From contig NZ_CP023018.1 of assembly GCF_022406875.1 (NCBI RefSeq), positions 1,273,414-1,337,413 of the forward strand: a DNA stretch of 64,000 nt. The letters run 5' to 3'. The translations under genes were made by a program, and so were the position numbers. Origin of the DNA: Ectothiorhodosinus mongolicus (GTDB taxonomy: Bacteria; Pseudomonadota; Gammaproteobacteria; Ectothiorhodospirales; Ectothiorhodospiraceae). The notes below the pieces were generated by a model that ran no database searches, was not told the origin of the DNA, and saw only the letters and a list, made by a program, of their open reading frames with translations. Of this stretch, positions 1-64,000 are shown one piece after another; position 1 is the first letter of the stretch, and every line of letters begins with the position of its first letter.

Positions 1-128
1 CGGGTGATAATGTGAAGATGACGGTATCGCTGATTGCTCCGATTGCGATGGAAGAAGGTTTGCGTTTTGCGATTCGTGAAGGCGGTCGCACCGTAGGCGC
101 CGGCGTCGTCGCGAAAATTATCGAGTAA
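1..128 (+). CDS. tuf: Elongation factor Tu, C-terminal end (partial)
   Basis: Only the last 41 codons are in the window, read from base 3, with the 5' part lying upstream. The peptide ends [15 protein letters not shown], the signature end of domain 3 of bacterial EF-Tu, the GTPase that delivers aminoacyl-tRNA to the ribosome. Its stop codon lies 5 bases before rpsJ, so tuf and rpsJ are almost certainly co-transcribed, which fits an upstream str operon (rpsL-rpsG-fusA-tuf) that cannot be seen here. Confidence 0.95.
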
Positions 129-133
129 TTCAT

Positions 134-448
134 ATGTCAGCCAAACAGAGAATCCGTATCCGGTTAAAGGCGTTCGATCATCGTTTGATCGATCGCTCGG
201 CGGCTGAGATCGTGGAAACCGCGAAACGTACCGGTGCACGGGTCAAAGGTCCTATCCCTTTGCCAACGAAAATGGAGCGTTTCACCTTGCTGATTTCGCC
301 GCATGTCAACAAGGATGCGCGTGATCAGTATGAAATCCGCACCCATAAGCGCCTGATGGACATCATGGATCCGACGGATAAGACCGTCGATGCTTTGATG
401 AAGCTCGATCTGGCGGCTGGCGTGGATGTGCAAATAAAACTTAACTAG
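134..448 (+). CDS. rpsJ: 30S ribosomal protein S10
   Basis: This 104-residue protein matches the usual 103-residue length of S10, which sits in the head of the small subunit and, as NusE, also joins the transcription antitermination complex. The sequence has the typical [20 protein letters not shown] start and the [20 protein letters not shown] segment near the end. The ATG lies 5 bases after the tuf stop with only a weak Shine-Dalgarno match, so translation is probably coupled to tuf. A 135-base gap with its own promoter and hairpin separates it from rplC, so in this genome S10 seems to belong to the str operon rather than lead the S10 operon. Confidence 0.98.
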
Positions 449-469
449 CCACATTCTCTGTGGCATAAT
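441..469 (+). promoter_or_regulatory. Predicted sigma-70 promoter for the rplC operon
   Basis: TTAACT at 441-446 and CATAAT at 464-469 are separated by exactly 17 bases (4/6 and 5/6 matches to the -35 and -10 consensus). The start would fall near 476, giving a leader of about 108 bases before the rplC ATG. The -35 overlaps the end of rpsJ. This is prediction from sequence only. Confidence 0.5.
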
Positions 470-484
470 GTTGGGCTTTTCGTG

Positions 485-513
485 GCCCGGTACAAGGGTG
501 TCTTGTACCGGGC
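485..513 (+). promoter_or_regulatory. Leader hairpin upstream of rplC (attenuator or L4-type control site)
   Basis: Bases 485-496 and 502-513 form a perfect 12-bp stem around a GGTGT loop, followed by a moderately T-rich TGTGTTTTCC. It lies in the 135-base gap between rpsJ and rplC, downstream of the predicted promoter. It could terminate str-operon transcripts, or act as the autoregulatory leader that in E. coli lies before rpsJ and answers to protein L4. The perfect stem is seen; the function is inferred. Confidence 0.6.
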
Positions 514-583
514 TGTGTTTTCCGAACGTTTATAAATTATTGATTACGCTCCGCTGTTTGGGGGCGAGTACAGAGGTAGTGTC

Positions 584-1228
584 ATGGCAATCGGACTGGT
601 CGGTCGCAAATTGGGCATGACCCGCGTCTTCACCGAAGACGGGGTGTCACAGCCAGTTTCCGTCATTGAAGTCGAGCCAAATCGCGTCACCCAGGTGAAG
701 CAGTTGGAAAGTGATGGTTATCGGGCGGTGCAGGTCGCCGTGGGTGGCCGTAAAGCCAACCGTGTGCGCAAGCCCCAGGCGGGTCATTACGCCAAAGCGG
801 GCGTCGAAGCGGGCCGCGGGCTGTTCGAGTTTCGTTTGGGCGATGCTGAAGGTGAAGATATCTCAGTGGGGTCGGAGTTGACGGTCGGTCTTTTCGCTGA
901 CGGCCAATCTGTGGATGTGACGGGTACCAGTAAAGGCAAAGGCTTTCAGGGTGTCATTAAGCGTCACAACTTCAGTATGCAGGATGCAACCCATGGCAAC
1001 TCTCGATCGCATCGTGCGCCGGGCTCGATTGGTCAAAACCAAACCCCTGGGCGTGTGTTTAAGGGTAAGAAGATGGCTGGCCATATGGGTAACGAGCGTT
1101 GCACAGTGCAAAACCTGCACGTCGTGAAGGTCGATGTCGAACGCAACTTGCTCCTGATCTCTGGCGCCGTGCCAGGTTCGAAAGGCGGTGACGTGATGGT
1201 GCGTCCCGCGGTTAAAGCGAAAGGTTGA
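584..1228 (+). CDS. rplC: 50S ribosomal protein L3
   Basis: At 214 residues it is close to E. coli L3 (209), a primary 23S rRNA binder whose long loop reaches the peptidyl-transferase centre. It starts [20 protein letters not shown] and has the conserved [17 protein letters not shown] and [20 protein letters not shown] segments; the Gln near QNQTPG is the site that PrmB methylates in E. coli. A clear AGAGGTAG ribosome site precedes the ATG. It heads the rplC-rplD-rplW-rplB-rpsS-rplV-rpsC-rplP-rpmC-rpsQ run. Confidence 0.98.
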
Positions 1229-1233
1229 GCAGT

Positions 1234-1842
1234 ATGAAGATTAAGCTCGCAGCTGGAGAGAAAAAGGATGTCACCGTCGCTGATGGTGCATTCGCTCGTG
1301 ACTTCAACGAAGCCTTAGTGCATCAAGCGGTTGTGGCACATATGGCGGGTGCACGTGCTGGTACAAAGGCACAAAAAACTCGCAGTCAGGTGCGCGGTGG
1401 CGGCAAGAAGCCGTGGCGCCAAAAGGGTACCGGTCGCGCCCGTGCAGGCACGATCCGTAGTCCGCTTTGGCGTGGGGGCGGCAAGATTTTTGCGGCTTCA
1501 ACCCGCAGTTTTGAGCAAAAACTGAATAAGAAAATGTACCGTGCCGCGATGGCCAGTATTTTTTCTGAGCTGTTGCGTCAAGAGCGCTTGGTGGTGGTTG
1601 ATTCTTTCACCGTCGCCGAACCTAAGACGAAGGCGATGATCGCTGCGTTGCAGGCATTAGATGTCACCTCAGGTGTGGTCGTTCTGAGTGAGTTCGACGC
1701 CAATGTATTTCTAGGCGTCCGCAATCTGCCGCATGTCGATGTGCTCACCGTCTCCGGGCTGAATCCCGTGAGTTTGGTTGGGGCTGACAAAGTGGTGATC
1801 ACGGTGGCGGCGCTGAAGCAGGTTGAAGGGTGGTTGTCATGA
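1234..1842 (+). CDS. rplD: 50S ribosomal protein L4
   Basis: The 202-residue protein carries the L4 core: [20 protein letters not shown], then the basic loop [20 protein letters not shown] that lines the exit tunnel. In E. coli L4 also represses its own operon through an mRNA leader. I take the ATG at 1234 rather than the in-frame TTG at 1225, because AAAGG at 1220-1224 is correctly spaced for it and the family begins just before the KDVTV segment. The stop overlaps the rplW start (ATGA). Confidence 0.97.
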
Positions 1843-2135
1843 GAGAAGAAAGACTTCTGAAGATTTTGGTCGGCCCGCTTGTCTCGGAAAAAGCGACCAT
1901 GCTAGCTGACGCCGCCAATCAACACGTATTCAAGGTGTCAACTGACGCCACGCGCGAGGAAGTACGTGCCGCTGTTGAGCAGCTGTTTGATGTCAAAGTC
2001 GCCTCGGTTCGCGTGCTGAATCAGCAGGGCAAAAGCAAGCGCATTGGCCGTTTCCAGGGTCGTCGTAATCACTGGCGCAAGGCGTATGTGACGCTGGAGC
2101 CAGGTCACGATATCGAATTGGCCGGCAACGAATAA
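1839..2135 (+). CDS. rplW: 50S ribosomal protein L23
   Basis: This 98-residue protein (family about 100) starts [20 protein letters not shown], the classic L23 N-terminus. L23 borders the polypeptide exit tunnel and is the docking site for trigger factor and the signal recognition particle. The ATG at 1839 shares bases with the rplD stop (ATGA), with GAAGGG just upstream. An in-frame GTG three codons earlier is less likely because the family starts at MREERLL or MIREERLL. Confidence 0.97.
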
Positions 2136-2153
2136 GTATTAAGGTAAGCTGAC

Positions 2154-2978
2154 ATGGCAATTGTTAAATCTAAACCTACTTCCGCCGGCCGGCGGTTTAT
2201 GGTGCGCAACACTACCCCCGGGCTGCACAAGGGCGAGCCCTTTGGGCCGCTGTTGGAAAAGAAAGTGCGTACTGGCGGCCGCAATAACCAAGGCCGCATC
2301 ACCACGCGTCATATTGGTGGTGGCCATAAGCAGCGCTATCGCGTTATTGATTTCAAGCGCAACAAAGACGATATCGGCGGTAAAGTTGAGCGCATCGAAT
2401 ATGATCCCAATCGCAGCGCGCACATCGCTTTAGTGCTATACGCCGATGGCGAGCGTCGCTATATTATCGCCCCCAAAGGCTTGCAGGCGGGTGATGCTGT
2501 AATGTCGGGTAGCCACGCGCCCATTCGCACCGGTAATACGCTGCCGCTGCGTAACATCCCCCTGGGTACCGTGGTGCACTGTATCGAAATGCGCCCGGGA
2601 AAGGGCGCTCAGCTGGCTCGCAGTGCCGGTGCATCTGTGCAGTTGGTGGCGCGTGAAGGACAGTACGCCACCCTACGTTTGCGTTCCGGTGAGATGCGCA
2701 AGGTGCATGCTGACTGCCGCGCTACCATTGGCGAGGTCAGCAACAGCGAGCATAGCCTGCGTAAGTATGGCAAAGCAGGCGCAAAGCGTTGGAAGGGTGT
2801 ACGTCCGACGGTTCGTGGCACAGCGATGAACCCGGTCGATCATCCGCATGGTGGTGGTGAAGGTCGTAATTTCGGTCTGCATCCGGTAACGCCCTGGGGT
2901 GTGCCCACCAAGGGTTACAAAACACGCAAGAACAAGCGGACGACTCACTTAATCGTGCGTCGCCGTAAGTCCAAGTAA
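2154..2978 (+). CDS. rplB: 50S ribosomal protein L2
   Basis: The 274-residue protein (E. coli 273) is the most conserved large-subunit protein, needed for subunit association and peptidyl-transferase activity. It shows the [17 protein letters not shown] and [16 protein letters not shown] segments and the near-terminal [14 protein letters not shown] loop that approaches the active site and contains the catalytically important His region. AAGGTAAG precedes the ATG. It lies between rplW and rpsS as in E. coli. Confidence 0.98.
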
Positions 2979-2997
2979 GAGTTGAGAGGGTAAATCA

Positions 2998-3270
2998 GTG
3001 CCGCGTTCGCTGAAAAAAGGTCCGTTTGTTGACCATTATTTGATTAAAAAGGTCGAGGAGGCTTCTGCCGCCAACGATCGTCGTCCGATCAAGACCTGGT
3101 CGCGGCGCTCAATGATTATTCCGCAAATGGTCGGGCTGACTCTGGCTGTCCATAATGGGCGTCAACATGTTCCCGTGCTGGTCAACGAAAATATGGTTGG
3201 CCACAAACTGGGTGAATTTGCAGCGACGCGCACCTTTAAGGGTCACATAGCCGATAAGAAGGCCAGGTAA
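2998..3270 (+). CDS. rpsS: 30S ribosomal protein S19
   Basis: This 90-residue protein begins [20 protein letters not shown] and ends with the [19 protein letters not shown] segment, both diagnostic of S19, which sits in the head of the small subunit beside S13 near the A site. The start codon is GTG, preceded by a GAGAGGGTAA ribosome site. The length matches the family (about 92). Confidence 0.98.
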
Positions 3271-3280
3271 GGATTTGGAA

Positions 3281-3613
3281 ATGGAAACCGTAGCCAAATT
3301 GAAATTCGCGCGGGTATCACCGCAGAAATGTCGGCTTGTTGCCGATCAGATCCGTGGTCTGCCGGTAGAAAAGGCGCTGCAGGTCCTCAACTTCAGTCCC
3401 AAGAAATCAGCGCATTTGGTGCGTAAGATTCTTGAGTCAGCTATCGCCAATGCAGAGCATAACGATGGCGCTGATGTGGATGAGCTGCAGGTCTCGCGCG
3501 TCTGCGTTGACCAGGGTCCAGTACTCAAGCGTATTCAGGCGAGAGCCAAAGGGCGCGCCAATCGCATCAGCAAGCGCACGAGCCACATTACTGTGGCCGT
3601 CAGCGCGAAATAA
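3281..3613 (+). CDS. rplV: 50S ribosomal protein L22
   Basis: The 110-residue protein equals E. coli L22 in length. L22 has a long beta-hairpin that lines the nascent-chain tunnel, and hairpin changes give macrolide resistance in several bacteria. It starts [20 protein letters not shown] and carries the [20 protein letters not shown] hairpin and C-terminal strand. The ATG at 3281 is preferred over an in-frame TTG at 3275 because AAGGAT ends 6 bases before it. Confidence 0.97.
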
Positions 3614-3625
3614 CGGGGTTTTCTC

Positions 3626-4315
3626 ATGGGACAAAAAGTTAATCCAATCGGCTTCCGCCTCGGGATATCTGCGGACTGGGCATCTACTTGGTATGCCGAT
3701 GGTCGTGACTATGCCGATAATCTGCATAGTGATTTGCAGATTCGCGAGTATCTGAAGAAAAAACTCTCGCAAGCTTCGGTGAGTCGTATTGAAATCGCCC
3801 GTCCCGCGCGTCAGGCCTTCATCACAATTCATACGGCGCGTCCAGGAATTGTCATCGGTAAAAAGGGTGAAGATATCGAAGCCCTGCGCCGCGACGTATC
3901 GGAGCGCCTTGGCTTGCCCGCGCAGAGCGTAAAAATCAATATTGAAGAGATTCGCAAGCCAGAAACCGATGCACAGTTGGTGGCCGAAGGTATTGCGCAA
4001 CAGCTGGAACGTCGCATTATGTTCCGCCGCGCCATGAAGCGCGCGGTAGGTAATGCGATGCGCCTTGGAGCCTTGGGCGTCAAGGTGCATGTCTCGGGTC
4101 GTCTTAATGGCGCTGAAATTGCGCGCAGCGAATGGTATCGCGAGGGCCGCGTCCCCCTGCATACCCTGCGTGCGGAAATTGATTATGGGTTTGCTGAAGC
4201 GCGCACCACCTACGGCATCATTGGTGTCAAGGTGTGGGTGTTTAAGGGTGAAGTCTTTGATTTCGATAAGAAATCCGAAGAGTCCGCCCCGGAAGGCAAG
4301 GCCGCGGTGAACTGA
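3626..4315 (+). CDS. rpsC: 30S ribosomal protein S3
   Basis: S3 forms part of the mRNA entry channel and helicase activity on the small subunit. The 229-residue protein (E. coli 233) starts [14 protein letters not shown] and has the KH-domain motif [17 protein letters not shown] near residues 74-90, then the [20 protein letters not shown] segment of the C-terminal domain. The tail is rich in Glu, Lys and Ala as is common in gammaproteobacteria. Confidence 0.98.
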
Positions 4316-4325
4316 GGAAGAGATC

Positions 4326-4739
4326 ATGCTGCAGCCAAAACGAACCAAATTCCGTAAGCAGTTCAAGGGCAAAAACCGTGGAATGGCGATTGCCGGGGGC
4401 AGCGTTAGCTTCGGGGAGTATGCCTTGAAGTGCGTTGACCGGGGTCGAATCACTGCGCGCCAGATCGAAGCGGCGCGTCGTGCCATGACCCGTCACATTA
4501 AACGTGGCGGAAAGATCTGGATCCGCGTGTTTCCCGACGTGCCAGTGACCAAGAAGCCCGTAGAAGTGCGTATGGGTAAGGGTAAAGGTAACGTGGAATA
4601 CTGGGTATGCAAAGTGCAGCCTGGTCGCGTTCTGTATGAGATGGAAGGAGTTAGCGAAGAGGTGGCCCGCGAGGCATTTCGTCTGGCTGCTGCCAAGCTC
4701 CCGGTGAAAACGACTTTTGTGACCCGGCAGGTGATGTGA
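4326..4739 (+). CDS. rplP: 50S ribosomal protein L16
   Basis: The 137-residue protein (E. coli 136) sits at the tRNA A site of the large subunit. The start [20 protein letters not shown] and the [20 protein letters not shown] core are diagnostic; the Arg in the ARG-like core is the residue hydroxylated by RoxA in E. coli, which I cannot confirm here. Its TGA stop overlaps the rpmC ATG by one base. Confidence 0.98.
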
Positions 4740-4936
4740 TGAAGGTGAATGAAGTGCGGGGCCAGACCAGTGAGGAGCTTCAAAAAGAATTGCTGGAGCT
4801 TCTCAAAGAGCAGTTCAAGATGCGCATGCAGAAAGGTACGGGGCAGCCACCGCGTCCTGATCGCTTCGGTAAGATCCGTAAGGATGTTGCCCGCATCAAG
4901 ACAGTATTAAATGAGCGTGCAAGGGCAGGCGAGTAA
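4739..4936 (+). CDS. rpmC: 50S ribosomal protein L29
   Basis: This 65-residue helical-hairpin protein sits at the tunnel exit next to L23. It reads [20 protein letters not shown] and has the [11 protein letters not shown] loop typical of L29. The ATG at 4739 overlaps the last base of the rplP stop; the GTG one codon earlier is less likely since family members begin MKxxE. Translation is probably coupled to rplP. Confidence 0.96.
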
Positions 4937-4940
4937 TCTC

Positions 4941-5207
4941 ATGAGCGAACAAGCAGTCAAAGAACAGCGCGCGATCACTGGACGAGTGGTCAGCGACAAG
5001 ATGGACAAGACCCGTACAGTGCTGATCGAGCGTCGTGTTCGGCATCCTCTGTATGGCAAGTATCTGCGGCGTTCCACGAAGCTGCATGTGCATGACGAGG
5101 GTAATGAATCGCGCATGGGCGACACCGTCTTGATTAAAGAAAGCCGTCCGATGTCACGCACGAAGAACTTCCGATTGCTCAAAGTGCTTGAGCGGGCGCC
5201 GGAATAA
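4941..5207 (+). CDS. rpsQ: 30S ribosomal protein S17
   Basis: The 88-residue OB-fold protein (E. coli 84) is a primary 16S rRNA binder. It shows [20 protein letters not shown] and the [20 protein letters not shown] segment. The ATG at 4941, 4 bases after the rpmC stop, gives the normal family length; an earlier in-frame ATG at 4911 lies inside rpmC and would add ten residues with no homology. It ends the S10 transcription unit as defined in E. coli. Confidence 0.96.
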
Positions 5208-5245
5208 GCTGCTGCGATAAAAGTTGAGAAGAAGCGAGATCACAC

Positions 5246-5614
5246 ATGATTCAGATGCAGACAGTTTTAGATGCGGCAGATAACAGCGGTGCGCGTAAAG
5301 TGCAGTGCATCAAGGTGCTGGGAGGCTCCCATCGCCGCTATGCCGCTGTGGGCGATATCGTCAAGGTAAGCGTGAAAGACGCCATCCCACGCGGCAAGGT
5401 GAAAAAAGGCGAAGTCTACAACGCCGTTGTGGTGCGCACTGCCAAAGGTGTGCGGCGCCCCGACGGTTCGTTGATCCGGTTTGATCGCAATGCTGCGGTG
5501 CTGCTGAACAATCAATTGCAGCCCATCGGTACGCGTATCTTCGGACCCGTGACCCGTGAACTGCGTGGTGAGCGTTTTATGAAAATTATTTCCCTGGCAC
5601 CGGAAGTGCTCTAA
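5246..5614 (+). CDS. rplN: 50S ribosomal protein L14
   Basis: At 122 residues it is one short of E. coli L14 (123). L14 lies at the subunit interface and binds the silencing factor RsfS. Diagnostic segments are [20 protein letters not shown] at the start and [17 protein letters not shown] in the middle. It begins the spc group; the 38-base gap before it contains a GAGAAG ribosome site but no convincing promoter. Confidence 0.98.
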
Positions 5615-5638
5615 GCGGATCAGGGTGAGGTAAACGAG

Positions 5639-5959
5639 ATGCGCAGAATCAGACAAGGCGACGATGTTGTCGTAATTACCGGTAAGGACAAAGGCCGGCG
5701 TGGGACCGTGATCAAGGTTTATGAAGATCAGCGTGTGTTGGTGCAAAACATCAACATGGTGAAGAAGCACCAAAAGCCCAATCCTTACGCGGGTGTGTCC
5801 GGCGGCATTATCGACAAAGAAATGCCGCTGCAACTATCGAATGTGATGTTGTACAACCCTGCCACGGGCAAGGGTGATCGCGTGGGCTTTAAGGTATTGG
5901 AAGACGGTCGCAAAGTGCGTGTCTACAAGTCCAATAGCGAAGTCGTTGACGCGTCCTGA
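5639..5959 (+). CDS. rplX: 50S ribosomal protein L24
   Basis: The 106-residue protein (E. coli 104) is an assembly initiator of the large subunit near the tunnel exit. It has the KOW motif [20 protein letters not shown] at residues 7-26 and the [17 protein letters not shown] segment. A GGTGAGG ribosome site precedes the ATG. It is followed 11 bases later by rplE. Confidence 0.98.
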
Positions 5960-5970
5960 GGGTGAGAGAA

Positions 5971-6510
5971 ATGGCTAGGTTGAAAGCGTTTTACAAAGAC
6001 AAAGTCACCGACCAGCTGATGCAGCAGTTCGGCTACGAGAATATAATGCAGGTACCGCGTATCTCCAAGATTACCCTGAACATGGGCTTGGGTGAGGCCG
6101 TAGCGGACAAGAAGGTGATCGAGCATGCAGTCTCCGATATGACAGCGATTGCTGGTCAGAAGCCGGTAGTTACGAAGGCTCGCAAGTCCATTGCTGGATT
6201 TAAGATCCGTGATGGGTATCCGATTGGCTGTAAAGTGACTCTGCGGCGCGAGCGCATGTATGAGTTTCTCGACCGTTTAGTGAATATCGCATTGCCCCGA
6301 GTTCGTGACTTCCGCGGTTTGAATGCCAAATCTTTTGATGGCCGCGGTAACTACAACTTAGGCGTTCGGGAACAGATCATTTTCCCGGAAGTGGATTACG
6401 ACAAGATTGATGCGCTGCGCGGTATGGACATCACCATTACCACTACAGCCCGTACGGACGAGGAAGGTCGCGCCCTATTGCAGGCGTTCAACTTCCCCTT
6501 CAAGAGTTAA
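5971..6510 (+). CDS. rplE: 50S ribosomal protein L5
   Basis: The 179-residue protein matches E. coli L5 (179), part of the 5S rRNA-containing central protuberance. It starts [20 protein letters not shown] and has [20 protein letters not shown] and the [20 protein letters not shown] segment. The ATG at 5971 follows GAGGGTGAGAG; a GTG three codons upstream is in frame but lies inside this ribosome site. Confidence 0.97.
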
Positions 6511-6521
6511 GAGGTTTTCGC

Positions 6522-6827
6522 ATGGCCAAGATTTCCATGATGCAACGCGAAGTCAAGCGCGCTCAGTTGGTGAAACAATATGCCGCTCGGCGTGAGGAGC
6601 TTAAAGCAATCATCAACCATCCCGATACGGATTATGAAACCCGTATGGAAGCAGTGGTGAAGCTACAAAAACTCCCGCGTGACTCCAGTTCTGCGCGTCA
6701 ACGTAACCGCTGCCGACTGACTGGTCGTCCCCATGGTTACTATCGGAAGTTTGGCTTGGGTCGGAATAAGTTGCGCGAAGCGGCCATGCGGGGCGATGTC
6801 CCCGGTCTGGTCAAGTCGAGCTGGTAA
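6522..6827 (+). CDS. rpsN: 30S ribosomal protein S14 (zinc-free type)
   Basis: This 101-residue S14 is the long form that lacks the CxxC-CxxC zinc motif found in the short form: the only Cys in the usual zone is in [21 protein letters not shown]14 helps assemble the head of the small subunit. It lies between rplE and rpsH exactly as in E. coli, with a GAGG site before the ATG. Confidence 0.98.
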
Positions 6828-6841
6828 GAGGAATAAAATCA

Positions 6842-7237
6842 ATGAGCATGACTGATCCCGTCGCTGACATGCTGACCCGTATTCGCAATGGTCAGCACGC
6901 TGCAAAAACAGAAGTAAGCCTGCCAGCCTCCAAGCTGAAGTTGGCTATCGCCAATGTGCTGAAGGACGAGGGCTACGTTGGTGACATACAAGTGTCAGAA
7001 GCCGATAAGAAGGCGGTGATGACCATTAAGTTGAAGTATTTTCAGGGTAGTCCGGTGATTGAGAAGCTGAAGCGTATCAGCCGTCCCGGACTGCGCATTT
7101 ATCGCAGTAAAGACGAACTCCCCTCCGTGATTGGCGGTCTGGGCGTGGCGGTGGTTTCCACTTCGAAAGGAGTGATGACTGATCGACAAGCACGGGCTCA
7201 GGGTCAGGGCGGTGAAGTTCTTTGCATCGTTTCCTAA
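6842..7237 (+). CDS. rpsH: 30S ribosomal protein S8
   Basis: The 131-residue protein (E. coli 130) begins [18 protein letters not shown] and ends with the GGEVLCIVS strand, both typical of S8. S8 binds 16S rRNA helix 21 and in E. coli represses the spc operon by binding the rplE start region; the equivalent mRNA site here was not modelled. AGAGGAATAA precedes the start. Confidence 0.98.
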
Positions 7238-7251
7238 TCGGATAAGTAGTC

Positions 7252-7785
7252 ATGTCACGAGTTGCGAAAAACCCAATCAACCTGCCCAAGGGCGTTGAGA
7301 TCAATGTCGGCGCCGAAAGTATCTTGGTGAAAGGTCCCAAGGGCGCTATGGAATTGCGTGCCCACGCAGATGTTGAAGTTGCTCAGGAAGGTGGTGTGCT
7401 GCAGTTGCGCCCTGCCGCTGGCGACGAGTCTCGCTACGCGATTACCGGCACCTACCGCGCCTTGATCAACAATATGGTGCAGGGTGTTAGCGCCGGCTTC
7501 GAGCGTAAGCTCGAGCTAGTGGGCGTGGGTTACCGGGCTCAGGCTCAAGGTAATAAGCTCAATTTAACGCTGGGTTTCTCCCATCCTGTGGAATATCCAG
7601 TGCCCGAGGGCATTACGATTGAAACCCCCAGCCAGACTGAAATTCTGGTTAAGGGTATCGATAAGCAGAAGGTAGGGCAGGTAGCTGCAGAGATTCGCAG
7701 TTATCGTCCGCCGGAGCCCTATAAGGGCAAAGGTGTCCGTTATGCGAATGAACAAATCATTCGCAAGGAAGCCAAGAAGAAATAA
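7252..7785 (+). CDS. rplF: 50S ribosomal protein L6
   Basis: The 177-residue protein equals E. coli L6 and has the two-repeat L6 architecture: [20 protein letters not shown] at the start and the C-terminal signature [16 protein letters not shown]. It binds near the sarcin-ricin loop and the factor-binding region. It is followed 15 bases later by rplR. Confidence 0.98.
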
Positions 7786-7800
7786 GGCCAGGTGAACGCA

Positions 7801-8154
7801 ATGGATAAGAAACCCGCTAGACTCCGCCGCGCGGCTCGCGCGCGCCATAAGATTCGTGAACTGGGCGCGCATCGGCTGTGTGTGCATCGCACACCCCGGC
7901 ATGTGTACGCGCAGATTATCGCCCCCAGCGGATCGGAGACCGTCGTCGCCGCTTCGACTCTGGAAACAGGTATGCGCGGCGAGCTTAAGTGCACAGGCAA
8001 TGCCGCTGCTGCGGCCGCTGTTGGCAAGTTGATTGCCGAGCGTGCAGCTGCAAAAGGGATCACCCGCGTCGCGTTTGATCGTTCTGGTTTTAAGTATCAC
8101 GGCCGCGTTAAAGCGTTGGCTGATGCCGCCCGCGAAGGCGGACTGCAATTCTGA
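7801..8154 (+). CDS. rplR: 50S ribosomal protein L18
   Basis: At 117 residues it equals E. coli L18, which binds 5S rRNA. It starts [20 protein letters not shown] and ends [20 protein letters not shown] plus a short tail GGLQF-like end. The ATG at 7801 is 6 bases after AGGTGA; an in-frame GTG at 7792 lies inside that ribosome site and would add residues absent from the family. Confidence 0.97.
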
Positions 8155-8168
8155 GCAAGGGTAAAGCA

Positions 8169-8675
8169 ATGGCAACAGTGAGTGCGAGTAGCGAAACCGA
8201 CGGGCTTCAGGAAAAGCTCATTACGGTCAATCGTGTGGCCAAAGTGGTCAAGGGCGGGCGTCAATTCCGTTTCACTGCGTTGACAGTGGTCGGTGACGGT
8301 AACGGTAAAGTGGGCTTTGGTTATGGCAAGGCGCGCGAAGTGCCCTTAGCGATTCAAAAGGCCATGGAATCGGCCCGTAAGAATATGCAGCGCGTGCCTC
8401 TGAAGGACGGTACATTGCACTATCCAATGACGGCTCGCCACGGTGCTGCCAAGGTATTCATGCAGCCGGCCTCAGAAGGTACGGGCATCATCGCCGGTGG
8501 CGCCATGCGCGCGGTTTTTGAAGTGGCGGGTGTGCGTAATGTGCTGGCTAAGTGCATTGGTTCACGCAACCCCGGCAATATGGTTCGCGCCACCTTGAAC
8601 GGCCTCGTGGATCAGAAAGATCCGCAGCACATCGCTGCCAAGCGCGGTAAGAAAGTCGAAGAGATCGTGGGTTAA
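8169..8675 (+). CDS. rpsE: 30S ribosomal protein S5
   Basis: The 168-residue protein (E. coli 167) contributes to decoding fidelity and the mRNA entry channel. It shows [20 protein letters not shown] and [19 protein letters not shown], the double-stranded RNA-binding domain, and the [16 protein letters not shown] segment in the C-terminal domain. A GCAAGGGTAAAG site precedes the ATG. Confidence 0.98.
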
Positions 8676-8678
8676 GTC

Positions 8679-8867
8679 ATGGCCGATAACAAACAACTGA
8701 AAGTCACCTTGGTGCGCAGTAAGCACGGGCGTCTGAAAAACCATCAGGATTGCCTGCGTGGCCTGGGTATCCGTCGTATCCATCGCACCGTATTGGTGAA
8801 CGATACGCCGGAAAATCGCGGCATGATTAACAAGGTGTCCTATCTCCTGAAAGTGGAGGAGGCGTAA
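8679..8867 (+). CDS. rpmD: 50S ribosomal protein L30
   Basis: This 62-residue protein (E. coli 59) has the L30 pattern [20 protein letters not shown] followed by [20 protein letters not shown]. It starts 3 bases after the rpsE stop and its own stop is directly followed by the rplO start region, so the three are tightly coupled. Confidence 0.97.
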
Positions 8868-8870
8868 GTG

Positions 8871-9302
8871 ATGAAATTAAATGAACTCAGCCCAGCACCA
8901 GGCAGCCGCCCTGATGCCAAGCGCGTCGGCCGTGGCATTGGCTCGGGCCTCGGTAAGACCGGTGGTCGTGGTCACAAAGGTCAGAAATCTCGTTCTGGTG
9001 GGTACCACAAAGTGGGATTTGAAGGTGGCCAGATGCCTTTGCAGCGTCGCCTGCCAAAGGTGGGATTCCGCTCGCGTACCATGAAGGATAATGCCGAAGT
9101 ACGTTTGCACGAGATTGCTTTGATCGAGGGCGACGTGACGTTAGCGTCACTGAAAGCTGCGGGTGTCGTGGCGGCAACTGCCAAACGCGCCAAAGTGATC
9201 GCCTCAGGTAAGCTGGAGAAGGCCGTGACCCTCAAAGGTATTGGCGTGACACCGGGTGCACGTGCGGCTATTGAAGCTGCCGGTGGCAAGGTCGAGGGCT
9301 AA
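8871..9302 (+). CDS. rplO: 50S ribosomal protein L15
   Basis: The 143-residue protein (E. coli 144) carries the Gly-rich N-terminal extension [20 protein letters not shown] that threads into 23S rRNA, then a globular C-terminal domain. The ATG at 8871, preceded by GTGGAGGAGGCG, fits the MKLNELSP start; a GTG one codon earlier is possible. The stop codon abuts the secY start codon with no gap. Confidence 0.97.
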
Positions 9303-10661
9303 GTGGCCGCAAGCAACCCAATGGGTGGTGCCTCTCTAGGCGGTGTCGGTAAGTTCACAGAACTCCGACAGCGCCTTTTGTTCGTGGTTATGGCGCTGGT
9401 GGTTTACCGTATCGGAACCTTTATTCCGGTGCCGGGTATCGATCCCATTGCGTTACAACAGTTTTATGACGCCCAGTCAGGCACCATTTTGGATATGTTT
9501 AACATGTTCTCTGGGGGTGCTTTAGAACGCCTGAGTATTTTTGCCTTAGGCGTGATGCCGTACATCTCGGCAGCCATTATTATGCAGTTGCTCGCCGCCA
9601 CCGTCCCAGCTTTGCAACAGATTAAGAAAGAAGGCGAGTCCGGGCGGCGAAAGATCACTCAGTACACGCGCTATGGGACGCTGGTATTGGCTTTGGCGCA
9701 AAGTGTTGGTATCAGCATTGCGCTTAACCAGCAGACGATGGGTGAGGCCACTATCGCTTTGAACCCTGGTTTAGGCTTCATGTTCACCGCGGTGGTTTCA
9801 CTGGTGACAGGCACCATGTTCTTGATGTGGTTGGGCGAGCAGGTGACCGAGCGGGGTATTGGTAATGGTATCTCCTTGATCATCTTCGCGGGTATTGTGG
9901 CGGGTTTGCCGGGTGCTTTTGGTGGCACTCTAGAGTTGGCCAGTACGGGCGAGTTGTCACCGGCTTTCGTCTTCTTGCTGTTGACCATGGGTTTGGGCGT
10001 GATCGGATTTATCGTCTTTATTGAGCGCGGACAACGCCGTATCACGGTGAATTACGCCAAGCGCCAAGTGGGTCGCAAGGTGTATGGTGGTCAAAGCAGT
10101 CATTTGCCACTGAAGTTGAATATGGCTGGGGTGATTCCGCCTATTTTTGCGTCGAGTATTATTCTCTTCCCAGCCACTTTGGGGACTTGGTTCGGTCAGG
10201 CAGAGGGCGTGACTTGGTTGCGTGATTTGTCGACGGCTTTGGGGCCGGGGCAGCCTTTGTATGTGATGTTTTATGGCGCCGCGATCATCTTTTTCTGTTT
10301 TTTTTACACGGCATTGGTTTTTAACTCTCGCGAAACCGCCGAAAACCTGAAAAAATCTGGTGCCTTTATTCCCGGGATTCGTCCAGGTCTGCAGACTGAG
10401 CGCTATGTCGATGGCGTCATGACGCGTCTGACCGCAGTGGGTGCGATATACATCACGCTCGTCTGCTTGATGCCGGAATTTCTGATTTTGTATTGGAATG
10501 TGCCTTTCTACTTCGGTGGCGCCTCACTGCTGATTATTGTCATTGTCGTGATGGACTTTATGGCGCAGCTGCAGGCGCACCTCGTGTCGCATCAATACGA
10601 GGGGCTGATGAAGAAGGCCAATTTGAAAGGGTTTGGAAATAAGCCGGGCATGTTGCGTTAA
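9303..10661 (+). CDS. secY: Preprotein translocase subunit SecY
   Basis: SecY is the pore of the inner-membrane SecYEG translocon. The 452-residue protein (E. coli 443) has ten predicted membrane segments, beginning with [20 protein letters not shown], and the plug and pore regions [12 protein letters not shown] and [10 protein letters not shown]. Cytoplasmic loop 5 shows [20 protein letters not shown]. The start is GTG at 9303, touching the rplO stop; a later ATG at 9321 would drop six residues. Its place between rplO and rpmJ is conserved. Confidence 0.98.
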
Positions 10662-10682
10662 GCAAGGCCCTGAGGAAAGAAA

Positions 10683-10796
10683 ATGAAAGTTCGCGCATCC
10701 GTAAAAAAACTCTGCCGCAACTGCAAAGTGGTTCGGCGTAATGGCGTCGTTCGGGTGATCTGTTCAGATCCGCGTCACAAGCAGCGTCAGGGTTAA
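10683..10796 (+). CDS. rpmJ: 50S ribosomal protein L36 (zinc-binding type)
   Basis: This 37-residue protein is shorter than usual gene-finder cut-offs. It reads [20 protein letters not shown] then [17 protein letters not shown]. Cys11, Cys14, Cys27 and His32 form the zinc site, so this is the C+ form rather than the zinc-independent paralogue. It follows secY as in E. coli, with TGAGGAAAG as ribosome site. Confidence 0.98.
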
Positions 10797-10800
10797 GGCA

Positions 10801-10829
10801 TTGATTCAATATACCGCACAAGTTAAGAT
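10801..10829 (+). promoter_or_regulatory. Possible promoter for the alpha operon
   Basis: TTGATT at 10801-10806 and TAAGAT at 10824-10829 are exactly 17 bases apart (4/6 matches each). They sit in the 68-base gap between rpmJ and rpsM. Transcription would start near 10836, inside the following hairpin. Weak prediction. Confidence 0.35.
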
Positions 10830-10852
10830 AGCCGGCTTTTCTGCCGGTTTTT
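10830..10852 (+). terminator. Weak intrinsic terminator or attenuator between rpmJ and rpsM
   Basis: A 7-bp stem with one G-U pair (AGCCGGC, loop TTTTCT, GCCGGTT) is followed by TTT and then directly by the rpsM ribosome site GGAGATAG. It probably only trims transcription at the spc-alpha border. In E. coli the rpsM leader here also folds into the pseudoknot bound by S4; I did not establish an equivalent fold. Confidence 0.5.
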
Positions 10853-10864
10853 GGAGATAGCTGG

Positions 10865-11221
10865 ATGGCTCGTGTAGCAGGTGTCAATATTCCCGACCAC
10901 AAGCATGCGGTCATTGCGTTGCAGGCCATTTATGGCGTGGGCAAGACGCGCGCGCAGCTCATCTGTGGCTCAGCAGGAATCAAACAAGAACAGAAGATCC
11001 GTGATCTCACGGAAGAAGAAATCGAGAAGCTGCGTTCGGAAGTGGCTAAGTTCGCCGTCGAGGGTGATCTGCGTCGCGAAACTTCCATGAACATTAAGCG
11101 CCTCATGGATCTCGGTTGCTATCGGGGTTTGCGCCATCGCCGCGGTTTGCCGCTGCGTGGCCAGCGCACCCGCACCAATGCACGCACCCGCAAGGGCCCG
11201 CGTCGTCCCATTCGCAAGTAA
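10865..11221 (+). CDS. rpsM: 30S ribosomal protein S13
   Basis: The 118-residue protein equals E. coli S13, which contacts the P-site tRNA and L5 across the subunit bridge. It begins [20 protein letters not shown] and ends with the basic [20 protein letters not shown] tail. It heads the alpha operon rpsM-rpsK-rpsD-rpoA-rplQ, preceded by a strong GGAGATAG site at the foot of a hairpin. Confidence 0.98.
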
Positions 11222-11248
11222 AGTTTTGTAACACAGGAATCAACAGGT

Positions 11249-11638
11249 ATGGCACAAGCCTCCACCCGGACCAAGAAAAAGGTCAAGAAGTCGGTTTCCG
11301 ATGGTATTGCGCACATTTATGCGTCATTCAATAACACCATCGTCACCATCACTGATCGTCAGGGGAATACACTCTCTTGGGCGACAGCGGGTGGCTCAGG
11401 CTTCCGTGGTTCACGTAAAAGCACCCCGTTTGCCGCTCAGGTTGCAGCCGAGCGTGCCGGGACCGCTGCCCAAGATTACGGCTTAAAAAACCTTGAGGTG
11501 TTGGTCAAGGGTCCTGGTCCAGGGCGTGAGTCTGCGGTGCGTGCGCTGAACAATGTGGGTTACAAAATCACCAATATCAGCGATATCACACCCATTCCGC
11601 ATAATGGCTGCCGTCCGCCTAAAAAGCGCCGCGTGTAG
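11249..11638 (+). CDS. rpsK: 30S ribosomal protein S11
   Basis: The 129-residue protein equals E. coli S11, located on the platform near the E site. It has [20 protein letters not shown], the core [20 protein letters not shown] and the terminal [16 protein letters not shown] lies upstream of the ATG. It is second in the alpha operon. Confidence 0.98.
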
Positions 11639-11652
11639 ACTGGAGAAATTTC

Positions 11653-12273
11653 ATGGCCCGTTATATTGGACCCAAGTGCAAACTCAGCCGCCGCGAAGGC
11701 ACCGACCTCTCGCTTAAAAGCCGCGCGCGTGCACTGGATACGAAGTGCAAACTGGACAAAGCTCCCGGCCAGCATGGGGATCGGCGCACTCGCCTCTCCG
11801 ACTATGGTGTGCAGCTGCGTGAAAAGCAGAAGCTGCGTCGTATTTATGGTGTGCTCGAAAAACAGTTTCGCAACTATTACAAAACTGCGAGTCGTCTCAA
11901 GGGCTCTACGGGTGATAACCTGTTAAAGCTCTTGGAATGCCGCTTGGATAACGTGGTCTACCGTATGGGCTTTGCCACGACCCGCGCTGAGGCGCGTCAG
12001 TTGGTGAGCCATAAGGCTATCTTGGTGAATGGCAGTGCGGTGAATATCCCGTCATATCAGGTCAAAGCCACCGATACCGTGACGATTCGCGAAAAATCCC
12101 GCAAGCAGGTGCGTATTCAAGACGCACTCGCCTTGTCTGAACAATTTGGATTCCCGGAGTGGGTGGAAGTTGACGCTAAGAAGATGGAAGGCATCTTCAA
12201 AAGCATCCCAGAGCGAAGTGATCTGCCAGCCGACATCAATGAGTCGCTGGTGGTCGAGCTCTACTCCAAGTAA
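11653..12273 (+). CDS. rpsD: 30S ribosomal protein S4
   Basis: The 206-residue protein equals E. coli S4, a primary 16S rRNA binder that in E. coli represses the alpha operon. It starts [20 protein letters not shown] and has the S4 RNA-binding domain near residues 95-155 ([20 protein letters not shown], then [10 protein letters not shown]). A GGAGAAATTTC stretch precedes the ATG. Confidence 0.98.
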
Positions 12274-12306
12274 TCGCCCTAAACGCAACAGCACAAGAGG
12301 TCCTCA

Positions 12307-13311
12307 ATGCAGGCCAAAGTCAATGAATTGCTTACGCCTCGTCATATCGAGGTTCAGGCGGAAAGTGCCAAACTCTCGCGCGTGGTTCTTGAGCCGCTGG
12401 AGCGCGGTTTCGGCCATACGCTGGGTAATGCCCTGCGGCGTATTCTTTTGTCTTCTATTCCTGGCGCCGCGATTCTTGAAGCGGAAATCGAAGGCGTGCT
12501 GCATGAGTACACCGCCATCGAAGGTGTTCAAGAAGACGTCGTCGATATTTTGCTCAACCTGAAAAGCGTCGCTCTGCGAATGCACAACCGTGACGACGCC
12601 ACTCTGACTCTGCGCAAGAAAGGCCCGGGTGTGGTCACCGCCGGTGATATCGCCTTGGATCATGATGTCGAGATCGTTAATCCGGATCATGTGATAGCGC
12701 ACCTCACCAAAAACGGTGAACTAAATATGCGGTTGATGGTAGGCCGTGGCCGGGGTTATCAGCCAGTCAGCGCTCGTCGTGGCCCTGAAGATGACACAGC
12801 TAAGACCGGTCGACTCTATCTGGATGCCAGCTTTAGCCCTGTGCGCCGTGTCGCCTACCGCGTCGAGAGTGCTCGTGTGGAACAGCGCACCGACATGGAT
12901 CGACTGATCATCGAGTTGGAAACCAATGGTACCGTCACTCCGGATGATGCCATTCGTGAGGCGGCCTCTGTGCTGCAAAGCCAATTGATGGCCTTTGTCG
13001 AATTACGTAGTGACGAAGTCGTGCCGCGTGAGACTCGTTCCATGGAAGTCGATCCCATCTTGGTGCGCCCCGTGGACGATCTGGAACTGACCGTGCGTTC
13101 AGCCAATTGTCTGAAGGCGGAAAATATTTACTACATCGGTGATCTGATTCAGCGCACCGAGGTTGAGTTGCTGAAGACGCCTAACTTGGGTAAAAAGTCG
13201 CTCACCGAAATCAAAGACGTGTTGGCCTCTCATGGTCTATCCATGGGGATGCGCCTAGAAAACTGGCCACCGCCGGGGCTCAAAGAGCACGACAAGAAAA
13301 ACGTCGGCTAA
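12307..13311 (+). CDS. rpoA: RNA polymerase subunit alpha
   Basis: The alpha subunit nucleates polymerase assembly and binds UP elements and activators. The 334-residue protein (E. coli 329) has the N-terminal assembly domain ([20 protein letters not shown] around residues 30-50) and, after a linker near 235-250, the C-terminal domain with the helix-hairpin-helix segment [28 protein letters not shown] lies upstream of the ATG. Its place between rpsD and rplQ is universal in this group. Confidence 0.99.
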
Positions 13312-13351
13312 GCCACGCGTTCTAGCTTATTAATGCAAGGAAACTGAAGTC

Positions 13352-13870
13352 ATGCGTCACCGTCACTCGGGAAGACAACTGAACCGCAATAGCTCGCATC
13401 GCAAAGCGACCATGCAGTCGTTGGCTTTGTCGCTGTTCCGCTACGAGGCTATTAAGACCACCGTGCCTAAGGCCAAGGAGCTGCGGCGCGTTGCTGAGCC
13501 GCTGATCACTCTGGCCAAGAATGATAGCGTGCATACGCGCCGCGTGGCCTTCGCGCGTCTGCGTGATGATGCCGTGGTGGGCAAGTTATTTTCTGAATTG
13601 GGTCCACGTTACAAAACGCGCCCAGGCGGCTACATGCGGATTTTGAAGTGCGGGTTCCGCAAGGGCGATAACGCACCGATGGCCTATGTGGAGCTGGTTG
13701 ATCGTCCCGATTTTGAGGAAACAGTGGCCCCAGAGCCTGAACTTACGGCGGAACCTGAAGTGACTGAAGCGCCGGTCGAAGCCAGCCAAGAGGCTGTGGC
13801 GAAACCGAAGGCCAAGGCCAAGTCTACGCCTAAGGCCAAGACCAAGGCTGAAACCAAGTCTGAGGAGTAA
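13352..13870 (+). CDS. rplQ: 50S ribosomal protein L17 with extended C-terminal tail
   Basis: The first 125 or so residues are a standard L17, starting [20 protein letters not shown] and containing [14 protein letters not shown], the usual end of the family (E. coli 127 residues). About 45 more follow: an acidic, Pro/Glu/Ala-rich stretch and then a basic Lys-Ala-rich end including [20 protein letters not shown]. The tail resembles histone-like low-complexity repeats and is probably disordered. L17 sits near the tunnel exit. The gene closes the alpha operon and is followed by a strong terminator. Confidence 0.97.
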
Positions 13871-13903
13871 TGGCCCAGCTTGAAGTGGCAATGGGCTATG
13901 AGA

Positions 13904-13935
13904 AAGCCGACCTTCGGGTCGGCTTTTGCTTTTTG
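13904..13935 (+). terminator. Intrinsic terminator after rplQ
   Basis: AAGCCGACC and GGTCGGCTT form a perfect 9-bp stem around a TTCG tetraloop, followed by TTGCTTTTT. This is a textbook Rho-independent terminator ending the S10-spc-alpha cluster. The menA ATG begins only 6 bases after the T tract. Confidence 0.93.
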
Positions 13936-13940
13936 TGGCT

Positions 13941-14843
13941 ATGACTCACAGCGCTCTCAAACCCATGGCAGCCTATGACTTTTTGAGGGCGATGCGGCCG
14001 TTTTCCTTTGTGGTGGCCTTGTCGGCCTGTGGCCTGGGCACCTTGCTGGCTTATCAGCAGGGGTATGGTTCCATCACGCTTGCGCTGCTCATCGTCCTTG
14101 CCGGCATGCTACTGCAAGCTGCAGTCAATCTGATTAATGATCACGCCGACCTGCCCCTGCTTCAGGCGGAGCTGCAGCGCGCGGATTCTGGTTCAGCGGC
14201 CCTGTTGACCCAGGCCATCACGGCGATTCACCGAAACTATCGCGTCGGCTTGATCTTTTTGGGCATCGCCTTGTTGATTGGGCTGGGTCTGGTGTTACAC
14301 CGCGGTTGGCCTTTGCTGCTATTGATCTCGATTGGTTTGCCGGGTGCCTATTTTTATTCCGCTGAGCCGATTCACTATAAGCGCCGAGGGCTCGGCGTGT
14401 TCATGGTGTTTTGGCTGATGGGGATCCTTCTGATAGGTGGTTCAGCGATGGCTATGGGCGCGCCTTTATCCCTGCAAGTGCTGCTGATGAGCGTCCCCTT
14501 TAGTCTGTTTACCGCCCTAGTCTTGCTGGGTAATGAGATTCGTGACTATGACAAAGACCGCGCAAACGAGTTGCGTACCTTGACCGTGCGCATTGGTGTG
14601 CCTGCGGCCCGCGTGTTTTTTGCATTGGGCCTGGTCGGCAGCTATCTGATGTGTCTTTTCTTGTGGCGAGCCGAACTCTTGCCGATATTCTGGCCGCTCA
14701 TATTATCGCTGCCTTTTGCCATTACCCCGCTGCGTGCCGTTGTTACACGCTCGGTTCAGGCCCAGGCGTTACCCCAGCAAACCGGTCGATTGTTCGCCGT
14801 ATTTGCGTTGCTATATCTAGTGAGTTGTTTACCGCTGCTCTAG
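13941..14843 (+). CDS. menA: 1,4-dihydroxy-2-naphthoate polyprenyltransferase
   Basis: This 300-residue UbiA-superfamily membrane enzyme attaches the isoprenoid tail to 1,4-dihydroxy-2-naphthoate, giving demethylmenaquinone. The two metal-diphosphate motifs are visible: NLINDHADLPLL near residue 70 and GNEIRDYDKDRANELRTLTV near residue 195, among about eight or nine membrane segments. MenA is preferred to UbiA because the men operon converges on it. The start is uncertain: ATG 13941 or ATG 13965, neither with a clear ribosome site. Its stop shares bases with that of the opposing gene. Confidence 0.85.
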   Translation: MTHSALKPMAAYDFLRAMRPFSFVVALSACGLGTLLAYQQGYGSITLALLIVLAGMLLQAAVNLINDHADLPLLQAELQRADSGSAALLTQAITAIHRNYRVGLIFLGIALLIGLGLVLHRGWPLLLLISIGLPGAYFYSAEPIHYKRRGLGVFMVFWLMGILLIGGSAMAMGAPLSLQVLLMSVPFSLFTALVLLGNEIRDYDKDRANELRTLTVRIGVPAARVFFALGLVGSYLMCLFLWRAELLPIFWPLILSLPFAITPLRAVVTRSVQAQALPQQTGRLFAVFALLYLVSCLPLL

Positions 14844-16180
14844 TTCACCCGACCAAAAAAAGCCGCTTTTTCGCCCGTGGCTCGGCCGTTACGCACGCAA
14901 TCATTCATGGCGATGCCGCGAAAGGCATTGCCGGTAATATGAAGGCCACGATATTGCTCAGCGCGATCCATGATCTGATCGACCGCTTTGATATGCCCAA
15001 CCGGGTATCCGGGCAGGCCTTTGGGCCAGCATTTAATCATGGTCGCATCGGGTTCCTGAGTGATGCCCAATGCTTCCGCCAAGCCGCGTCGTGATTCGGC
15101 AATCAACGCCTCATCACTCAATTCGAGTTTCTCTGGTGAGCGCTGTCCACCGAGCATAATGCGCACACTTTTCATTCCTGGCGGCGCTCGGTCGGGAAAG
15201 ATGCTGCTGTCCCACAATACACCCAAAAACGGTAGCGGTGCTGTGGCTGTCGTCAGAAGGCCAAAGCCATCCAAATCATGATCCAGTTGTTTCCAGCCAA
15301 AACCCACCACCGCAATGGGAGAGTAGGATAAAGCAGCCAACTGCTCAGACAACTGGGGGTCGAGTTCTTGGAACATGGGCGCTGCACAATAGGCTGGTAC
15401 AGCCGTAATCACCTGATCAAAGTTCACACTGCTATCTGGAGTGCGCACCACATATTGCGCGCCTTCGCGAGTGATGGACTCGACGCTGGTGCCAAGGTGC
15501 CATGTGGCTTCAATTTGGCCCTGCAAGTGCTCGATGATGCGACTCATGCCGCCTTTGAAGCTCATCAGAACACCGCCGGGTCCCGCACTTTTCTTGCGGC
15601 GGGCCAGCATGCCCTTGAATAAACCACCATGATCGCGCTCTAGTTGAGTGACCAGCGGGAAAGCAGCCTGCACTGAGACCCGATCTGCTGTCGTGCCATA
15701 AATGCCCGCCGTCATGGCATCTAAAAAAACATCTGTAAACGCTTGCCCCAAGCGGCGATAGCCAAAGGCCTGCAGGGTTTCATCCACATCGTCTTTTTTC
15801 GCAGGGATAAAAAACTCGCCAGCGACACGAAGCTTTTGCGGCAGAGTCAGCAATTTGGATTTCAGGAATTTGGGTGGGCTGTCTGGGAAAGCATGCATGG
15901 CATCGGTATAAATAAAGCGCTTGCGCGAGGCATCTTCGCTGCGCATCAATAAATGCAATCCTTGGCAATCTTCCACCAGTTTCAACATGTCCGGCTTGTT
16001 GCTCAAAAAGCCATTGCCACCTTCCTCGAATAAAAAGCCATCCAGATCGCGGGTATGCAATGTGCCACCGGCATGCGCATTGGCCTCATAGATATGTATC
16101 TGCGCATCGCTGCGGGAGCGTTGCAGGTAAAAAGCCGTGCTCAGTCCGCTGATACCAGCGCCAATGATGGCTACGCGCAT
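14840..16180 (-). CDS. hemY: HemY-type FAD-dependent protoporphyrinogen (or coproporphyrinogen) oxidase
   Basis: The 446-residue protein has an N-terminal dinucleotide-binding fold, VAIIGAGISGLSTAFYLQRS, followed by EANAHAGGTLHTRDLDGFLF and GGNGFLSN, and a C-terminal FAD segment GLHITGNAFRGIAMNDCVRN. This pattern and length fit the HemY family, which oxidises protoporphyrinogen or coproporphyrinogen late in haem synthesis. Other flavin amine oxidases are possible. Its ATG overlaps the SRPBCC gene by 10 bases, making it the last gene of the men operon. Its TAG overlaps the menA TAG on the opposite strand. Confidence 0.75.
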   Translation of the reverse strand: MRVAIIGAGISGLSTAFYLQRSRSDAQIHIYEANAHAGGTLHTRDLDGFLFEEGGNGFLSNKPDMLKLVEDCQGLHLLMRSEDASRKRFIYTDAMHAFPDSPPKFLKSKLLTLPQKLRVAGEFFIPAKKDDVDETLQAFGYRRLGQAFTDVFLDAMTAGIYGTTADRVSVQAAFPLVTQLERDHGGLFKGMLARRKKSAGPGGVLMSFKGGMSRIIEHLQGQIEATWHLGTSVESITREGAQYVVRTPDSSVNFDQVITAVPAYCAAPMFQELDPQLSEQLAALSYSPIAVVGFGWKQLDHDLDGFGLLTTATAPLPFLGVLWDSSIFPDRAPPGMKSVRIMLGGQRSPEKLELSDEALIAESRRGLAEALGITQEPDATMIKCWPKGLPGYPVGHIKAVDQIMDRAEQYRGLHITGNAFRGIAMNDCVRNGRATGEKAAFFGRVN

Positions 16181-16620
16181 GTAGTCTGCTCCTGCTTTTG
16201 TTTATCCTGAATCAGAGCGCGTCTGACGCGTTCAAATGCTTGGCCACTGATATGCGAAATAATCGGCTTAGCCACGCGGCCCACGGTTTTATCCAGTAAT
16301 TTACTCGGTAGGTGATACTCGATAACGAGGCGTACTCGTGTGCCTCCGGGCACGGCGAACAAGCGATAGCGCCCCGTATTGGGAATGCCGCTTCGTGAGG
16401 CCCAACTGAGTTTGGTGGGGGCTTCTTCCTCGACAATGGCTACGTCCCAGCTGAAACTCATGCCATTGGTTTTTACTTTCCAGCGATAAGTGACCTCATC
16501 CAGGGCAGTCACTGATTCCACCGCATCGGCATAGCGCGGAAACTCATCCACACGGCGCAGCAAGGCAAATACTTCCTCAGGTGCGGCTGGAAACAACATA
16601 TCGTGTTCGATGGAAGGCAC
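16171..16620 (-). CDS. SRPBCC-family protein (polyketide cyclase/dehydrase-like)
   Basis: The 149-residue protein looks like a START/Bet v1-type lipid-binding fold: an N-terminal strand MPSIEHDMLFPAAPEEVFAL, the segment DEFPRYADAVESVTAL, central beta strands and a long C-terminal helix from about residue 110. Members bind hydrophobic ligands or chaperone quinones (for example Coq10 and the YfjG/RatA group), and the DEFPRYADAV pattern recalls that group. It lies 62 bases after the SDR gene and overlaps the HemY-type gene. No exact function can be assigned; a role with quinone or tetrapyrrole is inference. Confidence 0.65.
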   Translation of the reverse strand: MPSIEHDMLFPAAPEEVFALLRRVDEFPRYADAVESVTALDEVTYRWKVKTNGMSFSWDVAIVEEEAPTKLSWASRSGIPNTGRYRLFAVPGGTRVRLVIEYHLPSKLLDKTVGRVAKPIISHISGQAFERVRRALIQDKQKQEQTTCA

Positions 16621-16682
16621 TCTATTCTCCCCGTTGTGTTTTTGGCGTCATCATGGCTAGACACCCAAGCGCTCAGCGCCGA

Positions 16683-18131
16683 TCAAGAGTGTTCAGCCTG
16701 TTTGGCGATTCCGCGCGCCATGGCATCAAAAACGATGGCATGGGCAGGCGCCATGGCGTACCAATACAGGAGGCCCCAAAAACCGGCAGGATGCCAGTAA
16801 TTATGTACCTCAATCTGCGTCCCCTCATTTTTTGGACTGATACAGATTTCCAGAATACCTGAGCCTGGTACCCGCATGCCAAAGGCCAAGGTCAAGCTTT
16901 GTTCCTCTCGCATGGCAACCACTCGCCAAGAGTCGACCATATCGCCCAGGCGGAGTAGGTCAGGGTCGCGTCTGCCGCGATTGCGGCCAGGCCCACCCAG
17001 CATCCAGTCTAACCACTCGCGCAATGTCCATAGTGTATTGAGGGCGAAGTAGCGTTGTTGACCACCAATGCGTTGCACCAGCCTCCATACCTCTTCTGGC
17101 GAAGCAGAAGACCAAGCGCTACCCATGGCTTTTTTAGCGTAAAATCCATAGTCCAAGCGTTGTTGGCGGAAGGCAAAAGCGCCTTCTGTCCATCGCGCCG
17201 CAACCCGATGCTCACGTTCAGCAGCAAAACTGCGTTTCACCGCAGCGCGAAAGCCCAACAGCTTTTGCGGCATCAGGGCCTTAGCCCTAGCATCATGCGC
17301 CACATAATCTTCTTTTAATCCCTCAATAAGTGCGCGGGCGATAGGGGTGGGTACCGAAGTCACCAGATGCAGCCAATAAGATGAGAGTTTAGGGGACAGC
17401 AGAGGAACTGGAATAACCAGCGGTGGGCGATGTTCGGCTTCCTCGGCCAAGATCCTCATCATCTCGCCATAAGTCAGATATTCCGATCCCGCGGTATCCA
17501 AGATTTCACCATGCACGGACTCATCTAAGCGAGCCACCTGCGTTAGATAATGTAATAAATTCTCCAAAGCGATAGGGGGTGATCGTCGAGACACCCAGCG
17601 TGGTGTCAGCATCACCGGCAGATGCAACACCAGGTCCCGCATGACTTCAAAGGCCGCAGAACCCGGGCCAACAATGATCCCAGCGCGTAATTCAATCACC
17701 GGCACCGTGCCGCGGCGCAATTCATCGCCCGTCTGACGACGTGAGACGATATGCTCTGAGCGCGCTGATTCGGGGGCAAGGCCGCCCAGATAGATGATAC
17801 GTTTTACCCCAGCATCGGCCGCCGCCTGCGCAAAATGACGTGCAGCCAAAAGATCCAGATCGCCAAAAGCTTTGCCCGCGCCCATGGAATGCACCAAGTA
17901 ATAAGCCGTGGTGACCCCTTCTAAGGCAACCGCCAGCGTCTCGGGTTTCAGTGCATCGGCGGCAACACATTCAACATCCGCCCAGCCACGGGCTTGTAGC
18001 ACCGATAGATTGCGCGCTGCTGCGCGTATCCGAGAATGGCCGGCGGTGATTAGCCACGGTACGAGATTTGAGCCAATATAGCCGCTGGCACCAAACACCA
18101 AGCTAAGCTCTTGAGATGATGGGCTGCTCAT
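16683..18131 (-). CDS. SDR-family NAD(P)-binding protein with DUF2867 domain
   Basis: The 482-residue protein has an N-terminal atypical SDR fold, LVFGASGYIGSNLVPWLITA, with YYLVHSMGAG and RIIYLGGLAP typical of NmrA/YbjT-like members, and a C-terminal DUF2867 region from about residue 320 (SWRVVAMREEQSLTLAFGMR). The domain order and length recall E. coli YbjT (476 residues), whose reaction is unclear. The start ATG overlaps the stop of the MenI-like gene (ATGA), so it is translated as part of the men operon. Substrate unknown. Confidence 0.75.
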   Translation of the reverse strand: MSSPSSQELSLVFGASGYIGSNLVPWLITAGHSRIRAAARNLSVLQARGWADVECVAADALKPETLAVALEGVTTAYYLVHSMGAGKAFGDLDLLAARHFAQAAADAGVKRIIYLGGLAPESARSEHIVSRRQTGDELRRGTVPVIELRAGIIVGPGSAAFEVMRDLVLHLPVMLTPRWVSRRSPPIALENLLHYLTQVARLDESVHGEILDTAGSEYLTYGEMMRILAEEAEHRPPLVIPVPLLSPKLSSYWLHLVTSVPTPIARALIEGLKEDYVAHDARAKALMPQKLLGFRAAVKRSFAAEREHRVAARWTEGAFAFRQQRLDYGFYAKKAMGSAWSSASPEEVWRLVQRIGGQQRYFALNTLWTLREWLDWMLGGPGRNRGRRDPDLLRLGDMVDSWRVVAMREEQSLTLAFGMRVPGSGILEICISPKNEGTQIEVHNYWHPAGFWGLLYWYAMAPAHAIVFDAMARGIAKQAEHS

Positions 18132-18565
18132 GTGACGGCACCCTCATTTTTCCTCAACAGCATGCGCACCATGGCGGTACTCAGCAGTTCGCCCGATTCG
18201 TTGCGAATATCAACTTGCCACAATTGCAATCGCTTGCCCAATTGCCGCGGCAGCGCGGTGCCATTCGCCCAGCCGCCTGAGCCGCTTTGCACATGTTGAA
18301 TATCCAGACTCAGACACAAAGCCAGCGTGTCATCAGGGCAGGTCAAAGAAGCGGCCAGGCTCGCCAAAGTCTCGGCCAGTGCAGCGCTGGCGCCGCCGTG
18401 CAGCAAACCCATGGGTTGCAGCGTGCGTTCATCAATCGGCATACGTCCGCTCAGCCCCAGGTCGTCAATGGCCGTGATTTCCATACCCAAGCGCGCCATC
18501 AGTCCCTGTTGAAACTGCGCGTTCAAAATCGCTAAATCGGTGGGTCTACGCCAACTGGGTTTCAT
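18128..18565 (-). CDS. menI: Hotdog-fold thioesterase, probable 1,4-dihydroxy-2-naphthoyl-CoA hydrolase
   Basis: The 145-residue protein has the hotdog active-site pattern MGLLHGGASAALAETLASLA near residues 52-71, with the Glu that is catalytic in E. coli YdiI (MenI), and the PIDERTLQPMGLLHGG region closely parallels YdiI. MenI removes CoA from DHNA-CoA before prenylation by MenA. The gene is coupled to menE upstream and to the SDR gene downstream by ATGA overlaps, which strongly supports the menaquinone role over a general PaaI-type thioesterase. Confidence 0.85.
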   Translation of the reverse strand: MKPSWRRPTDLAILNAQFQQGLMARLGMEITAIDDLGLSGRMPIDERTLQPMGLLHGGASAALAETLASLAASLTCPDDTLALCLSLDIQHVQSGSGGWANGTALPRQLGKRLQLWQVDIRNESGELLSTAMVRMLLRKNEGAVT

Positions 18566-19947
18566 GGGCTATTTGGGTCCTGATAAGGCAAAGCTTGCAG
18601 GGCGAGCAGCTGCAGTTCGCGGCGCCTGGGTTTGATGCCAGTCTGCTCGGGCATGGGCAGAAAAGCCAATGGCAGCATAAAACTCGGCAGCTGGGTGCCC
18701 AGCCAAGCCTGAAGCTGTTCAGTTGCGATGGGATTGTTGGAAGTCACAAAGGCCATGGGCCGTTCGCCATAAACAGGATCGGGGTAAGGAACGACAATGG
18801 CCTCCAGAATATCAGGATGTGTTTTCAGTATCCTTTCAATCGACTCTGGCTGGATATTTTCACCGCCGCTGATGAACTGATTGTCGGCGCGTCCGACAAC
18901 GCATAGCTCGCCATTTTCCCAGCGGCCAAGATCTCCGGTATGAAACCATCCATCAGCATCGCGCGCTGGATCCAGACTTTGGCCACGCCAATAGCCTAGG
19001 AACAGGGTCTGACCCCGAACCAGAATCTCTCCTGAGTCCGCAAGGCATAGCTCCCGATGCGGCAATAAATGCCCTTTTCCCTGAGGGTCACGGGTCCATA
19101 CCTGAGCCGTCATTTCCGTTAAACCATAGCTCATCCAACAGCTCAAGCCTCTATCCGCAGCTTGTTGTAACAGTTGCGGATCAGCAGGTCCGCCGCCGAT
19201 AAGCAGCTGACTGAGGGTGCTGGGTAACCTCGGGGCTTGCAGCAGCCGGCGCAGCTGAGTTTCCACCAAGGACAAATGGGTGACCTGCCATGCGGAAAGA
19301 AAATCCCCGTCCTGCGCCTGTTCACCAAAAATCATGGCGGCCCCCGCCAGCATGCAGCGAAACACGATCGCCAAGCCACTGACATGATAAAGCGGCAATG
19401 ACAGTAGATAGCGGTCCATATGATCTAAGGGGGCGAGTGTATTGGCTCCTTGAGCACTGCGCACCAGGTTTTCATGGCTGTGCACTGCTAACTTCGGTAT
19501 GCCGCTACTGCCGGAGGTGAGTATTCCGCTCCAAGGCTCATCCGCAGCAAAGTTTTCTTTTAAGTGCGGAGCTGCGGTGCTTGATGACGGCATGGGTGTT
19601 AACGACTGTCCAGGCACGAGACTAAAGTGATGTAGCTGTGCCGCTATCAAAGTTTGTTCTAGGTAAGCGGGTGGCAGCCGGGAATTGATGGGAACAGCCC
19701 AAGCGCCAGCGCGCGCCACAGCCAGCAGATCAATCAGGGTTTGTAGATCAGTACTGGCTTGCAGCACCACCCACGTTTGAGGTCTGAGGCCTTGCTGCTG
19801 GAGATCTTTAGCCCGCAGGCTAACGCGTGTATGCAGGGAATGATAGTCCACCGAACCGATGTCAGGTCCGCAAGCGGCGACACTGCCCGGGTGGCGCTCA
19901 GCCGCCTGGCTTAATAAACAGTCGGTCAAGACCAACTCCCCAGACAT
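18562..19947 (-). CDS. menE: o-Succinylbenzoate-CoA ligase
   Basis: This 461-residue adenylate-forming enzyme activates o-succinylbenzoate with ATP and CoA. The P-loop GILTSGSSGIPKLAVHSHEN near residue 148, the YGLTEMTAQVW motif, GWFHTGDLGRW and the C-terminal GIKPRRREL with its catalytic Lys are all present. Length matches E. coli MenE (451). It overlaps menC by 22 bases and menI by ATGA. Confidence 0.93.
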   Translation of the reverse strand: MSGELVLTDCLLSQAAERHPGSVAACGPDIGSVDYHSLHTRVSLRAKDLQQQGLRPQTWVVLQASTDLQTLIDLLAVARAGAWAVPINSRLPPAYLEQTLIAAQLHHFSLVPGQSLTPMPSSSTAAPHLKENFAADEPWSGILTSGSSGIPKLAVHSHENLVRSAQGANTLAPLDHMDRYLLSLPLYHVSGLAIVFRCMLAGAAMIFGEQAQDGDFLSAWQVTHLSLVETQLRRLLQAPRLPSTLSQLLIGGGPADPQLLQQAADRGLSCWMSYGLTEMTAQVWTRDPQGKGHLLPHRELCLADSGEILVRGQTLFLGYWRGQSLDPARDADGWFHTGDLGRWENGELCVVGRADNQFISGGENIQPESIERILKTHPDILEAIVVPYPDPVYGERPMAFVTSNNPIATEQLQAWLGTQLPSFMLPLAFLPMPEQTGIKPRRRELQLLALQALPYQDPNSP

Positions 19948-20921
19948 TGCATGTGCTTGCGCTCCATCACGGGTTTATGCGCATGCTGTGGCTGACTGTG
20001 TATCGGTTGAATCAGGGCTGCCGTTAATGCCCCAAAGGTATCGAGTCCATGCGGGCCAGAAAGCTTTAAGTGATCGGCCAACGCAGCATAAAAATCCAGC
20101 GTCAGATTGCTTTCATAAGCGGCACTGAGCACGATGGTTTTTTGCCACTCATTGGCGGCATAAATCAACTGCAAACTTCGCTCTAAACCCAGCAACATGG
20201 GTTTGATCACCAAAGCCTTTAAGCCCGGCAACCGCAGCAGCGCAGCCAAGCTCGCCTCAGAGCAGTCGCGCAGGGTTTCATCCAAAGCAAAGGGTAGGCC
20301 GGTCTCCTGCCACCAAAGCGCATAATCGCCGCCGGCGGGCAATGGCTCTTCCACATAATCGATGGCGCGGATATCGAGGCCTTGGGCCAATGCACGGCCG
20401 GCCTCCAGATTCCAGCAGCGATTGGCATCGATGCGCAGAGTAGACCCGGGTGACAAGGCACTCAAGGCTACTTGGATACGCGCCTGATCAGTGGCAAAAT
20501 CCTTCGCTCCCACTTTGATTTTGAGACAATCGGCTGCACCCAGCTCGGGTAATGTCTGGTCATGACGCCAAAGCCTGCATGAGGCAACAGGGCCGGCAAA
20601 AGAGAGGTTTTGTTGCATCTGGAATAGCCCCGCTTCAATCCCAAAGCGCGCTTCCTCTGCGCAATCAAGCGGTGCTTGTTGGAGGCTTTGTCGCCAGTTA
20701 GCAGCGGAATTCAGCAAATCGAGTATTTGTTGTTCACAGCATGCCAGCGTGCTGCGACTAAAGCCGGGCAAGGGGGCTATTTCAGACCAGCATATCGATT
20801 CGGGTGATTGGCCATGCCATTCCAGCAGCAGGCCCTCGCGAACATCCAGCGTCTTTACACCCAGAGACAGGCGCGCTTGCAAGGGCAGGCGATAACGCCA
20901 AAGCTGCAAGCGGGTGATCAC
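19926..20921 (-). CDS. menC: o-Succinylbenzoate synthase
   Basis: The 331-residue enolase-superfamily enzyme dehydrates SHCHC to o-succinylbenzoate. The expected residues are visible: KIKVG for the KxK pair, RIDANRCWN for the first metal Asp, YVEEPL for the Glu, FALDETLRD for the third ligand and [10 protein letters not shown] for the second Lys. The start is GTG overlapping the menB stop (GTGA). The E. coli enzyme has 320 residues. Confidence 0.93.
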
Positions 20922-21769
20922 GGTTGGCGCTTGAACTTACCAAAGTCGGGCCGGCGTTTTTCCAGATAGGCGTTGCGCCCTTCCTGACCCTCTTCGGTCA
21001 TATAAAACAGCATCGTGGAATTGCCGGCCAATTCTTGAATCCCGGCCTGACCATCGAGTCCGGCATTAAAGGCGGATTTGAGCATGCGCAGGGCAATGGG
21101 CGAGTGTTGAAGAATTTGTTGGCACCAAGTGACTGTCTCGATTTCCAAGTTAGCCAGCGGTACCACGGTATTGACCAGTCCCATATCCAAAGCCTGTTGG
21201 GCGTCATACTGGCGGCACAGAAACCAGATCTCCCGGGCTTTTTTCTGCCCCACCACACTGGCCATATAACTGGCACCGAAGCCACCATCAAACGATCCAA
21301 CCTTGGGTCCGGTCTGTCCAAAGCGGGCATTGTCAGCGGCGATGCTGAGGTCACAAATCAGATGCAATACATGCCCGCCACCAATGGCATAACCGGCAAT
21401 CATCGCCACCACTGGTTTGGGGCAGGAGCGAATCTCTTTTTGTAAGTCCAGTACATTTAAATGATGCACACCGGCATCATCACGATACCCCGAGTCGCCA
21501 CGCACACGCTGATCACCGCCGGAGCAAAAAGCCAGATCACCGGCTCCCGTGAGGATCACCACCCCGATGTTCTCATCAAAGCGAGCATCAGACAGCGCTT
21601 GTTGCATTTCTTTAACCGTCAACGGGCGAAACGCATTACGCACCTCGGGGCGGTTAATGGTGATTTTCGCCATCCCTTTAGCCTTGTGATAGAGGATGTC
21701 GCTAAAGCTTCCGGTATGGTCTTCCCAGGAAGCCCCCGGGCGGATGGTAAATCCTGTATCTGTGCTCAT
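20918..21769 (-). CDS. menB: 1,4-dihydroxy-2-naphthoyl-CoA synthase
   Basis: The 283-residue crotonase-fold enzyme closes the naphthoquinone ring of o-succinylbenzoyl-CoA. It is very close to E. coli MenB (285): [35 protein letters not shown] and [14 protein letters not shown] are nearly identical, including the Gly of the bicarbonate-dependent (type I) site. The N-terminal extension before the crotonase core is normal for MenB. It is coupled to menH by ATGA and to menC by GTGA. Confidence 0.97.
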
Positions 21770-22524
21770 GATGGGCGTTCTTCGTTGCTAAGGAGATGGC
21801 TTATGCGTTCGGCAAATGCCGCGGGTGCGCCCGCATGGCAGTTATGCCCAAGGGTATCAAAGAGTACCAGCTTCAAGCAGGGTTTTTGGGCCTGTAAGGC
21901 CTGTGCTGTGGCCATGAATTTGGCATCTTGGCCTCCGGTGATATAGGCCTTGAAGGTTTTCTGCTGGCTTAGCTGAGTCATTAAATCTGCTTGCTCCCCG
22001 AGGCTGGTGACCCTCATTAAAGCAGCCATAGCAGCAGGATCTTGCCGGCGGCGAGCGCTGATCAGCTGCGTTCTTTGGCAATCACTTAAATCTTGGAATA
22101 CCGCTTGCTGATACCAATCGTGAAGCACCTCAGACAGCGGTTCGCTGGCGAAGCGCTGAGCCCACTGCCGATCCTGAATGAGGCGTTCTCGTCTTGCAGC
22201 CTGGTTTGGCAGTCCCGGATGCGCGCTCTCTAGCAAAAGACTTTGGATGCGCCCTGTGGCTTGAGAAGCCCAATGCATGGCAATACGCCCTCCCAGGGAA
22301 TACCCCAGAAGGTGAAACTGCTCTGGCAAATTGGTTTGGAGTTGCTCCCATGCATATCGGCTGTACACTTCAATATTCGCAGAATCTTCGCTACCCGCTA
22401 GGGTCTGAGCATCGGGTAGGTTTGGGCTGATGAGAGCGCGCTGATTGGGCCAGTGGCGCCGCACATCCTGCCAGTCATCACCGCTGCCCAAAAAACCATG
22501 CAATAAAACTAAGGGCAGCATCAT
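21766..22524 (-). CDS. menH: SHCHC synthase, alpha/beta hydrolase
   Basis: MenH eliminates pyruvate from SEPHCHC to give SHCHC. The chosen ATG at 22524 gives 252 residues, equal to E. coli MenH, and overlaps the menD stop as ATGA. A longer frame upstream lies within menD and is not needed. The protein starts [20 protein letters not shown] (oxyanion region), has the nucleophile elbow [14 protein letters not shown] and the catalytic His in [10 protein letters not shown]. Its stop overlaps the menB ATG. Confidence 0.93.
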
Positions 22525-24209
22525 GCTGGCCGAGTGGGCTCGGCGGTGCCGCGAAAATGGGCGTTGAGGCGCTCCCATTCTTGTTGCGTGTGTTCCGCTA
22601 CCACCTTGTACTCCAATAGGCTCACCCCCGGGTGAGCACAAGCCTGTCGGTAGGCATCGCCAAAGGCTGCAAGGGACTCGGGAGCTGAATATTTAAGGCC
22701 GAACTGCGCACTGATATCAGCAAACTGTAAGCCATGTGGGGTTTGAAAAAACGCTTTAAATATGTCTTTTTGCTCGCGTGCGGGTAGGCCATGAAAAATA
22801 CCCCCGCCATCATCATTAATCACCACGATCACCAATGGCTTGGTTTGATGTTTGGCCAAGGCCAAGCTATTGAGGTCATGCAGCAGTGAGAGATCTCCCA
22901 ACAGCAAGCTCAGACCGCCATGACTATGCAGGGCAGCGCCCATGGCGGTCGCCACCAGCCCGTCAATGCCACTAGCGCCTCGCTGGGTCAGTAATGAGGG
23001 CAGTCGGTCTGGGCGCGCCTGAGACACCCAATCCACTAAGCGCACACTGAGGCTGTTGCCGACCATTAGCGTCATATCGCTGGGTAACTCTTGGCTGATC
23101 ATGCGCGCCAGATGCAAGCTCGAGCCTCCATCAGCCAGTAGGTCGTCTAATTCGTGTTCGATCCACTGTTGCAATGCGGTTAGTTGGGTATCAATCGCTT
23201 GCATGCCCTTAAGTCCCTGGCAAAAAGCCGTGATATCCGCTTGTCTTTGCTGGGCTCGGCGGCTGGGGTCTAGAGAATCACCATGGCTGTCGATCAGCCA
23301 GTAGTCTCCCGGAAACTCCGCCAGCCATTGATTCAGCTGTTTACTCACCAAGCGCCCGCCCAGCTGAATGACTTGCTCGTAGTGATCCAGGTGTTGCCGG
23401 CACTCGCGATGGGATGTGGCCAAGCTGGCGTAATTCAGCACTTGTGGGTGGGCATACAAGCGCAAACCGCTGCCTACATCACCCAGTATCGATAGGCCGG
23501 TGCGTTGTGCTAATCCCAGAATAGCGCTCGCTTCTTGCTGATTTAACTGGCCGGTGACCAGCAAGCTGCGCTTATCGAGGGTCGGCATCTCGGCCCAATC
23601 AATCGCAGTTAGTGAGCCGCTGGGGATTTGCCTGCGCTGTAAGTCCCAAGCGGGTTTGCGTATTGCATACAGAGGTTCCCGGAAGGGAACATTGATATGC
23701 CCCGGGCCACGGCTGGCGGGCGACAAACAAGCGATGAGGTACTTGTGCAAAGTATCCTGAGCATGCGTTGCTTCTAACTCATCGAGTACCAGAGTCTGGC
23801 GCACTTGGGGATGAAAAATATCAAGCTGCTCGATCGTCTGATTGGCACCGCAGCCGACCAAGTCTGAGGGTCGGTCGGCAGTGACAGCCAGCAGGGGCAA
23901 GTGGCTGTGGCGCGCCTCAACGATGGCAGGGTGTATATTCGCGACGGCCGAGCCTGAGGTGGTGATGACGGCTACAGGCCGTTGGCTGGCCTTAATCAGC
24001 CCCAAGGCAAAAAAGCCAAGCCCGCGCTCATCAAAGTGCGTATGCAGGCTGATATCCGCATAGTGCTCTGCCCATTGCACCGCCGCCAACACCAGCGGTG
24101 CGCTGCGGCTGCCGGGTGCCACGCACAGTTCACGCACACCGTGATCATAAAGCGCTTGAAGAAGTGCGCAACTACGTCTGAGGTTGGCCTCGCTGATTGC
24201 CTGATTCAT
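22521..24209 (-). CDS. menD: SEPHCHC synthase
   Basis: The 562-residue thiamine-diphosphate enzyme condenses 2-oxoglutarate with isochorismate, the committed step to menaquinone. Visible features are CVAPGSRSAPLVLAA and HFDERGLGFFALGLIK at the N-terminus with the ThDP Glu, and VINDDGGGIFHGLPAREQKD in the C-terminal ThDP-binding domain. Length is close to E. coli MenD (556). It starts 5 bases after menF. Confidence 0.96.
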   Translation of the reverse strand: MNQAISEANLRRSCALLQALYDHGVRELCVAPGSRSAPLVLAAVQWAEHYADISLHTHFDERGLGFFALGLIKASQRPVAVITTSGSAVANIHPAIVEARHSHLPLLAVTADRPSDLVGCGANQTIEQLDIFHPQVRQTLVLDELEATHAQDTLHKYLIACLSPASRGPGHINVPFREPLYAIRKPAWDLQRRQIPSGSLTAIDWAEMPTLDKRSLLVTGQLNQQEASAILGLAQRTGLSILGDVGSGLRLYAHPQVLNYASLATSHRECRQHLDHYEQVIQLGGRLVSKQLNQWLAEFPGDYWLIDSHGDSLDPSRRAQQRQADITAFCQGLKGMQAIDTQLTALQQWIEHELDDLLADGGSSLHLARMISQELPSDMTLMVGNSLSVRLVDWVSQARPDRLPSLLTQRGASGIDGLVATAMGAALHSHGGLSLLLGDLSLLHDLNSLALAKHQTKPLVIVVINDDGGGIFHGLPAREQKDIFKAFFQTPHGLQFADISAQFGLKYSAPESLAAFGDAYRQACAHPGVSLLEYKVVAEHTQQEWERLNAHFRGTAEPTRPA

Positions 24210-24214
24210 GATGC

Positions 24215-25666
24215 TCAGCGCATCAGGGCATCAAGAAAAGATGAGATTTTGGCCTCCAGTTCCTGCCATTCAGTCTCTGGTTCCGAGCCGGCAACAATGC
24301 CCACGCCTGAAAAACAGGAGACCTGATTGCCGCGCACCAAAGCAGAGCGAATGGCCACCGCAAATTCCACCGTTTGTGGCGATACCAGACCCACAGCGCC
24401 GCTGTACCAACCCCTTTGTGTGGCCTCTAGCTGCTGAATCAGCGCCTGCGCAGCCACTTTTGGCACACCGCACACCGCTGGAGTGGGATGCAGGCAGCTC
24501 AGCAACTGTGCATCACTCACCCCGGGGCGGAGCTGGCCGGAGATGGGCAAATAACGATGCTGAATGCGGTCTAGTTTGATTACGCCCGGCAGACTGGGGC
24601 TGTAAAGCTGCTCGGTTAAAGGCTGCAGTTGGGCTTGGATAAAGCCCGCCACCAACTGATGCTCCAAGCTAAGTTTGGGATCGTTGAGAAGTTCACGGGC
24701 CAGGAAGGCGTCCGTCTCAGGGTTGCTGTCTCGCGTCATCGTTCCCGCCAAAGCTTCGGTGGCAATGTAATGACCTTCACGCCGGAATAAACGCTCTGGT
24801 GTACAGCCCATGAACAGGCTGGAGCCCATCTCAAAGGCAAAAGCGAAGCAGCCTTGATTGTTTTTTTGCCAACGCTGTAGCACCGGGAATGCCGGCACAA
24901 CATGGTCCAGCAGAACGTCGACGCGCCTGGCCAATACTGCTTTTTCAAGCTCTCCTTGGTCAATTTGATGCAACACCTCATGAATCCGTCGGCGGCAGGC
25001 TGAAAATACCATGTGATCCTGTCGTTGCACGGGGTCCGAGGAGGCTGGGTCGATGTGTTCAGGCCAAGCCAATTTCAAGGACTCTAGGGTATGCACCAGC
25101 TGTTGTCGCTGCCTAACAAATGCCTCATGGCTGCTGGCATATAAGTTGATCTGGAGTTCATGGTGGTCGCCCTGCTGGCGAAGTGCTACCGCAGGAAGAA
25201 TAAAACGCGCTGCGGGAAAGTCCTGCCACTCTGAATCGCCGGGGCGATGATTAAATGCGATCCCGCCCAGAAAGGCTTTGTCATGATGTTCCAGCACATG
25301 ATGCATGTGTGTGAATAGGTCATCATAATCACCGTCGGCGCTGGCGGTGAGCACAACAGCGGCGCCAATGCCTGCCCACAGGGTCTGGCCATCGCGGCTG
25401 CGCCACAGGCAGCGTTCACCCAGAGGGTTATGATGCAGCCATTGAAAGGCATCAAGATGACCTACGGACTCGGTAGCGTGCAATAGCCTACCGGCCTGAA
25501 AATGCCATTGTTTGGCGGCATCAATCAATCGCTGCAAGGCGACATCCGCGGCGATTGGATCCAGCTGGGCCCGATCAATAGATGGCATTGAGGCTGGGTC
25601 AGCGAAAGCTCCTGACTCACCGTCCAATAAGCGCTGTTGCCGGTTTGATTGACTAGGGGAAGACAC
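24215..25666 (-). CDS. menF: Isochorismate synthase
   Basis: The 483-residue chorismate-binding enzyme opens the pathway by converting chorismate to isochorismate. It carries HEVLHQIDQGELEKAVLARR (a family Lys region), FMGCTPERLFRREGHYIATE, EHQLV, TPAVCGVP and a C-terminal GVGIVAGSEPETEWQELEAK. The start is GTG with AGGAAT at correct spacing upstream. It heads the minus-strand men operon and stands back to back with clpB, 112 bases away. An enterobactin-type EntC is less likely given the context. Confidence 0.93.
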   Translation of the reverse strand: MSSPSQSNRQQRLLDGESGAFADPASMPSIDRAQLDPIAADVALQRLIDAAKQWHFQAGRLLHATESVGHLDAFQWLHHNPLGERCLWRSRDGQTLWAGIGAAVVLTASADGDYDDLFTHMHHVLEHHDKAFLGGIAFNHRPGDSEWQDFPAARFILPAVALRQQGDHHELQINLYASSHEAFVRQRQQLVHTLESLKLAWPEHIDPASSDPVQRQDHMVFSACRRRIHEVLHQIDQGELEKAVLARRVDVLLDHVVPAFPVLQRWQKNNQGCFAFAFEMGSSLFMGCTPERLFRREGHYIATEALAGTMTRDSNPETDAFLARELLNDPKLSLEHQLVAGFIQAQLQPLTEQLYSPSLPGVIKLDRIQHRYLPISGQLRPGVSDAQLLSCLHPTPAVCGVPKVAAQALIQQLEATQRGWYSGAVGLVSPQTVEFAVAIRSALVRGNQVSCFSGVGIVAGSEPETEWQELEAKISSFLDALMR

Positions 25667-25710
25667 GGGGATTCCTGAAATTCCTCTTTGTGCAAACCCC
25701 CACAGTTTAC

Positions 25711-25739
25711 CTTGAAAAGCCGTATCGATGACCCCATCT
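25711..25739 (+). promoter_or_regulatory. Sigma-32 heat-shock promoter of clpB
   Basis: CTTGAAA at 25711-25717 and CCCCATCT at 25732-25739 are separated by 14 bases, an excellent match to the RpoH consensus CTTGAAA-N(11-16)-CCCCATnT. Transcription should start near 25746, about 33 bases before the clpB ATG. Confidence 0.92.
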
Positions 25740-25778
25740 AAGCCTGTAATCAGACACTCAAATCAAGGAATCTTCAAA

Positions 25779-28364
25779 ATGCGTATGGACAAACTGACCA
25801 GTAAGTTTCAGCAGGCATTGGCTGATGCTCAGTCTTTGGCCATCGGTCGGGATCATCAAATGATCGAGCCCGCGCACCTGATGATTGCGCTGCTTGATCA
25901 GCAAGGCGGCTCGGTTCGGCCACTACTGGCGCAGGCGGGCGCTAATGTTAACCTCCTGCGCTCACAATTAGGCGAGGCCCTTGAGCGCTTGCCTCGCGTT
26001 GAGGGGGCGGCTGGCGATGTGCATGTGGCTAATGATCTTTCGCGTCTGCTCAATATCTGCGACAAGCTGGCGCAACAGCGCAAAGATCAGTTCATTTCCT
26101 CCGAATTGTTCGTGCTTGCTTTGTTGCAGGGCAAGGGCGAGGTTACTGATTTGCTGCGCCAGGTCGGCGCCTCGCGCCAGTCCATTGAGCAGGGCATTGA
26201 ACAGCTGCGTGGTGGGCAGGCGGTCAATGACCCCGGCGCTGAGGAGCAACGTCAGGCTTTAGAGAAGTACACCATTGATCTGACTGAGCGCGCTGAGCAG
26301 GGCAAGCTGGATCCTGTCATCGGTCGTGATGAAGAAATTCGCCGTGCGATTCAGGTATTGCAGCGGCGCACCAAGAATAATCCAGTATTAATTGGCGAGC
26401 CGGGCGTCGGTAAGACCGCCATTGTTGAGGGTTTAGCGCAACGCATAATCAATGATGAGGTGCCCGAGGGTCTAAAGGGTCGGCGTGTATTGTCGTTGGA
26501 TATGGGTGCCTTGATTGCCGGTGCTAAATTTCGCGGTGATTTTGAAGAGCGGCTCAAAGCGGTGCTCAAAGATTTGGCCAAACAGGAGGGCCAGATCGTT
26601 CTCTTTATTGATGAACTGCACACCATGGTGGGTGCCGGTAAGGCTGAGGGGTCCATGGATGCGGGCAATATGCTCAAGCCTGCCTTGGCGCGCGGTGAAT
26701 TGCATTGTATTGGCGCCACGACTCTAGATGAATACCGCAAGTACATCGAGAAGGATGCGGCACTTGAGCGACGCTTCCAAAAGGTTTTGGTGGATGAGCC
26801 TAATGTTGAGGACACGATCGCCATTTTGCGTGGCTTGAAGGAACGTTATGAAGTGCATCATGGCGTCGATATCACCGACCCAGCCATTGTTGCCGCTGCG
26901 ACGCTATCGCATCGTTATATCACCGATCGTCAGTTGCCTGACAAGGCCATTGACCTGATCGATGAGGCCGCCAGTCGCATCCGAATGGAAATCGATTCCA
27001 AGCCGGAGAGCATGGATCGACTGGAGCGGCGGTTAATTCAGCTCAAAATTGAGCGCGAGGCGCTGAAAAAAGAATCCGACGATGCCTCGCGCAAGCGCCT
27101 AAAGACGCTTGAGGACGAGATTGCGCGACTGGATCGAGAATATTCTGATCAAGAAGAGATTTGGAAGTCCGAAAAAGCGGCGCTTACCGGCGCTGCCTCG
27201 GTGAAAGAAGCGCTGGAACGGGCGCGCATGGACCTTGAAACAGCACGGCGTGCGGGTGATCTCGGCCGCATGTCGGAGCTGCAGTATGGGCGTATCCCTG
27301 AGTTAGAAAGGCAGTTGGCGGAAGCCACGCCGGAGATGACACAAGAACCTCGGTTGCTGCGTAACAATGTTACCGATGAGGAAATTGCGGAGGTGGTCTC
27401 GCGCTGGACGGGGATTCCCGTAGCCAAGATGCTGGAAGGCGAGCGCGACAAACTGCTGCGCATGGAGGAAGTCATCACACAAAGGGTGGTAGGTCAGAAT
27501 GAGGCGGTCACAGCCGTTGCCAATGCCATTCGCCGCTCTCGCGCGGGCCTGTCCGATCCAAACCGGCCCAATGGGTCATTCCTGTTCTTGGGACCCACAG
27601 GGGTAGGTAAGACCGAACTCACCAAGGCTTTGGCCGGCTTTTTATTCGATACCGAGGAAGCCATGGTGCGTATCGATATGTCGGAGTTCATGGAGAAACA
27701 CTCCGTGGCGCGCTTAATTGGCGCGCCTCCGGGATATGTGGGCTATGAGGAGGGCGGGTATCTAACCGAAGCGGTGCGGCGCAAGCCCTACTCAGTCATC
27801 CTGCTTGATGAGGTGGAGAAAGCCCACCCGGATGTCTTCAATGTGTTGCTGCAGGTATTAGATGATGGGCGCCTGACCGATGGTCAGGGGCGGACCGTGG
27901 ATTTCCGCAACAGCGTCATTGTGATGACCTCTAATCTGGGTTCGCAAATCATCCAGGAAATGGCCGGCGAGGAACACTATGATGAGATGAAGTCAGCGGT
28001 CATGGCGGTGGTGGGTTCCCATTTTCGTCCGGAATTTATCAACCGTATCGATGAGGTAGTGGTGTTTCATCCTCTTGGCCAAGAGCAAATTCGTGCCATT
28101 ACCACCATCCAACTCGATTACCTGCGCCAGCGGTTGGCTGAACGCGATATCCGTATAAACATCAGTCAAACGGCCTTGGATCGTTTGGGCGAGGCAGGCT
28201 TTGATCCGGTTTATGGCGCGCGGCCATTGAAACGAGCCATTCAGCAACAGCTAGAAAATCCTCTGGCGCAGCGCTTGCTCAGGGGTGAATATGGTCCCGG
28301 AGACGTGATAAAAGTGGATGTGCAGGATGATGCCCTGAGTTTTGGAGTGAATACCCATGAGTGA
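25779..28364 (+). CDS. clpB: ATP-dependent disaggregase ClpB
   Basis: The 861-residue Hsp100 protein (E. coli 857) pulls polypeptides out of aggregates with DnaK. It has the Clp N-domain, first AAA+ module (Walker [14 protein letters not shown] near residue 207, Walker [19 protein letters not shown]), the coiled-coil M domain about residues 410-530, and the second module ([18 protein letters not shown] near 604, [20 protein letters not shown]). I chose ATG 25779 ([20 protein letters not shown]) because AAGGAA lies 8 bases before it; an upstream in-frame start falls inside the promoter. Confidence 0.98.
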
Positions 28365-28650
28365 AACCTTGCAATTATCGGGTGAGTTAGTGAGTCAGGT
28401 GCAGGATATACTGGCAGCGCATGATGAGCGTTGTCAGGATCCTCTGGTTGCCGTGCAATATCTATCCGCCGTCAGCGGTTATGTGTTGGGCTGTCAGCCC
28501 ATTCCCGCCCATCAGCGGGATGCATTTTTAGATCAGTTGGCGCAGTTCATGCGTCAAGTGCATGATGATGTTGCCAGTCAGTCCGCGCCAGCTCCGGCAC
28601 AAGCGCCTGCAGGTGAAGCCTTCGGGGTATGGCAACCTGGTGATCCTTGA
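28357..28650 (+). CDS. Small uncharacterised protein coupled to clpB
   Basis: I do not recognise this 97-residue protein. It begins 8 bases before the clpB stop, so it is probably made with ClpB under heat shock. Residues 1-75 look helical ([20 protein letters not shown], later [20 protein letters not shown]), with two Cys at about 26 and 46; the end is a Pro/Ala linker and [12 protein letters not shown]. No signal peptide or membrane segment is seen. It meets the next gene tail to tail with no gap. Confidence 0.7.
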
Positions 28651-29109
28651 TTACGGATTGTCGGCGTCTTTTTTGCGGGTCATTTCGCGCAGCATGGCTT
28701 CTTGATCGGCAAAAGAAGGCATGCGCTTCTTGGTCTCTGTAGGCTTTTCCTCGCCTGTGTTTTTGCCGGGCTGGAGAAAAATGCGCATGCGTAAGCTTTT
28801 ATTGTAGTCGTTGACACGGCGATCGATCCAAAAGGCATCAAAGACGAGAAACACGACAATTGCCACACCGGCCATTAGCGCGAATGGGATATTGGCCGTT
28901 ACTAAGCCGAGAATGAGTAATACGGCCAGCAACAAATAAGCGACCCCGCCCCAAAGTTCTTTTAAGTAGAAGCGATGCAGCCCCAAAGGCGCCAAGAGCA
29001 ATAATAAATAGGCCGTCCGGCGATGGCGCATCTGGCGTGTCAAACTTGCATTGACGGCTTGTAAGCCGGCGCCGCGCAGATTCATTTGTTTCCAGGATTT
29101 TTTCAACAT
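28651..29109 (-). CDS. TM2-domain membrane protein
   Basis: The 152-residue protein contains a TM2 unit: a first membrane helix running into APLGLHRFYLKELWGG (the conserved G-x-HRFYL turn), then a second hydrophobic segment and further hydrophobic stretch AVLLILGLVTANIPFALMAG. The C-terminal part is cytoplasmic-looking and charged (KRMPSFADQEAMLREMTRKK). TM2 proteins have no settled function in bacteria. The start could be ATG 29109 or ATG 29085; the latter has GGAAAC upstream. Confidence 0.7.
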   Translation of the reverse strand: MLKKSWKQMNLRGAGLQAVNASLTRQMRHRRTAYLLLLLAPLGLHRFYLKELWGGVAYLLLAVLLILGLVTANIPFALMAGVAIVVFLVFDAFWIDRRVNDYNKSLRMRIFLQPGKNTGEEKPTETKKRMPSFADQEAMLREMTRKKDADNP

Positions 29110-29173
29110 GCTTGGATTGGGCTTCAAGGCTGGTAGTATGCACAACGTACGATTTTGATCAGGAATTTGCAAA

Positions 29174-30076
29174 ATGGCTGACCGACGTCTGCAAGTCTTT
29201 TACACCGTGGCACGTTTGCTGTCCTTTACCAAGGCGGCAGAAGCCTTGCATATGACCCAGCCAGCGGTGACCTTTCAGGTGCGTCAACTTGAAGAGTATT
29301 TCAATACCCGCTTATTCGATCGCACCCACAATCGCGTGAGTCTAACCGAGGCCGGCCGTGCCGCTTTCAATCATGCGGAGCGCATCTTTGAGACCTATAA
29401 GGAGATGGAGAACGCCATTCGTGACATCACCGGCGATGTTAATGGGGCGCTTACCTTGGGTGCCAGTACGACCATAGCCGAGTATATGCTGCCGGCCTTA
29501 TTGGGAGATTTTAAAAAGCGCTACCCGGAAGTGAATTTGCGTCTGCGTGTCTCAAACTCTGAGGGCATCATCTCCATGGTAGAGAACAATGTCATCGATC
29601 TCGGTGTGGTCGAAGGCCCGGTCGCCAATCGTAATCTACAAGTTGAGGTTTGCCGCCTAGACGAATTGGTGGTGGTTACACCGCCTGATCATGCTTTGGC
29701 CAAAAAGCATTCCGTCCACATTGAGGAAGTCCTGCCTTACCCCTTCATCTGCCGTGAAGAGGGTTCGGGCACTCGTGAGGTGATCGCGGATTATCTGGCA
29801 CAGCAAGGCATGGGGCGCAACGCACTAGCTGTCAGCCTCGAGCTTGGCAGTCCGGAAGCAATCAAAGGTGCAGTGGAAGCGGGCATGGGAGTCTCCATTC
29901 TGTCTGTCAGCACGATTGAAAAAGAACTCACCCTCAAACGCCTGGCCAGCATTCCCTTAAATCCGTGTCTGAATCGTCCCTTTTCATTTGTCCATCAACG
30001 GCAAAAATTTCGTTTGCGGGCGATGGAGGAACTCTTGAGTTTTGCCCGCGAATATTGTCAGCCGGATGCATCGTGA
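29174..30076 (+). CDS. LysR-family transcriptional regulator
   Basis: The 300-residue protein has an N-terminal winged helix-turn-helix, with SFTKAAEALHMTQPAVT at about residues 17-33, and a periplasmic-binding-like effector domain beginning at GALTLGASTTIAEYMLPALL near residue 92. The REEGSGTREVIADYLAQ segment is typical of the CysL/CbbR branch. Effector unknown. It stands before the glutamine-amidotransferase-like gene (30 bases) in the same direction, so it may be co-transcribed with it rather than divergent from its target. Confidence 0.93.
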   Translation: MADRRLQVFYTVARLLSFTKAAEALHMTQPAVTFQVRQLEEYFNTRLFDRTHNRVSLTEAGRAAFNHAERIFETYKEMENAIRDITGDVNGALTLGASTTIAEYMLPALLGDFKKRYPEVNLRLRVSNSEGIISMVENNVIDLGVVEGPVANRNLQVEVCRLDELVVVTPPDHALAKKHSVHIEEVLPYPFICREEGSGTREVIADYLAQQGMGRNALAVSLELGSPEAIKGAVEAGMGVSILSVSTIEKELTLKRLASIPLNPCLNRPFSFVHQRQKFRLRAMEELLSFAREYCQPDAS

Positions 30077-30106
30077 AATCTGGCATCCCAGACTGAGAGG
30101 TCAAAG

Positions 30107-30844
30107 ATGAAGAACTATGCGGTTGTTCAGCATTCTTATGCCGAGTTCTTGGGGCTTATTGAGAGTCACTTGGAAAAGCGCGATATCGGTTTTAGCTATT
30201 ATCGGCCATTCGTTGGTCAGGACATGCCTGGCTCAGCCGCACAATTTGATGGCTTATGGCTGTTAGGAGGCGCTTGGCCGACGGCTGATGCCGAGAATAA
30301 TCCGCAGGTGCCTGATGAGATCCGTTTAATCAAGGTGTTCCAAAAGGCCAAACGGCCCGTCGTTGGCTTGGGTATGGGTGGGTTGTTGGTGGCACAAGCC
30401 GCTGGCGGTGAAGCTATGGCCGAACCGGCCTACACCAGCGCCTTTGTAACCGCACAAATCACCGAGGCTGGGAAGGGCGATCCTCTGGCTGAGGCGCTCA
30501 ATGGAAAAAAACTGCTGGCGCTGTTCCATGGCAGTGTCGATTTGCCAGAGGGCGTGCAGCCCATCTTGGTGGATGAGCACGGACGCTGGTTAGCCATTCG
30601 TCCAGACGCACTGACTTATGGCTTGTTATTTCGCCCTGAAATGAAGCCCGGCATGCTCGAGGACATCATTATGGAGCAGGGGCACAATCCCCCGCCCAAT
30701 ATCGGTGAGTTACTCTCGGAGGCCCGTATGGAGTGGCTGAATATGCAGAAGGTGACCGATGAAGTCGTCGTCGCCTTAGTGGCAGAGCTGGGCCTGATGC
30801 AGGAGCGGCGCAAAATGCCGGTATTTAACCTGACGCTGGAATGA
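30107..30844 (+). CDS. Class I glutamine amidotransferase-like protein, catalytic residues missing
   Basis: The 245-residue protein follows the class I amidotransferase layout: FDGLWLLGGAWP (oxyanion loop), KRPVVGLGMGGLLVAQAAGG (nucleophile elbow), LFHGSVDLPEGVQPI, and GLLFRPEMKPGML. In active enzymes these read GICLGHQL and QFHPE; here Gly89 replaces the catalytic Cys and Arg176 replaces the catalytic His, so glutamine hydrolysis is not expected. It may be a binding or regulatory pseudoenzyme. A GAGGTCAAAG site precedes the ATG. Confidence 0.75.
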   Translation: MKNYAVVQHSYAEFLGLIESHLEKRDIGFSYYRPFVGQDMPGSAAQFDGLWLLGGAWPTADAENNPQVPDEIRLIKVFQKAKRPVVGLGMGGLLVAQAAGGEAMAEPAYTSAFVTAQITEAGKGDPLAEALNGKKLLALFHGSVDLPEGVQPILVDEHGRWLAIRPDALTYGLLFRPEMKPGMLEDIIMEQGHNPPPNIGELLSEARMEWLNMQKVTDEVVVALVAELGLMQERRKMPVFNLTLE

Positions 30845-30857
30845 TGAGACGGTGATG

Positions 30858-31211
30858 ATGTCAGCGGGTAACCGCAAGGTAAAACAGCGGCTGTTGCAGG
30901 CTCTGGTGCAACTGCCTGAAGAAAAAGCCGAGATGCTAGCGGATTTTGCGGAATTTCTAGCCGGCAGGCAGGAGGCGCTGCCGCTACAAACGCCTAAGCT
31001 GCTTCCGAGGTCGCCTGAAGAGACTGTTGTCCAAGCCATGAAACGCTTATCCGCGAGCTATCCTATGCTGGACAAAGCCCGATTACTCAACGAGACTTCC
31101 ATGCTGATGTCTCAGCATGTGATGCAGGGACGGTGCGCGACTGAAGTAATTGAAGAACTTGAGGCGGTATTTATGCAGCACTACCAGTCTTATCGGGAAG
31201 GTGGTCGATGA
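30858..31211 (+). CDS. Small uncharacterised helical protein
   Basis: The 117-residue protein is not recognised with confidence. Its segment LVQLPEEKAEMLADFAEFLA is like the DUF2281-type helix found in small antitoxin-like proteins, but no toxin partner is adjacent. The remainder looks helical and ends with FMQHYQSYREGGR. I prefer the third of three consecutive possible starts (GTG 30852, ATG 30855, ATG 30858) because GAGACGG is best spaced for it. Its stop overlaps the permease ATG (ATGA). Confidence 0.7.
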   Translation: MSAGNRKVKQRLLQALVQLPEEKAEMLADFAEFLAGRQEALPLQTPKLLPRSPEETVVQAMKRLSASYPMLDKARLLNETSMLMSQHVMQGRCATEVIEELEAVFMQHYQSYREGGR

Positions 31212-32308
31212 TTCCAGTGCTTGAGCGTTGGTATCAGCGCCATTTTTCCAATCCTCAAGTAGTGATTCTTGCGCTACTGCTTTTGTTTGGCTCATTGGTG
31301 ATGATTTTTGCCGGTAAGCTACTGGCGCCGATTCTCGCTTCTATTATCTTTGCTTACCTTCTTGAAGGCGGTGTGCGCCGCTTACAGGCTTACGGATTGC
31401 CGCGGCTTCTGGCGGTCACCATCGTATTTATCGTCTTCTTAACCCTAACCATCGCCTCCATACTTTTGCTGATTCCGATGCTGAGCCAACAGATTGTGCA
31501 ATTGGTGCGGGAGTTGCCTGCCATGGTGGTGCAGGGTCAAGGATTATTGCTGCAACTGCCTGAACACTATCCGCAGTTCATCTCCGAAGAGCAGGTCGTG
31601 GATATCATGGGAGCGATTCGCGCCGAAACCATCGCCTTAGGGCAACGGGTGGTGAATTTCACGCTTAACTCGGCCATGCATGTGGTCACCATTATGATTT
31701 ATTTGGTGGTAGTACCACTCATGGTTTTCTTCATGCTCAAGGACAAACAAGTCATCATGGCGTGGATCAGCAGTTTCTTGCCGCGTGATCGCCATCTTGC
31801 CAACAGGGTTTGGGCAGAAGTGAACGTGAAAATTGCCAGTTATGTCCGCGGTAAGTTTCTCGAGATTCTGATTGTTTGGGCAGTGAGCTACCTGACCTTT
31901 TGGTTCTTCGGGCTAAACTATGCGTTGCTGTTGTCCTTCATGGTGGGTATCTCAGTGATCATCCCCTATGTTGGTGCTGCCGTAGTGACTTTGCCGGTGG
32001 CCATGGTGGCGTATTTTCAGTTCGGCCTTTCCTCAGAGTTTGCCTATGTGCTGATTGCATACGCGGTGATTCAATTCCTCGATGGTAATGTACTGGTGCC
32101 CTTGTTGTTCTCTGAAGTGGTCAACCTCCACCCCGTTGCGATTATTGCCGCCGTGCTGATCTTCGGTGGCCTTTGGGGCTTATGGGGCGTATTTTTTGCC
32201 ATTCCTTTGGCGACCTTAATCCATGCAGTGATCCGCTCATGGCCGCGCCTGGATCGGCTTGAGGTCGGGGCAGCGGGTGCAGCTGATGCCGAAGAAAGCC
32301 CGAGCTGA
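31208..32308 (+). CDS. AI-2E family transporter (PerM/YhhT-like permease)
   Basis: The 366-residue inner-membrane protein has about seven or eight hydrophobic segments, including VVILALLLLFGSLVMIFAGK at the start, VVTIMIYLVVVPLMVFFMLK in the middle and the conserved LDGNVLVPLLFSEVVNLHPV region near residue 295, all typical of the AI-2E exporter family. Substrates differ among members (AI-2 export, Na+/H+ exchange), so none is assigned. Start overlaps the preceding gene as ATGA; it converges on the phoH-like gene with a 4-base gap. Confidence 0.88.
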   Translation: MIPVLERWYQRHFSNPQVVILALLLLFGSLVMIFAGKLLAPILASIIFAYLLEGGVRRLQAYGLPRLLAVTIVFIVFLTLTIASILLLIPMLSQQIVQLVRELPAMVVQGQGLLLQLPEHYPQFISEEQVVDIMGAIRAETIALGQRVVNFTLNSAMHVVTIMIYLVVVPLMVFFMLKDKQVIMAWISSFLPRDRHLANRVWAEVNVKIASYVRGKFLEILIVWAVSYLTFWFFGLNYALLLSFMVGISVIIPYVGAAVVTLPVAMVAYFQFGLSSEFAYVLIAYAVIQFLDGNVLVPLLFSEVVNLHPVAIIAAVLIFGGLWGLWGVFFAIPLATLIHAVIRSWPRLDRLEVGAAGAADAEESPS

Positions 32309-32312
32309 CGCC

Positions 32313-33725
32313 TTAGAGTTGCTCTGAGGCGTAATCTGCCAACCGTGAGCGCTCGCCCCGTTGTAAGGTCATATGACCACTGTGCTGCCAATGCCGGAAA
32401 CGGTCCACCACAAAAGTCAGGCCTGAACTGGTCTCGGTGAGATAGGGCGTATCGATCTGGCCCACATTTCCCAGACACACGACTTTGGTTCCCGGTCCGG
32501 CGCGGGTGATTAGGGTTTTCATTTGTTTGGCGGTAAGGTTTTGCGCCTCATCTAGGATGATAAATCGGTTCAAAAAAGTACGCCCGCGCATAAAATTCAA
32601 AGAGCGGATTTTCACCCGGCTGCGCAGCAGATCTTGAGTGGCGGCGCGGCCCCAATCACCCCCAACATCCGATTGGGTCAGCACTTCTAGGTTGTCCATC
32701 AAGGCGCCCATCCACGGCGTCATTTTTTCTTCCTCGGTACCGGGCAAAAAGCCAATATCTTCGCCCACTGGCACAGTCACCCGCGTCATGATGATTTCTG
32801 AATAGCGTTTATCATCCAGCGTTTGCGCCAAACCCGCAGCCAAAGTGAGCAAGGTTTTGCCGGTGCCGGCGGCTCCCACCAAGGTCACAAAGTCAATATC
32901 GGGATCCATCAATAGATTCAGCGCTAAATTTTGCTCGCGATTGCGGGCTTGGATTCCCCAAACCGAATGCTTATTGCTGGTGAAGTCGCGTATGGTCTCA
33001 ACTAAGGCGGTTTCGCCTTCGATGGCGCGGACGATGGTGGTGAAGTCTTCCGCCGACTCATTATAAAGAAACTGGTTGGGATGCCATTGCGCCACAATCG
33101 GGCCAGAGATCCGGTACAAAGTTCGGCCACTCTCCTGCCATGAGTCCATGGTTTTGACATGGGTCTCCCAAAAGTCTTCGGGTAAATCAAAGCGGCCACT
33201 GAACAACAGGCTGACATCATCCAATACCTGGTCATTGAAATAATCTTCGGCATGAATGCCAATGACAGTGGCTTTAATGCGCAGGTTGATGTCCTTAGAG
33301 ACCAGCGTGACACGCGTGTCCTTGGCCTGGCTTTGCAGTGCTAACGCAGTACCCAAAATGGTGTTGTCGGGCGTATTGCCGGGCAGGTTGTCAGGCAAAG
33401 GGCTGCCTTGTGCTTTGACCTCAAAGAACAGACGGCCGGTGACTGTGGCCTCATCCCTAAGGGGCACGATAGCGCCAGTTAAAGGTAACCCAGAAGCAAT
33501 GTCTTTAGAGTCGGACGACTCTAGGATTTCGTCTAAAAACCGACTCACTTGGCGCACATTGCGGGCCACCTCGGATAAGCCTTTCTTGGCTCGATCCAGC
33601 TCCTCAAGAACCACCATGGGCAGAAAAATATCGTGTTCCTTGAAACGAAATAGTGCCGTGGGGTCGTGCATCAGCACATTCGTATCAAGCACAAACAGGC
33701 GTTTGCCCGATATTTCCTTTTTCAA
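32313..33725 (-). CDS. PhoH-family protein with N-terminal PIN domain
   Basis: The 470-residue protein joins a PIN nuclease domain (KRLFVLDTNVLMHD, with Asp14 and further acidic residues such as EELDRAKKG around 41-49) to a PhoH ATPase domain with Walker A GAAGTGKTLLTLAAG at residues 284-298 and Walker B FIILDEAQNLTAKQMKTLIT. This PIN-PhoH architecture is known as YlaK or PhoH2-like and is thought to act as an RNA helicase-nuclease. It lies 23 bases after bcp on the same strand. Confidence 0.93.
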   Translation of the reverse strand: MKKEISGKRLFVLDTNVLMHDPTALFRFKEHDIFLPMVVLEELDRAKKGLSEVARNVRQVSRFLDEILESSDSKDIASGLPLTGAIVPLRDEATVTGRLFFEVKAQGSPLPDNLPGNTPDNTILGTALALQSQAKDTRVTLVSKDINLRIKATVIGIHAEDYFNDQVLDDVSLLFSGRFDLPEDFWETHVKTMDSWQESGRTLYRISGPIVAQWHPNQFLYNESAEDFTTIVRAIEGETALVETIRDFTSNKHSVWGIQARNREQNLALNLLMDPDIDFVTLVGAAGTGKTLLTLAAGLAQTLDDKRYSEIIMTRVTVPVGEDIGFLPGTEEEKMTPWMGALMDNLEVLTQSDVGGDWGRAATQDLLRSRVKIRSLNFMRGRTFLNRFIILDEAQNLTAKQMKTLITRAGPGTKVVCLGNVGQIDTPYLTETSSGLTFVVDRFRHWQHSGHMTLQRGERSRLADYASEQL

Positions 33726-33748
33726 TGTGGTAGTCCTTTGAGAGGTGA

Positions 33749-34225
33749 TCAGTCAGAGAGTTCCTCGAGTACTGCAATCACTTCTTCAACATGTCCAGGA
33801 ACTTTTACCTTGCGCCACTCGCGGCGCAAAACGCCCTGGTTGTCGATGATAAAAGTACTGCGCTCGATCCCACGCACTTGTTTGCCATACATGTTTTTCA
33901 TTTTGATGACGTCAAAAAGCGTGCAGAGGCTTTCATCCTCATCAGACAATAGCTCGAATGGGAAGCCATATTTGCATTTGAATTTTTCATGAGATTTAAC
34001 GCTGTCACGAGAGATGCCCAGCACGCGTGCGCCGGCAGCCTCTATGCGGGAAAAATGTTCGGTGAAATCCTTACCCTCTGTGGTACATCCTGGGGTGTCA
34101 TCTTTGGGATAGAAATAAAGCACCACAAAACCTTGCCCCAAAAGAGAAGACAAGCTGATTGCTTGATCCCCAGTGGCCGCCAGAGTGAACTCCGGGACTT
34201 TTTCGCCAACAACAACAGCAGACAT
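33749..34225 (-). CDS. bcp: Thiol peroxidase Bcp (peroxiredoxin Q)
   Basis: The 158-residue thioredoxin-fold peroxidase reduces hydroperoxides. The peroxidatic Cys47 lies in FYPKDDTPGCTTEGKDF. The resolving Cys five residues later seen in E. coli Bcp is absent (Lys52), but Cys84 in EKFKCKYGFPF matches the alternative Cys48-Cys84 arrangement described for Xanthomonas Bcp. ATG 34225 is chosen because GGAGAG lies 6 bases upstream; a longer start adds seven residues. gcvR lies 34 bases upstream, as in E. coli. Confidence 0.95.
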   Translation of the reverse strand: MSAVVVGEKVPEFTLAATGDQAISLSSLLGQGFVVLYFYPKDDTPGCTTEGKDFTEHFSRIEAAGARVLGISRDSVKSHEKFKCKYGFPFELLSDEDESLCTLFDVIKMKNMYGKQVRGIERSTFIIDNQGVLRREWRKVKVPGHVEEVIAVLEELSD

Positions 34226-34259
34226 ACGGTTCTCTCCAATATTCAATTTTTCTAGCCAC

Positions 34260-34814
34260 TTAGGGTTTGATGGGTTCGATCACCCCATCCAGGTTTAATT
34301 CATCACACAAGTCCAGAAAGTCATCGCGCAGTGAGGCGATGTGTTCCCCGGCTGGCACTTCCACCGCTAGGTGAGCAGTAAAAAGCGAAGTTGTTGAATG
34401 TGAGGGCGTGTAGGCGTGGGTATTCATTTCCCGGATCTCGATGTCTCGGGCAGCAAAAAAGGTCAATACCTGATGCACAATGTCCGGTTGTTCTAAGGCG
34501 ATGATGTCGACCGAGTAGGGCAGCGTCTGGCTAGAGAGCTGTGGTGTGCTGGTGTGTCGTGAGAGCAATTGTAGCTCTGCTTCAGCGGCAATTTCCGTTA
34601 GGGCTTTTTCCACTTTGCCCAGCGTGCTCCAATTCCCATTGATCAACAAAGCACAGCTAAAACTGTCGCCCCAGACGGATAGATGACTGTCTTGGACGCT
34701 GCAGCCACAGTCCAGTATGACAAAGCTCAACATCGGTAGGAGGCCGGGGCGATGTTCGCCCGAAACACACACGAACAGATGGGTTTTTCTGTTGTGTCTC
34801 TGGGTTGCGCTCAT
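34260..34814 (-). CDS. gcvR: ACT-domain protein, GcvR family
   Basis: The 184-residue protein has two ACT domains: THLFVCVSGEHRPGLLPMLS and CGCSVQDSHLSVWGDSFSCA in the first, and YSVDIIALEQPDIVHQVLTF in the second. This matches GcvR, which in E. coli opposes GcvA and represses the glycine cleavage genes. Neighbours bcp and divergent dapA reproduce the E. coli arrangement. The start is uncertain: ATG 34814, or GTG 34877 which has AGG at good spacing and would add 21 residues. Confidence 0.85.
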   Translation of the reverse strand: MSATQRHNRKTHLFVCVSGEHRPGLLPMLSFVILDCGCSVQDSHLSVWGDSFSCALLINGNWSTLGKVEKALTEIAAEAELQLLSRHTSTPQLSSQTLPYSVDIIALEQPDIVHQVLTFFAARDIEIREMNTHAYTPSHSTTSLFTAHLAVEVPAGEHIASLRDDFLDLCDELNLDGVIEPIKP

Positions 34815-34968
34815 TCCGGCGTGGGCTTTTATTTTGGGCAGGCTTTTCAATGCAAACAGGTTAACAGTTTGTTGCACGGCTGCCTACGATTGATTACGTG
34901 ATTTTGGCGCTTGATGGTTGCCCGTGCTGACCAGTACTATGAGGGGGTTTTCCCGCGCGGAGATGTGG

Positions 34969-35853
34969 ATGTTTCACGGCAGCATGGTGGCCTTGGTCAC
35001 TCCGATGAATAGCGATGGCTCTTTGGCCTTTGAGGCGCTTGAGCATCTGCTTGAGTTTCATATCGATCAGGGCACGGATGCGATTGTCGCGGTGGGCACG
35101 ACGGGCGAATCGGCCACCTTAGATGTCGCCGAGCACTGTGAGGTGATCCGTCGTTGCGTGCAACTCGCTGAAGGTCGCCTGCCTATTATTGCTGGCACCG
35201 GGGCTAATTCAACCACAGAGGCAATTGAACTGACTCGGCTAGCGATGGAGGCGGGTGCGGATGCTGCTTTGTTGGTAACTCCTTACTACAACAAACCAAC
35301 GCAAGAAGGTCTGTATCAACATTATCGCGCTGTGGCTGAAGCCGTCCCTATGCCCCAGATACTTTATAATGTTCCTGGGCGCACGGCCGTTGATCTGCTG
35401 CCTGAGACTGTGGATCGGCTGGCTGATATTTCCAATATCGTCGGATTGAAGGAAGCGACAGGAGATTTGCAGCGCGCCGCGGAACTGGTTGCGCTTTGTG
35501 GTGATCGAATGGATTTGTACAGCGGGGATGATCCCACAGCTTTGGATTTTATTCTGGCGGGAGGCAAAGGCAATATATCGGTCACAGCCAATGTCGCCCC
35601 CTCAGCCATGCACCAGATGTGTGCTGCAGCGCTGCGACGGGATGAAAATGCTGCGAGAGACATAGAAGCCCCAATTAAGGAATTACATCAGGCACTGTTT
35701 GTGGAATCCAATCCGATCCCGGTGAAATGGGCCCTGTACGCGATGGGTTTGATACCGGATGGAATCAGGCTACCCCTTACTCCATTGTCGCAGGCTTTGC
35801 GAGCTCCTCTGTGTGAGGCTCTGCGCCGAGCAGGCATAACTCTTAAGGCATAG
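34969..35853 (+). CDS. dapA: 4-hydroxy-tetrahydrodipicolinate synthase
   Basis: The 294-residue TIM-barrel enzyme condenses pyruvate and aspartate semialdehyde at the start of the lysine and diaminopimelate branch. [46 protein letters not shown] (active-site Tyr) and [11 protein letters not shown] (Schiff-base Lys) are all visible. ATG 34969 follows GGAG by 6 bases and matches the family start; further upstream starts are not needed. bamC follows after 4 bases. Confidence 0.97.
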
Positions 35854-35857
35854 AAAG

Positions 35858-36991
35858 ATGACTGAATTGAAGCCGAAAAAAATGATGTTGGCAGTGGCCT
35901 TGGCCTGTGCGGGCAGTCTGAGTTTGGCCGGATGTGGGCTTCTTGGAGATCGTGACCCGACGTCACGTGAAGCCCAAACCCGGGCGCTTGAAGTGCCCCC
36001 GGATTTGATTCCGCCCTCGGTGGATCCCAGTTTTCGTATCCCTGAAATCGGTGAAGGGCGAGTCGCCGCCAGTCAAATGCCTGCCGGACAGAGAGAATCC
36101 GGCATAACTCAAACTGCAACCGTGGCGCGGGTCTTGCCTGTACCCGATGGCATGGAGATTCGTCGCGAGGGATCGGTGCGTTATCTGCATGTCAACGCCG
36201 CGGCCGATGAGCTTTGGCCTGCCATGCGTAACTTCTTTCGCGAGCAGGGGTTGGCTTTAACGGTAGACGCCCCTGAGCGCGGAGTATTTGAAACCGATTG
36301 GGTGCAAACCCGTGCGGGACTGCCCCAAGAGGGCGGCTTACGCAGTCTCATCGCTCGTGTGTTTGGTGATGGCTACGATGCGAATATGCGTAATCAATTC
36401 CGAGTTCGGGTTGAGCCGGAATCAGCCGAAGCCTCATCTATTTTTGTCAGTCACCGTGGCGCAGAGGAAGTGGCTGAACGCGAGGATTTGATTCGCTGGG
36501 CCATGGTGCCTGCTGACCCTGAAGCGGAAGCACAAATGTTGGTACAAATCATGAATCATCTGGCAGGTATTCAGACCGATGAGCCTGCGGCGACCGGTAT
36601 GCAGTTTGTCGATGTGGGGCCGGCAGTACGACTGGTATCGGATGCGACGCCGCCTTATGTTGAAGTACAGGGTGAATTTGAGCCCACTTGGCGGCGCTTG
36701 GGTGTGATGTTGGACCGAGCCTCGTTACTGGTGGATGACGTCGATCGATCTAACGGGATTTATTACGTCACCTATCGTCCGGAGCGAGATCAAGCTGAAA
36801 GGACTGGGTTTTTGGGGCGCGTCTTTAGTCGCGAAGACTTGCGGGTAGATACGAACACTCAGTTCAGGATCATTGTTCGCGAGTTCGAAGGGCTTACGCG
36901 GATCACCGTTCAGAATCAGCAGGGTGAGCCCGCATCGCAACGTGAAAACGATGTGGTACTCACCCGCATTCGTGACCAGTTCGGCTCTTAG
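35858..36991 (+). CDS. bamC: Outer-membrane assembly lipoprotein BamC
   Basis: The 377-residue protein has a lipoprotein signal with lipobox LSLAGC (Cys26), an unstructured N-terminal stretch of about 70 residues, and two helix-grip domains, one around [20 protein letters not shown] and one around [20 protein letters not shown]. BamC binds BamD in the beta-barrel assembly machine. Length is a little above E. coli BamC (344). Its stop overlaps that of folE2 on the other strand. Confidence 0.93.
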
Positions 36992-37803
36992 GCCAGATCT
37001 TTGTCCGTCTCAATCAGCGCATAAGCGGAATGATTGTGGATGGACTCGAAGTTTTCTGAGGTGACGGTGTAGGCGCGGATGCGCTCTTCATTATTCAGGC
37101 GCAAAGCCACGTCGCGCACCAGATCCTCAACAAACTTCGGATTATCATAAGCCCGTTCGGTAACGAATTTCTCATCAGGACGCTTGAGTAGCCCATAGAG
37201 TTCGCATGAGGCTTCGGCTTCAACCATATCAATGATTTCTTCCACCCAGATGAAATCGGCGATGCGGGCGTCCACTGTCACATGTGAGCGTTGATTGTGG
37301 GCGCCGTATTGAGAAATCCCCTTGGAGCAGGGGCACAGTGTCGTTACCGGCACCAATACCTTGATGCGCATCACTGCCTCACCGTCTTTCACCTCACCGA
37401 TGAAACTCACTTCATAATCCAACAAGCTGCAGACGCCAGATACTGGGGCCGCTTTGTTGATGAAGTAGGGGAAGCACATTTCGATATGTCCTGACTCTGC
37501 TTCAAGACGCTCAGCCACCTCTTGCAGCATGAGTTTGAAGGTCTCCACGGTAATTTCTCGCTCATGGGAGTTGAGGATATCCACGAAGCGCGACATGTGG
37601 GTGCCTTTAAAATCCTGTGGCAAGTTCACATACATAGAGAAGCGAGCCACCGTGTGCTGCTCGCCACCGGAGCGATCTTTGACGCGAACCGGGTGCAAGA
37701 TGTCTTTGATGCCCACCTTGTTAATGGGAATCTGGCGAGTGTCAGCACTGGACTGCACGTCAGGCATATTGGTAACAACAGTGGCGGCCGTAGAGTTCAT
37801 CAT
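36988..37803 (-). CDS. folE2: GTP cyclohydrolase FolE2 (type IB)
   Basis: The 271-residue enzyme converts GTP to dihydroneopterin triphosphate for folate or queuosine, without the strict zinc need of FolE. The [20 protein letters not shown] motif contains the family's metal-binding Cys157 and nearby residues, and FFPYFIN-type and [12 protein letters not shown]-like segments precede it. The ATG follows AGGAAAC, 12 bases after queD, linking it to the deazapurine branch and to the xseB-ispA-dxs run. Confidence 0.95.
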
Positions 37804-37815
37804 TCGTTTCCTGAT

Positions 37816-38202
37816 TCAGTTTTCCGTATAGCGGACGCAAGCCCGATCTGTTTCCCACAGAGTGATAGCCTTGAGTTGAATGCCTTTGTTGTTGCTAAGG
37901 CGTTCTGACATCTCCTTGAAAAACCAGGCTGCAATATTTTCAGCGGTAGGGTTTTGGTTTTGAAAAGCGGGCAGATCATTGAGATAACGATGATCCACAA
38001 TCTCAGTCACTTCCCGCGCGTACTGTTTGATGGTTTTGAAATCCAACACCATGCCGAGGTTATCCAGCACTGAGGACTCAACTTCCACCTCAACTTTCCA
38101 GTTATGCCCATGCATTCGGGCGCAGTTTCCGGGATAGTCCCGCAAAGTGTGTGCAGCACAAAACTCCGTCAAGACTTTCAGATTGTATAACGGAGTCGCC
38201 AC
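37816..38202 (-). CDS. queD: 6-carboxy-5,6,7,8-tetrahydropterin synthase
   Basis: The 128-residue protein is a QueD/PTPS-family enzyme. Zinc ligands His18 (CAAHTL), His31 and His33 (MHGHNW) and catalytic Cys27 (GNCARMHGHNW) are present, as is the PTAENIAAWF segment. QueD makes the second intermediate of queuosine and preQ0 from the FolE2 product, so its pairing with folE2 is sensible. The start is GTG, overlapping the dxs stop by one base, without a good ribosome site. Confidence 0.93.
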   Translation of the reverse strand: MATPLYNLKVLTEFCAAHTLRDYPGNCARMHGHNWKVEVEVESSVLDNLGMVLDFKTIKQYAREVTEIVDHRYLNDLPAFQNQNPTAENIAAWFFKEMSERLSNNKGIQLKAITLWETDRACVRYTEN

Positions 38203-40115
38203 TAAAGCTTACCAGTTTGGTCGGATATTATCGAAGCAGGGCCGGTGGCACAAGTTTTTCCTTGAAGGCGTAGCTCGATGGCCTCTGCAATGGCATTGGC
38301 AGTCAGCCCAGCATCCTCTAGCAACTCCTCACGGCTACCTTGACCCTGGAAACGATCGGGCAAGCCCAGATGCAGCATGGATACCATGATTCCCTGTTGG
38401 TGCAGATATTCTGCAACCGCCGAACCAGCGCCGCCAGCTACCACATTATCTTCCACGGTGACCAACAAATTATGCTGCTCCGCGAGTTCTTGAATCAGTT
38501 GGGTATCCAGTGGCTTCACAAAGCGCATATTCACCACAGTCGCGTTGAGACGTTCACCTACTTCCAGTGAGATGGTCAGCGGAGCCCCAAAAGCCAATAT
38601 GGCAACCTCCTTACCGTTGCGACGCATTTCAGCTTTGCCTACTGGCAAAGGCAGCAGCCCGGATTCGGGTGCAACGCCAGGGCCTTTGCCACGCGGGTAG
38701 CGGACCGCGGCGGGCTGATCTAAAAGATAGCCGGTGGTGAGCATGCGTCGGCACTCGTTCTCATCGGCCGGGGTCATGATCACCATATTGGGCAGACAGC
38801 GCATAAAAGAAATATCAAAACTGCCGGCATGCGTGGGCCCATCTGGACCGACCACGCCAGCGCGATCAATGGCAAACAGCACGGGCAATTTCTGCAAGGC
38901 AATATCATGCACCAGTTGGTCATAGCCTCTTTGCAAGAAGGTCGAGTAGATGGCGACCACCGGTTTAACTCCGGTGCAGGCCAGGCCGCCCGCTAAAGTC
39001 AGGGCATGCTGTTCGGCAATACCGACGTCGTGATAGCGATCCGGGAAGCGTTCGGCATAGCTCACCAAGCCTGAGCCCTCACGCATCGCCGGCGTAATGG
39101 CCACCAAACGCTCATCGGCCATGGCTTGATCACACAACCATTGCCCAAATACTTCAGTGTATGTGGGGCTAGAAGGCTTTTTATTGGGTTTGCTGACTAA
39201 GCCTTGCTCGGGGTCGAAACTGCCCACCCCGTGGTAAGCACAAGGATCTTGTTCGGCGGGTTCATAACCAAAGCCTTTTTTGGTCACCACATGCAACAGC
39301 AGCGGGCCCTCAAGAGCATGCAGATTGCGCAATACTTTGACTAAGCCGGCGACATCATGGCCGTCGACTGGGCCGTAGTAGTTAAAGCCCAGTTCCTCAA
39401 ATAAGGTCCCAGGGACGATCATACCTTTGACATGTTCCTCGGCGCGGCGCATGAACTCGCGCATCGGCGGCATGCGATCTAAAACCTTTTTGCTGCCCTC
39501 GCGAACGCCTGAATAAAGTGGGCCTGTCAGCAGGCTGGCCAGATAGCGATTCATGGCACCTACATTGGGCGAGATCGACATGTTGTTGTCGTTGAGGATG
39601 ACCAGCAAATCCGCTTTTTCATCACCGGCATGATTCATCGCCTCAAAAGCCATCCCTGCAGTCATAGCGCCATCACCAATCACAGCAATCGCTTTGCGCT
39701 CCTGTCCCAGTTGCCGGGCGCCCAGCGCCATGCCCAATGCGGCACTGATTGATGTGCTGGAGTGGCCAACGCCAAAGGTGTCATAAGGGCTTTCATCGCG
39801 TTTCGGAAAGCCTGCGAGTCCATCCTTGATGCGGAGCTTATCCATGCCTCCGCGCCGCCCGGTGAGAATTTTGTGCGCATAGCTTTGATGGCCCACATCC
39901 CACACCAGAAAATCCTCTGGTGTGTTAAACACGTGATGTACGGCGATAGTGAGTTCAACGGTTCCCAAGTTTGCCGCGAGATGACCACCGGTGCGTGCTA
40001 CCGAAGCCAGCAAAAAGGCCCGTAACTCCTGTGACAGTTGCTTGAGCTCAGCAACCGATAAACTGCGGAGTTGTTCCGGGCTGGTAATGGTATCCAGCAG
40101 AGGATATGTGTCCAT
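38202..40115 (-). CDS. dxs: 1-deoxy-D-xylulose-5-phosphate synthase
   Basis: The 637-residue thiamine-diphosphate enzyme makes DXP, the first step of the MEP isoprenoid route. It has [19 protein letters not shown], the ThDP motif region [20 protein letters not shown] with [10 protein letters not shown], and [20 protein letters not shown] in the pyrimidine domain. I choose ATG 40115 ([10 protein letters not shown]); in-frame starts at 40127 and 40178 are possible. It follows ispA closely as in E. coli. Confidence 0.96.
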
Positions 40116-40192
40116 GGAGCTCAACATCAGGCAATCACGAAAACTTTCATTATCCCTTTCGCCCCATCTGACGCGCAAGCAACTTCACTTTC

Positions 40193-41077
40193 TTAATGGA
40201 TACGTTCGATGATGTAACGGGCGATGTAGCGCAGCAATTCGGCTTTTTCACCAAAGCGCTCAATACTGCTTAACGCTTGGTTCACTAGCTCTAATGCCTC
40301 CTTTTTCGAGGCTTCCAAGCCCATTAGGGCCGGATAAGTTGCTTTACCCAGAGCCTGATCAGCTCCTTGGGTTTTGCCAAGCGTGTGCGTGTCGCCTATC
40401 ACATCCAGCACATCATCTTGAATTTGAAATGCCAGGCCAATGCACTTGGCATAGTGATCCAGCTTGGCAGTGTCATCCTCATTTGCTGAGGGCGCACCCA
40501 AGGTTGCCAGCATCACAGCGGCACGAATCAAAGCCCCTGTTTTGTGAACATGCATATCTTCGAGTTCGGCGATACTCACCGTCTTGCCCGCCGAGGCAAG
40601 GTCAATAGCCTGGCCGCCCACCATGCCCCTTGATCCAGATGCCATGGCCAGATGTTGAATCATCGCTAAGCGCGGTTCAGCGGCCGCAAGCATGGAACGA
40701 TCCTGCGCCAGAATTTGAAAAGCCAAGGCCTGTAGTGCATCACCTACCAAAATTGCCGTTGCCTCATCAAAGGCCTTATGACAGGTAGGTTTGCCGCGGC
40801 GCAAATCATCATCATCCATAGCTGGCAGGTCATCATGAACCAGCGAATAAACATGGATGAGTTCCATGGCGCAGGCCGGGCCATCCAGTTGCTCCAAGGG
40901 AACTCCCAATGCCATTCCCGTGCCATAAGTCAGTATGGGGCGTATCCGCTTGCCACCATTGAGAACGCTGTAGCGCATAGCCTCATGCAACATCTGCGGA
41001 TGAATGCTGGCGGCTGGCAACCAATCTTGAAGGCGCGCCTCGACGCGCTGCTGCAATTCGCTGATCAGGGGTTTCAT
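40193..41077 (-). CDS. ispA: Farnesyl diphosphate synthase
   Basis: The 294-residue prenyl transferase condenses IPP with DMAPP and [17 protein letters not shown], the first aspartate-rich motif [20 protein letters not shown] with the extra residues of the short-chain class, and the second motif FQIQDDVLD are present. It supplies the chain-elongation substrate that MenA ultimately uses. The ATG overlaps the xseB stop (ATGA). Confidence 0.96.
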
Positions 41078-41337
41078 TCCCCATCTCCGGCACCATCGAA
41101 ACCCTCATTGGGCGATGCGACGGAAGTCTCTTCGCCGTTAGCACTGAGCTGGCGAACCTTCTGCTCTGCACTCATCAAGACCTGCTGACATTGTCGGGTC
41201 AGAGCGATGCCCCGCTCAAACTCGCCCAGCGCATCTTCCAAGCTGAGTTTGCCGGATTCCATGCGCGTCACCAAAGATTCCAATTCAGTCATGGCCTTTT
41301 CAAAATCAGCCAAACTGAGATGTGTTTCCTGACTCAT
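41074..41337 (-). CDS. xseB: Exodeoxyribonuclease VII small subunit
   Basis: This 87-residue protein matches the family (about 80) with the segment [20 protein letters not shown] followed by [20 protein letters not shown]. It binds XseA to form the single-strand exonuclease ExoVII. The xseB-ispA-dxs order is the E. coli one. AAGGA lies about 12 bases upstream of the ATG. Confidence 0.96.
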
Positions 41338-41399
41338 TACCGTATTGTCCTTAAGGTTGTTGCGCCTACGTTAGCCCAAAGCCTCTGCGGCGAAAAGTC

Positions 41400-42758
41400 T
41401 CAGATGGCATCCAAGACTTCAGAAAGTCTTCGCGCAGCAATGATTTCCATACCGCGAATGGCTTTACGCGGCTGATTGCCAGCGGGCACGATAGCTCGGG
41501 AGAACCCATGTTTGGCGGCCTCCCTGAGACGCTCTTCGCCATTGGGCACAGGCCGAATTTCTCCCGCCAGCCCGATCTCGCCAAAACTCACCAGCTCATG
41601 AGGCAGGGCGCGATCGCGAAAGCTAGACAAAGCCGCCAACAGCATAGGGAGGTCTGCTGCCGTCTCACTGACGCGCACCCCACCGACCACATTAACAAAC
41701 ACATCTTGATCGAACAGCCCAATGCCGCCATGCCGATGCAGCACAGCCAACAACATATTCAGGCGATTTTGTTCAAGACCCACCGTGACTCGACGTGGCT
41801 GCGATGCATGCGATTCAGCCACCAACGCCTGCACTTCCACCAGCAAGGGCCGAGTGCCTTCCCGCGTCACCATAATGATGCTGCCGGGCACCGGCTTTTC
41901 GTGCCGAGAGAGAAAAATCGCCGATGGGTTGGTCACCGGCTTGAGGCCCGTGTCTAGCATGACGAAGACGCCCAACTCATTGACCGCTCCGAACCGATTT
42001 TTAACGGCGCGCAGCAATCGATAACGGCCGCCCGGATCACCCTCAAAATACAGTACGGTATCGACCATGTGCTCCAGCACCCTAGGTCCGGCGATTTGAC
42101 CCTCTTTGGTGACATGACCTACCAAAAACAAAGCAGTGCCCGTTTGCTTGGCATATCGCACCAGCATGGCGGCACTTTCGCGCACCTGCGAGACAGAGCC
42201 GGGCGCGGATTGCAGAGCTTCTGAATATAGGGTTTGAATCGAATCCACCACCATCACCTGGGGTGCTTCTTGGCGCGCATGCTCGATCATGCGCTCGACG
42301 CAGGTCTCAGTCAGCAGGCGCAGATCCGCGCACGCCAGTTCTAGGCGGCGCCCCCGCAGTGAGACCTGTTCAGGGGACTCCTCGCCAGTCACATACAGGC
42401 TTTTGGCATTCTCTAGCGTGGCTAAAACCTGAAGCAGCAATGTGGATTTGCCAATGCCCGGGTCGCCGCCAATGAGCACCACCGATCCTTGCACCAAACC
42501 GCCTCCCAAAGCCCGATCCAGCTCGGACAGACCGGTGGGTATGCGTTTCTCGGCATCGGCGCTGATGTCTCCCAAGCGGCGCACCTCCACTGCAGCACCG
42601 GCGTAGCCAGCAAAGCGGCCGGGGCGAGAGTCGGTTTGTGTGTCAATAATGGCTTCGCGAATACTGTTCCAAGCACCGCATTCGCCGCATTGGCCCGCCC
42701 ATTTGGCGCTGATGGCGCCACATTCACTGCACTGATATTGGTTTTTAATTTTCGCCAT
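41400..42758 (-). CDS. radA: DNA repair protein RadA
   Basis: The 452-residue recombination helicase has a four-Cys zinc finger (Cys10, 13, 24, 27: YQCSECGAISAKWAGQCGEC), a RecA-like core with Walker A GGDPGIGKSTLLLQ, the KNRFG motif (LRAVKNRFGAVNELGVF) and a C-terminal Lon-like domain. It promotes branch migration in homologous recombination. It lies 9 bases after the CorC-like gene. Confidence 0.96.
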   Translation of the reverse strand: MAKIKNQYQCSECGAISAKWAGQCGECGAWNSIREAIIDTQTDSRPGRFAGYAGAAVEVRRLGDISADAEKRIPTGLSELDRALGGGLVQGSVVLIGGDPGIGKSTLLLQVLATLENAKSLYVTGEESPEQVSLRGRRLELACADLRLLTETCVERMIEHARQEAPQVMVVDSIQTLYSEALQSAPGSVSQVRESAAMLVRYAKQTGTALFLVGHVTKEGQIAGPRVLEHMVDTVLYFEGDPGGRYRLLRAVKNRFGAVNELGVFVMLDTGLKPVTNPSAIFLSRHEKPVPGSIIMVTREGTRPLLVEVQALVAESHASQPRRVTVGLEQNRLNMLLAVLHRHGGIGLFDQDVFVNVVGGVRVSETAADLPMLLAALSSFRDRALPHELVSFGEIGLAGEIRPVPNGEERLREAAKHGFSRAIVPAGNQPRKAIRGMEIIAARRLSEVLDAI

Positions 42759-42767
42759 ACGTTATCT

Positions 42768-44063
42768 TTATTGATCCGCTTCAGAGGGGTCCGGTGGCAC
42801 GGCTGGGCTGAGGCGCGGATCGATACGAACAGTTTTAATGGCATTGTTTTTAACATGCAGAATTTCGATGGGGTAATTCTCGATCAATACACTGGTATGG
42901 GCATCGGGGATGGTTTCCAGGTGTTCCAGTATGAGTCCGTTCAGCGTGCGCGGGCCCTCTAGGGAAAAGTTCGAGCCCAACAGGCGATTCAGGTCACGCA
43001 GGCTGATGCCGGCATCGATGAGATAGCTGCCATCCGCCTGAGGCAGGATTTCGGGATTCACGGCCGCTGGATCGGTGGTGAATTCACCAACGACTTCCTC
43101 CAACAAGTCCTCTAGCGTCACTAAGCCCTCGATATCCCCGTATTCATCCACGACCAGGCCGATGCGGCGACGCTCTCTCTGAAAGTTCAGCAACTGACGA
43201 TTGAGATTGGTGCCTTGGGGAATGAAATAGGGGTCACGCAAATTGGCGCGTAAGTGCTCAGCACTGAACTCTCCCTGATAGACCATGGGCAGTACCCGAC
43301 GCAGGTGAATAAAGCCCAGCATGTTGTCTACGCCGCCAGCAAAAACTGGCAAGCGCGTATATTGGCTGTGAATGATGAGGTCTTCGATCTCGTCCCAATC
43401 ATCTTCCAGATCGATGCCGACAATTTCGTTGCGCGGCACCATGATGTCCTCCACTGTGGCCTTTTCTAAATCGAGCAAATTCACCAGCATGCGCTGATGC
43501 CGCGCGGGAATCAGTCCGGCCGCCTCGTTGACGGCTACTCGTAATTCCTCACTCGAGAGTGCATGTTGAGCCCGCAGTTGTGGCCCCACGCCAAGCAGGC
43601 GCAAAACCCCATTGGCCAGCAGATTTACCAGCCACACCAGCGGATAAATCAGTCGCAGCAGGGGGCTATATACATAAGAAGCTGGATAAGCAACGCGATC
43701 AGAATGCAGCGCCGCCAGAGTTTTCGGCGCCACTTCGGCGAATACCAAAATAGTGAGAGTCAAAAGGCCAGTGGCAATGGCGATACCGATGTCGCCATAC
43801 AGTCGATAGCCCAGATAGGTCGCCAACTGAGTGATGAGAATATTGACGAAGTTGTTACCCAGCAGAATCAGGCCAATGAGGCGGTCAGGTTGTTCCAGAA
43901 GCTTCTGCGCGCGTCGAGCCCCGCCATGACCCGCTTGAGCCATATGTCGCATGCGATAGCGGTTGAGTGCCATGAGCGCGGTTTCTGATCCGGAGAAGAA
44001 AGCGGAGCAGAAAAGCAGGGCGATCAGCACAATCGCCAGTGCACTTAAGGGTATGTTTTCCAC
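42768..44063 (-). CDS. CNNM/CorC-type membrane protein with CBS domains (YfjD-like)
   Basis: The 431-residue protein has an N-terminal DUF21 membrane domain of about four segments (LLFCSAFFSGSETALMALNR is the family start), two CBS domains near residues 215-335 (IMVPRNEIVGIDLEDD, VVDEYGDIEGLVTLEDLLEE), and a C-terminal CorC_HlyC domain. Homologues are linked to magnesium export or homeostasis; E. coli YfjD occupies the same position beside ypjD and ffh. The start is GTG. Confidence 0.9.
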   Translation of the reverse strand: MENIPLSALAIVLIALLFCSAFFSGSETALMALNRYRMRHMAQAGHGGARRAQKLLEQPDRLIGLILLGNNFVNILITQLATYLGYRLYGDIGIAIATGLLTLTILVFAEVAPKTLAALHSDRVAYPASYVYSPLLRLIYPLVWLVNLLANGVLRLLGVGPQLRAQHALSSEELRVAVNEAAGLIPARHQRMLVNLLDLEKATVEDIMVPRNEIVGIDLEDDWDEIEDLIIHSQYTRLPVFAGGVDNMLGFIHLRRVLPMVYQGEFSAEHLRANLRDPYFIPQGTNLNRQLLNFQRERRRIGLVVDEYGDIEGLVTLEDLLEEVVGEFTTDPAAVNPEILPQADGSYLIDAGISLRDLNRLLGSNFSLEGPRTLNGLILEHLETIPDAHTSVLIENYPIEILHVKNNAIKTVRIDPRLSPAVPPDPSEADQ

Positions 44064-44070
44064 GTTCGGA

Positions 44071-44886
44071 TCAGACGCCGAGTAAGCGCGCCAGGATCAT
44101 GCGGCTACCGATATAAGCGATAAATAGCCAAACAAATCCGGCCAATGTCCAATGCGCCGCCTTGCGACCGCGCCAGCCAAATTGAAAACGACCAAACAGC
44201 AAAACTGCAAACATGACCCAGGCAATCAGCGCGAACACGACCTTTTGCAGCAGGTGCTGGGCAAAAATATCCTCCAGCACAAATAGGCCGGTGGCCAGCG
44301 CCGCGGTGAGAAAAATAAACCCCCATCCGATGATGTGAAACAGCAGTGTATCCATCAATGATAAAGGCGGTAGGGCACGAATCAGCCCGCCGGGGCGATG
44401 GTTTTGCAGCATATGGGTTTGAATGGCCAACACGGCAGCTTGAATCGCGGCAATGGTGAATAAGCTAAAGGCAATGAGTGCCAACAGCGTATGAGCACGC
44501 AGTGAAGGGTCCATGGGGGTAGCCGGGCCTACGCCGGAAAGCGCCATGTCTAAGGCCACAGTGACACCGGCAAAAGGCAGCAAGACAATGCCTAAAACGT
44601 GAATCGGATGCCGGAACGACCAGGCAAAAAGAAATGCCGCGATAACCCAAGCGGTCAGCGAGACCACCGTGAATACTCCGAGGCTATCGGCATTTTCCCC
44701 GAATAAAAACGCATACAGCACAAAGGCATGCAGCACGATGGCCGCGCCCCACAAGGTAAATAGGCGAGGCAGACCACGACTGCCAGGGGGTTCTCCTGCG
44801 GCCGTGAGTTTCAGGCGCTGCATCAACAGCGCGCCGCCGACGAAATAGAGTACGGTGGTAATGAGGGCAATTAGGGCGACAAGCAT
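44071..44886 (-). CDS. Cytochrome c assembly-family membrane protein (YpjD-like)
   Basis: The 271-residue protein has about eight membrane segments, starting VALIALITTVLYFVGGALLM, and belongs to the CcsA/CcmC-like assembly family, with the conserved region VHVLGIVLLPFAGVTVALDM-like near residue 95 and HTLLALIAFSLFTIAAIQAA. Like E. coli YpjD, it sits divergent from ffh and upstream of a CorC-like gene, suggesting a role in the same ion pathway rather than cytochrome maturation. No tryptophan-rich haem-handling motif was found. Confidence 0.85.
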   Translation of the reverse strand: MLVALIALITTVLYFVGGALLMQRLKLTAAGEPPGSRGLPRLFTLWGAAIVLHAFVLYAFLFGENADSLGVFTVVSLTAWVIAAFLFAWSFRHPIHVLGIVLLPFAGVTVALDMALSGVGPATPMDPSLRAHTLLALIAFSLFTIAAIQAAVLAIQTHMLQNHRPGGLIRALPPLSLMDTLLFHIIGWGFIFLTAALATGLFVLEDIFAQHLLQKVVFALIAWVMFAVLLFGRFQFGWRGRKAAHWTLAGFVWLFIAYIGSRMILARLLGV

Positions 44887-44929
44887 GCGTCTTCCGGGAC
44901 TCAGATTGACACCCGAATGATTGCACAGA

Positions 44930-44970
44930 TCACCGCAGCGGTGAAGTAATGCGAAGTTTCGCGCTACAAT
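44930..44970 (+). promoter_or_regulatory. Dyad symmetries and -10 element before ffh
   Basis: In the 92-base gap between ypjD and ffh lie TCACCGC-A-GCGGTGA (44930-44944, perfect 7-bp arms) and GCGAA-GT-TTCGC (44951-44962), followed by TACAAT at 44965-44970, a 5/6 match to -10. A start near 44977 would leave almost no leader before the ffh ATG at 44979. No good -35 is seen. The dyads could be operators; prediction only. Confidence 0.35.
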
Positions 44971-44978
44971 ACCTAGCC

Positions 44979-46340
44979 ATGTTCAGCACACTTTCAGATC
45001 GCCTTCAGGGCACCATTAAGCGGCTGCGTGGCCAAGCGCGCCTGACTGAGGAAAATATTCAGGAGACCGTGCGCGAGGTGCGTAAGGCCCTGTTAGAAGC
45101 CGATGTCGCTTTGCCTGTGGTGCGGGAGTTTATCAATCGTGTGCGCGAGCGGGCCATTGGCAGTGAGGTCTTGACCAGCCTGACGCCAGGTCAGGCGTTG
45201 GTGAAAGTGGTTCACGATGAATTGACTGAGGTGATGGGCAAAGCCAATGACGCTCTAGACCTCAGTGCACAGCCGCCAGCGGTTATTTTGATGGCGGGTT
45301 TGCAAGGCGCGGGTAAGACCACATCCGCGGCCAAGCTGGCGCGGCGCCTAAGAGAAAAAGACGATAAAAAAGTCATGCTGGTGAGCTGTGACGTCTACCG
45401 TCCAGCTGCGATTCGCCAGCTTGAAACCTTGGCTCATGAAGTGGGTGTTGGCTTCATCGATAGTGCTGCTGGCCAGAATCCACGCGATATTGCCCGCCAG
45501 GCGCTGGATCAGGCACGCAAACAATTTCAGGATGTTTTGATTGTTGACACCGCCGGTCGGCTGGCGATCGATGCCGAAATGATGACGGAAATTGCAGATT
45601 TGCACGCTCTGCTACAGCCGGTAGAAACCCTATTTGTGGTGGACAGTATGACTGGCCAAGATGCGGCCAATACCGCCAAGGCATTTAATGAAGCACTGCC
45701 ACTGACTGGAGTGATTCTCACTAAGGCCGATGGTGACGCCCGAGGCGGTGCAGCGCTCTCCGTGCGACACATCACGGGGAAACCCATTAAATTTATGGGT
45801 ATAGGCGAGAAGACCGCCGCGCTCGAGCCATTCCACCCCGAGCGTCTGGCCTCGCGCATTTTGGGTATGGGGGATGTTTTAAGCTTGGTGGAGCAAGCCT
45901 CGACCCAGGTCGATCAGAGCAAGGCCGAAAAGCTCGCCCGCAAACTCAAAAAAGGCAAAGGTTTTGATTTAAACGACTTGCGCGAGCAGCTGGGACAGAT
46001 GTCAAAAATGGGTGGTATGGCGAGCTTGATAGAAAAACTGCCTGGAGCAGGCCAGCTGCCTGATGCCGTCAAAAACAAATCCCATGACAAAGATCTGGGC
46101 CGCATGCTCGCGATTATCGACTCCATGACCCCAGTTGAGCGGCGTCAGCCGGACATGATTAAAGGGTCGCGCAAGCGACGTATCGCGCTGGGTTCTGGGA
46201 CTCAGGTGCAGGACGTGAATCGGCTGCTCAAACAACACCAACAAATGAGCCGCATGATGAAACAGTTTTCTAAGGGCGGGATGAGCAAGATGATGCGTTC
46301 ACTCAAAGGCAAGATGCCGGGTGGGCGGATGCCCTTTTAA
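44979..46340 (+). CDS. ffh: Signal recognition particle protein Ffh
   Basis: The 453-residue GTPase equals E. coli Ffh and targets membrane proteins to FtsY and SecYEG. The N domain starts [20 protein letters not shown]; the G domain has [20 protein letters not shown] and [14 protein letters not shown]; the M domain is methionine rich at the end ([20 protein letters not shown]). ATG 44979 fits the family; the upstream TTG-type extension is not homologous. No Shine-Dalgarno sequence precedes it. Confidence 0.97.
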
Positions 46341-46343
46341 TGC

Positions 46344-46371
46344 TTGTTCCGCGCTATTTGGCGTGTATAAT
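46344..46371 (+). promoter_or_regulatory. Sigma-70 promoter for the rpsP-rimM-trmD-rplS operon
   Basis: TTGTTC at 46344-46349 and a perfect TATAAT at 46366-46371, spaced 16 bases, lie in the 91-base gap between ffh and rpsP. The GC-rich GCGCGG directly downstream looks like the discriminator of growth-rate-controlled ribosomal promoters. Predicted start near 46378. Confidence 0.75.
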
Positions 46372-46431
46372 GCGCGGTTTACTTTGGGATTGATCCCCCA
46401 ACCTCATCCGAAAAGTTTAGCGGAACAGAAT

Positions 46432-46692
46432 ATGGTAACGATTCGACTGGCACGCGGCGGCGCCAAAAAGGCACCCTTTTACAAGATTGTGGTGACGGAC
46501 TCTCGCCGTCGTCGGGATAGCGGATATATTGAACGCTTGGGCTACTTCAACCCCGTGGCTCGCGGCCAAGAAGTGCGCCTGCACATGAATGCAGAGCGCA
46601 TCGATCACTGGTTGTCACAGGGTGCCAAGGCTTCTGAGCGTGTGGCCACGCTGCTCAAGGAGTTTCGCAAGCAGAACACCCAGGTTGCCTGA
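46432..46692 (+). CDS. rpsP: 30S ribosomal protein S16
   Basis: The 86-residue protein (E. coli 82) starts [20 protein letters not shown] and has [20 protein letters not shown], the S16 signature. S16 is an assembly protein of the small-subunit body. ATG 46432 fits the family and follows GGAA; upstream residues in the frame lie in the ffh tail and promoter. Confidence 0.97.
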
Positions 46693-46702
46693 GCGCGGCT
46701 AA

Positions 46703-46718
46703 CACCACCATGGTGGTG
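46703..46718 (+). promoter_or_regulatory. Palindrome enclosing the rimM start codon
   Basis: CACCACCATGGTGGTG is a perfect 16-base palindrome centred on the rimM ATG (46710-46712). In RNA it would give a 6-bp stem with CAUG in the loop, and no ribosome site lies upstream. This should hold down rimM translation relative to rpsP, as is known in E. coli where RimM and TrmD are made far less than S16 and L19 by translational control. Confidence 0.6.
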
Positions 46719-47213
46719 CATGACGCAGTGATTCTGGGCCGCATTGTCGGTGTCTATGGGATCAAAGGCTGGGTCAAGGTGTTTTCCGAGACGCAGCCAC
46801 GCGAGGGAATACTGAATTATCAGCCCCTGTACATTGCGGACGGCGACAGCTGGCAGCCGCTAGCAGTCGAGACGGGAAGGCTTAGCGGTAAAAGCATTAT
46901 CCTAAAATGCCAAGGCGTTGATGATCGTGACGCGGCCCAAGGGTTGGTGGGGCGGGCGCTGGCGATTGATGCGGACCAGTTACCCCAGTTGGATCCGGGT
47001 GAATACTACTGGTCACAGTTGTTGGGTTTAGAGGTGGTGAATCTCCAGGGCGAGCCTCTGGGTAGAGTCGATCATCTTCTAGAGACCGGCGCCAATGATG
47101 TGTTGGTGCTGGAGGGTGAGCGTCAGAGATTGGTGCCCTACGTGCCGCAGGTCGTTAAGCAGGTGGACTTGGTGCAAGGGCGGATGACAGTGGACTGGGG
47201 TGCTGACTTTTGA
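46710..47213 (+). CDS. rimM: Ribosome maturation factor RimM
   Basis: The 167-residue protein has the RimM N-terminal beta-barrel ([20 protein letters not shown]) and the PRC-barrel domain ([20 protein letters not shown]). It binds S19 and helps 30S head assembly. No Shine-Dalgarno is present; GTG codons directly follow the ATG. Its stop overlaps the trmD start as TTGA. Confidence 0.96.
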
Positions 47214-47968
47214 GTGCACTAAGGTTTGATGTCGTAACAATTTTTCCACAGTGGGTTGAGAGTCTCACCCACTGGGGCGTAACCGGAAGGGCAGTAGAGC
47301 AGGGTCTGATAGAAGTCGGTTGTTGGGATCCGCGAGATTACACTCAGGACCGCCACCGGACCATTGATGACCGGCCCTACGGCGGCGGTCCTGGGATGGT
47401 GATGAAGCTGGAACCTTTGCGTTGTGCCATAAAGGCGGCGCGGCAGGCAGACAGCAGACCCGCCAAGGTGCTGTGTCTCAGTCCGCAGGGGCGAGTGCTA
47501 GACCAGGGCGCCGTACGTCAGATGGCCTCAGCCTCGCGGCTGATTCTGTTGGCGGGGCGCTATGAAGGTATTGACGAGCGCCTCATCGAATCGGAAGTCG
47601 ATGAGGAGTGGTCGCTAGGAGATTATGTGCTGTCGGGTGGTGAACTCGCTGCCATGGTTCTCATTGATGCCTGTGCCAGGCTGGTTCCCGGTGTTTTAGG
47701 GGATGCCGAGTCTGCACAGCAGGACTCGTTTAGTGATGGTCTGTTGGATTGCCCTCACTACACGCGGCCAGAAAGTATTGATGGTGTGGCAGTGCCGCCG
47801 GTTCTATTAGGCGGAGATCATGCTAGAATCGCGCGCTGGCGGCGCAAGCAGTCCCTAGGTCGAACCTGGGAACGGCGTCCGGAGTTGTTGAAGGAAGAGA
47901 ATTTAAGTGAGGCAGACCAAGGTCTGTTAGAAGAGTATCAGCGCGAAAAGTCTGGGAATCAGGGCTGA
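47210..47968 (+). CDS. trmD: tRNA (guanine-37-N1) methyltransferase
   Basis: The 252-residue SPOUT enzyme methylates G37 of tRNAs reading CNN codons, preventing frameshifts. [40 protein letters not shown] and the knot segments [20 protein letters not shown] and [18 protein letters not shown] are diagnostic. The start must be TTG at 47210, overlapping the rimM stop; no other in-frame start precedes the conserved FP motif. It comes third in the operon as in E. coli. Confidence 0.96.
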
Positions 47969-48002
47969 AGCGCAAAACGAAGTCGCAAAAGAGGTTTGAA
48001 AC

Positions 48003-48347
48003 ATGAGCACGATTATTCAGCAACTCGACGCCGAGCAAATGGGTCGCCAAGTGCCGGAGTTCACCCCGGGTGATACGGTCGTGGTGCAGGTTAAAGTGAA
48101 AGAAGGCGATCGCGAGCGTTTGCAGTCTTTCGAAGGCGTCGTCATTGCCAAGCGCAACCGCGGTATTAACTCCGCTTTCACGGTTCGCAAGATCTCCCAT
48201 GGGGAGGGAGTGGAGCGCGTCTTCCAAACCTACAGCCCCAGCATTGCCGATATTCAGGTCAAGCGCAAAGGTAAGGTTCGCCGAGCCAAGCTCTACTATC
48301 TGCGTGGTCGCAGTGGTAAGGCAGCGCGAATTAAGGAAGACATCTAA
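48003..48347 (+). CDS. rplS: 50S ribosomal protein L19
   Basis: The 114-residue protein (E. coli 115) bridges the two subunits. It has [20 protein letters not shown] at the start, [20 protein letters not shown] and [19 protein letters not shown] at the end. AGAGG lies 8 bases before the ATG. It closes the conserved rpsP-rimM-trmD-rplS set; the next gene starts 3 bases later. Confidence 0.98.
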
Positions 48348-48350
48348 GAC

Positions 48351-50108
48351 TTGCGGCTTAAGCTGCAAAAACTCCTCAACAGCCAGCTTGTCTGGCTGTT
48401 GGCGTTTATGCCGCCTGCTTTTGCGGATTTGCTGATTGATGAGGCGCGTCTGCTTGCCCGTATGGGTGCCACCGATATGGCTTTGGAGGTTTTAGACCGA
48501 GAGTCTTTGGACTGGCAGGTGCAAACCGGGGCATGGATGGATCGCGAACAAGTGCGCCTGGAGATACTCAGTCAGGCTGAGCGCTGGGAAGAAGTCGCTG
48601 AGCGCGCTGCGCTGATTCCCATTGAATTACCGGTAGAGTTTGTCCTGTGGGGACGTACCCAGCAAGCCACCGCGCAGCTAGCTCTAACACAAAGCCAAGC
48701 AGCCCGAGACACTTTGCGGCCATTGATATGGTTCGGCTCACAGCATGTCGAAGCCCGCTGGCTGCAGAACTGGCGTCGCATGGTCATCGAATCCTATGAG
48801 CAGGAAGAGCGCTGGGCAGACGCCTTGCCCGCCTTGGCTTTTTATCAAGCTGACTATAGCGATCAAGGAGAAGATCTTAGTCTTTGGTTAGCGCGTCTGT
48901 TTTTTGCCTCGGGGGATTATGCAGCGGCTGCTGCTCAGCTGGTTGGGGCCAGTGATGCGCGTGGCATCGCACTGCGCCTCATGGCGGAGCTGCAATTGCC
49001 TGAGAGTAATGCCGAGCAAATCCGTCAGCGAGCCGTGCGTCAGGCCAGAGCCCAGAGCGCTGGCAGTGCCGATGCAGCTCGCTCACTTGCAGTAGCGGCC
49101 CGTGCCGCAATGGCAGGTGATCAGCTACAGGCTCAGATCCTGGCTTTAGAAGCGGCTCTGGCTACTCAGCGACATCTGCACACCGATGATCGGGCTTTTC
49201 AAATTCCCAGCCAGTGGCTGTGGGAAGCCTATCAACGGCTGGGTGCCCAGCAGAGTAATGAAAGACAGCTGCTCTTGGGTGAGGATGAAGCATGGATACA
49301 ACTCGTGACATCTTTAAGCGCTAGTGATGCGGTGACAGCCCGCGCTTTGCTGGTGCAGATGGCAATGCGCTGGCCCAACCCTGCTGGGCGAGATCAGGCT
49401 CATGATGGCTTTGTTCGCCTGCTGCTGGATTCGCTCAGTGGTGGCAGCGAGGTGCTTAACCGTCTTTATCTCACTGGCACCGTTTATGGCAGCCCACAGA
49501 GAGTGCCGCACGGGGCGCGTCATCTGCTGGCACAGCGTTTGTTGGAAGCTGGCGATTTGGCCACTGCGGCCAGCTTAATGTTGGATGTTCAGGCGCCGCC
49601 CGCCAGTTTAGATGGCTTTGATTGGGGCCTGCGTCGGGCGCGGGCGCTAATTCTGGGCGGCTACGAAGAAGCGGGCATTGATGGATTATACGATGTGTTA
49701 GCTCAAACCCCGGTATTGGACGAAGCCCGGGGTGAGCGTTTTCTGCAGGTGATGTTTGATCTGCAAACGGTGGGGCGTGATCAAGAGGCCATTAACCTGT
49801 TTCAGGCCTTGGCACCGCGTTTGGAGTCTTCTCGGCAAAGACGCGAGTTATGGTTTTGGATGGCCGACTCTTATCGAGCCCTGGAGGAATATGACTTAGC
49901 GGCGCGGTTGTACTTGCGTTCGGCCTTGGCCGGTGACAGCACTGATCTTTGGGGGCTGAGCGCGCGTTTTCAGGCAGCTGAGGCCTTAGCCAAGGCTGGC
50001 TATCTGAATGATGCCGCTTCCCTCTACCGCGATCTATTGCGCCGCACCGACGATCCGGGACGCCGCCTCGTCCTCGGCCAAAAACTCCAAGAGTTGCTGC
50101 TGCGTTGA
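48351..50108 (+). CDS. Secreted helical-repeat (TPR-like) protein of unknown function
   Basis: I do not recognise a named family for this 585-residue protein. Residues 1-26 form a Sec signal peptide ending FMPPAFA-D. The rest is nearly all alpha-helical with TPR-like units, for example LDEARGERFLQVMFDLQTVG, AINLFQALAPRLESSRQRRE and ALEEYDLAARLYLRSALAGD, and is rich in Ala, Leu, Glu and Arg. It is expected in the periplasm as a scaffold or adaptor. The start is TTG, 11 bases after AAGGAAG, 3 bases after rplS, and the gene ends inside the htpG heat-shock promoter. Confidence 0.8.
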   Translation: MRLKLQKLLNSQLVWLLAFMPPAFADLLIDEARLLARMGATDMALEVLDRESLDWQVQTGAWMDREQVRLEILSQAERWEEVAERAALIPIELPVEFVLWGRTQQATAQLALTQSQAARDTLRPLIWFGSQHVEARWLQNWRRMVIESYEQEERWADALPALAFYQADYSDQGEDLSLWLARLFFASGDYAAAAAQLVGASDARGIALRLMAELQLPESNAEQIRQRAVRQARAQSAGSADAARSLAVAARAAMAGDQLQAQILALEAALATQRHLHTDDRAFQIPSQWLWEAYQRLGAQQSNERQLLLGEDEAWIQLVTSLSASDAVTARALLVQMAMRWPNPAGRDQAHDGFVRLLLDSLSGGSEVLNRLYLTGTVYGSPQRVPHGARHLLAQRLLEAGDLATAASLMLDVQAPPASLDGFDWGLRRARALILGGYEEAGIDGLYDVLAQTPVLDEARGERFLQVMFDLQTVGRDQEAINLFQALAPRLESSRQRRELWFWMADSYRALEEYDLAARLYLRSALAGDSTDLWGLSARFQAAEALAKAGYLNDAASLYRDLLRRTDDPGRRLVLGQKLQELLLR

Positions 50109-50132
50109 AAAAAATGGGGTACGACCCCATCT
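50104..50132 (+). promoter_or_regulatory. Sigma-32 heat-shock promoter of htpG
   Basis: GTTGAAA at 50104-50110 and CCCCATCT at 50125-50132 are 14 bases apart, the same spacing and same -10 as the clpB promoter in this window. The -35 overlaps the stop codon of the upstream gene, and the -10 lies in the palindrome. The start would be near 50139, about 34 bases before htpG. Confidence 0.8.
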
Positions 50133-50153
50133 AAGGGGTCGTACCCCATTTTT
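50110..50153 (+). terminator. 19-bp palindrome: probable terminator overlapping the htpG promoter
   Basis: Bases 50110-50128 and 50135-50153 form a perfect 19-bp stem with loop ATCTAA, A-rich at the left foot and ending in TTTTT, so it should terminate the rplS-linked transcript in the forward direction. Each arm is itself a small dyad (GGGGT-ACG-ACCCC). The sequence resembles GGGGT...ACCCC-type interspersed palindromes, but only this copy was noticed here. Confidence 0.75.
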
Positions 50154-50172
50154 CTGTTATTGAGAGCACGTC

Positions 50173-52059
50173 ATGACCGTCACAAGCCATAAAGAAACCC
50201 ACTCTTTTCAGACTGAGGTCAGCCAGTTGCTGCACCTCATGATTCACGCGCTTTATTCGAATAAAGAGATTTTTTTGCGTGAACTGATCTCCAATGCAGC
50301 CGATGCCTGTGACAAATTGCGTTTTGAGGCCCTATCCGACGATGCTCTGATGGAAGGTCAGGCTGAACTGGCAATCGACATCCAGTTTGATCCCGAGGCT
50401 AAGACGTTGAGCATTACGGATAATGGCATCGGCATGAATCGCGAAGAAGTGCTGGCCAATATCGGCACCATTGCCCGCTCCGGAACCCGCGAATTTCTCA
50501 CCAAGCTCACTGGCGATCAGAAAAAAGATGCGCATTTGATCGGCCAGTTTGGTGTGGGATTTTATTCAGGATTCATCGTTGCCGACAAAGTCACGCTCAC
50601 GACTCGGCGCGCCGGTATGGGCGCTGAACATGGGGTGCGCTGGACTTCCGATGGCAGTGGCGAGTTTGAGATTGAAACTCTTGAACGGTCTCAGCGCGGC
50701 ACGCAGGTGGTGTTGCATCTGAAAAAGGACGCTGAGGAGTTTCTCGATGAGTGGCGGCTGCGACAGATTATTACCCGGTATTCCGATCACATCTCCCTAC
50801 CGATTCGCATGCCTAAGCGCGATGACAAAGGTGAGGAGATGGGTGAATGGGAAACCGTGAACCGTGCCAGCGCCCTCTGGACCCGCTCCAAGTCAGACAT
50901 CAGTGACGAGGAATACCACGAGTTTTACAAACACGTAGCCCATGATTTTGAAAACCCCTTGGCTTGGACGCATCACCGCGTTGAAGGCCGCCAGGAATAT
51001 ACCTCGCTGTTATACATCCCACGACGTGCACCCTTTGATCTTTGGGATCGAGAGCGCCGCCAGGGTATCAAGTTATATGTACAGCGCGTCTTCATCATGG
51101 AAGAAACAGAGCAGTTGATGCCGACTTATCTACGCTTTGTGCGGGGCGTGATTGACTCAGCTGACCTGCCATTGAACATTTCCCGTGAGATCCTGCAAAG
51201 CAATCGCTTAATTGACGGCATGCGCTCAGGTTCGGTGAAGAAAATCCTGGGGCTGCTGGCGGATATGGCAAAAAACCAACCCGAGCAATATGCCGAGTTT
51301 TGGGAGGCATTCGGCCGTGTGCTCAAGGAAGGTCCCGCCGAGGATCATGCCAATCAGGAACAAATTGCTCAGCTGCTGCGTTTCGCCAGCACCCATTCCG
51401 GTGAGGCCAAGCAAGACGTCTCGCTTGAGGACTATGTGGCGCGCATGTCCAAGGATCAGGACTGCATTTATTACATCACCGCCGATTCTCATGCGGCGGC
51501 CAGCAACAGCCCCCATCTAGAGGTGTTTCGCAAACGCGGTATCGAAGTGCTGCTCCTGTCTGATCGGGTGGATGAGTGGCTGGTGGCACATCTGACGGAG
51601 TTTCAGGGGAAAAAGCTGAAATCAGTCGCCAAAGGCGATTTGGATTTAGGCAAACTCGATTCCGAGGACGAGAAAAAAGCTCAGCAGGAGGCTGAAGAGC
51701 AAGCCAAAGATTTACTGCCGCGCCTAAAAAATGCCCTCGAGCAACAGGTGGAAGACGTGCGGTTTTCTCATCGCCTGACCGATTCCCCGGCCTGCATCGT
51801 GCTCTCCGAGCATGATATGGCGCTGTACATGCAACAGTTGCTCAAGCAGGCTGGCCAAGATGTGCCGCGCACGCGGCCGGTGCTTGAGGTGAATCCGGCG
51901 CATCAATTGATCCAGCGAATGCAGGCCGAAAGTGATGAACAGCGCTTTCAAGACTGGGCCAGCTTGTTGCTCGATCAGGCCATCTTGGCCGAAGGTGGGC
52001 AACTGGAAGATCCCGCCGGTTTTGTGCGCCGGATGAACACATTGATGATGGCTGCGTGA
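50173..52059 (+). CDS. htpG: Molecular chaperone HtpG (Hsp90)
   Basis: The 628-residue protein (E. coli 624) has the GHKL ATPase domain with [20 protein letters not shown] (catalytic Glu and Asn), [20 protein letters not shown] and [17 protein letters not shown], then the middle domain with [20 protein letters not shown] and the C-terminal dimerisation region. It remodels client proteins with DnaK. A GAGAG site precedes the ATG. The strong sigma-32 promoter and following terminator make it a single-gene heat-shock unit. Confidence 0.98.
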
Positions 52060-52096
52060 TATTCATCTCGGGGCCGCATCAGGCCTAGGCTACAGC

Positions 52097-52128
52097 ATAA
52101 AAAGGGCCTCTTTTGAGGCCCTTTTTAT
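52097..52128 (+). terminator. Intrinsic terminator after htpG
   Basis: ATAAAAAGGGCCTC and GAGGCCCTTTTTAT form a perfect 14-bp stem around a TTTT loop, with A and T tracts on both sides so it could act in both directions. It lies 38 bases after the htpG stop. Confidence 0.93.
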
Positions 52129-52179
52129 GGGCGAGGAAAGAAAAAAATCGACCGTTCATACTTGCAATTTCCACCGTCT

Positions 52180-52223
52180 GGCTATAGCCTCGCTGCTGAT
52201 GTGACCCACTACATAGTGTGGGT
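52180..52223 (+). promoter_or_regulatory. Dyad symmetries upstream of nrdJa, possible NrdR-like operators
   Basis: The 143-base gap before nrdJa holds GGCTATAGCC (52180-52189, perfect) and, centred 28 bases further, CACTACATAGTG (52207-52218, CACTA/TAGTG arms), itself inside ACCCAC-N8-GTGGGT (52204-52223). NrdR boxes have CACTA...TAGTG-like arms, but with a four-base centre and about 31-base spacing, so the match is imperfect. TTGCAA at 52162-52167 may be a -35. No cobalamin riboswitch box was seen. Confidence 0.35.
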
Positions 52224-52271
52224 GTCGCCAAAGAAACCACAACAGATTGTAGAAATAGGGGATAGCTCACG

Positions 52272-54428
52272 ATGAAATCTCAGGCCCGTCAAGTGCTTGC
52301 GGCAGTAACTTCAAAAGAGGTGCCTCTTCAGCCCGCATCTATCGATATCTGGGACAAAAAATACCGACTGCGCAGTCGTTCCGAAGCGCCGGTAGACCAA
52401 ACGATTGATGATACTTGGAAGCGCGTAGCGCGCGCATTGGCGGATGTGGAAGCTACCCCAGAATTGCGCGAACATTGGCACGAAAGATTTCTTTGGGCAT
52501 TGCGTCAAGGCGCGATCCCTGCTGGCCGGATTGTGGCGAATGCTGGCGCTCAAGAGCATAAGCCAGCCACCTCAACGATTAACTGCACCGTGTCGGGAAC
52601 GATTACCGATTCCATGGACGATATTCTCGATAAGCTGCATGAGGCTGGTTTAACGCTTAAGGCGGGCAGCGGTATTGGCTATGACTTCTCTACCCTGCGT
52701 CCACGCGGCGCTTATGTCTCCGGTGCCGGCGCCTACACCTCTGGCCCGCTCTCCTTTATGGAGATCTACGACAAAATGTGTTTCACCGTCTCCTCAGCCG
52801 GCGGCCGTCGCGGCGCGCAGATGGGGACCTTTGACATTGGCCACCCTGACGTGATGGATTTCATTAAGGCCAAACGTCAAGACGGTACCCTGCGGCAGTT
52901 CAATCTGTCCTTGCTGATTACCGCGGACTTTATGGAAGCAGTGCGCGACGATACCGACTGGCCGCTGGCTTTCCCGGTAAAACAACAGGAAGTGGAACTC
53001 GATGGCATCGATATCAATGATGCTTCCCAAGTTCTCTGGCGTGACTGGCCGGGTGATGGCAAGTACGTGCGCAACGACGAAGGCCAGGTTGCCTGTCGGA
53101 TTTATAAGCACGTGCCGGCACGCAATTTGTGGAACGTGGTAATGACTTCCACCTATGACTATGCCGAACCGGGTTTCGTGCTCATCGACAAAGTGAATGA
53201 AATGAATAATAACTGGTGGTGTGAAAACATCCGCGCCACTAATCCCTGTGGTGAGCAGCCCCTGCCGCCTTATGGGGCTTGTCTGCTGGGCTCGGTCAAT
53301 TTGACCCGATTTGTGCAGGATCCATTCACCCCCGAAGCACGTTTTGATATGGATGGTTTCCGCGAGGTGGTCTCGGTGTTCACCCGTATGCTAGACAACG
53401 TGGTTGAGGTTAATGGCTTGCCACTGTCACAGCAGCAAGGTGAGATTGAGCGTAAGCGGCGTCATGGCATGGGCTACCTGGGTCTAGGCTCTACCATCAC
53501 TATGCTGGGCATGAAGTATGGCGATGGCAACTCGCTATCCTTCACCGAGGAAGTCACCCGCGAAATGGCTTTAGCCGGCTGGCGTACAGGTTTGGAGTTG
53601 GCGCGTGAAAAAGCGCCGGCACCAATCATGGATGAAGAGTTTGAAGTGACACCAGCGATGCTGCGTCTGCGTCCCGAGATGCAAGCTGACGGTATCAAAG
53701 TGGGCCAAAAGCTGTCTGGGCGTGTCTTGCATGCGCGTTACAGCCGCTATATGCAGAAGATTGCCGAGGCCGACCCACAGTTGGTGAAAGAGCTCGAAAA
53801 AGAGGGCTGCCGTTTTACCCATCACAGCTCTATCGCACCGACCGGGACTATTTCCCTGTCGCTAGCGAATAACGCCAGTAATGGGATTGAGCCTTCATTT
53901 GCGCACCATTATTCGCGCAATGTAATTCGTACCGGTAAGAAATCAAAGGAAAAAGTCGATGTCTTCTCCTTTGAACTGCTGGCTTATCGCGAGCTGATTA
54001 ATCCCAAGGCCATGCCTTATTCCGATGATCCCGAGGCCCAGCTGCCGGATTATTTCATCACCGCCGATGACATCACCCCCAAGGCGCATGTCGACGTGCA
54101 GGCCGCGGCGCAGAAATGGATTGATTCCTCCATTTCAAAAACAGCCAATGTACCCACCGATTATCCTTTTGAGGATTTCAAGAATATTTATCTCTATGCC
54201 TATGAGCAGGGTTTGAAAGGCTGTACCACCTTCCGTTTCAATCCTGAGGCCTTCCAGGGCGTTCTGGTTAAGGAAAAGGATCTGGAGAATACCGTGTATC
54301 GCTTTGTCTTAGAGGACGGCAGCACGGTGCTCGCCAAGGGCAATGAGGAAATTGAATACGACGGCGAGACTCATACGGCCGCTAATCTCTACGATGCCCT
54401 GAAAGAAGGGTACTACGGTAAATTCTGA
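52272..54428 (+). CDS. nrdJa: Class II (B12-dependent) ribonucleotide reductase, catalytic subunit
   Basis: The 718-residue protein reduces ribonucleotides using adenosylcobalamin, independent of oxygen. It shows NCTVSGTITDSMDDILDKLH, LKAGSGIGYDFSTLRPRGAY, the active-site finger-loop segment IRATNPCGEQPLPPYGACLL and APTGTISLSLANNASNGIEP. It ends at residue 718, before the C-terminal redox Cys, which are encoded by the next gene, so this is the split type known in Pseudomonas (NrdJa of about 730 residues). nrdJb follows after 16 bases. Confidence 0.95.
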   Translation: MKSQARQVLAAVTSKEVPLQPASIDIWDKKYRLRSRSEAPVDQTIDDTWKRVARALADVEATPELREHWHERFLWALRQGAIPAGRIVANAGAQEHKPATSTINCTVSGTITDSMDDILDKLHEAGLTLKAGSGIGYDFSTLRPRGAYVSGAGAYTSGPLSFMEIYDKMCFTVSSAGGRRGAQMGTFDIGHPDVMDFIKAKRQDGTLRQFNLSLLITADFMEAVRDDTDWPLAFPVKQQEVELDGIDINDASQVLWRDWPGDGKYVRNDEGQVACRIYKHVPARNLWNVVMTSTYDYAEPGFVLIDKVNEMNNNWWCENIRATNPCGEQPLPPYGACLLGSVNLTRFVQDPFTPEARFDMDGFREVVSVFTRMLDNVVEVNGLPLSQQQGEIERKRRHGMGYLGLGSTITMLGMKYGDGNSLSFTEEVTREMALAGWRTGLELAREKAPAPIMDEEFEVTPAMLRLRPEMQADGIKVGQKLSGRVLHARYSRYMQKIAEADPQLVKELEKEGCRFTHHSSIAPTGTISLSLANNASNGIEPSFAHHYSRNVIRTGKKSKEKVDVFSFELLAYRELINPKAMPYSDDPEAQLPDYFITADDITPKAHVDVQAAAQKWIDSSISKTANVPTDYPFEDFKNIYLYAYEQGLKGCTTFRFNPEAFQGVLVKEKDLENTVYRFVLEDGSTVLAKGNEEIEYDGETHTAANLYDALKEGYYGKF

Positions 54429-54444
54429 TTACGGAGTGACAACA

Positions 54445-55167
54445 ATGGCTATTCAGATCGCAAAACAAATTGTCGACTTCGGCATTCAGAAGGACGAACC
54501 AGAAACTCAGCCGGCTGCAGAAGCGCCAGCGGCAGAGCAGGCGGTTACCCCTGCTGCCGAGGTCACCGCTAAGGTCGTGCAAATGCACGAAAAACTGGAG
54601 CGTCCGGAGATGCTCTTGGGTTCGACCTATAAGCTCAAGACGCCGCTGTCCGAGCACGCACTCTATGTGACGATTAATGATGTGGTGTTAAACCCAGGCA
54701 CAGAGCATGAATTGCGCCGGCCCTTTGAGATTTTCATCAATTCAAAGAACATGGATCACTTTCAGTGGATCGTCGCTCTGACGCGGATTGTCTCGGCAGT
54801 GTTCCGTAAGGGTGGGGACGTTACCTTTTTGGTGGAAGAGCTGCGCTCGGTGTTTGACCCGCGTGGTGGCTATTTCAAAAAGGGTGGCAAATACATGCCC
54901 TCGCTGGTGGCCGAGATTGGCGATGCGATCGAAAGCCATATGCGCATGATTGGTCTTATCAAAGACAAACTCGATGAGCATCAGCAGCGCCACGTACAGG
55001 AAAAGCGGGCGGAATTTGAAGCTCTAACCGACGCCGGCACCGTGGGTGAAGCGGAAGGTAATTTCCCGGCGACCGCTACTTTATGCGGCAAATGTCACAC
55101 CAAAGCTGTGGTGGTCATGGATAACTGCCTGACCTGCTTGAATTGCGGCGACAGCAAGTGCGGCTAG
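54445..55167 (+). CDS. nrdJb: Class II ribonucleotide reductase, C-terminal subunit
   Basis: The 240-residue protein supplies the rest of the split NrdJ: after a Pro/Ala/Glu-rich linker (residues about 15-45) comes a TSCPD-like domain (LYVTINDVVLNPGTEHELRR, ALTRIVSAVFRKGGDVTFLV), and the tail has paired Cys, LCGKCHTK and NCLTCLNCGDSKCG, which re-reduce the active site. ATG 54445 is 8 bases after GGAG; an in-frame GTG at 54436 lies in that site. It converges on glk with a 6-base gap. Confidence 0.93.
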   Translation: MAIQIAKQIVDFGIQKDEPETQPAAEAPAAEQAVTPAAEVTAKVVQMHEKLERPEMLLGSTYKLKTPLSEHALYVTINDVVLNPGTEHELRRPFEIFINSKNMDHFQWIVALTRIVSAVFRKGGDVTFLVEELRSVFDPRGGYFKKGGKYMPSLVAEIGDAIESHMRMIGLIKDKLDEHQQRHVQEKRAEFEALTDAGTVGEAEGNFPATATLCGKCHTKAVVVMDNCLTCLNCGDSKCG

Positions 55168-55173
55168 TTTAAA

Positions 55174-56184
55174 TCAGGCGCGCAATCGCTCTCTGGCATA
55201 CCGGGCTGCGCCCAGCAGCCCGGCATCCGTTTCTTGAATAATACCCACCGGCATGCGCTGCAATAGGTGCTGCATGGGTGGCTTGTGGGTAAAGGCTTCA
55301 ATGAAGCCGCTAGTCGTCAGCAGGGGACGCAGCTTCGCAGCAATTCCCCCGGCAATATAGACGCCGCCAAAGGGTAAGCAATCCAGCGCCAGATCCCCCA
55401 CCTGACTGCCGTACATTTCGATAAATTGCTGCAACACCCGCAGTGCTAGAGGGTCCTCCTGTTCCAGTGCTAGTGCAGCGATTTGTGCGGCCGGATCAGT
55501 CTCTTCAAGGGCCTTTTCTAATGCGGGGCTGGTCATATCTGGCTGTCCACAAAAGAACGCGGCGATACGGGCAATGCCGCGGCCGCTCAAAAGATCCTCG
55601 CGTGTGCAACGGCCCTGTTGGGCGTGGATGAATTGCCAAAGTGACTGTTGCAGTGCATTGCTGGGCGCAAAGCCCGCATGTCCGGCTTCTGTGGCCAATA
55701 CTTGAGGCGTGGGGCCAGACAAGCGCAGGCAAGCGCCAAGGCCCGTGCCAGCGCCCACCACCAAGCGCGGCGCCTGATTATTGGGCGTGCCCGTCTGCAG
55801 CCAAAATAGCGAGTCCGGTGGTAAATCATCAAGACCCTGCGCAATGGCCGCAAAATCATTCAATAAATGAACCTCTGTGATCGCCAGAAGCTGGGTGAGT
55901 TTTTGAATATCCACCTGCCAAGCGAGATTGGTTAATGTCACTTTTTGGAATGGCGCATTCATATCAACAGGTGCAGCAACCGCCAAGACCGCCACGTCAA
56001 TAGAGCCGACGGTCTGGGTTTTGAGGAATGTCTGTAACAAATCCTCGATTGAGGCATGGTCGCCGCACAGGGTTTCCCAGCGGGCTATCGGCTGCCAACC
56101 ATTGTCATTCTCTCGAGTTTCGCCCAACAACAAGCGGGCGCGTGTGCCGCCGATGTCTGCTGCCAAAAAGCATTGACCAGGCAT
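55174..56184 (-). CDS. glk: Glucokinase
   Basis: The 336-residue sugar kinase phosphorylates glucose with ATP. The phosphate-binding start CFLAADIGGTRARLLLGE, the substrate segment VHLLNDFAAIAQGLDDLPPD with the catalytic Asp, the second ATP motif VVGAGTGLGACLRLSG and PFGGVYIAGGIAAKLRPLL are present. Length fits the E. coli Glk family (321). It lies 9 bases after tal on the minus strand, which suggests a shared transcript for sugar-phosphate metabolism. Confidence 0.95.
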   Translation of the reverse strand: MPGQCFLAADIGGTRARLLLGETRENDNGWQPIARWETLCGDHASIEDLLQTFLKTQTVGSIDVAVLAVAAPVDMNAPFQKVTLTNLAWQVDIQKLTQLLAITEVHLLNDFAAIAQGLDDLPPDSLFWLQTGTPNNQAPRLVVGAGTGLGACLRLSGPTPQVLATEAGHAGFAPSNALQQSLWQFIHAQQGRCTREDLLSGRGIARIAAFFCGQPDMTSPALEKALEETDPAAQIAALALEQEDPLALRVLQQFIEMYGSQVGDLALDCLPFGGVYIAGGIAAKLRPLLTTSGFIEAFTHKPPMQHLLQRMPVGIIQETDAGLLGAARYARERLRA

Positions 56185-56193
56185 GTTGGCTGA

Positions 56194-57321
56194 CTAGGAG
56201 GCCTGCAATTGCCGCCGCTTGCGGTCAACGGTTTGCAACAAATGGTCGAAGGCATCGACAAAGGCCTGCACGCCCTCCCGTTCGAGTCTGTCGGTGATGC
56301 TGGTCAGGTCAATGCCTAAATCGCTTAAAGCGCTCAGACGTGGAGCCGCTTCATGGGCGGGCGCAGGCAGTTGCGTGGACGCCACGCCGTGGTCAAGAAA
56401 CGCTTCATAAGTAGCTGGGGGTAGGGTGTTGACCGTGTTCTCACCAATCAGTGCTTCGACATAAACCACGTCACGATACTCAGGGTCCTTGGTACCCGTG
56501 CTCGCCCACAAAAGGCGCTGTGTTTGTGCCCCTGCAGCCGCCAATTTCTGCCAGTCGGCACCGCTACAAGTGTCCTGGTAATGAGCATAAGCCAGCTGTG
56601 CATTGGCGATGGCGATTTGCCCCAGCAAATGGCTCACAGATTGGCCTTGCTGCAGCCGATCTTTGAGCAGCGCATCCACAGCGCTGTCGACGCGGCTGAT
56701 GAAAAAGCTGGCTACAGAGGCGATATTGCTAATGTTCTTACCCGCAGCAAGACGCGACTCTAGACCGCGCATGTAAGCGCTGAGTACTGCCTGATACCGC
56801 TCCAGAGAGAATAAGAGCGTGACGTTAACGCTGACTCCTTCGGCAGTCAGCTGTTCAATGGCATCGATCCCCGCCAAGGTGGCCGGCACCTTGATCATCA
56901 GGTTGGGGCGCTTGACACGGGCATGTAGCTCTAAAGCCTGATGAATCGTCGCCTTGGCATCATGCGCCAAATCCGGCGAAACCTCGAGGCTGACATAACC
57001 GTCACGGCCGTTGGTTTTTGCATAAGTGGGCGCAAAAATATCAGCGGCTGCCTGAAGATCTTCTATGGCTAGTTGATAAAAAAGATCGGCCGTGCTGATA
57101 TCCGGTTCGCGTTGTCGCTGCTTGCGGATGCGCTCATCATAAAGCGAGCTATCACTGATGGCTTTATCAAAAATTGCGGGATTGGAAGTCAAGCCGGCCA
57201 AGCCATGCTGCGCAATGAGCTCGGCAAGCTGCCCGCTGGACATTAAGTCACTGCGGATATAGTCATACCAAATGCTCTGTCCCAGAGCGCGTGCCTGCAG
57301 CAGTGGGTTGGTGTTCGACAT
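56194..57321 (-). CDS. tal: Transaldolase (long subfamily)
   Basis: The 375-residue enzyme transfers dihydroxyacetone units in the pentose phosphate pathway. [40 protein letters not shown] and the Schiff-base Lys in [10 protein letters not shown] are visible, and the C-terminus extends beyond the E. coli TalB length (317). It therefore belongs to the long type found in cyanobacteria, actinobacteria and some proteobacteria. It is 48 bases after rsmA and precedes glk. Confidence 0.95.
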
Positions 57322-57369
57322 TCAGCGCAACTCCTTCATGGATAAGCTTTCAACAGTGTAACCCGAGCC

Positions 57370-58167
57370 TTAAACGGGCTTCGAGCCTTGGCGATCCAGG
57401 CAGGCGTTACTCAAACGCACGAAATCATCCACACTCAAGGTTTCTGGTCGTCGTTGAGGGTCGATTTCAAGTGCCTCGATCATCGCTGGCGGGCAATAAA
57501 GACTCAGCGCATTGCGCAGTGTTTTGCGACGCTGAGAAAATGCATCACGCACCAGCCTGCCCAAATGTTGTGGGTTGCTGGCCACGCGCAAAGGTTGGCT
57601 ATGTGGGATTAGGCGCACCACGGCAGAGTTGACCCTAGGTGGTGGATTGAAGGCGCCCGGTGCCACATCAAACAGGCGCATCGCCTGGCAGTGATACTGA
57701 ATCATCACACTCAGACGCCCATAGGCATTGCCACCCGGAGGCGCGGTGAGTCGGTCAACCACCTCTTTTTGCAACAGAAAATGCATATCAGCAATTTGCT
57801 CGATCTGCTCGAGCAAGTGGAACAGCAAAGGCGTGGATATGTTGTAGGGAAGATTTCCCACCACCCTCAGTGGCCTTGGACCAATGATGTCATTTAAGTC
57901 GAAGCTCAGCGCATCTTGTTGATGAATCTGTAAGTCACCAAGACCCGCGCAGGCTCGCTGTAGCAGCGGAATCACATCCCGATCGAGTTCGACAACGTGC
58001 AAACGGCCAAGGCGCTCAAGCAAGCCTCGGCTAATGGCGCCGAGTCCTGGACCGATTTCCACCAAGGTATCGCCGGCGCAGGGATGGATGGCGTTAATCA
58101 TGCGTTGGATAACGCCGGGGTCATGCAAAAAGTGCTGCCCAAAGCGTTTGCGTGCTTGATGTTCCAT
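57370..58167 (-). CDS. rsmA: 16S rRNA dimethyladenosine transferase
   Basis: The 265-residue enzyme dimethylates A1518 and A1519 of 16S rRNA late in 30S assembly (KsgA). RKRFGQHFLHDPGVIQRMIN, the SAM motif LVEIGPGLGAISRGLLERL, and the NLPYNIS catalytic motif are clear; AGAFNPPPRVNSAVVRL is the family segment for target binding. It begins 5 bases after pdxA. Confidence 0.97.
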   Translation of the reverse strand: MEHQARKRFGQHFLHDPGVIQRMINAIHPCAGDTLVEIGPGLGAISRGLLERLGRLHVVELDRDVIPLLQRACAGLGDLQIHQQDALSFDLNDIIGPRPLRVVGNLPYNISTPLLFHLLEQIEQIADMHFLLQKEVVDRLTAPPGGNAYGRLSVMIQYHCQAMRLFDVAPGAFNPPPRVNSAVVRLIPHSQPLRVASNPQHLGRLVRDAFSQRRKTLRNALSLYCPPAMIEALEIDPQRRPETLSVDDFVRLSNACLDRQGSKPV

Positions 58168-58172
58168 CGGAT

Positions 58173-59189
58173 CTAGCGGCTGGCCGAAGAGGACAGCGGT
58201 GCCTTTTGGCTTAAATCCACGGCCATTTGCAGCGCTGCCTCTAAACTGCCGATATCGGCTTGGCCCGTGCCAGCAAGATCCAGCGCCGTGCCATGATCCA
58301 CCGAAGTGCGAATCATCGGCAGTCCCAGAGTGATATTCACCGCATGACCAAATCCAACATGCTTCAGTACTGGCAAGCCCTGATCATGGTACATCGCAAG
58401 CACGGCATCGGCATCCCGTAGATGTCGGGGCGTGAACAAGGTATCCGCCGGCAGTGGGCCTTCTAAGTGCATGCCTTCACGACGCAGCTGATCGAGTACG
58501 GGGATGATAATGCGGCATTCTTCATCACCCAGATGGCCATTCTCCCCTGCGTGCGGGTTAAGACCGGCTACGACGATACGCGGCTGGTCAATCTTAAACT
58601 TAGCCTGCAGATCAGCCTGCAGGATGCGCAGCACCGCAATCAGGCGCTCAGCCGTCACGGCGTCGGCAACAGCGCGAAGCGGCAGATGCGTGGTAAGCAA
58701 CGCAACACGCAGATCATCAGCTACCAGCATCATCACCGGTAAAACCTGACCACAGCGCTCGGCAAGAAATTCGGTATGCCCAGTAAAAGTGATTCCCGCA
58801 TCATTGATTACGCCTTTGTGCACGGGTCCGGTGACCATGGCCGAAAACAGATTTTGTAAACACCCGTCAGCGGCTTTTTTCAGCGTCTCAAGGACATACT
58901 GGGCGTTGGCTGGATTCAGTTGGCCGGCTTGTGCGGGCGCAGAGATCTGCACTCCGGGCATGACATGCATGACGCCGGGGTGGTCGGCCACCGCCGGTTG
59001 ATCCGCGTCGAAGGGGGTGAACTCCACAGGCAAGGATAGCTGTCTTGCGCGTTGTCGCATGAGCTCAAGATCGGCGACTACCACGCGCTGGGCAGCACTG
59101 GCATGCATACCCAGCTGGCAAACTAAATCAGGCCCGATACCCGCCGGTTCCCCCGGGGTAATGGCGACTCTGGGGACCCGCTCACTCAC
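58173..59189 (-). CDS. pdxA: 4-hydroxythreonine-4-phosphate dehydrogenase
   Basis: The 338-residue enzyme acts in the DXP-dependent pyridoxal phosphate pathway, whose other substrate DXP comes from Dxs. [53 protein letters not shown] (zinc His) and [20 protein letters not shown] (zinc His) are present. Start is GTG, overlapping the surA stop as GTGA. Confidence 0.97.
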
Positions 59190-60544
59190 CGCAGGCGGCG
59201 GCCACGTTCCATGCCTGCTGCCAGAGGATCATCAAGGCGATACTCGACAAAAGATTCATCGCGCAAACGACGCAACCAAATCTCCAGTTCATCCTCACGT
59301 TTTCGCTCGCGAATGAGGTCACGAGCTTGAGCCCGCATGATCTCGCGAGAACTATCGTGGCTGCGCCGTTCAGTGACTTGCAGAATATGAAAACCAAAGG
59401 GGCTAGCAAAGGGCTCTGAGACATCACCCACGGCGGTACGATTCATGACGTCCTCAAAGGCCGGAACCATCATGCCGGGGTCAACCCAGCCTAGGTCTCC
59501 GCCGCGCGTGGCACTGCCAGGGTCATCAGAATGCGCCCGCGCCAGTTCCGCAAAATCTGCACCATCGGCAATGCGGTTATAGAGATTGCGCAGCCGCTCA
59601 CGTGCCTCTTCGGGGGTGAGGATCTCCGAGGGTGTGATCAGAATGTGGCGGGCACGTGTTTGTTCGATTTGTACCTGCTCATTGCCGCGGCGCTCAGTCA
59701 GCTTGACTAGATGAAAGCCCGAAGGAGAGCGAATGACTTCACTGATGTCACCCTCACGCATGAGCACTACATGACGCGAGAACAAGGTTGGGACTTGGGC
59801 GGCGGAACGCCAACCCAAATCGCCGCCATCCAGCACGGTTTGCCCTTCAGATTCACGCAACACCAGTTGTGAGAAATCAGCTCCGTCCAAGGCTTCGCTG
59901 CGAATCGCTTCAGCGCGCGCCCGCGCTTCGCGAATTTGCTCAGGATTGGCACCCTCCGGCAGGGAAATAAGCAGATGCTGTAACCGATATTCTAAATTGC
60001 GATCAATAGCACCGCTCTCGCTGGCAATCAAATCATCGATTTCCTGCTCACTCACCTGAATACGTGTATCCACACGGCGCCGATGCAGTTGTGAGATGGT
60101 CATTTCGTCACGAATCTGTTCGCGAAAAGCCCTGAAATCGATACCGTCGGCTACCAAGCGATCGCGAAACTGCCCTAAACTCATGCGATTTTCACGGGCG
60201 ATGTTTTCCAGCGCATTGTTCAGACTGATGTCATCAATGCGAATGCCGAGGCGACTGGCCTCCTGTAATTGCAAACGCTCCATGATCAAGCGATCCAGAA
60301 CGGGTCTGAGTAAAGCCTCGCGAGGCGGTCTCTGACCATCGCGAGCGGCAATTTGCTGTTCAATCAAGCGCAGACGCTCGAGCAACTCACTTTGCATGAT
60401 CACATCTTCATCGACCACAACAGCAACGCGATCTAAGAGTTCACCATCGCCCGCCTGCGGGACCGTTCCTTGAGCTTGCGCGGCGTTTAAAGCGTAGGCG
60501 CCGAGTAGCGCACAGGCCAGCATCGATTTAATAATCTGTTTCAT
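59186..60544 (-). CDS. surA: Periplasmic chaperone SurA
   Basis: The 452-residue periplasmic chaperone (E. coli 428) has a Sec signal peptide ([20 protein letters not shown] ending at AAQA), a helical N-terminal domain with [20 protein letters not shown], and two parvulin domains, one around residues 180-280 ([20 protein letters not shown]) and one around 290-390 ([20 protein letters not shown]). It escorts outer-membrane proteins to the BAM complex. It overlaps lptD by 17 bases, translation probably coupled. Confidence 0.96.
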
Positions 60545-62720
60545 AACCTAAGACACCCTCAGAAATCAGCTCGCCCAGTGGGTCACCCAAACTGCCCATG
60601 CCGCTAAAAATAAGTTGTAGAAAAACGCCCTCATTATACGGCTCTTCTGTGTTTGCTGTGAGGATACGTCGTCCCAAAAGCCGCACAGCCCAACAACAGC
60701 TCCGATATTCCAGCCCCGCAAAGGCTTCAAGGTCTTCTTGGTCGCGCAAGCTATAGGACCAACGTCCCACAGCCGTCCAGCGAGAGCCCAGCGGCCAAGC
60801 GGCAGAAAAGTCGACTTGCTCTTGATTGTCTCGGCGGTATCGGTGCGCCAGGTTCAAGACGCGCTGCTGGTCGGGTCGATATTGTAATTGAGTCGTCCCC
60901 TGTTCAATTTGTTCCCAATTTTTATCCCATTGCGCGGTGGTTCTCACACTCACGGACCGCCAGGGTCGCCAAGCCGCCTCACCGATGTAGGAAGAAGCGG
61001 ATTCCGTTTCAATTTGATTGGATCCTAAGCCTACCCGTCGGTCGCTGAGAAAATGAATTTGCCCCAAGCTGGCGCGGAATTCCTCGATGCCCGAGTCCAA
61101 ATTGATGACGCGGGTGGTGAGCGCGGTGGTGATCTGATTGGTATCGCCGACGCGGTCTGCACCGCTGAATCGTTGTTCATTAAACATCTGATCGAAACTA
61201 AACCCGAACCTTGAAGTGTCAAAGCGCGGAATGTCGTCTTGATCTCGAAACGGCGTGTAGGTGTAGAAAAGGCGGGGCTCTAGGGTCTGCAGGCGTTGCT
61301 CACCGAAGAAGCGATCGAAAAATAGCCCCCCATCCAGGCTGACCGTTGGTAGTGCACGGCTGAGCGAATCATCCCCAGAGGCAAAGGCATTATCCGCCTC
61401 AATATTGTTTAAAGCATAGTGGGTCAGCCGATAACTGGCCTTAGGCGTAAAAAACCACCCCGGGGCGCGTTGTGGCCAGCTTAAGCCATAGGTCACATCG
61501 GTACGCTGCGCTGTTAATGAATCACGTCGATCGAACGCCACCCATTCCGCATCTAAGCGGTAATCCAGATCGCTGCCCGCAAAGCCACCGCTGCTGCGCC
61601 ATTGAATTTGCGGCAGGCGTTTGTAGGGACGTGATCGGCCAGCGATACTTGGGTCGATGGTCTCATAGTCCTGAGCCCGTGCCAGAAGACTCCAGCCATT
61701 ACCGCGATAATTCAGATCAGCACGTCTTTCCAAATGGGTGGCACTGGTGATGTTCAGGCTGTCTGCAAAATCATCAAAATACTCAGGGTCTGATACCGTT
61801 GACCCAAAGGTCGAGAACCCCAGTCTTGGAGAAATATCCCAGCGATGCTGCCAGGCAAATAGGCTACGGTCATCGTTATAGACAGAATCATTGGGCAGAT
61901 AATCCAGTTCCAGCTGACCGCTGCTCGCCGAAGTTAGGTAGCGGTACTCGGTGCGCAGCATGGTGCCGCGTCTTTGCATATAGCGGGGTGCTATCGTCGC
62001 GTCACGCTGTGGTGCTAAATTGAGGTAATAAGGGATTTCAATATCGGTGCCGGTACTGGTCGAGTTGCCGAAACTGGGGATGAGAAAGCCGGATTTACGC
62101 CGATCGTCAATCGGGAAATCCACGTAAGGCGTGTATAGTAATGGCACGCGGTAAAAGCTCAGCCAAGCATTTCTGGCCACGCCCCTTCCAGTCTCTTGAT
62201 TAAGATCGACGCGCGATGCCCTGAGTAACCAATCATTGCGACCTGGATCGCAAGTGGTGTAGCTCGCGCGGGTCAGCCGGGTGCGGTTTTCACCGCGCGG
62301 TTCGATTAAATCCGCCTCGCCTCGAGCATGGCGAGGGTATAGGAAGTATTCCGCCTCGCGAAACTCACCCTGTAGCGTCTCTAAAAAAATAAACCCTTCT
62401 GGCCCAGTAATGCTTAATTCACTCGCCACATCCAACTGCACATTGCCAAAGGCATCAACGCGCCCTTGGGCTTCGTCGTATTCAATTCGATCGGCATAAA
62501 TGCTGCGTGCATCTTGATGTGCCTCAGCATTGCCGATCAGTTCTGAGATTCCGCCTCGATCCATGAAACCCGAATCACCAAAGAGGCGAAGCTGTCCATC
62601 GGCGGGGAACAATACAGCAGGTGGCTCAGGCTGATATGTGCATAAGGCCCATTCGCCCAAGGTCGTCGTTGGCAGCAGGGCTGCTGCCAACAATAAAAAT
62701 CGTGGGTGAAAACGCCGCAA
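60528..62720 (-). CDS. lptD: LPS-assembly protein LptD
   Basis: The 730-residue outer-membrane barrel (E. coli 784) inserts lipopolysaccharide. The signal peptide ends near residue 22. Cys27 (ALCTYQPEP), a Cys in YTTCDPGRNDWLLRAS and the pair RSCCWAVRLLGRR near the end match the four Cys that form the two disulphides in E. coli. An OstA segment (DRIEYDEAQGRVDAFGNVQL) precedes the barrel of about 26 strands. The start is TTG with a weak ribosome site, 6 bases after adk; no other in-frame start keeps the signal peptide. Confidence 0.93.
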   Translation of the reverse strand: MRRFHPRFLLLAAALLPTTTLGEWALCTYQPEPPAVLFPADGQLRLFGDSGFMDRGGISELIGNAEAHQDARSIYADRIEYDEAQGRVDAFGNVQLDVASELSITGPEGFIFLETLQGEFREAEYFLYPRHARGEADLIEPRGENRTRLTRASYTTCDPGRNDWLLRASRVDLNQETGRGVARNAWLSFYRVPLLYTPYVDFPIDDRRKSGFLIPSFGNSTSTGTDIEIPYYLNLAPQRDATIAPRYMQRRGTMLRTEYRYLTSASSGQLELDYLPNDSVYNDDRSLFAWQHRWDISPRLGFSTFGSTVSDPEYFDDFADSLNITSATHLERRADLNYRGNGWSLLARAQDYETIDPSIAGRSRPYKRLPQIQWRSSGGFAGSDLDYRLDAEWVAFDRRDSLTAQRTDVTYGLSWPQRAPGWFFTPKASYRLTHYALNNIEADNAFASGDDSLSRALPTVSLDGGLFFDRFFGEQRLQTLEPRLFYTYTPFRDQDDIPRFDTSRFGFSFDQMFNEQRFSGADRVGDTNQITTALTTRVINLDSGIEEFRASLGQIHFLSDRRVGLGSNQIETESASSYIGEAAWRPWRSVSVRTTAQWDKNWEQIEQGTTQLQYRPDQQRVLNLAHRYRRDNQEQVDFSAAWPLGSRWTAVGRWSYSLRDQEDLEAFAGLEYRSCCWAVRLLGRRILTANTEEPYNEGVFLQLIFSGMGSLGDPLGELISEGVLGYETDY

Positions 62721-62726
62721 GGATTT

Positions 62727-63377
62727 TTAGTGCTTACTTAAGACCGCCGCTACTGCAGCAAACACATCCTCGATCTCACCTTCTCCCTGAATACTATGCA
62801 ATAGGTCCTGCGCGCTGTAATGCTCGATTAGAGGCTTAGTCTGGTCCTCATAAACCTTGAGACGGCTGGCGATGGTTTCTTCTTTATCGTCAGCCCGATG
62901 AATCAGGTTGGTGCCGCCGCAGGCATCGCAGACGCCTTCACGAGACGGCGGATTGGTGTGAATATTATAGACCGCGCCACAATCCGCGCAGCTACGACGA
63001 CCGGTAAGACGGGTCTTTAGTTTTTCCAAATCGACATCGATTAGAATGGCGGCATCCAGGGGCTGATGCAGATCGCCGAGCATGTCATCCAGTGTTTTTG
63101 CCTGCGCTAGATTGCGCGGAAATCCGTCGAGAATATAGCCGCTCTGAGCATCGGGCATAGCCAAGCGTTCGCGAATCATCCCCAAGACGATGTCATCGGA
63201 GACTAAGTCCCCGGCATCCATCGCCGCTTTGGCTTTTTGCCCGAGCGGGGTGCCCGCGGAAACTGCGGCACGCAGGAGATCGCCGGTGGAAATTTGCGGG
63301 ATGCGGTAGCGGTCAACAATAAGTTTTGACTGCGTGCCTTTGCCCGAGCCCGGAGCGCCCAAAAGAACGATACGCAT
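62727..63377 (-). CDS. adk: Adenylate kinase
   Basis: The 216-residue enzyme equilibrates AMP, ADP and ATP. MRIVLLGAPGSGKGTQSKLI is the P-loop and YILDGFPRNLAQAKTL the AMP/ATP segment. The LID carries Cys130, 133, 150 and 153 (RRSCADCGAVYN and EGVCDACGGTN), a zinc-type lid that E. coli lacks. ATG 63377 follows GGAG by 8 bases; the upstream frame has no homology. It leads directly into lptD after 6 bases. Confidence 0.97.
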   Translation of the reverse strand: MRIVLLGAPGSGKGTQSKLIVDRYRIPQISTGDLLRAAVSAGTPLGQKAKAAMDAGDLVSDDIVLGMIRERLAMPDAQSGYILDGFPRNLAQAKTLDDMLGDLHQPLDAAILIDVDLEKLKTRLTGRRSCADCGAVYNIHTNPPSREGVCDACGGTNLIHRADDKEETIASRLKVYEDQTKPLIEHYSAQDLLHSIQGEGEIEDVFAAVAAVLSKH

Positions 63378-63406
63378 GTTTTTCTCCACCTGAATTTGGG
63401 TAAAAG

Positions 63407-63515
63407 AGTATAGTTTGTCTCGGGTTATAACCGCTCCGGTGAAGCTGGCGCAAGATGCTTGGATCATGGAAATTGTTTCTGAGGCGGTTCGTATTGCTCC
63501 ACAACCCGTTATACT
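63407..63515. promoter_or_regulatory. Divergent adk-ppa intergenic region with candidate -10 elements
   Basis: The 172-base gap between the adk and ppa starts holds TATACT on the minus strand (63412-63407, toward adk) and TATACT on the plus strand (63510-63515, toward ppa), each 5/6 to the -10 consensus. Neither has a clear -35 at 16-18 bases. They would give leaders of roughly 23 and 28 bases. Confidence 0.35.
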
Positions 63516-63549
63516 GTGGGCTTTAGCACCCATTTAAGAGGCTCTTTGA

Positions 63550-64000
63550 GTGAATATCGCAAACATCCCTGTGGGCAAATCTGTGCCCGACGATATCAAC
63601 GTCATCATCGAAATCCCCGCCAACGCCTCGCCCGTGAAGTATGAGGTGGACAAGGACAGCGGTGCTTTGGTCGTTGATCGTTTTATGGCGACGCCGATGT
63701 TCTATCCCTGCAATTACGGCTTCGTGCCGCATACGCTCTCCGATGATGGGGATCCCGTGGATGTTTTGGTACTTACCCCTTATCCGCTGCTCAGCGGTAG
63801 CGTGATTCGTGCCCGCCCCGTAGGTATGTTGAAGATGACCGATGAATCGGGTGAAGACGCAAAAGTATTGGCTGTTCCTATCGACAAGCTCAGCCCCGTT
63901 TATCAGCATATTCAGGGTCCTGAAGATGTGCCGCCCTTGTTGCTCGAGCAGATCCGCCATTTCTTTGAACACTATAAAGAATTGGAGCCAGGCAAATGGG
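63550..64000 (+). CDS. ppa: Inorganic pyrophosphatase (partial, 3' end outside window)
   Basis: The visible 150 codons match family I pyrophosphatase, which hydrolyses pyrophosphate to drive biosynthesis. The catalytic signature appears as [16 protein letters not shown], after [20 protein letters not shown], and metal- and phosphate-binding Asp and Lys lie in [18 protein letters not shown]. The start is GTG at 63550, after AAGAGG at 8 bases. E. coli Ppa has 176 residues, so about 25 remain beyond the window. Confidence 0.97.

Follow-up and report, generated by a model that had tools for sequence, protein, structure and literature searches.

The junction between a TPR-like gene and htpG

In the window (the whole 64-kb stretch of DNA analysed here, in which positions count from the first letter) htpG follows a TPR-like gene at a distance of 64 bp, and a candidate sigma-32 promoter and a perfect palindrome share bases at this junction. 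The features, with the clpB promoter, are as follows.

25712–25739, + strand: putative sigma-32 promoter of clpB, TTGAAA-N14-CCCCATCT, a sequence match given for comparison
48351–50108, + strand: TPR-like gene, an ORF of 585 aa that starts 3 nt past the rplS stop codon
50105–50110, + strand: putative sigma-32 −35, TTGAAA (GTTGAAA from 50104), overlapping the stop codon TGA at 50106–50108
50110–50128, + strand: left arm of the hairpin, AAAAATGGGGTACGACCCC, from sequence and fold, including the repeat unit GGGGTACGACCCC (50116–50128)
50125–50132, + strand: putative sigma-32 −10, CCCCATCT, identical to the −10 at the clpB, rpoD and htpX sites
50129–50134, + strand: loop of the hairpin, ATCTAA, which completes CCCCATCTAA, common to four sigma-32-type sites
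50135–50153, + strand: right arm of the hairpin, GGGGTCGTACCCCATTTTT, from sequence and fold, including the repeat unit GGGGTCGTACCCC (50135–50147) and a T-run
50138–50140, + strand: inferred 5′ end of htpG RNA made from the sigma-32 promoter, 6–8 nt past the −10 by the usual promoter geometry
50173–52059, + strand: htpG, Hsp90-family chaperone (NCBIfam NF003555, molecular chaperone HtpG, 858 bits)

The protein encoded upstream has a weak TPR-type Pfam match, with a score under that model's cut-off, and its homologues in same-genus relatives are 49–51% identical. The window matched no Rfam family and contained no tRNA that we could find.

The original prediction described a −35 lying over the preceding stop codon and a −10 formed by the 3′ side of the left arm and the loop of a perfect 19-bp hairpin, and the sequence bears out this geometry. 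The TGA at 50106–50108 lies inside GTTGAAA according to both the sequence and the ORF, the spacer is N14 (50111–50124), and the −10 is divided at the end of the arm (50128), with CCCC belonging to the left arm and ATCT to the loop. The arms at 50110–50128 and 50135–50153 pair perfectly over 19 bp (10 of them GC pairs) around the 6-nt loop, and the first stem base lies 1 nt past the stop codon. We dropped the overlap of −35 and stop codon as a special feature of this site, as the same overlap is seen, with different genes upstream, in relatives, namely at four Thioalkalivibrio loci (L037, L038, L060, L061) and one in Thiothrix (L069).

A palindrome that belongs to a dispersed repeat family

The original prediction described a heat-shock promoter built into a terminator-like palindrome. 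The promoter half of that claim stands, given the shared motif and its conservation described below, but the palindrome belongs to a dispersed REP-like repeat family and we reject the idea that it was made specially for htpG. Exact inverted pairs of the form GGGGTACGACCCC-N1..30-GGGGTCGTACCCC number 33 genome-wide (0 in the reversed control), this palindrome among them, and for the 18-mer GGGGTCGTACCCCATTTT we counted 101 matches forward and 119 reverse at ≤3 mismatches, against 0 and 1 in the reversed control. The genome thus holds many near-identical palindromic units, including inverted pairs, and sister units of the types GGGGTCAGACCCC/GGGGTCTGACCCC and GGGGTCTGTCCCC are present as well. 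The sequence GGGGTCNNACCCC occurs 131 + 140 times in this genome; in same-genus genomes the totals are 0–5 for eight and 13 for the ninth, most of them close to what the reversed control gives, and in the genome with the highest count (G007) the core is mainly GGGGTCACACCCC. A literature search on the exact repeat-unit sequences found no paper. Forward matches per 100 kb are dense at 0–0.4 and 1.4–2.0 Mb and sparse at 0.4–1.4 Mb. Among the neighbours of the GGGGTCTGTCCCC repeats are short genes of toxin-antitoxin-like character (L101, L102) and a gene, ‘MDEDKD...’, that is itself repeated (L106, L141).

Many repeat clusters sit 4–5 nt from a stop codon. We sampled 400 kb in stretches picked as repeat-rich, a choice with no bearing on gene distance, and called genes crudely from ORFs. 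Of the 88 clusters in this sample, 19 are ≤15 bp from the stop codon of a gene that runs toward them, compared with 1.9% of random positions. The htpG copy is typical, with its GGGG core 7 nt past the stop, and tagged REPs likewise favour positions just past ORF ends (PMC3733652). The family is not purely a set of terminators, because the same crude calls put ∼45% of the clusters inside ORFs of ≥100 aa (for example L163 and L164); some of these ORF-internal clusters are apparently in long real genes.

Evidence for a sigma-32 promoter

The sigma-32 consensus is TTGAA / CnATnT (PMC9866376, citing Cowing 1985), and RpoH induces htpG, clpB, htpX and rpoD in Pseudomonas aeruginosa (PMC9866376). At the junction a TTGAA −35 and a C-ATnT −10 stand within the 12–15 nt range of each other, a heat-shock gene lies downstream and the arrangement is conserved in relatives. 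The spacing and −10 had been called identical to those of clpB, and both sites indeed read TTGAAA-N14-CCCCATCT; in the window TTGAAA-N11..17-CCCCATNT occurs at htpG and clpB only (shuffle mean 0.01). Across the genome (1,995,095 bp) TTGAAA-N12..15-CCCCATNT gives 7 matches and the reversed control 0. Four of the 7 fall in a repeat tandem, TTGAAAAAAGGGGTCTGTCCCCATTT, and the remaining three, at htpG, at clpB and in dnaG upstream of rpoD, share both the N14 spacing and CCCCATCTAA. Upstream of htpX, CCCCATCTAA is found a fourth time, there in a TTGAAT-N13 site, and the htpX promoter is conserved in most genus relatives examined. Additionally, relatives from Ectothiorhodospira to Thiothrix carry CTTGAAA-N13/14 with a CCCCA-type −10 upstream of htpG, and the distance from −10 to ATG is 40–45 nt at four loci of the genus (L029, L030, L033, L034) and 40 nt here. 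The −35 reads GTTGAAA and not CTTGAAA, which counts against the promoter. Since the motif is common to clpB, rpoD and htpX and the htpG promoter is conserved in relatives, the sigma-32 promoter of htpG is well supported and very likely real.

The tandems of TTGAAAAAAGGGGTCTGTCCCCATTT (G000:C1:248298, 360895, 361740 and 1403534) mimic a sigma-32 promoter with N12, and no heat-shock gene is evident at them. A motif within the repeat is therefore not in itself proof of a promoter, and for sigma-32 motif scans in this genome the repeat units are a source of false matches. Relaxed matches at 116321, 439243, 1024347, 1194120, 1341369 and 1683820 (G000) all fall within ORFs, and we took them to be chance occurrences.

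If the htpG motif were a by-product of a repeat arm and of a TTGAAA present at the stop codon by chance, htpG would have to be driven from elsewhere. The repeat arms do end in ACCCCATYT, four other copies give TTGAAA-N12-CCCCATTT, and 67 unit edges in the 400 kb read CCCCATNT. However, only 1 of these 67 edges has a TTGAA at N12–15, itself in a repeat tandem, and N14 with CCCCATCTAA matches the clpB and rpoD sites, while the htpG promoters of relatives lie at the same distance from the ATG; we consider this explanation highly improbable.

Two further observations concern htpX and rpoD. A repeat pair sits directly upstream of the conserved htpX sigma-32 site, beside and not over it (L110, G000:C1:1545396-1545476), and in the relative G007 the hairpin close to this position is another one, of GGGGACAG type (L176). 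The consensus site in dnaG lies ∼300 bp upstream of rpoD (L103/L144, G000:C1:811280-811309).

History of the junction

In three same-genus relatives (G006, G007 and G009) a stretch of ∼2.7 kb holding three genes separates htpG from rplS and the TPR gene upstream. Because this ∼2.7 kb is replaced here by 64 bp, the intervening genes were probably lost, and the deletion, a step toward a smaller genome, would have moved htpG next to the TPR gene. The repeat pair would have occupied an existing promoter by insertion, or been fitted to it through mutations around it. In G001 and G008, two genomes of the genus, a GC-rich hairpin of ordinary appearance, with a T-run, stands just upstream of the htpG −35, which suggests that insulation upstream of htpG is usual.

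Predicted folding and a proposed mechanism

The RNA of 50090–50200 folds at −44.2 kcal/mol (z = −6.2), and 0 of 200 shuffled sequences were equally stable. An RNA carrying both arms (50111–50200) folds at −36.3 kcal/mol, whereas RNAs starting at 50138 or 50139 fold at −4.7 and −2.9 kcal/mol, respectively. A stable GC-rich stem-loop and a T-run lie downstream of a gene, as in an intrinsic terminator, although the T-run that follows is short (TTTTTCTGTTATT) and some of its bases are already counted in the stem; stem, T-run and position past the stop codon make a role as terminator plausible. The claim that the htpG mRNA begins with a mini-hairpin, GGGGT-CGT-ACCCC, did not survive: this structure needs 50135–50147, and a start at 50139 loses 4 of its first 5 bases. 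It would take a start at or before 50135, three bases past the −10, which is not expected.

Taken as a whole, the site is likely a functional RpoH promoter of htpG overlaid on a dispersed REP-like inverted pair, in which upstream RNA would be terminated and sigma-32 RNA would escape. Polymerase coming from the rplS-TPR operon would transcribe both arms, and the resulting RNA would fold into the 19-bp hairpin followed by a short U-run, leading to termination, to protection of the 3′ end or to both. Upon heat shock, RpoH polymerase would recognise the −35 that overlaps the stop codon together with the −10 provided by the foot of the left arm and the loop, and its transcript would start in the right arm at about 50138–50140. 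This htpG mRNA would be without the left arm, could not form the full hairpin and would escape. Termination of one transcript and escape of the other would thus be possible because only the read-through RNA carries both arms. One short stretch probably both ends the upstream gene and starts htpG.

The hairpin could instead be a passive mobile repeat next to a real promoter, causing no efficient upstream termination and having no effect on htpG. The high copy number of the family, its many units inside ORFs and the finding that only 85 of 314 unit edges (about a quarter) precede a T-rich stretch are what such a repeat would show; against it stand the perfect 19-bp stem with a T-run past the stop codon, the enrichment of the family near stop codons and the hairpins with T-runs upstream of the htpG −35 in G001 and G008. 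We regard a passive repeat as unlikely. A negative effect of the hairpin on htpG initiation, through transcriptional interference, as the original prediction suggested, or cruciform extrusion, would be in keeping with a −10 and start region that lie inside an inverted repeat and with read-through from the TPR gene that would cross the promoter, yet no comparable palindrome covers the −10 in the relatives examined, and such a regulator seems very doubtful. There is also a rather slim chance that a mobile REP-like dimer was co-opted as terminator and heat-shock promoter at once, with its loop providing part of the htpG −10. It would form a self-insulating unit that stops transcripts from upstream and lets those started within it escape, and read-through would lower htpG initiation until heat shock.

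Our preferred reading, an RpoH promoter overlaid on a repeat pair, makes the site a clean natural case in which the bases of a conserved stress promoter are also those of a dispersed repeat, one that can be used to test whether repeats take over terminator or promoter jobs during genome reduction. A promoter function of such repeats was left as speculative by Di Nocera et al. (PMC3733652).

Comparison with known systems

The htpG repeat shares several traits with the REP/TIR dimers of RAYT/TIRYT transposases, whose TIR motif is GGGGWSAS (Di Nocera 2013, PMC3733652; GGGGWSAS-type repeats are subclass 2.1 in PMC6006769). Both consist of short, high-copy palindromic units, many of them in inverted pairs and enriched past ORF ends. 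The only Y1 transposase gene found in this genome (Y1_Tnp, L024) is RAYT-like, with a score of 67.6 bits against an NCBIfam RAYT cut-off of 80, and the repeats on its flanks are GGGGACAG/GGGGACTG units and not the exact htpG unit. Unlike the TIR dimers, the htpG unit has a core, GGGGTCGTACCCC, outside GGGGWSAS: GGGGTCGT and GGGGTACG do not fit the motif, whereas the sister units (GGGGTCAGACCCC, GGGGTCAG and GGGGACAG) do. The GTAG/CGTC tag of tagged REP superfamilies is absent from the foot of the stem, which is GGGG with A/T-rich flanks. Because the htpG unit itself lies outside GGGGWSAS, we say that it resembles REPs as a REP-like relative and is not a proven TIRYT-TIR member.

In its −35, its −10, its 14-nt spacing and its target, and in having siblings at clpB, rpoD and htpX, the promoter is like other gammaproteobacterial RpoH promoters; it differs from them in that the −10 is divided between hairpin arm and loop and the −35 starts GTTG, not CTTG. 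A literature search of open papers found no close precedent for a promoter embedded in a terminator.

In E. coli the rpoD heat-shock promoter lies inside dnaG, and this genome likewise has TTGAAA-N14-CCCCATCT in dnaG upstream of rpoD; in contrast to the htpG site, that promoter is within coding sequence and without a hairpin. Finally, the htpG loci of G001 and G008 also have a sigma-32 site that follows a hairpin with a T-run by no more than a few tens of bases, but there hairpin and promoter stand side by side and here they overlap. The parts of the junction are thus ordinary and known, and the site is a modest variation on them, unusual mainly in that a repeat and a promoter share bases.
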